From the IMG/VR virus record IMGVR_UViG_3300006789_000234, positions 1 through 20,701 of that record: DNA of 20,701 bases. One strand, 5' to 3'. The position numbers and the translations under genes were made by a program. Below are positions 1 to 20,701 of this stretch, piece after piece (positions within the stretch are counted from its first letter, which is position 1; each line of letters starts with the position of its first letter). The notes beneath the pieces are model-generated. The model was not told the DNA's origin and did no database searches. It saw only the letters and a program-made list of their open reading frames with translations. Source of the stretch: a virus.

Positions 1-71
1 ACCCAATGGGGTTAACCGAAAGCGAACTCGTAACGTACTTACCCAACAAACAGGAGAATACTGATGACTGA
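1..71 (+). other. Possible 3' end of an upstream gene, frame uncertain
   Basis: Two frames are open from the left edge. One ends in TGA at 62-64 and makes a TGATG junction with the next start at 64. The other ends in TGA at 69-71. The second has codon use closer to the neighbours; the first has the more classic junction. The CAGGAG at 50-55 is the Shine-Dalgarno sequence of the next gene. The left neighbour probably ends here, but the frame cannot be decided from so short a stretch. Confidence 0.25.
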
Positions 72-270
72 GTTAAAAATAACAGTCAGAAGATCAGATG
101 TAGTTAAGATGCTGATTGATGGCTGGACTACGAGTGAATTAAAGGCTGTTGCTTTTAAGTTAGGTATATCAGGTGAGGTTCCGGAGTTAAGGACTCAAGT
201 AAAATTTGCTTTGCTTTTCCCTCACATTAAGTTTAGAGAAACTCTTTCGTTTTTAGATGAGCAATGCTGA
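64..270 (+). CDS. Small hypothetical phage protein, 68 aa
   Basis: I do not recognise this protein. The start is supported by CAGGAG at 50-55, eight bases before ATG. Hydrophobic and charged residues alternate, and the middle (around residues 20-40) reads like a short helical stretch followed by a Pro-containing turn. No signal peptide, membrane segment or Cys cluster is visible. Its stop overlaps the next gene by seven bases, as expected in a coupled phage operon. It is probably a real small early gene; function unknown. Confidence 0.6.
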   Translation: MTELKITVRRSDVVKMLIDGWTTSELKAVAFKLGISGEVPELRTQVKFALLFPHIKFRETLSFLDEQC

Positions 271-467
271 TGGATGAGTGTGATGTAGTGACCGGACTGC
301 GCGGTGTATTGGCTGATATGCCCGCCGACAGCGGTAATGGGGTTCTCTGTGGTCTTATAGACGAACTGAAATGTGACGTTGTTTCAATAGGAGGTGTAGA
401 CTATGCTAACGATCATAAGATTCAGTATCTTCATGATTTTTTTGACTTGTTTTCTTCTTATTCTTGA
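264..467 (+). CDS. Small hypothetical acidic protein, 67 aa
   Basis: Unrecognised. The ATG at 264 lies inside the last codons of the preceding gene; another in-frame ATG follows at 270. No strong Shine-Dalgarno sequence is visible, so translation is probably coupled to the upstream gene. The protein is acidic, with many Asp and Val residues, two Cys residues and an aromatic C-terminal end (around residues 54-65). There are no catalytic motifs. Reality is supported mainly by position and by the lack of any better frame here. Confidence 0.5.
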   Translation: MLMDECDVVTGLRGVLADMPADSGNGVLCGLIDELKCDVVSIGGVDYANDHKIQYLHDFFDLFSSYS

Positions 468-482
468 AGGGTAGGGGGTAGT

Positions 483-722
483 ATGTCCAGATCACGCAAG
501 AAAACCTGTATATCGGGTGCGACTCTCTGCAAGTCGGAGAAAAAATACAAGATTGCCAATCACAAACGTGAGAGGAAGGCCGTGAAGCAGGCCATGTACA
601 ATGGGGATGAGGTACTGCCCCACTATCGTGAGTTGTCTAATCCGTGGTGCATGGGTAAGGATGGACGGTTTTATTTTGGTAACTATGACACAGATATGGT
701 GTCAAAATTGCTGAGAAAATAG
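483..722 (+). CDS. Conserved small basic phage protein, 79 aa
   Basis: The N-terminus MSRSRKKT, the central basic helix with KRERKAVKQA (about residues 28-37) and the end with MGKDGRFYFG (about 57-66) match the pattern of a small basic protein I recall in many phages and prophages, with no known function. AGGGGGT just upstream of ATG is the ribosome-binding site. Strong positive charge suggests nucleic-acid or ribosome contact, but that is inference. The central basic segment resembles that of the tiny gene at 5495-5632, so the two may be related. A 76-bp gap with RNA structure follows. Confidence 0.8.
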   Translation: MSRSRKKTCISGATLCKSEKKYKIANHKRERKAVKQAMYNGDEVLPHYRELSNPWCMGKDGRFYFGNYDTDMVSKLLRK

Positions 723-736
723 GATCGTGATTAGGG

Positions 737-793
737 GCTACTCCCTACCTGGGTGTAGCAAACCAACGTGGCGCAAGCCACTAATATAGGAGG
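737..793 (+). promoter_or_regulatory. Structured leader with two tandem hairpins before the 799 gene
   Basis: The gap can fold into two adjacent hairpins. Hairpin 1 pairs GCTAC (737-741) with GTAGC (755-759), has a T/T mismatch, then pairs CCC (743-745) with GGG (751-753) around a five-base loop. Hairpin 2 pairs GTGGC (768-772) with GCCAC (777-781) closed by a GCAA tetraloop. The Shine-Dalgarno AGGAGG (788-793) follows directly. CTCC at 741-744 could instead pair with GGAG at 789-792, which would hide the ribosome-binding site. It matches no riboswitch class I can name. A cis-regulatory or RNA-stabilising role is inferred. Confidence 0.45.
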
Positions 794-798
794 CTATT

Positions 799-1056
799 AT
801 GCCTTTATTCAGTAGTGTATCAGTAAAGATGTTAAAGGGCTGTGAACTGACCGAGCAGGATTGGATGGATGCGGTGAGGAAACAGGATAGGACTGACGCT
901 GAGATAGAGAGGCGCAGAGGGAAGTATGAGTGGTGGGAATCCACTGATCCTATAGCACTCCAGGAACTGGATGACACTAGGTTGGGTGTCTATCTGGATG
1001 GTGGAAAGACCTGGAAGCAGGTTCAAGGGGAATGTGAGGAGATAAATGATGTTTGA
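799..1056 (+). CDS. Hypothetical charged protein, 85 aa
   Basis: Not recognised. AGGAGG at 788-793 gives a clear start at 799. The central part (about residues 20-50) is rich in Asp, Glu, Arg and Trp and looks helical; the C-terminal third is acidic and contains a YLDGG segment. There is no membrane segment or metal-binding motif. It is the first gene after the structured leader, so any regulation by those hairpins would act on it first. It overlaps the next gene by 11 bases, and the SD of that gene (GAGGAG) lies within its last codons. Confidence 0.65.
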   Translation: MPLFSSVSVKMLKGCELTEQDWMDAVRKQDRTDAEIERRRGKYEWWESTDPIALQELDDTRLGVYLDGGKTWKQVQGECEEINDV

Positions 1057-1252
1057 GTCAAAAGAAATATACCTTGAGGACTTGCAGAGAACTGCTATCC
1101 CAGTTTGGGATAGTGTTTTACGGGCTACAGTATATAGACTGGGTGATTTCGACTCCTCACCACCGTTGCTTGGTAGACAGTCGGATGATGGTGATATATA
1201 CTACTCGCAACTTGTTCTTCTTTCACAACCACCAGTCGTTTCAATTCACTAG
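1046..1252 (+). CDS. Small hypothetical protein, 68 aa
   Basis: Unrecognised. There are two consecutive ATGs (1046 and 1049); GAGGAG lies just upstream, so either could be used. The frame was preferred over an overlapping TTG-started frame (1053-1265) because it has the SD and ATG and a more protein-like composition. The product has an N-terminal region with several acidic residues and a hydrophobic, Pro-containing C-terminus. It sits directly before the MoxR-like ATPase gene, separated by nine bases that hold the SD of that gene. Function unknown. Confidence 0.5.
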   Translation: MMFESKEIYLEDLQRTAIPVWDSVLRATVYRLGDFDSSPPLLGRQSDDGDIYYSQLVLLSQPPVVSIH

Positions 1253-1261
1253 GAGACATAT

Positions 1262-2275
1262 ATGACAGCGAAGATAGCGGTAACTGATCTGCCTAAGTAT
1301 CTGACGTTTGCCACGCAGAATGGTAATTCTGTGATGGTAGTAGGGGAATCAGGTATAGGCAAGACAGAAGTGGTTAACTCTTGGGCTATGGCTGAGTTGG
1401 GTAATGTCATAGACTTTAGAGCCACGCAAATAGGTGATGCTGATATCCGAGGTGTGCCATACAGGGATGAGTTGCTTTCCAGATGGGCGATACCCGACTT
1501 CCTTCCCAGGGTTGATAGGGATGGGGAGAGAGGCGCGTTCGTAATGGATGAGTTCCTGGATCAGAATATGGAATCGGTTAAGGCATCGTTGCAACAACTC
1601 TTTCTTGAGAAAAGACTGGGAGACTACAAGTTTCCTGAGAGTTGGATAATCATAGCCATAGGTAACAGGCGTGAGCATGGTGGTATAAACAGGGGTTTAT
1701 CCTACGCATTACAGGATAGATTCTCCCATTATGAGGTGGTGTTAGACCCAGATGGGTTGCTCAGATACCTCATGAAGATGGGTGTTGACCCTATGGTGCA
1801 ATCCTTTCTTAAGATGCACGGTAATTTTATGCACATGAGGCCAGAGAAGGGTGATGGTAACTGGGCGTGGCCCACACCTAGAAGTTGGGAAAAGCTGAGT
1901 AAAACCAGGAGCCTTAACCCACCAGATGACATAAGGTTTCACTTATATTCAGCAGATGTGGGAGAAGGGGCAGCGGTAGCGTTCAGAGCGCATGAGAAGG
2001 TAGCATCTGAGGTGCCTGATCCTGATGACTGCATAAAGAATCCAGGCAAGGCCAAGGTTCCTGAGAACCCAAGTGCACAGTATGCTATAGCATGTAGTCT
2101 GGCATTTCATTCAAGCCCAGAAAATTATGAGTCTGTCTTGAAATACATGAGCCGATTGCCTGCTGAGTATGGTATAATGGTAGTGAAGGAATCAACCAGT
2201 AACAAGCCAGAACTATGTGATACCAAGGCGTTCACTGATTTCGGTATGAAGAATACTGATATCCTATTAGGATAA
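1262..2275 (+). CDS. MoxR-like AAA+ ATPase, 337 aa
   Basis: An AAA+ ATPase of the MoxR/dynein-related type. Walker A is GESGIGKT (residues 28-35), Walker B is FVMDEF with D96 and E97, sensor 1 is the Asn of IGNR (N135), and LQDRF around residues 149-154 carries the likely arginine finger (R153). Such proteins form hexameric rings that remodel a client through a VWA-domain partner. That partner lies two genes downstream (2624-3748), which strongly supports the class. The start has AGGAG upstream. The C-terminal third lacks a second recognisable domain. Phage versions are often labelled CobS-like, but the VWA partner here fits a MoxR/DUF2201 pairing better. Client and purpose in the phage are unknown. 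Confidence 0.9.
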   Translation: MTAKIAVTDLPKYLTFATQNGNSVMVVGESGIGKTEVVNSWAMAELGNVIDFRATQIGDADIRGVPYRDELLSRWAIPDFLPRVDRDGERGAFVMDEFLDQNMESVKASLQQLFLEKRLGDYKFPESWIIIAIGNRREHGGINRGLSYALQDRFSHYEVVLDPDGLLRYLMKMGVDPMVQSFLKMHGNFMHMRPEKGDGNWAWPTPRSWEKLSKTRSLNPPDDIRFHLYSADVGEGAAVAFRAHEKVASEVPDPDDCIKNPGKAKVPENPSAQYAIACSLAFHSSPENYESVLKYMSRLPAEYGIMVVKESTSNKPELCDTKAFTDFGMKNTDILLG

Positions 2276-2285
2276 GGAGTTTAAT

Positions 2286-2633
2286 ATGGCTAAGAAAGTT
2301 GGGTTTAAGTCTCTGTATTATGATATAATGTATGTAATAGGAGATCATGCATATCAGTATTTTGAATCTATCCCTTGCGTAGATGATGAACTAACATGGA
2401 AGCATGGTTTTTGGTGGAATGTATTCCAGTTCTGTATTGTTAGGGGTATGCCAGATAATCAAGAGATTTATTATACATCTATTCATAATGAAGATACCTG
2501 TAGAGATACAGTACGGTTTTATGATGGGCTTGATGAAGAAGATGCAGAGACAAGAAGGATAGATAACCTAAGTCCAGAGGAAGCGTTTTCTGAATTACTA
2601 GATGAAGCAGAGGGAGAAAGCGTATGCAGTTAG
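2286..2633 (+). CDS. Hypothetical acidic protein between the ATPase and the VWA gene, 115 aa
   Basis: Not recognised. AAGGAG precedes the ATG. The protein is rich in aromatic residues in its first half (Tyr, Phe and Trp around residues 10-55) and ends in a strongly acidic tail (about residues 75-112). There is no transmembrane segment or catalytic motif. It overlaps the VWA gene by ten bases, so the two are probably translated together. Sitting between the two parts of the ATPase-VWA pair, it may be an adaptor or a client; that is inferred from position only. Confidence 0.65.
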   Translation: MAKKVGFKSLYYDIMYVIGDHAYQYFESIPCVDDELTWKHGFWWNVFQFCIVRGMPDNQEIYYTSIHNEDTCRDTVRFYDGLDEEDAETRRIDNLSPEEAFSELLDEAEGESVCS

Positions 2634-3748
2634 AAAGAAAACTTGAGGCTTCAAGGTCACACGCATTACTAGACCATCCGTTCTTCGGTACGTTGCTGTG
2701 TCCTATGAAGATGAAGCCACATAATGAGATAGATACCTTTGCTACTGATGGGGTTTCTATATTCTACAATGAGGAGTACGCTGATAGCCTGAGTACTGAG
2801 TTGGTTACTGGTATACTGCTACATGAGGTGATGCACTGTGGGTTCTTTCATGTGACCAGGAGAGGAACAAGGAATCCTATGGTATGGAATCTAGCATGTG
2901 ACTATGCTATCAACCCATTGCTTGTTAAGTATGGCATCAAACTTCCAGAAAGTGCATTACTAGATGAGAAGTACGATGAGTGGAGTGCTGATGCAATCTA
3001 TAATGACCTGATAAAGAACGCTACGGAAGTTGATGGGCCTGGGTTGGGGGATATTGGTGGAACTGGATACTTTGAAGATGGTAAGTTAACATCATCAGAG
3101 AAGCAAGAGGTAGAGAATGAATGGAAAGAAAGGCTAGTATCTGCTGCTGAAGCATGCAAACTAAGGGGTACATTGCCTGGAGAATTCAAGAGTTTAATAG
3201 ATGAATTTCTTGAGCCTAAAGTATTATGGGGTGAGCAGTTAAGGATGTACGCCTATGATCTAGTGAGATATGACTCAAGTTGGACTAAGCCTAACAAAAG
3301 ATTCATAGATGATGGGATATATTTACCATCAGTTAAGAAAATGAACGGCATAAGTAAATTAGTAGTAGCAACAGATGATAGCGGTTCAATGACCCCATAC
3401 CTTGACCAATGTGGTGGGGAGATAACTTCAATAATGGAGGAGTGTGATATAGATGAATGTATCGTTCTTTATGTTGATAGTGCTGTTAATAATGTACAAC
3501 GCTATACCCCTGACGATCTACCGATAGTTATAGATAGCAGGGGTGGTGGTGGTACATCGTTCGAGCCTGCCTTTGAATGGGTAGAGGAACATGATGAGAA
3601 TCCTACACTGTTTATATATCTAACAGATATGTTCGGTTCTTTTCCTGAGTATGCACCAGATTACCCTGTATTATGGGTTGCTTTTGATGCTGATCCAGGG
3701 TATTATAAGGATAAGTGTGGGTTCGGTGAGATAATCGTAGTAGATTAA
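2624..3748 (+). CDS. Zincin-like plus VWA domain protein (DUF2201-like), 374 aa
   Basis: Two parts are visible. The N-terminal half has HEVMHCGFFH (H67, E68, H71, H76), a HExxHxxxxH metal-binding pattern typical of the putative metallopeptidase domain DUF2201. The C-terminal half is a von Willebrand factor A domain with an apparently complete MIDAS: DDSGS (D251, S253, S255), the Thr of GGGGTSFEP (T311) and the Asp of LTDMF (D335). This is the expected partner of a MoxR-like ATPase, which lies just upstream. The VWA part would bind a divalent metal and a partner protein; whether the zincin part cleaves anything is unknown. It overlaps the preceding gene by ten bases, with GGGAG as ribosome-binding site. 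Confidence 0.9.
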   Translation: MQLERKLEASRSHALLDHPFFGTLLCPMKMKPHNEIDTFATDGVSIFYNEEYADSLSTELVTGILLHEVMHCGFFHVTRRGTRNPMVWNLACDYAINPLLVKYGIKLPESALLDEKYDEWSADAIYNDLIKNATEVDGPGLGDIGGTGYFEDGKLTSSEKQEVENEWKERLVSAAEACKLRGTLPGEFKSLIDEFLEPKVLWGEQLRMYAYDLVRYDSSWTKPNKRFIDDGIYLPSVKKMNGISKLVVATDDSGSMTPYLDQCGGEITSIMEECDIDECIVLYVDSAVNNVQRYTPDDLPIVIDSRGGGGTSFEPAFEWVEEHDENPTLFIYLTDMFGSFPEYAPDYPVLWVAFDADPGYYKDKCGFGEIIVVD

Positions 3749-3758
3749 GGAGAAATAT

Positions 3759-4667
3759 ATGAGCCTAAGTGAAAAAGCTTTACTGTTAACGGTAGATTTT
3801 TCCATACCAAGTGGCAGAAAAGTTGACAAACAGGTGTCGAATGACATCGCAGATCAGTACAATATAGAGGGAGGACGCAGAAGTTCGGGGAATTTCAATA
3901 AGATTACTATTGATTCCAAGTACCTAAAAGAACCACAAAATATTAAAAGAAAAGTAATAAATGCCTTTGATAATATGACATTGCCGTGGTTAAACAATGG
4001 AATTAAGGTAAACTTACTTCCTAATACACAGTTAATGGCCTTCTCTAAGGTGTGGAGAGATGCCAGGAGAGAGATGGACCAGTATATATGGAAGCTAGAG
4101 AACGGGTTGTACGATGAGATGATGCAAGATAGCAAGGATAGATTAAACGGGCAATCATCAGATGATGGAGGGTTATTTAGCGAGTGGGATTACCCACCAG
4201 TTGAGGCCTTTGTATCTAAGTTTAAGATGGAGCAGTGGGTTAGGCCAGTGCCTGATGCAGATAGCCTGGACTTGAGGGTGGCTGTTGGCGAGGCAGAGGC
4301 TGAACGTATCAAGGAGGACATAAAAGATAGTATCGCTCAGCAGTTTGAAAAGTCTAAGGAATATTTATGCAATAGAATAGTAGAAAATGTAGAGCATATG
4401 AAGAAGGTTCTATCAGGTAAGAACAAGAATGGTAACCCTGTTATACATGATACTTTAATGGAGAAGATGGAACAGTTGGTAAATATATTGCCCGAACTAA
4501 ACTTTGCTGATGATCAGGAGATAGAGGATATAAGGCGAAGGATTAGGGATGAGTTGCTTGAGGATGTAGATGTGTTGCGTAAGGATGCAGACGCAAGAGA
4601 TGATGTGTTAAGTTCAACAGATGATATACTGAATAGAATGGAGAAAATTTATGGTATGGCGAAATAG
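3759..4667 (+). CDS. Charged 302-aa protein, third component of the MoxR-VWA cassette
   Basis: I cannot assign this with certainty. AAGGAGA precedes ATG, and it follows the VWA gene by ten bases. The N-terminal third looks globular; from about residue 165 the sequence is dominated by Glu, Lys, Arg and Leu in long helical, coiled-coil-like stretches. It resembles in size and place the DUF3150-type proteins that I recall beside MoxR-VWA pairs in phages, but that is a suggestion, not an identification. No Walker motif, metal-binding cluster or membrane segment is visible. It overlaps the next gene by 17 bases. It may be a structural adaptor or substrate of the ATPase. Confidence 0.7.
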   Translation: MSLSEKALLLTVDFSIPSGRKVDKQVSNDIADQYNIEGGRRSSGNFNKITIDSKYLKEPQNIKRKVINAFDNMTLPWLNNGIKVNLLPNTQLMAFSKVWRDARREMDQYIWKLENGLYDEMMQDSKDRLNGQSSDDGGLFSEWDYPPVEAFVSKFKMEQWVRPVPDADSLDLRVAVGEAEAERIKEDIKDSIAQQFEKSKEYLCNRIVENVEHMKKVLSGKNKNGNPVIHDTLMEKMEQLVNILPELNFADDQEIEDIRRRIRDELLEDVDVLRKDADARDDVLSSTDDILNRMEKIYGMAK

Positions 4668-5514
4668 CTCCCATGATATGGGTTACAGTGAGTACGGTGA
4701 TTACAAAAAGATTAATGACTATTATAATACTGAGATAAATATAGTAAGGATGGGCCATGATTTTAATCTAGTAAAAAGTAATCACGGCGATTTACTTTTT
4801 CAGATGGAGACTCAGACATGGGAGAACGAGGAGAGTGTCACTATCTCAGATACTGTAATCACATATAAGAAAAATGGCGATATTTACTTAGACGTTCCAG
4901 CTAAAGAGCGCTTCGGTATGTATCGGCATCAGCAGGCAAGAAGCATGGAAAGAATGTTATCATATTTACCGGAGTCAGTAGGTATATATGAAACAAATTC
5001 TAATAATAAAATGTACCTGATGTATGATCCAGGTAGTGATGTTAGGCGAGACAACTATAGTCCTAGGACTGTATGGGATATAACTAAGACACATAGTATA
5101 AAGTTGAGACCATGCGGTAAGGTAGAAGGCGGGAGAAAGATAGAGAGAGGCGTGAAAAAATTCGCTGAAAACAAATCCTTACAAGAACAACTTGAAGCAA
5201 AACATTACAAGGAAATGACAAAGGCTAGGCTTAAGTCTGACCTGGAACTAGACTACGTTACACAGTACGCCACATTCAGAGGCCAAACTACAGATACCAA
5301 GCACTATGCTATTGAGATGTACAAGCCATCTTGCTATGGTCTCAAAGGTCCTAATGATGGGTTGATCAGAAGGTTGTATGTTGGTAGGTTCATGGAGGAT
5401 CATTCAGATGCAGAGGCATGTAAGAAGTTAGCACTAAGTATAGCTAAAGACTTGCCTGATAGTTGTCTTTCTACACAGTTTGCGAGAATGAGAAGTGAAG
5501 CAACGCCAGGCTAA
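4651..5514 (+). CDS. Unrecognised 287-aa protein at the end of the MoxR-VWA cassette
   Basis: No family recognised. The start lies inside the preceding gene with GGAG about eight bases upstream. The N-terminal 100 residues look beta-rich, with alternating hydrophobic residues and Gly-Asp turns. Around residues 145-180 there is a Lys/Glu-rich helical stretch, and around 195-245 a mixed region with Cys, Tyr and Gly. There is no visible nucleotide-binding or nuclease motif and no membrane segment. Tight coupling with the upstream gene suggests it belongs to the same functional unit. It overlaps the tiny basic gene at 5495. Confidence 0.65.
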   Translation: MVWRNSSHDMGYSEYGDYKKINDYYNTEINIVRMGHDFNLVKSNHGDLLFQMETQTWENEESVTISDTVITYKKNGDIYLDVPAKERFGMYRHQQARSMERMLSYLPESVGIYETNSNNKMYLMYDPGSDVRRDNYSPRTVWDITKTHSIKLRPCGKVEGGRKIERGVKKFAENKSLQEQLEAKHYKEMTKARLKSDLELDYVTQYATFRGQTTDTKHYAIEMYKPSCYGLKGPNDGLIRRLYVGRFMEDHSDAEACKKLALSIAKDLPDSCLSTQFARMRSEATPG

Positions 5515-5632
5515 GCCAAGGTATAATTATCCTATACTTAAGAAAGGTGGGAAGCATCTTAAATCTAGGAAACGTGAGAGAAGGGAAGCTAAAAAGGAGA
5601 TAAGATACGATGAGACAAGCGGAGATGTTTAA
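5495..5632 (+). CDS. Tiny very basic protein, 45 aa, GTG start
   Basis: This frame begins just after a stop at 5489-5491 and starts with GTG at 5495, which would be read as Met. It fills the otherwise empty gap 5515-5609 and overlaps both neighbours (20 and 23 bases). The product is extremely basic; its segment KSRKRERREAKKEI (about residues 24-37) resembles HKRERKAVKQAM in the 483-722 protein, and both are followed by an acidic Tyr-Asn/Asp-rich turn. No convincing Shine-Dalgarno sequence is seen, so coupling to the upstream gene would be needed. The similarity to a recognised small phage protein is the main reason to think it is real. Confidence 0.4.
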   Translation: MKQRQAKPRYNYPILKKGGKHLKSRKRERREAKKEIRYDETSGDV

Positions 5633-5828
5633 GTCAGAGTTATACATGACACCGGAAGATCATGACATAGCAATAGAAGTAATGGACTGGTCAAGCTTTT
5701 ACATTGATGATAGTAATGAGTGTGTTATAATGAGAGACTGTGTTAGGTTATCTAATAGAGGGTTTATTCCAGAAGAAATAAATATTATATTAGATAAGAC
5801 AGATAATAGACCCTTCAGTATGGTATAA
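5610..5828 (+). CDS. Small hypothetical acidic protein, 72 aa
   Basis: Unrecognised. AAGGAG near 5594 precedes the ATG at 5610. It is an acidic protein with a Trp-Ser-Ser-Phe-Tyr stretch near residue 27 and a C-terminal part that looks like a helix-turn-helix-sized segment, but no family signature is clear. Its stop codon TAA at 5826-5828 lies inside the TATAAT of the repeated leader that precedes the methyltransferase gene, so the coding end and that leader share bases. Confidence 0.6.
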   Translation: MRQAEMFKSELYMTPEDHDIAIEVMDWSSFYIDDSNECVIMRDCVRLSNRGFIPEEINIILDKTDNRPFSMV

Positions 5829-5838
5829 TATATAGGAG
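5821..5838 (+). promoter_or_regulatory. Repeated leader, copy 1: extended -10 plus Shine-Dalgarno
   Basis: TGGTATAATATATAGGAG occurs here and again at 6412-6429 without a mismatch. TGGTATAAT fits the bacterial extended -10 consensus (TGnTATAAT); AGGAG is the ribosome-binding site of the methyltransferase gene at 5843. If used as a promoter, RNA would start at about 5836, giving an extremely short leader. No good -35 is visible, which extended -10 promoters can do without. A similar but shorter stretch (TAATATAGGAGG) lies before the gene at 799. Confidence 0.45.
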
Positions 5839-5842
5839 GATT

Positions 5843-6409
5843 ATGAAAGACAAAACCATTATATCTTTGTTTGATTATTCGGGTGCCTGGTCTCAGCCAT
5901 ACCGAGACGCAGGCTATGATGTAATCCAAGTAGATATAAAACATGGGCAGGACATAAGATGGGCTTATCATATGGACAAGGATGTGCAAGGTATACTTAT
6001 GGCACCACCCTGCACTGCGTTTGCTGTGAGTGGAGCGCAGTACTGGAAAAAGAAGGATGAGGATGGTCGCACCCTGGAAGGTATGGCATTAGTGGATGCA
6101 TCTCTAAGGTTCGTTGCTATCTATAACCCTGTTTGGTGGGTGCTTGAGAACCCTGTCGGTAGGCTGAAACGTTGGCTTGGGCCACCTACTCTTATGTTTA
6201 ATCCATGTGATTATGGTGATCCTTACACAAAGAAAACATTACTATGGGGTAAGTTTAATATACCTAAACAGAATAAAGTAGAGGCTAAAAAAGTATGCAC
6301 CCAAGGGAGTTGGATACAGAAACTAGGTGGTAGTTCTGAGCGAACTAAAGAACTTAGAAGTATGACACCCCCTGGGTTTGCTAAAGCATTCTTTAATGCT
6401 AACCCTTAA
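5843..6409 (+). CDS. Compact phage DNA cytosine-5 methyltransferase, 188 aa
   Basis: Transfers a methyl group from S-adenosylmethionine to C5 of cytosine in DNA. SAM-binding motif I is SLFDYSGAWS (residues 8-17), followed by an acidic residue at the end of the next strand (D31). Motif IV is APPCTAF with the catalytic Cys57; motif VI is LENP (101-104). The C-terminus contains MTPPGFAKAF (about 174-183), typical of the closing part of the fold. At 188 aa it is much shorter than host Dcm enzymes (over 300 aa) and shows no obvious target-recognition domain. No restriction endonuclease is adjacent, so it is a solo enzyme that may protect phage DNA. A strong AGGAGG leads the ATG. Confidence 0.85.
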   Translation: MKDKTIISLFDYSGAWSQPYRDAGYDVIQVDIKHGQDIRWAYHMDKDVQGILMAPPCTAFAVSGAQYWKKKDEDGRTLEGMALVDASLRFVAIYNPVWWVLENPVGRLKRWLGPPTLMFNPCDYGDPYTKKTLLWGKFNIPKQNKVEAKKVCTQGSWIQKLGGSSERTKELRSMTPPGFAKAFFNANP

Positions 6410-6411
6410 TG

Positions 6412-6429
6412 TGGTATAATATATAGGAG
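6412..6429 (+). promoter_or_regulatory. Repeated leader, copy 2: extended -10 plus Shine-Dalgarno
   Basis: Exact second copy of the 18-base element at 5821-5838, lying in the 26-base gap between the methyltransferase gene and the 6436 gene. TGGTATAAT is an extended -10 match, and AGGAG serves the ATG at 6436. Together the two copies bracket the methyltransferase. Promoter activity is inferred from sequence only. Confidence 0.45.
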
Positions 6430-6435
6430 AGAATT

Positions 6436-6717
6436 ATGTTAGACCTTGATTGGCGAGAAGATGGGACAGATAAGGGGCTGGATTTACACTGGTGCGGAGA
6501 AGGTTATCTCTTTAAGGAAGATGAGTTTCAAGATGAGGTTATATTGCATTTAGATTGGGATGAGGTTGATGCTTTGATATCTTTAGCCCTTGCATATAGA
6601 GAACTTAAAAGCACTAAGGCTAGATTAGGACTTCCACTTTTAAGGGAAGGTGGCGGAGGTGGTGGTGGTAACGAAGGTAACGAAGAATTAGATTCTAACT
6701 ATGGAGGAACTAAATGA
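6436..6717 (+). CDS. Hypothetical acidic protein with a Gly tract, 93 aa
   Basis: Unrecognised. AGGAG in the repeated leader sets the start. Residues 1-70 are acidic and rich in Trp, Asp and Leu (LDLDW, LDLHW and LHLDW recur at about residues 2-6, 15-19 and 37-41), followed by seven glycines (72-78) and a polar tail with NEGNEE. The Gly stretch looks like a flexible linker or a slippage-prone simple repeat. The stop overlaps the primase-helicase start (ATGA at 6714-6717). Function unknown; it could assist the helicase gene that follows, by position only. Confidence 0.65.
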   Translation: MLDLDWREDGTDKGLDLHWCGEGYLFKEDEFQDEVILHLDWDEVDALISLALAYRELKSTKARLGLPLLREGGGGGGGNEGNEELDSNYGGTK

Positions 6718-8477
6718 AAACATTTGAGGACTTTGGTATTAAACTAGGCAGAGCAACGTCTGGCCAAACCCATACCCAATGTCCTAGTTGTTCTTCTCAG
6801 AGAAAAAAGAAGAAAGCTGCATGCCTGTCTGTTAATATAGACGAGGGGATTTGGTTGTGTCATCATTGCGGATGGGCTGGCACCCTGGCTAATGGTAAGG
6901 ATAATGTTGGGCCATCAGCGCTTCACTGGCGTAAGCCTAAGTACGTTAAGCCTGATCCATTGCCCACAACTAACTTGAAATCCACTATAGTTAAGTGGTT
7001 TAAGGATAGGGGTATAAGTGAAACTACATTAGTTGAAACTGATGTAAGCGAGAAGAAAGTGTATATGCCACAGTTAGAAGATTTTACTATGGCTATTGCT
7101 TTTCCTTACTATAAGAATGGGGAGTTAATTAATGTTAAGTATCGGGATCATAAGAAAAACTTTCGACTAGAGGCTGGTGCACAGCGATGCTTCTATGGTA
7201 TAGATGATATAGAAGGTGAGAATATTAATGTTGTTATAGTAGAGGGGGAGATAGATAAGTTATCTTTATGGGAGGCTGGTATTAGAACCTGTCTTAGTGT
7301 GCCAGACGGTGCTCCTCCTGTTAACAGCACAGACTACTCATCTAAATTTGATTACTTGAATGACCCTTGGCTACACTCAGAAAAATTTAAGAGTGTAGAT
7401 AAATTTATTATAGCCGTTGATAATGACGAGCCTGGAAATAAACTGGAGGAAGAACTATCTAGGAGATTGGGTAAGGACAGATGCCACAAAGTTGTGTGGC
7501 CTGAAGGATGCAAGGACTCTAATGATGTTTTAGTAAAGTATGGAAAAACAGTTTTGTCTGAGTGTATTGAACACGCCAAGCCTTACCCCATAGCGGGTAC
7601 TTATAATGCTGACAACCTCACAGAATCAATAGATAGGTTATATGATGGTGGTGTAGAGCGAGGCGTAAGTACAGGATGGACAACGATTGATCCATATTAT
7701 TTAGTTAGGCCTGGGGCTTTCACTGTTGTTACTGGTATTCCTAGCAGTGGTAAATCAAACTGGATGGATGCGGTAATGGTAAACATAGCTAAAAAACATG
7801 GCTGGAACTTTGCTATATTCTCACCAGAGAACCAGCCATTAGAAGATCACATGGCTCGAGTGCTAGAAAAATATATAGGGCAACCGTTCACTGATGGGCC
7901 AACACCACGAATGAGTAAGGAAGATTTAGCTAGGGGAAAGAGCTGGCTTACTAAACATTTTACTTGGATACTTCCTAGTGATGATAAAGAGTGGTCTATT
8001 AATGTAATTTTAGAGGCAGCGAAGAGGCTCGTCTTAACTAAGGGTATACGTGGTTTAGTTATTGATCCTTGGAATGAGTTGGAACACACAAGAGAAGGAA
8101 ATCAAACAGAAACAGAGTATATTTCTATAGCATTAAAGAGAATAAGACAGTTCGGCAGAAGGTATGGTATACACATATGGGTTGTTGCTCACCCCGCTAA
8201 GTTATATAGGGACAAGAATGGAAAGTATCCCATCCCTACTCTGTATGATATTAGTGGGTCAGCAAGATGGAGAGATAAATCGGATAATGGGATAGTAATC
8301 TGGCGTGATCTTCAGAAGGAAGAAGGGTGTTCTATCGAAGTTCACGTAGAGAAGATTAGGTTTAGACAAGATGGTAAGCGTGGGACAGGCGAGCTAACAT
8401 ACAACTGGAGAATGGGAACTTATCACCTGCCACTTAATGCTACAAAGGAAATACCTCCTCAATTTTACAGTGGATAA
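6714..8477 (+). CDS. T7 gp4/Twinkle-like DNA primase-helicase, 587 aa
   Basis: Unwinds DNA and synthesises primers at the phage replication fork. Domains in order: an N-terminal zinc ribbon (C23, C26, C49, C52), a TOPRIM primase core with VEGEID (E177) and AVDND (D236, D238), and a RecA/DnaB-type helicase domain with Walker A GIPSSGKS (341-348) and a Walker B-like GLVIDPWNEL near residue 450. A conserved His in VVAHP near 485-489 fits the helicase H4-type region. Length is close to T7 gp4 (566 aa). GGAGG precedes the ATG. It heads the replication-recombination segment and overlaps the nuclease gene downstream. Both active domains look intact. Confidence 0.93.
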   Translation: MKTFEDFGIKLGRATSGQTHTQCPSCSSQRKKKKAACLSVNIDEGIWLCHHCGWAGTLANGKDNVGPSALHWRKPKYVKPDPLPTTNLKSTIVKWFKDRGISETTLVETDVSEKKVYMPQLEDFTMAIAFPYYKNGELINVKYRDHKKNFRLEAGAQRCFYGIDDIEGENINVVIVEGEIDKLSLWEAGIRTCLSVPDGAPPVNSTDYSSKFDYLNDPWLHSEKFKSVDKFIIAVDNDEPGNKLEEELSRRLGKDRCHKVVWPEGCKDSNDVLVKYGKTVLSECIEHAKPYPIAGTYNADNLTESIDRLYDGGVERGVSTGWTTIDPYYLVRPGAFTVVTGIPSSGKSNWMDAVMVNIAKKHGWNFAIFSPENQPLEDHMARVLEKYIGQPFTDGPTPRMSKEDLARGKSWLTKHFTWILPSDDKEWSINVILEAAKRLVLTKGIRGLVIDPWNELEHTREGNQTETEYISIALKRIRQFGRRYGIHIWVVAHPAKLYRDKNGKYPIPTLYDISGSARWRDKSDNGIVIWRDLQKEEGCSIEVHVEKIRFRQDGKRGTGELTYNWRMGTYHLPLNATKEIPPQFYSG

Positions 8478-8787
8478 GACATGGAAAAAATTTGAGCGGT
8501 GGGTTGGTACTTTTTTAAGTGAGCTGGGGGATCGAGCGCTTAGAGTTCCAGTAACAGGAAGAACAAGAGGAGATTCGCCAGACGTAACAAGTGATTATCT
8601 TTCTATTGAATGTAAGTATAGAAAGCAAATACCTCTATGGATTAAGGATGCAATGGACCAGGCTGTCGCTTCATCAAGAGAAGGGAAGACTGCAGTTGTG
8701 TTCTTAAAGGAAAAGGGTTCTTCATTTGAAGATACATTAATAATATTTAGAGCAAAGGATTTTATGGATAAACTTAAAGATGAATAG
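8470..8787 (+). CDS. PD-(D/E)XK nuclease, Holliday-junction-resolvase-like, 105 aa
   Basis: Likely cuts branched DNA made during replication and recombination. The motif SPDV followed by LSIECK gives the D...ExK metal-binding core of the PD-(D/E)XK fold, and the following IPLWIKDAMDQA helix is typical of archaeal-type resolvase-like phage nucleases. The start is uncertain: GTG at 8470 overlaps the primase-helicase stop by eight bases and is preferred, because the ATG at 8437 would extend it 33 bases into the helicase gene without a Shine-Dalgarno sequence. The catalytic residues are intact. It overlaps the next gene by eight bases. Confidence 0.75.
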   Translation: MDKTWKKFERWVGTFLSELGDRALRVPVTGRTRGDSPDVTSDYLSIECKYRKQIPLWIKDAMDQAVASSREGKTAVVFLKEKGSSFEDTLIIFRAKDFMDKLKDE

Positions 8788-9007
8788 ACAAATGTTTAAT
8801 TTAGTTAGGGCTATAAAGGCAGAAGAACCTCCTTGTACTAAGTGCAACTGGTTCAAAAGGTGCTCCCTTAATAGGGTAGCATGTGTAATGTTTAAAAACT
8901 ATGTTGAGTTAGGAGACTCTATAGGAGATAACAAACCAACAACAGAAATATACAAGGGGTTATTTAAAGATGTCGGGTTTAGAATCTCTGAAATCTCTTA
9001 CAGTTAA
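8780..9007 (+). CDS. Small Cys-cluster protein, 75 aa
   Basis: No named family. Its first half carries four cysteines spaced C-x2-C-x5-C-x6-C (C19, C22, C28, C35), which would suit one zinc ion or an Fe-S cluster, followed by a FKNYV-type segment. Small proteins with a similar Cys pattern are common in phage replication regions, in my recollection, with no defined role. It overlaps both neighbours (8 bases upstream, 38 downstream). No good ribosome-binding site is seen, so coupled translation is likely. It may bind nucleic acid. Confidence 0.6.
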   Translation: MNRQMFNLVRAIKAEEPPCTKCNWFKRCSLNRVACVMFKNYVELGDSIGDNKPTTEIYKGLFKDVGFRISEISYS

Positions 9008-9512
9008 ATCTCCTAGCATTTGGGGGCCTGCTAATAGAGTTCCTTGGACTGACGTGTGTATGATATTATCTACAGTTAGCAACGAGGCCTCAAGATATGG
9101 AAGGCTAAAGTATTCTATGGAGCATTGGCAAAAGCCACATATTTTTAGGAGCCTTTTAAAGGCAGCATCAAAGGTCGAATGGAATAAAGTTATAAGTAAT
9201 AAAGACTTATATAACATAATTTCTTTAGCCCTAGAAGAATCTTTAAGCCCTGCTATATGCCCTAAATGCAATGGAAGAAAGCAAGTGATAGTTCAGAGTA
9301 GTATATATAAATGTGATGTTTGTTTAGGTGTAGGTACTAGATCACTTAGTGACAGCGTAAGAGCAAGATATATATTTAAAGATATAGATAGTACTCATGC
9401 ATATAGACATAGGTATATTAAATATATTAAGTATAATTATTTTAATACTCTTGTAGCTACTACACAAGAATGGGAGATGGAATTACATAAAGCCTTTAAG
9501 AGAATAAGATGA
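8970..9512 (+). CDS. Zinc-finger protein resembling phage antiterminator Q, 180 aa
   Basis: The central part holds CPKCNG and CDVCLGVG (C97, C100, C115, C118), a DnaJ-type double-CxxC zinc finger, followed by SLSDSVRARYIF. This layout, N-terminal helical region then zinc finger then a basic C-terminus, is that of lambda Q-type antiterminators, which bind near the late promoter and load on RNA polymerase so that it reads through terminators. If it is Q, it would control late genes, possibly the - strand unit. Its position among replication genes is unlike lambda, and zinc fingers of this type occur elsewhere, so the assignment is tentative. It shares ATGA with the next gene. Confidence 0.5.
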   Translation: MSGLESLKSLTVKSPSIWGPANRVPWTDVCMILSTVSNEASRYGRLKYSMEHWQKPHIFRSLLKAASKVEWNKVISNKDLYNIISLALEESLSPAICPKCNGRKQVIVQSSIYKCDVCLGVGTRSLSDSVRARYIFKDIDSTHAYRHRYIKYIKYNYFNTLVATTQEWEMELHKAFKRIR

Positions 9513-9772
9513 AATCAAAAAAATATTTGAAGTGGGTTGCAGACCAGCCATGTATTTATTGCGGCAAGGATTCTCAAGCCCATCATCTTAGGATACTAGC
9601 CCTGGGCTCTGGTATGAGTAAAAAAGTTCCTGACTATTTTACTCTACCAGTATGCTACGAACATCATGCAGAATGTCATAACGGTACAATAGATAAGGAG
9701 ACGCAAATGAGATGGTGCTTACAAACTATAGATAGGGCGTTCAAGTGTGGTATAATAGAAGGTAAGTTTTAA
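9509..9772 (+). CDS. HNH-type nuclease-like protein (DUF968/Ref-like), 87 aa
   Basis: Zinc-dependent nuclease fold. C15 and C18 (PCIYCG), the AHH at 24-26, a GSGMSKKVPDY segment (33-43) and LPVCYEHHAECHNG (46-59; C49, H52, H53, C56, H57) match the DUF968/Ref group of phage recombination nucleases, in which the Cys pairs bind zinc and the His residues form the HNH-like active site. P1 Ref cuts DNA at RecA-made D-loops; the same role here is inferred. It sits between Q-like and NinB genes, the lambda nin-like context expected for such a protein. Starts and ends overlap the neighbours (ATGA, TAATG). Confidence 0.75.
   Translation: MKSKKYLKWVADQPCIYCGKDSQAHHLRILALGSGMSKKVPDYFTLPVCYEHHAECHNGTIDKETQMRWCLQTIDRAFKCGIIEGKF
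9748..9756 (+). promoter_or_regulatory. Extended -10 match upstream of ninB
   Basis: TGGTATAAT lies 15 bases before the NinB start, inside the end of the HNH gene. It is the same nine-base core as in the two leaders around the methyltransferase, but without the ATATAGGAG that follows there. There is no clear -35. It could be an internal promoter or a chance match. Confidence 0.25.
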
Positions 9773-10173
9773 TGAGTATCATAACCAAGAATAAACAATT
9801 TAAGATAGATAATCTAGAATCTAAAAGTGATTGCTGTAAATATATAGATTCTTTAGACTTGACAAGTGGTAAGGTAGAGGTTATAGTTAGACCTTACAGC
9901 AACAAGAATCAAAGGTCAATAGATCAGAACAATAGATACTGGCATATGATAAGGCAATCATCTAATGAATCTGGATACACTGTTAATGAGCTACATACCA
10001 TAATGATTATGGAAGTTTTAGGTATGCAGGAAGTTACTAGCCTTAAAGGAGAGACGCGAGAAGTACCAATACAAACATCTAGTTTAACTGTATCACAATT
10101 CGGAGAGTATATGGACCAGGTTGAATCAGTTTTAATAAACGCTGGTATATACTACCCTCAACCGGAGATGTAA
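9772..10173 (+). CDS. ninB: NinB family recombination protein, 133 aa
   Basis: NinB (lambda Orf) binds single-stranded DNA and SSB and helps load recombinases, replacing RecFOR functions. The family signature RSIDQNNRYWHMI (48-60), the ELH motif near residue 73, a G-x-T region in the middle and the C-terminal SLTVSQFGEYMDQVE (104-118) are all present, and length is close to the lambda protein (146 aa). The gene overlaps the HNH gene stop (TAATG) and lies next to the Rad52-like annealing protein, consistent with a shared recombination pathway. Confidence 0.85.
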   Translation: MSIITKNKQFKIDNLESKSDCCKYIDSLDLTSGKVEVIVRPYSNKNQRSIDQNNRYWHMIRQSSNESGYTVNELHTIMIMEVLGMQEVTSLKGETREVPIQTSSLTVSQFGEYMDQVESVLINAGIYYPQPEM

Positions 10174-10174
10174 T

Positions 10175-10348
10175 ATGTCTGACTATAAAATGAACTACCT
10201 TCCAGATGAAAGTGATGAACAGCAACAAAGGGATAACGAAGAAAGAGAACAGTACGAACAAGAGTATGAACAATGGTTGGATAACCTAGAGAAGAAGTCT
10301 AAACTTCAAAGAGAGGAACAAGATGACTCAAACCATAAAGGAAATTGA
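10175..10348 (+). CDS. Small acidic coiled-coil-like protein, 57 aa
   Basis: A short frame filling the gap between ninB and the Rad52-like gene. GGAG at 10163-10166, eight bases before ATG, supports the start. The product is almost wholly made of Glu, Gln, Asp, Lys, Arg and Asn and looks like one long charged helix (about residues 12-50). It overlaps the Rad52-like gene by 26 bases. No family is recognised. Codon use and spacing suit a real small gene. Confidence 0.6.
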   Translation: MSDYKMNYLPDESDEQQQRDNEEREQYEQEYEQWLDNLEKKSKLQREEQDDSNHKGN

Positions 10349-10805
10349 GCGCCAGCTTAAGAGACCTTTCCCTGTTGTTAAAATTAAATGGAGGAAGGGT
10401 GGTGGCAATAAAGAACTAGCTTATATAGATGCAAGAGATGTGATGGATAGGCTAGATTCTGTCTTTGGTATAACTGGTTGGCAAACTGGCTATGATTTTA
10501 TAGGAGACAGAATGATATGTAGTCTAGTCTGTAAGATAGGAGAAGAGTGGGTTGCTAAATCAGATGGAGCTGATGATACTAAAATAGAATCGGCAAAAGG
10601 TGGAATAAGTGACTCATTAAAAAGAGCAGCAGTTTTGTGGGGAATCGGGAGATATCTCTATCATCCAAGAGCATTTGATAAAGATAAGAACCCTGCATCC
10701 TGGGCTACACCAGAAGGATTTGATGCTCTGATGGCAAGTAAAGCATCAGTAACTAAACTGCATACAACGGAGAAGATAGATGGCAGCAAAAAAGAAAGTA
10801 GTTAA
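10323..10805 (+). CDS. Rad52/22-like single-strand annealing protein, 160 aa
   Basis: Anneals complementary single strands in phage recombination. Family marks are visible: YIDARDVMDRLDSVFG (34-49), GWQT (52-55), the KSDGADDTKIESAKGGISDSLKRAA region (79-103) and the WGIGRYLYH close (106-114). This is the classic Rad52/Sak-type core at nearly full length, with a short Lys-rich tail. The start lies inside the preceding small gene with GAGG upstream. The nearby RecB/Cas4-like exonuclease and SSB suggest a Red-like exonuclease-annealase pair. Confidence 0.88.
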   Translation: MTQTIKEIERQLKRPFPVVKIKWRKGGGNKELAYIDARDVMDRLDSVFGITGWQTGYDFIGDRMICSLVCKIGEEWVAKSDGADDTKIESAKGGISDSLKRAAVLWGIGRYLYHPRAFDKDKNPASWATPEGFDALMASKASVTKLHTTEKIDGSKKESS

Positions 10806-10995
10806 AAAGAAAGTTAGAACACAAGAAGATATTAAACTTATAACTTTTCTTAATAAAGTAGCAAGAATGTGTAGGGATTGTCATGAAGTTGGCTCTCCAC
10901 TAACGCATGAAGTTGTAGAGATGGAGAGCATGTTGTGGCGCTTTGCTGATGATAGAGGCTATAACAGAGAGCATTTCTATGGCGACTTTGAATAG
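10780..10995 (+). CDS. Small hypothetical protein with Lys-rich N-terminus, 71 aa
   Basis: Unrecognised. It begins inside the end of the Rad52-like gene (26-base overlap) with GGAG upstream. Residues 3-13 are almost all Lys and Val (a histone-like basic head); the remainder has two Cys residues in RMCRDCHE (about 29-36) and an acidic, aromatic end. It lies between the annealase and the exonuclease genes, so it may bind DNA as part of that pair, which is inferred from charge and place. Confidence 0.6.
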   Translation: MAAKKKVVKKKVRTQEDIKLITFLNKVARMCRDCHEVGSPLTHEVVEMESMLWRFADDRGYNREHFYGDFE

Positions 10996-11004
10996 GGGAA
11001 GGTA

Positions 11005-11787
11005 ATGCATTGGTATGATAAAGAAGGAAACCCTCAACACTTTGTACCTAGTAAGAGCGGAAAGCTTAGGGCTTCTACTCTACGGGATGCTAGAAAACAT
11101 GGGTGGATGCCATCAGTTACATCTGTATTAGATATAATGGCTAAGCCAGGGCTGGATCAATGGAAAATTAACAAGGCTATTAGTGCGGCTCTATCATTAG
11201 AAAGGTATGAAGCGGAAACAGATGAAGAATACAGAAAAAGAATCTTAGAACATTCTAGAAAAGAATCTAAGGAAGCCTCTGAGAGAGGGACTAGAATCCA
11301 TAGCATGTTAGAGAAATCTTTTAAACAGGAAGAAAAACCTGAAGGAGAAAATGAAGCTATCTTTAACTCTGTTAAGTCACTGTTAGATATAAACTGTGGT
11401 GAACAAGAGTGGGTGTCAGAGGTAACATTCTCTGAGCCGCTTTTAGGCTATGGAGGAATGGTAGATTTAATCTCAGATGAGTGGGCTATAGATTTTAAAA
11501 CAAAAGAGTTTGGAGCTGACCATAAACAGTTATCTTATGAGTCTATGGCTTACCAACTAATTGCCTATGCAGTAACAGGATTAGATAAGAGTTACAGAGA
11601 TACCGGAGAAGCAAACGTTAGGAGAATGGCTAATATATTTATTAGCTCTACGAACCCAGGACTATCGGTGTTCCATGAATGGAAGAAGGAAGACTTTGAA
11701 AGATACTGGGAAGTTTTTAGTTCATCATTAACATTATGGAAAAATGTTAAACAATACTGGCCGGAGAAACACAATGAAGGGAATTAA
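11005..11787 (+). CDS. RecB/Cas4-like PD-(D/E)XK exonuclease, 260 aa
   Basis: Likely the exonuclease that makes single strands for the Rad52-like protein. The family residues are in order: RGTRIHSMLE with H99, GYGGMVDLI with D154, AIDFKTK with D163 and K165, and YQLIAYA with Q184 and Y188. N-terminal residues 35-60 contain a helical segment with PSVTSVLDIMAKPGLDQW, often seen in phage Cas4-like nucleases. There is no CRISPR locus nearby and no visible Fe-S Cys cluster (only one Cys in the protein), so it is not a Cas4 sensu stricto. AGGGGAAGG precedes the ATG. It overlaps SSB by 14 bases. Confidence 0.85.
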   Translation: MHWYDKEGNPQHFVPSKSGKLRASTLRDARKHGWMPSVTSVLDIMAKPGLDQWKINKAISAALSLERYEAETDEEYRKRILEHSRKESKEASERGTRIHSMLEKSFKQEEKPEGENEAIFNSVKSLLDINCGEQEWVSEVTFSEPLLGYGGMVDLISDEWAIDFKTKEFGADHKQLSYESMAYQLIAYAVTGLDKSYRDTGEANVRRMANIFISSTNPGLSVFHEWKKEDFERYWEVFSSSLTLWKNVKQYWPEKHNEGN

Positions 11788-12205
11788 TAAAGCTATTATA
11801 TTAGGGTATGTTTGGAAGGAGCCCACAATACGTGCTACTAAAAATGGCAGCAAGATAGCGCAAGTAGACATGGTAACAGAGTCAGGTTACGGGGAGTATA
11901 AAAAATCTGATTGGCATAAAGTAATCTTCTATGGCAAACAAGCCGATGTGGTGGATTCTTATGTAACTAAAGGTACTAATTTATATGTCGAAGGATCAAT
12001 TGATTACAGAAAATACACTGGCAAAGATGGTATTGAAAAATATACTACAGATATAAAAGGTTTTATATTACAGATGATCAATAGTCCTGACGCTTACAAG
12101 GAGGTGGAAACTCCCCCCGAATATAAGAAAGAAGTTTCTACAGGTATGAAAGAAGCTATGTCTGATATATCTAATCAGGTAGTAGCTGATGACGTACCAT
12201 TCTAA
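11774..12205 (+). CDS. ssb: Single-stranded DNA-binding protein, 143 aa
   Basis: Binds exposed single strands during replication and recombination. The OB-fold pattern is clear: start MKGINKAIILGYVWKEP, DWHKVIFYGKQAD (47-59), VTKGTNLYVEGSI (64-76) and the KDGIEKYTTDI strand (84-94). The C-terminus DDVPF (139-143) is the acidic-hydrophobic tip through which SSBs recruit partners, which may include NinB here. The start at 11774 was chosen over an upstream ATG (11744) because GGAG lies eight bases before it and the protein then begins like other SSBs. It overlaps the preceding exonuclease gene and the following gene. Confidence 0.9.
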   Translation: MKGINKAIILGYVWKEPTIRATKNGSKIAQVDMVTESGYGEYKKSDWHKVIFYGKQADVVDSYVTKGTNLYVEGSIDYRKYTGKDGIEKYTTDIKGFILQMINSPDAYKEVETPPEYKKEVSTGMKEAMSDISNQVVADDVPF

Positions 12206-12401
12206 AGGCGAACTATTTGATGAGGTAATGTATAAACTCGCAAGAGAAATATACAAAACAAGACTGGAGGGCTCAGAAGAAAGTACCAAATCTTGGGAGG
12301 AAACATTTCTAAAGCACTCCGGCGTAACAATAGATGAGTATATAAAGTACGCTCAAGAAAATAACCTTAAAGAGAAATACATAAATGCTGAAAGAACATG
12401 A
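12189..12401 (+). CDS. Small hypothetical helical protein, 70 aa
   Basis: Not recognised. It starts within the end of the SSB gene and ends within the start of the dUTPase gene (17-base overlaps on both sides). The composition (Glu, Lys, Tyr and Leu) and lack of Pro suggest an all-helical protein. There are no catalytic motifs, and the ribosome-binding site is weak. It is tentatively accepted because no other frame explains the gap and the spacing fits the operon. Confidence 0.55.
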   Translation: MTYHSKGELFDEVMYKLAREIYKTRLEGSEESTKSWEETFLKHSGVTIDEYIKYAQENNLKEKYINAERT

Positions 12402-12867
12402 TAGATGTACAGATAAAGAGGGCACTGTTATAATAGAGATAACAGAAGATAATTTTTCTTTACCTAAAAGAGCTACTAGAATGGCAGTAGGGTATGATCT
12501 CTTTGCTACATCAGATAACGTCATAAGGCCATTAGATAGAAAGCTAATAGGTACTGGAATCAAACTACATATGCCAGAAGGAATTGAAGGACAGATAAGG
12601 TCGAGGAGTGGGCTAGCACATAAGTATGGAGTGTTTGTTTTAAATTCACCAGGAACAATAGACCCAGATTATAGAGGGGAGGTAAAGGTATTATTATGCA
12701 ACATGGGTCACATGCCTTTCGACATATCAGAAGGAGATAGAATAGCTCAACTTGTATTTAGCAAATACGAAACACCATCATTTAACCACACATCAATCTC
12801 TCATTATGAAAGAGGTGAAAAGGGATTTGGTAGCACAGGTATCAGCAAGGAAGATATTAATGAATGA
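12385..12867 (+). CDS. dut: dUTPase (deoxyuridine triphosphatase), 160 aa
   Basis: Hydrolyses dUTP to dUMP, keeping uracil out of DNA and supplying dTMP synthesis. All five trimeric-dUTPase motifs are present: AVGYDLFA (34-41), RSRSGLA (72-78), GTIDPDYRGEV (90-100, catalytic D93), GDRIAQLVF (117-125) and the C-terminal RGEKGFGSTG (143-152). Length is normal. It overlaps the RNR gene by eight bases, forming a nucleotide-supply pair. Confidence 0.95.
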   Translation: MLKEHDRCTDKEGTVIIEITEDNFSLPKRATRMAVGYDLFATSDNVIRPLDRKLIGTGIKLHMPEGIEGQIRSRSGLAHKYGVFVLNSPGTIDPDYRGEVKVLLCNMGHMPFDISEGDRIAQLVFSKYETPSFNHTSISHYERGEKGFGSTGISKEDINE

Positions 12868-14518
12868 ATTTAATACAGAGCTAGGAGCAACAACATTTAG
12901 AAATAAGTATGCATCTAATACTTTTGAGACATGGAGGGATAGAGCGCATACTATTGTAGACGATGTCTGCGGAACACGCAACGGCAAAGACATGCCGGTT
13001 ATGTCCAAACAAGATAGAGATTATCTAATAAAGATTATAACAGAATTAAAATTTCTCCCTGGTGGGCGTTATATATACTACGCAGGAAGGGATGCAAGCT
13101 TCTGGAATAATTGCTACCTACTAAGATTAATGGAGGACTCAAGAGAGGAATGGTCAGCCGTAACACAAAGAGCAATGTCATGCTTGATGACAGGAGGTGG
13201 TATTGGTATAGATGTAAGTATTGCTCGCCCAAGTGGGAGACCACTACGAAGGACAGGTGGCGTAGCTTCAGGTCCGCTTCCGCTCCTAAATGTTATAAAC
13301 GAAGTGGGTCGCAATGTTATGCAAGGGGGGTCGAGGCGGTCAGCTATGTACGGTTCCTTAAACTGGCAACATGAAGATGCTCAAGATTTCCTAAAGATTA
13401 AAAACTGGCACGATTCTAAAGTACCTGGAACAGGACTATCATTAGCAGAGATCAAGCGTAATAATTTTAATTACCCAGCCCCTCTTGATATGATGAACAT
13501 CTCTTTAAATTACGACGATGAATTCCTTAAAGAAGTAAGTAATGGTAGAATGCCTGACATATTTATAGAAAACTGTAAGCAGGCAATGATGACGGGAGAG
13601 CCAGGGTTTAGCTTTAACTTTGGAGACAAGCAAAATGAAACCCTGCGTAACGCCTGCACAGAAATAACATCAAGCGATGATTCTGACGTGTGTAATTTAG
13701 GAAGTATCAACATGGGTCGAATAGAAAACATAGAAGAATTTAAGGATGTTGTTAACGTGGCTTCTAAATTTCTAGTATGCGGGACTATAAGGGCACACCT
13801 ACCTTATACAAAGGTAGAAGAAGTTAGGCAAAAGAATAGACGCCTGGGTCTAGGCTTAATGGGAATGCATGAATGGTTACTTAAGTCTGGATATAAATAT
13901 GAGATGAATGATGAGCTAAAGAAATGGCTTAAGATATACAGAGATGAATCAGAGAAGGCTGCTAATGAACACTGTGATAGGTTCTTCTTGAGCAGACCTA
14001 AAGGATACAGGGCCATAGCCCCGACAGGTAGCATCAGCATCCTCGCTGGCACCACCTCTGGAGTGGAACCAATCTATGCTGTGGCTTATAAAAGAAGATA
14101 CTTACAGGAAGGAACCAAATGGAAGCATCAGTTTGTAGTAGATGGGGCTGCCCAGAATCTTATAGACCAGGGAATTAAACATACGGATATAGAATCAGCT
14201 ATAGATTTAGCGGCTGATCCGGAAAGAAGGATAAAGTTTCAATATGAATTACAGAAGTATGTAGACCACGCTATTAGTTCTACCCTTAATCTCCCTACTT
14301 ATGGCACCGAACTAAACAACGAAGGAACGTTGGAAAAATTCTCGAAGATAGTATCTAAATATGCACATGGTCTTAGGGGCCTCACACTCTACCCTGAAGG
14401 TAGTAGAGGAGGGCAACCAATAACCGCTTGTGATTATGAAGAGGCTCACTCAAAGAGAGGCGTTATCTATGAAGATAACAGCGATGAACAATGTATGACA
14501 GGGATTTGCGGAATATGA
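12860..14518 (+). CDS. nrdJ: Class II (B12-dependent) ribonucleotide reductase, 552 aa
   Basis: Reduces ribonucleotides to deoxyribonucleotides using adenosylcobalamin. Key residues are visible: NNCYLL with C85 (redox), NACTEI with C266 (likely thiyl-radical Cys; N264, E268), DVCNLGSIN with C278 (redox), the APTGSISILAGTTSG loop in the C-terminal half, and a C-terminal pair C545/C550 for re-reduction. No separate small-subunit gene is present, which fits class II. Position 265 is Ala where most family members have Pro. The start at 12860 was preferred to the upstream ATG at 12752 because AAGGAAGA lies just before it and the longer form would run deep into dUTPase. At 552 aa it is on the short side. 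Confidence 0.92.
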   Translation: MNEFNTELGATTFRNKYASNTFETWRDRAHTIVDDVCGTRNGKDMPVMSKQDRDYLIKIITELKFLPGGRYIYYAGRDASFWNNCYLLRLMEDSREEWSAVTQRAMSCLMTGGGIGIDVSIARPSGRPLRRTGGVASGPLPLLNVINEVGRNVMQGGSRRSAMYGSLNWQHEDAQDFLKIKNWHDSKVPGTGLSLAEIKRNNFNYPAPLDMMNISLNYDDEFLKEVSNGRMPDIFIENCKQAMMTGEPGFSFNFGDKQNETLRNACTEITSSDDSDVCNLGSINMGRIENIEEFKDVVNVASKFLVCGTIRAHLPYTKVEEVRQKNRRLGLGLMGMHEWLLKSGYKYEMNDELKKWLKIYRDESEKAANEHCDRFFLSRPKGYRAIAPTGSISILAGTTSGVEPIYAVAYKRRYLQEGTKWKHQFVVDGAAQNLIDQGIKHTDIESAIDLAADPERRIKFQYELQKYVDHAISSTLNLPTYGTELNNEGTLEKFSKIVSKYAHGLRGLTLYPEGSRGGQPITACDYEEAHSKRGVIYEDNSDEQCMTGICGI

Positions 14519-14799
14519 CACAAAAACAAGAGTGGTGGAAATGGCACAAGTTAAACCCTAATGTATATGAATTGTTTAAAAAGTTTACATTTGAGGCTAT
14601 CGACAAAGGACACACTAGATTCTCACATTGGCTTGTAATGAATAGGATTAGATGGGAAACATCTATTGATACAGTAGGAGATGAATTCAAAATACGCAAT
14701 GATTTCATAGCTTACTATGCAAGATTATTTATGCACGAATTTCCAGAACATAATGAAATTTTTGCAATCAAGAAAATGAAAGAAGATACTACACCATGA
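14515..14799 (+). CDS. Conserved small phage protein of unknown function, 94 aa
   Basis: The start at 14515 overlaps the RNR stop as ATGA, with GCGGAA upstream; an ATG eight codons earlier (14491) would run further into the RNR gene and is less likely. The pattern RIRWET...T.GDEFKIRNDFIAYYARLFM near residues 43-74 resembles a small protein I recall as widespread in phages and prophages, with no defined function. It has no Cys pair or membrane segment. It overlaps the next gene as ATGA. Confidence 0.75.
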   Translation: MTQKQEWWKWHKLNPNVYELFKKFTFEAIDKGHTRFSHWLVMNRIRWETSIDTVGDEFKIRNDFIAYYARLFMHEFPEHNEIFAIKKMKEDTTP

Positions 14800-15596
14800 A
14801 AAAGAAAGAGCCAAAAGACTTACTGATAATACCAGATTGTCATGCTGCGCCTGAGTATGATAACAAAAGATTCTCAGCGCTTGGCAACTTTATAATAGAA
14901 CAACAACCAGAAATAATAGTTTGCTTAGGAGACTTTGGGGATATGCCTAGCCTATCATCTTATGATAAAGGCACCAAAGGATTTGAAGGCAGGCGATATA
15001 AGAAAGATATACTATCGGTTATAGATGCACAAGAAAAACTCTTTGCGCCTATAAAGAAATTTAATGATGTGAAAAGAAAAAGAAAGGAGAAGCAATATAA
15101 ACCAAAACTACACATGTGTCTTGGTAATCATGAAGATAGGATAGAGAGAGCTGTCAACTCGGCACCGGAATTGGAAGGAGCAATAGGATTAAGCGACTTA
15201 CAATATGAAAAGTTTGGATGGAAAGTAACACCTTTTAAGAGCTGTTTATCTGTAGATAATATCATGTTCTCTCATTACTTTACATCTGGTGTAGCAGGCA
15301 GACCAATAAGTTCAACCCATGTAGGGTTTCACTTGGTATCTAAACTGCACTGCTCAGCGGTGCAAGGACATTCGCACTTGTATAATCACGCAGAACAAAC
15401 TAGACCAGACGGGCAGAAAATCTTCGGGTTATCTGCAGGGTGCTATTCACATCCACACTATTCTGAAAGTTGGTGTAGAGATACAGAGTATAACTGGTGG
15501 AGGGGAGTGGTTTCATTAAAGGGGTTAGATGGAGAAGGCTACTACGATGAGATTAGTTCTATAACCCAACGTAAACTAACTAGGAGTTATCTATGA
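14796..15596 (+). CDS. Calcineurin-like metallophosphoesterase, 266 aa
   Basis: A two-metal phosphoesterase. The ligand motifs occur in order: PDCH (D14, H16), GDFGD (D46, D49), GNHED (N111, H112), FSHY (H160) and GHSH (H192, H194). A basic insert with KRKRKEK around residues 93-99 may contact nucleic acid. The substrate is unknown: a nucleotide, a nucleic-acid end or a phosphoprotein are all possible. It shares ATGA with the gene before it and TATGA with the Lar-like gene after it. Confidence 0.85.
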   Translation: MKKKEPKDLLIIPDCHAAPEYDNKRFSALGNFIIEQQPEIIVCLGDFGDMPSLSSYDKGTKGFEGRRYKKDILSVIDAQEKLFAPIKKFNDVKRKRKEKQYKPKLHMCLGNHEDRIERAVNSAPELEGAIGLSDLQYEKFGWKVTPFKSCLSVDNIMFSHYFTSGVAGRPISSTHVGFHLVSKLHCSAVQGHSHLYNHAEQTRPDGQKIFGLSAGCYSHPHYSESWCRDTEYNWWRGVVSLKGLDGEGYYDEISSITQRKLTRSYL

Positions 15597-15757
15597 GCGA
15601 ACTAAAGAGATGTCCATTTTGTAATGGTGTTGCTAATGCAGGGTTATTCCTGGTCGGTTGCCCGAAATGCAAGATGACATTTCCATTTGACCCACAAAAG
15701 AAAGGAGCTATGAATGAAGCAATAGATAAGTGGAATAACAGAAAGACGGATGATTAG
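15593..15757 (+). CDS. Lar-like zinc-ribbon protein, 54 aa
   Basis: RCPFCNG (C7, C10) and GCPKC (C23, C26) form a zinc ribbon, and the C-terminus contains EAIDKWNNR (42-50), the AI..WN.R close of the Lar-type restriction alleviation family. Rac-prophage Lar lowers type I restriction by EcoKI; most phage members are untested, so an anti-restriction role is an inference from family only. GGAG before the ATG sets the start. It overlaps the phosphoesterase and the tiny membrane peptide. Confidence 0.75.
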   Translation: MSELKRCPFCNGVANAGLFLVGCPKCKMTFPFDPQKKGAMNEAIDKWNNRKTDD

Positions 15758-15836
15758 AACAGCACTAGAGTTAGTTCTCTGGTATGCTTGTTATATTTTC
15801 ATTTCTGGTTTTATTGTCTACTTGTTTTTTGGATGA
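15750..15836 (+). CDS. Tiny membrane peptide, 28 aa
   Basis: ATG at 15750 overlaps the Lar-like stop. After a short head with Arg and Glu, residues 8-27 form one hydrophobic, aromatic-rich stretch long enough to span a membrane. It is the last frame before the terminator. There is no clear ribosome-binding site (GACGG precedes it), so coupled translation would be required. Small one-helix peptides occur in phage early regions, but this could also be an unused frame. Confidence 0.4.
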   Translation: MIRTALELVLWYACYIFISGFIVYLFFG

Positions 15837-16082
15837 GGTACGTGTCGCCCCCGAAAGGGGGCGTATTTTTTTAACACACCCACGAGGAAATGCATGGGTA
15901 GCAAACCAATCACCACTCTCATCTTTCGTACACGCAACCTTGATAGTATCCTTATCTTTATATATAAGATATCCATAAGTATAGAAAGTTGGAGGAATAA
16001 CCTCCTCAAGTTTTTCCCACCCACACGTTGCAAATATATCACGCCACTCTACCTCTACTAATAAAGGCTTCTTTACTTTCAC
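15771..16082 (-). CDS. Conserved-looking phage protein, 103 aa, GTG start
   Basis: The GTG start at 16082 overlaps the TAG stop of the large gene (TAGTG), so the two are probably co-translated. Residues 1-75 are well ordered, with VEVEWRDI (9-16), GYLIYKDKDTIKVA (37-50) and HAFPRGCVKKIRPL (63-76), and resemble small phage proteins I recall ending at an I..L motif of that kind. The last 27 residues are low-complexity and are encoded opposite the + strand terminator and membrane peptide. No function is assigned. Confidence 0.7.
   Translation of the reverse strand: MKVKKPLLVEVEWRDIFATCGWEKLEEVIPPTFYTYGYLIYKDKDTIKVACTKDESGDWFATHAFPRGCVKKIRPLSGATRTSSKKQVDNKTRNENITSIPEN
15846..15872 (+). terminator. 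Strong intrinsic terminator of the + strand operon
   Basis: CGCCCCC (15846-15852) pairs perfectly with GGGGGCG (15857-15863) around a GAAA tetraloop, followed by TATTTTTTT to 15872. This is a very stable hairpin with a T tract on the + strand only. It ends the unit that began left of position 1. On the - strand the flank lacks a T tract, so it should not stop the converging transcript in the usual way. Confidence 0.92.
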
Positions 16083-19000
16083 TAGAATAACCTTTTAAAT
16101 CTCTTGAGACTTTCAGCCCACTTCCTATGTTCTTGTATGATTTTAAGTATATGTTCTCTGTACTCATTAGCAAGTCTTTCTCTCTTTTCTCTGCTCAGGC
16201 TTGGATCACTCAACATCCGCTCAGCCCTCTGCTCTATTTTTCTAATCTCTCTTTCCTTAAAATACAAAGCAGTATCTACATCCTGTGGCCCCATCTTTTG
16301 AAGGCTAACACCGAACCATGCAAGAGTGGCGTCCTTCATTGTGTACCTTGGCAGTCCATCCCTATCTACATTCCCATCAATAATATCAGCAGCCATCATG
16401 GTTTTAATTAATGGTCCGCCTCCTGTGCTAATATCTCCCGCCTTATTGCGAGGCATAATCATTGGTGGAATCATATAACTAGCTACAAACATCATCATAT
16501 CTTGATACCTTTGATGCACTGGATCAAACTCATTATATATAGGCTGTCTAGTAAAGGGGTCCTTATTAAGTTTAAGGGCAACAGGTATTTCAGCAGGCCC
16601 TGTAAACATCCCTATGCTACTATAGATAGCATCACCAAATTCAGCCTTTGCTACATTCTTAGCGAGGGCTGTATGAGCGCCCCAAGGTAAGAAGAAACTT
16701 ACATCCCACGCCTTCCATCTGTTGTTCTCATCCTTATACGGAAAGACCATAGTGCTAAACTCTTTCTCCATATAGTCAGGTAAGAAATCCATCAAAGCGT
16801 CCCAATCATCCTCATCCAGGTCATCATTCTGAGACAAGAACATTTCCATTAGCAGGTAAGGTAACGCAACATATTTAAGGGAAGCGAATGGATGGTTCTT
16901 TATATTTCTAGCCATCTGAGCCATCACCTTTGCATTAAAGGTAATAAACGGAGAGCCTAATGGTAGGGTCCTTAGCATCCTAATGCCCTGTGAAACATTA
17001 CCATAGTCTAGAAGCGCTTCATTAGCTAGCTTAGCTGCCTCGGCTTCTTTCTTGCCATGATTCTCCATGAGGTCTATCATCTTAGCAACCTTAAACAATA
17101 CCTCTGTCTTCTGGTATGCCCTGCCTCCAACATCCCCATAGTCATTAAAGAATATCCTAGCTCTAGCCCACATACCCTCGAAGCTGTCTCCTTTAGCCTT
17201 TACTGTAGCTAACTCCCTATCAATCTGACCCAGTTCTGTAGCTGCAAACGTAGTTGTTTCAAGACCATACTTTCTAGCAAGCTGCATGTATTTGCCATTG
17301 GTAGATACATCATGCATAGCTTTACTTACCGCACCTGGAATTCTTAAGAAGTTTGTTCCAGATACGTTCATTAGTATAGTGTTAGATATCATATTCCTAA
17401 CCTGAGTTGGAATATTCATTGGGACTTTAGTGTACTTAAAGGTAGCTTGCGCTCGACCACTCCACTTTAGGAGCGCACCCCATGAGGGATTACCTGTTAT
17501 ACCAAGACCATTTATATCATTCCATATATCCTTATGCACCCACAGCTCACGCATAGCGCCGTACCTAGGAGAGTCAGGAACCTTCCTGTAGTTATCCATG
17601 TTAAGCCCACGCATATCTACACTAACCTGATCAGCTGCTGCATTCATTTCTGAAGAAAGTTCTAGCATTTCAGCTGCCCTTGCGGGGTCAATCCTCTTGC
17701 CAGCATTAGCTCTGGTAGATATATCCGACGCCAGATTCTTAAAATAAGCGGCTGTCCCTATCATATTTCTGAAGGTCATTATCTGACCAGGCAATACCCA
17801 TTTGTTATTACCAGGATCACTGGCTATATAGCTAAGGTATTCTATGATAGCTAAGTCACTACCTGCCATAGTAAGATACCTGCCAGCCAAGAATGCTGGA
17901 TCATCTATACGACCAGATATAACATCATTCAGAAATTTCTCATGATCTTTTCTATGTTTAGTATACGTAAGACTTGACGCTCTAAGACCACCAATACCTA
18001 TCCTATCACGCCCACCCATTACGTGTTCCATATAAACACGGGGTAAATACTGGTTCTTCCATTCAGCATATTGAGCATCAGTAATAAGACCCGCAGCAAC
18101 TAGCCTCTCCCCCATGCTAGCTATCTCTTTCTTTGTCTCTATTACCTTTTCCTTTATACTGACAGATGGAGCTGTAGGGCCAGCCCTGGTTCCTCTTACT
18201 ACGGTTTTATGTTCAGCAAACTTAACCTTTCTAGTTGGGAGTTTAGACGGGTCAGCATTCCTGGTAGTAAAGTATTTATATATGGCTTTCTTTTCTGTGG
18301 GTGTAGCCTCGTTAAGAACATCAAAAACTATCCTACCTGTGTTAGCCCATTCTCCTACCTTTCCCTTGGTAAGCATACGTTTAGCCTCTAAAAGAGAATA
18401 CCCTTCTACAGCCATCAAAGGTTCTATCCTTCTCTGCATCCACTTAAGCGCTGAGTTTGCACGAGCAGTCCCAATCCTAGACTTAACAACCTCTCTAGCT
18501 GTCTCTCTTTCTAACCTTCTAGACTCAGTTATAGCAGAGGAATTAGGTTGACTTATAACTTTCTTAGTAGAGAATATACCAGTACCAGAATCAAATGATA
18601 GGTCATCAACAGATTTATATTGGTTATCATCCAGAAGAATCCAACTTTTACTACCAACATCTTCTGCATCATTGGTATATTCTATTGAATCGTAACCCTC
18701 TTCTTTTAAGAGCGCTCTTAATTCCCTAGAAAATTTTGCGTCCAAACTAAACATTCCAGCTATATCACTCTCATCATGTAAAGACCTCCTAGTTGTAGCA
18801 GTGCTTCTAGCAAGCTTAGATATCTTCTCCCATACAACCTCTTGTGCCTCTGGGGAATTGTATGCTGCACCCCCCCTTAGAACTCTATTAGCATGAGTAA
18901 ACCAAGAAGTCGGGTCACTAAAGTTTCCTAGGTCTCCAGTTATAAAAGGATTCTGTACATTTATATATCCACGCCTTATATTAGCCCCCTTCTCAAACCA

Positions 19001-20701
19001 TGTGTAACCAACCTCTTTTTGCATACCTAATGAATCAAATAAACCCTGAGCATCAGCTAAATTATCTGATGTTCTTAGTCGAAGCTTAGGGTCCCAACTA
19101 ATAGCTATCTTGTCTAGGTCACGATTAGAAATCCTAGACTCCCACCCAGGTTTCCACGCTTCCACCTCATCAGCTAACTCAGCCAAGGCTTCACTCTCTT
19201 GGATTGGCTTATCTCTAAAGTGTTCTGATGCAGATATATTAACAGCAGCAATAGAGGTCCCTACATGTAATCCAAGTTGGGTCTTCTCTATTAGAGGAGC
19301 GCTCCAATCGCTAGAAGTTCCATGATACACAGGTTCTTTCATTATAGAACCATCTAGAAACTCCTTCCTTTTCCCATCCCTAAACCTAGACATATTCTTG
19401 GAATCGCCATGCCTTTCTAAGGCTAGTATACCAGAGTGCCAAGTAGAATAACCAATAAGATTTACAATATCATCAAGAGTTACATTTGAAACATTCATAT
19501 CAGTTCCAAATACCTTATTGAAAAATGTTTTAAATGCATTCTTTATCTTATCTAGTAATCCTTTTCTAGAAGGAGAGTCTAAGGCTGGTTGCTTGATCTC
19601 TACTACATGAGCAAGAACCTCTTCCCAGAACTCACGCCTAACGTGGAAATTAATATGCTTGGCTGCTGGGTCAAACGGTCTGCCAGTATCAGCTTTCTTA
19701 TACCCATAGTTACGCATTACCCTAGCAACAGCTGTATTAACTATGTCGTCCCCATTCTGCCCTAACTTATAAAGCTCATCTAGAACTGAGTTCCATTCGC
19801 TACCGCTGAATACATCTCTACCAAAGTGTACCCCTACCTCATGGAATAACAACCCTCTTACATCTTTGGCAGTCATGTCAGAAGAGATTTTATCTCGTAT
19901 AAAATAGATAGTTCCGTTGCCTCTAGAAACAAAAGCCTGTGCAGTATCAGACGCACCCATATCCTTTGCTTTGTTTCTGTCTATGAAGTTTATAAACCCT
20001 ATCTCTTCTAGTCGTCTTGCTCCCTTATCCCCAAAGATACTTCTAACCTGAGACCTAACTAACTTCTCTGCCTGCCCAGGAGAATGGAATGTTGTTGCCT
20101 TGTTAAGACGCCTGCTCTCTACAACATCATCGTTCTCTTTCGTTTCAGTCAGATCATTTTTTGTGTATGCATCCTCCATAGGAGAGACGTACCACTCCAT
20201 TATGGAAGCGGCAATATCTTCTTTCTTTCCTTTGGGGTTATAGTTAAAGTCGGGATTTAAAGCTTTAATATTAGCTGCTAGACTTTTAACTTCATCGACT
20301 GAATAGCCGTTTTGTGATGGTGGGGTGGTTAACTTACTGTGCAGGTCAGCTGGATTCTCATTAGCTAGAATAGAATCAACGCTTACCTTATCTGTAGACT
20401 TCCCTTTTTTTCTATCGGCTCTCTCTTTTGCATACTGACGGTCTAGAGCAGACTGTTCTTCAGCAATACTGTATCCAAACAACCTATCAAACTCTGCCTC
20501 AGACAGTTCTTTTTCTGTCACTGCCTCATCAAGGCTTGTTTCAACAGGTTCTATATCCTCAACTTTTACTTCTTCATCTACTTTTTTTTTAGTATCTAGG
20601 AAGTCTCTGATAGGACCAGTGTCCTTACCTTTGTCATCTAGAAAATCTACCCATCTTTGGAGGCTCTCGTCAAAGTCAGCCTGGGTTGCACCTGGTACTA
20701 C
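16082..20701 (-). CDS. Large polyvalent phage protein with zincin and ADP-ribosyltransferase-like domains, partial (5' end outside window)
   Basis: At least 1539 residues. The frame stays open to the right edge; the GTG at 20521 is only an internal Val codon, so the true start is outside. From the visible N-end: a charged, likely disordered region to about 200; a zincin motif HEVGVH (residues 287-292 of the visible part, 19826-19843) with a downstream Glu pair in FWEEVLAHVVE; an ADP-ribosyltransferase-like region opening at YHGTSS (about 459-464) and closing at GYDSIEYTN...SKSWILLDDNQYKS near 18690-18600; then a long mostly helical part with LPLGSPFITFNAKV (about 16940) and a hydrophobic patch, typical of phage large polyvalent proteins. 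It may be virion-packaged and injected (inferred). The stop is coupled to the 103-aa gene. Confidence 0.85.
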   Translation of the reverse strand, partial: VVPGATQADFDESLQRWVDFLDDKGKDTGPIRDFLDTKKKVDEEVKVEDIEPVETSLDEAVTEKELSEAEFDRLFGYSIAEEQSALDRQYAKERADRKKGKSTDKVSVDSILANENPADLHSKLTTPPSQNGYSVDEVKSLAANIKALNPDFNYNPKGKKEDIAASIMEWYVSPMEDAYTKNDLTETKENDDVVESRRLNKATTFHSPGQAEKLVRSQVRSIFGDKGARRLEEIGFINFIDRNKAKDMGASDTAQAFVSRGNGTIYFIRDKISSDMTAKDVRGLLFHEVGVHFGRDVFSGSEWNSVLDELYKLGQNGDDIVNTAVARVMRNYGYKKADTGRPFDPAAKHINFHVRREFWEEVLAHVVEIKQPALDSPSRKGLLDKIKNAFKTFFNKVFGTDMNVSNVTLDDIVNLIGYSTWHSGILALERHGDSKNMSRFRDGKRKEFLDGSIMKEPVYHGTSSDWSAPLIEKTQLGLHVGTSIAAVNISASEHFRDKPIQESEALAELADEVEAWKPGWESRISNRDLDKIAISWDPKLRLRTSDNLADAQGLFDSLGMQKEVGYTWFEKGANIRRGYINVQNPFITGDLGNFSDPTSWFTHANRVLRGGAAYNSPEAQEVVWEKISKLARSTATTRRSLHDESDIAGMFSLDAKFSRELRALLKEEGYDSIEYTNDAEDVGSKSWILLDDNQYKSVDDLSFDSGTGIFSTKKVISQPNSSAITESRRLERETAREVVKSRIGTARANSALKWMQRRIEPLMAVEGYSLLEAKRMLTKGKVGEWANTGRIVFDVLNEATPTEKKAIYKYFTTRNADPSKLPTRKVKFAEHKTVVRGTRAGPTAPSVSIKEKVIETKKEIASMGERLVAAGLITDAQYAEWKNQYLPRVYMEHVMGGRDRIGIGGLRASSLTYTKHRKDHEKFLNDVISGRIDDPAFLAGRYLTMAGSDLAIIEYLSYIASDPGNNKWVLPGQIMTFRNMIGTAAYFKNLASDISTRANAGKRIDPARAAEMLELSSEMNAAADQVSVDMRGLNMDNYRKVPDSPRYGAMRELWVHKDIWNDINGLGITGNPSWGALLKWSGRAQATFKYTKVPMNIPTQVRNMISNTILMNVSGTNFLRIPGAVSKAMHDVSTNGKYMQLARKYGLETTTFAATELGQIDRELATVKAKGDSFEGMWARARIFFNDYGDVGGRAYQKTEVLFKVAKMIDLMENHGKKEAEAAKLANEALLDYGNVSQGIRMLRTLPLGSPFITFNAKVMAQMARNIKNHPFASLKYVALPYLLMEMFLSQNDDLDEDDWDALMDFLPDYMEKEFSTMVFPYKDENNRWKAWDVSFFLPWGAHTALAKNVAKAEFGDAIYSSIGMFTGPAEIPVALKLNKDPFTRQPIYNEFDPVHQRYQDMMMFVASYMIPPMIMPRNKAGDISTGGGPLIKTMMAADIIDGNVDRDGLPRYTMKDATLAWFGVSLQKMGPQDVDTALYFKEREIRKIEQRAERMLSDPSLSREKRERLANEYREHILKIIQEHRKWAESLKRFKRLF

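Follow-up and report, generated by a model that had tools for sequence, protein, structure and literature searches.

A small phage gene is preceded by a five-pair hairpin with a GCAA loop, H2, that lies just upstream of its ribosome-binding site, and comparison of the stem across three related sequences, admittedly a small sample, supports its being a covarying cis-acting RNA hairpin. We propose, with a probability of about 0.5, that H2 is a short mRNA element of the translation-initiation region of this gene (the 799 gene, named for its start), that it acts through its shape, and that it is probably linked to translational coupling between the 799 gene and the gene that precedes it in relatives (gene X). 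The DNA analysed, hereafter the window, is a virus record of 20,701 bases. The features of the junction are as follows.

727 to 789, plus strand: possible 20-codon ORF with a GTG start and a poorly placed Shine-Dalgarno (SD) sequence, running through both hairpins to a stop at TAGGAGG
737 to 759, plus strand: H1, imperfect hairpin GCTAC-T-CCC / GGG-T-GTAGC with loop TACCT (from the sequence and RNAfold)
768 to 781, plus strand: H2, GTGGC-GCAA-GCCAC, a GNRA-loop hairpin whose 3′ end lies 6 nt ahead of the SD
782 to 787, plus strand: A+T-rich linker TAATAT between H2 and the SD
788 to 793, plus strand: Shine-Dalgarno sequence AGGAGG, reading TAGGAGG with the preceding T
789 to 806, plus strand: H3, predicted SD pairing (RNAfold) of GGAGGC with GCCTTT of codons 2-4, with the AUG in the loop
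799 to 1056, plus strand: the 799 gene, 85 aa, 3′ of the hairpins

The first-pass annotation had described two tandem hairpins in one of the few intergenic gaps of the window, and both observations held. The arms of H1, at 737-745 and 751-759, pair at eight of nine positions, the exception being a T/T mismatch, H2 consists of five perfect pairs, and the two hairpins are present in both the minimum-energy structure and the centroid of RNAfold, with pair probabilities of 0.94-0.97 for H2. The gap itself, 723-798 (76 nt), ends at the ATG at 799 and is one of three that reach 20 nt in a set of 30 plus-strand ORFs picked by hand from the ORF list. Because the 106-nt leader is not unusually stable (z-score -1.53; 15 of 200 shuffles as stable), we make no claim from stability alone: its energy is unremarkable for its composition, and it is conservation, not energy, that lifts H2 above chance. 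A search of the window allowing up to three mismatches returned no copy of H1 besides H1 itself.

The Rfam scan suggested as a check reached no family. The whole window gave no match at the gathering threshold, and at a relaxed E of up to 10 positions 600-900 gave three matches far below threshold, none of them on the plus strand of 737-793; H2 is no Rfam-class leader. No Rho-independent terminator site was found on the plus strand of 400-1400, where the single terminator-like site reported is H2 on the minus strand, with a weak tail (GTTGGTTTGC); on the plus strand H2 is followed by TAATATAGGAGG. Terminator and promoter readings of the junction are unsupported on the plus strand.

Relatives were gathered by scanning IMG/VR with the ATPase encoded at 1262-2275, which returned L002, L003 and L004. 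Alignment-based scans and a scan with a DNA pattern contributed one further contig, L007; L005, L006, L014 and L015 were duplicates and were dropped. Searching IMG/VR with the 799 or the 483 protein singly found no relatives. The ATPase is 81-93% identical to that of the window in three contigs (L002, L003 and L007) and 26% identical in L004/L013, where profile and tblastn searches found no 799-like match and which were left out of both the leader comparison and the survey of gene starts described below. A genome scan yielded at least 80 loci; the leader was read in L016, a locus of a bacterial metagenome-assembled genome with an ATPase 53% identical, and the other 79 listed are at most 27% identical at the ATPase. 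The contig of L002 begins downstream of the leader, and its first 99 bases correspond to the end of a 799-like gene only by weak alignment, with no match in profile and tblastn searches. The 799 protein has no match in Pfam or PHROGs; its relatives are 78% identical in L003, 36% in L007 and 22% in L016, the last assigned from its position and a weak similarity. Among named phages and plasmids neither related DNA nor a match to the 799 protein or its L007 homologue was found, and gene X had no match among named phages.

In the relatives the junction has a different upstream neighbor. Gene X lies directly 5′ of the 799 gene in L003 (227 aa), L007 (248 aa) and L016 (187 aa), and the order X, 799 gene, small gene, ATPase is shared by L003 and L007 and, with a 799-like gene placed by order, by L016. 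The shorter start choices were used for L003 and L007 in the alignments of X. The window has no tblastn match to X at an E-value of 0.01; ahead of the 799 gene it carries instead the ORFs 64-270, 264-467 and 483-722, followed by the 76-nt gap, and a relative of ORF 264-467 is found 5′ of X in the contig of L007. X ends in L003 and L007 at a TAG that forms part of TAGGAGG and overlaps the SD, and in L016 the stop of X and the start of the 799-like gene overlap as TAATG. An upstream stop close to or overlapping the downstream ribosome-binding site or start, as in a coupled gene pair, is therefore found in all three; the window has this layout only if the putative 20-codon ORF is counted. The window nevertheless keeps TAG at 787-789, the counterpart of the stop of X in L003 and L007. 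A start-less stretch of the window also follows, as read by eye, the frame of X of L007 (LGATPYLGVANQRGASH in the window, VGGMVKQRGYENIHKY in L007) and is ended by TAA at 782-784. Alignment of 723-767 with the relatives is suggestive of a decayed remnant of X but not significant (P 0.075 against L003 and 0.166 against L007).

H2 is preserved across this change of neighbor. Both L003 (GTGATGAT-GGAG-ATCATCAC, 897-916) and L007 (GTGGGTAT-GAAA-ATATCCAC, 972-991) carry a perfect tetraloop hairpin of eight pairs, 7 nt ahead of AGGAGG compared with 6 nt in the window, and there the hairpin is encoded in the last codons of X. The three basal pairs are invariant among the three sequences. Pair 4 is G-C in the window, A-T in L003 and G-C in L007; pair 5 is C-G, T-A and G-T, respectively; pair 6, absent in the window, is G-C in L003 and T-A in L007; and pairs 7 and 8 are the same in both relatives. 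Three pairs (4, 5 and 6) have thus changed on both sides and none is broken, in a three-way table made by hand in a script, which leans towards structure. The MAFFT alignment misplaced the gap of the shorter window stem. For L003 against L007, where the stem needs no gap, a tool count found all eight pairs kept, three with changes on both sides, and six slid versions of the stem gave no both-sided change. Column shuffling reached the observed covariation in 54 of 500 cases, a control that with two rows cannot discriminate. The covariation check proposed by the first-pass annotation thus came out in favor of H2, and conservation of the stem in related phages, whose absence it named as refuting, was found for H2 in L003 and L007 and failed in the more distant L016, which has X and a 799-like gene without H2. 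An H2-like stem is found in three of the four loci that show the junction.

Ordinary folding of a moderately G+C-rich leader, with the match in the relatives owed to luck and to coding constraint on the tail of X, would account for H2 by chance; we consider this unlikely, and it is the rival that fares best. The low z-scores, the absence of H2 from L016 and the weakness of the two-row covariation controls all speak for it, as does the ease with which a stem of at least five pairs arises: shuffling gives one in 5-9% of cases, and randomising the synonymous codons of the X tail does so in 24-28%. By the criterion of a tetraloop stem of at least five pairs at the place of H2, 4.8% of 20,000 leader shuffles reached the observed window stem. 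The 8-pair stems of the relatives, however, were rare under both nulls, each at about 1% or below: they were reached in 0.67% (L003) and 0.57% (L007) of leader shuffles and, since H2 lies there in the last codons of X, in 1.2% (L003) and 0.95% (L007) of randomisations of synonymous codons; these figures are not fully independent because the phages are related. The last residues of X, where H2 is encoded, are poorly conserved between L003 and L007, so that protein constraint fails to explain the kept stem.

The distribution of such hairpins also argues against chance. We surveyed 77 SD-bearing starts on the dominant strand of four contigs only (the window, L009, L010 and L012), taking ATG ORFs of at least 60 aa with an SD-like motif and at least 80 nt from a contig end. 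A tetraloop stem of at least five pairs ending 4-10 nt before the SD precedes four of them, and three of these four, including both 8-pair stems, belong to the 799 gene; the fourth is at 10323 of the window. When the 77 are ordered by the folding energy of the 110 nt around each, the three 799 starts take ranks 1, 2 and 4.

The suggestion that the whole leader is a cis-acting RNA element was accordingly substantiated in part: it stands for H2, with its covarying stem in three of four loci, and is undecided for H1. A 12-pair hairpin is predicted at the place corresponding to H1 in L003 (856-888) and L007 (931-963). All 12 pairs are kept between these two, ten of them without variation, the innermost with changes on both sides and another with a change on one, and 242 of 500 shuffles of the two rows gave covariation as high. 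Against dinucleotide shuffles the hairpin has P values of 0.057 in the window, 0.15 in L003 and 0.19 in L007; its stability exceeds that of synonymous randomisations in L003 (P 0.0085) and L007 (P 0.038). The counterpart encodes a conserved stretch of X, GI[IV]LRLR[LV]GGMVK, and the H1 segment of the window does not align significantly with it. Because the counterpart is coding and this alignment is non-significant, H1 of the window may or may not be the same element as the hairpin of the relatives.

The mode of SD sequestration first envisaged, a CTCC-GGAG switch, is not supported. By sequence, CTCC in the first stem (741-744) is able to pair with the SD, but forcing this pairing yields a structure of -24.6 instead of -31.5, a cost of 6.9 kcal/mol, and direct reading of the leaders of L003 and L007 found no CTCC. 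If the SD is masked at all, the predicted masking partner is codons 2-4 of its own gene. This pairing, H3, is predicted in the window, L003 and L007 at -5.1 to -7.9 kcal/mol, weakest in L007 (-5.1), with shuffle P values of 0.065, 0.028 and 0.23, respectively. Pairing of the SD is frequent in these phages (mean 0.41 over the 77 starts) and not extreme at the 799 starts, two of which rank 9 and 12, that of L007 (0.69) falling outside the 14 listed.

These observations lead us to the reading given at the outset, of H2 as a short element of the 799 initiation region that acts by shape. H2 is a compact tetraloop stem where the preceding reading frame ends, 6-7 nt ahead of AGGAGG; because pairing and place are kept while loop and stem letters vary, a structural role is likelier than that of an operator read by sequence. 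In L003 and L007, a ribosome finishing X would melt H1 and H2 and halt on the TAG that overlaps the SD, freeing the SD from H3, and such release by the terminating ribosome would couple X and the 799 gene. When no ribosome arrives from X, H2 would fold and give the ribosome-binding site a defined edge. Because X is missing from the window, coupling is not its present role there, unless the putative 20-codon ORF is translated; an untranslated H2 may instead insulate the linker and the SD from upstream pairing, may protect the 5′ side of a processed mRNA, or both. Against this reading, only three sequences carry H2, L016 lacks H2 although it has X and a 799-like gene, whose stop and start overlap, the total folding energy is not unusual, and pairing of the SD is common.

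Phage systems described in the literature offer partial parallels. Hairpin-gated translational coupling is described for genes VII-IX of phage f1 in the review PMC12548453. There, as here, a hairpin stands at the end of the upstream cistron, shortly 5′ of the downstream gene, and the stop codon near the downstream ribosome-binding site in L003 and L007 extends the likeness; the f1 hairpin is described as long, against the 5-8 pairs of H2, the upstream gene is gone from the window, and coupling of X with the 799 gene is a prediction from the sequence layout. In T4, section 29 of PMC3014915 describes enhancing intervening structures at the initiation regions of genes 25 and 38 that are restricted to a lineage. 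Like H2, each is a hairpin at one initiation region that is absent from more distant relatives; unlike H2, which lies 5′ of a normally spaced SD, theirs is placed between the SD and the AUG, whose spacing it shortens. The same section describes inhibitory structures for T4 e, soc, 49 and I-TevI, in which the SD is paired away as in the predicted H3; by comparison H3 is weak, and H2 leaves the SD free. Among the open-licence papers listed on such phage elements and on candidate structured RNAs, no title or abstract opening names the junction.

Somewhat less probable than chance, in our estimate, is a role in mRNA processing or stability, in which H2 with H1 would be the structured 5′ end that an endonucleolytic cut leaves behind, or would impede decay between the cistrons of X and the 799 gene. 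A variable loop and variable stem letters suit a purely structural barrier, and H2, lying outside the SD, need not block ribosomes. A stem of 5-8 pairs, however, is a short substrate for RNase III, and there is no terminator-like site on the plus strand of 400-1400.

We judge a translational operator bound by a phage protein to be improbable. A hairpin and SD in one stretch recall the operator of T4 gene 43 (DNA polymerase), a small hairpin with a flank that reaches the ribosome-binding site, as described in PMC3014915. In that account the operator is protein-bound and its loop letters are conserved, the T4 and RB69 operators being identical in their top 10 bases. By contrast, the conserved loop and stem letters expected of a protein-bound operator were not found in H2: its loops are GCAA, GGAG and GAAA, its stems have 5, 8 and 8 pairs, and only the basal three pairs are invariant.

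A DNA-level feature, such as a single-stranded promoter hairpin or a replication or recombination site, is very improbable: an inverted repeat works in DNA too, and the genes 5′ of the junction differ between the window and its relatives, but the G-T pair of the L007 stem suits RNA, the hairpin is tied to one gene start and one SD distance, and its loops are of 4 nt, against the 3-nt hairpin loops of N4 early promoters.

The lack of X in the window raises a further, tentative possibility, to which we give less credence than to the initiation-region role: that the hairpin outlived the gene that encoded it. H2 would have persisted in the window, together with the stop triplet and the SD, as an independent, untranslated control element whose arms regained pairing as their sequence changed. 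X may have been lost, or its tail may have been gained. If so, an uncultured phage group shows a constraint on RNA structure that has outlasted replacement of the overlapping gene, and the 799 gene is marked as one whose translation merits control; otherwise H2 is one more phage translation-initiation hairpin of a familiar kind.

Several minor observations were made elsewhere in the window. Positions 1262-3748 encode the ATPase (PHROG 1297), one named-phage match of which is annotated N4 gp24-like, and then a DUF2201 metallopeptidase/VWA protein; the pair occurs in a distant uncultured group that carries, besides, a primase-helicase, an exonuclease, an Erf-like annealing protein, an SSB and a ribonucleotide reductase. 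The end of the ATPase gene (2260-2274) reads TATCCT-NNT-RGGATA, with the stop codon directly before the next SD (GATATCCT....GGATAAGGAG), in all five loci looked at (the window, L002, L003, L007 and L016). Coding of DILLG-stop may explain this pattern, yet all five share the ATC and GGA codons. Between the ATPase and metallopeptidase/VWA genes, the window has a 115-aa gene (2286-2633) with no tblastn match in L009, L010, L012, L013 or L016; at this place in L002, L003 and L007 a gene starts directly after the ATPase stop.

The most stable of the nine plus-strand GNRA hairpins of at least five pairs in the window is at 15846-15863 (CGCCCCCGAAAGGGGGCG), with seven pairs, a GAAA loop and -15.7 kcal/mol, followed on the plus strand by TATTTTTTT. 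It lies near the convergence of plus- and minus-strand genes and is possibly a terminator, though it falls inside a 103-aa minus-strand ORF. Beyond it, 16082-20521 on the minus strand encodes a 1479-aa protein with weak family matches to PHROG 21376 (9e-5) and PHROG 873 (5e-4), perhaps, at a guess, a large virion-associated protein.
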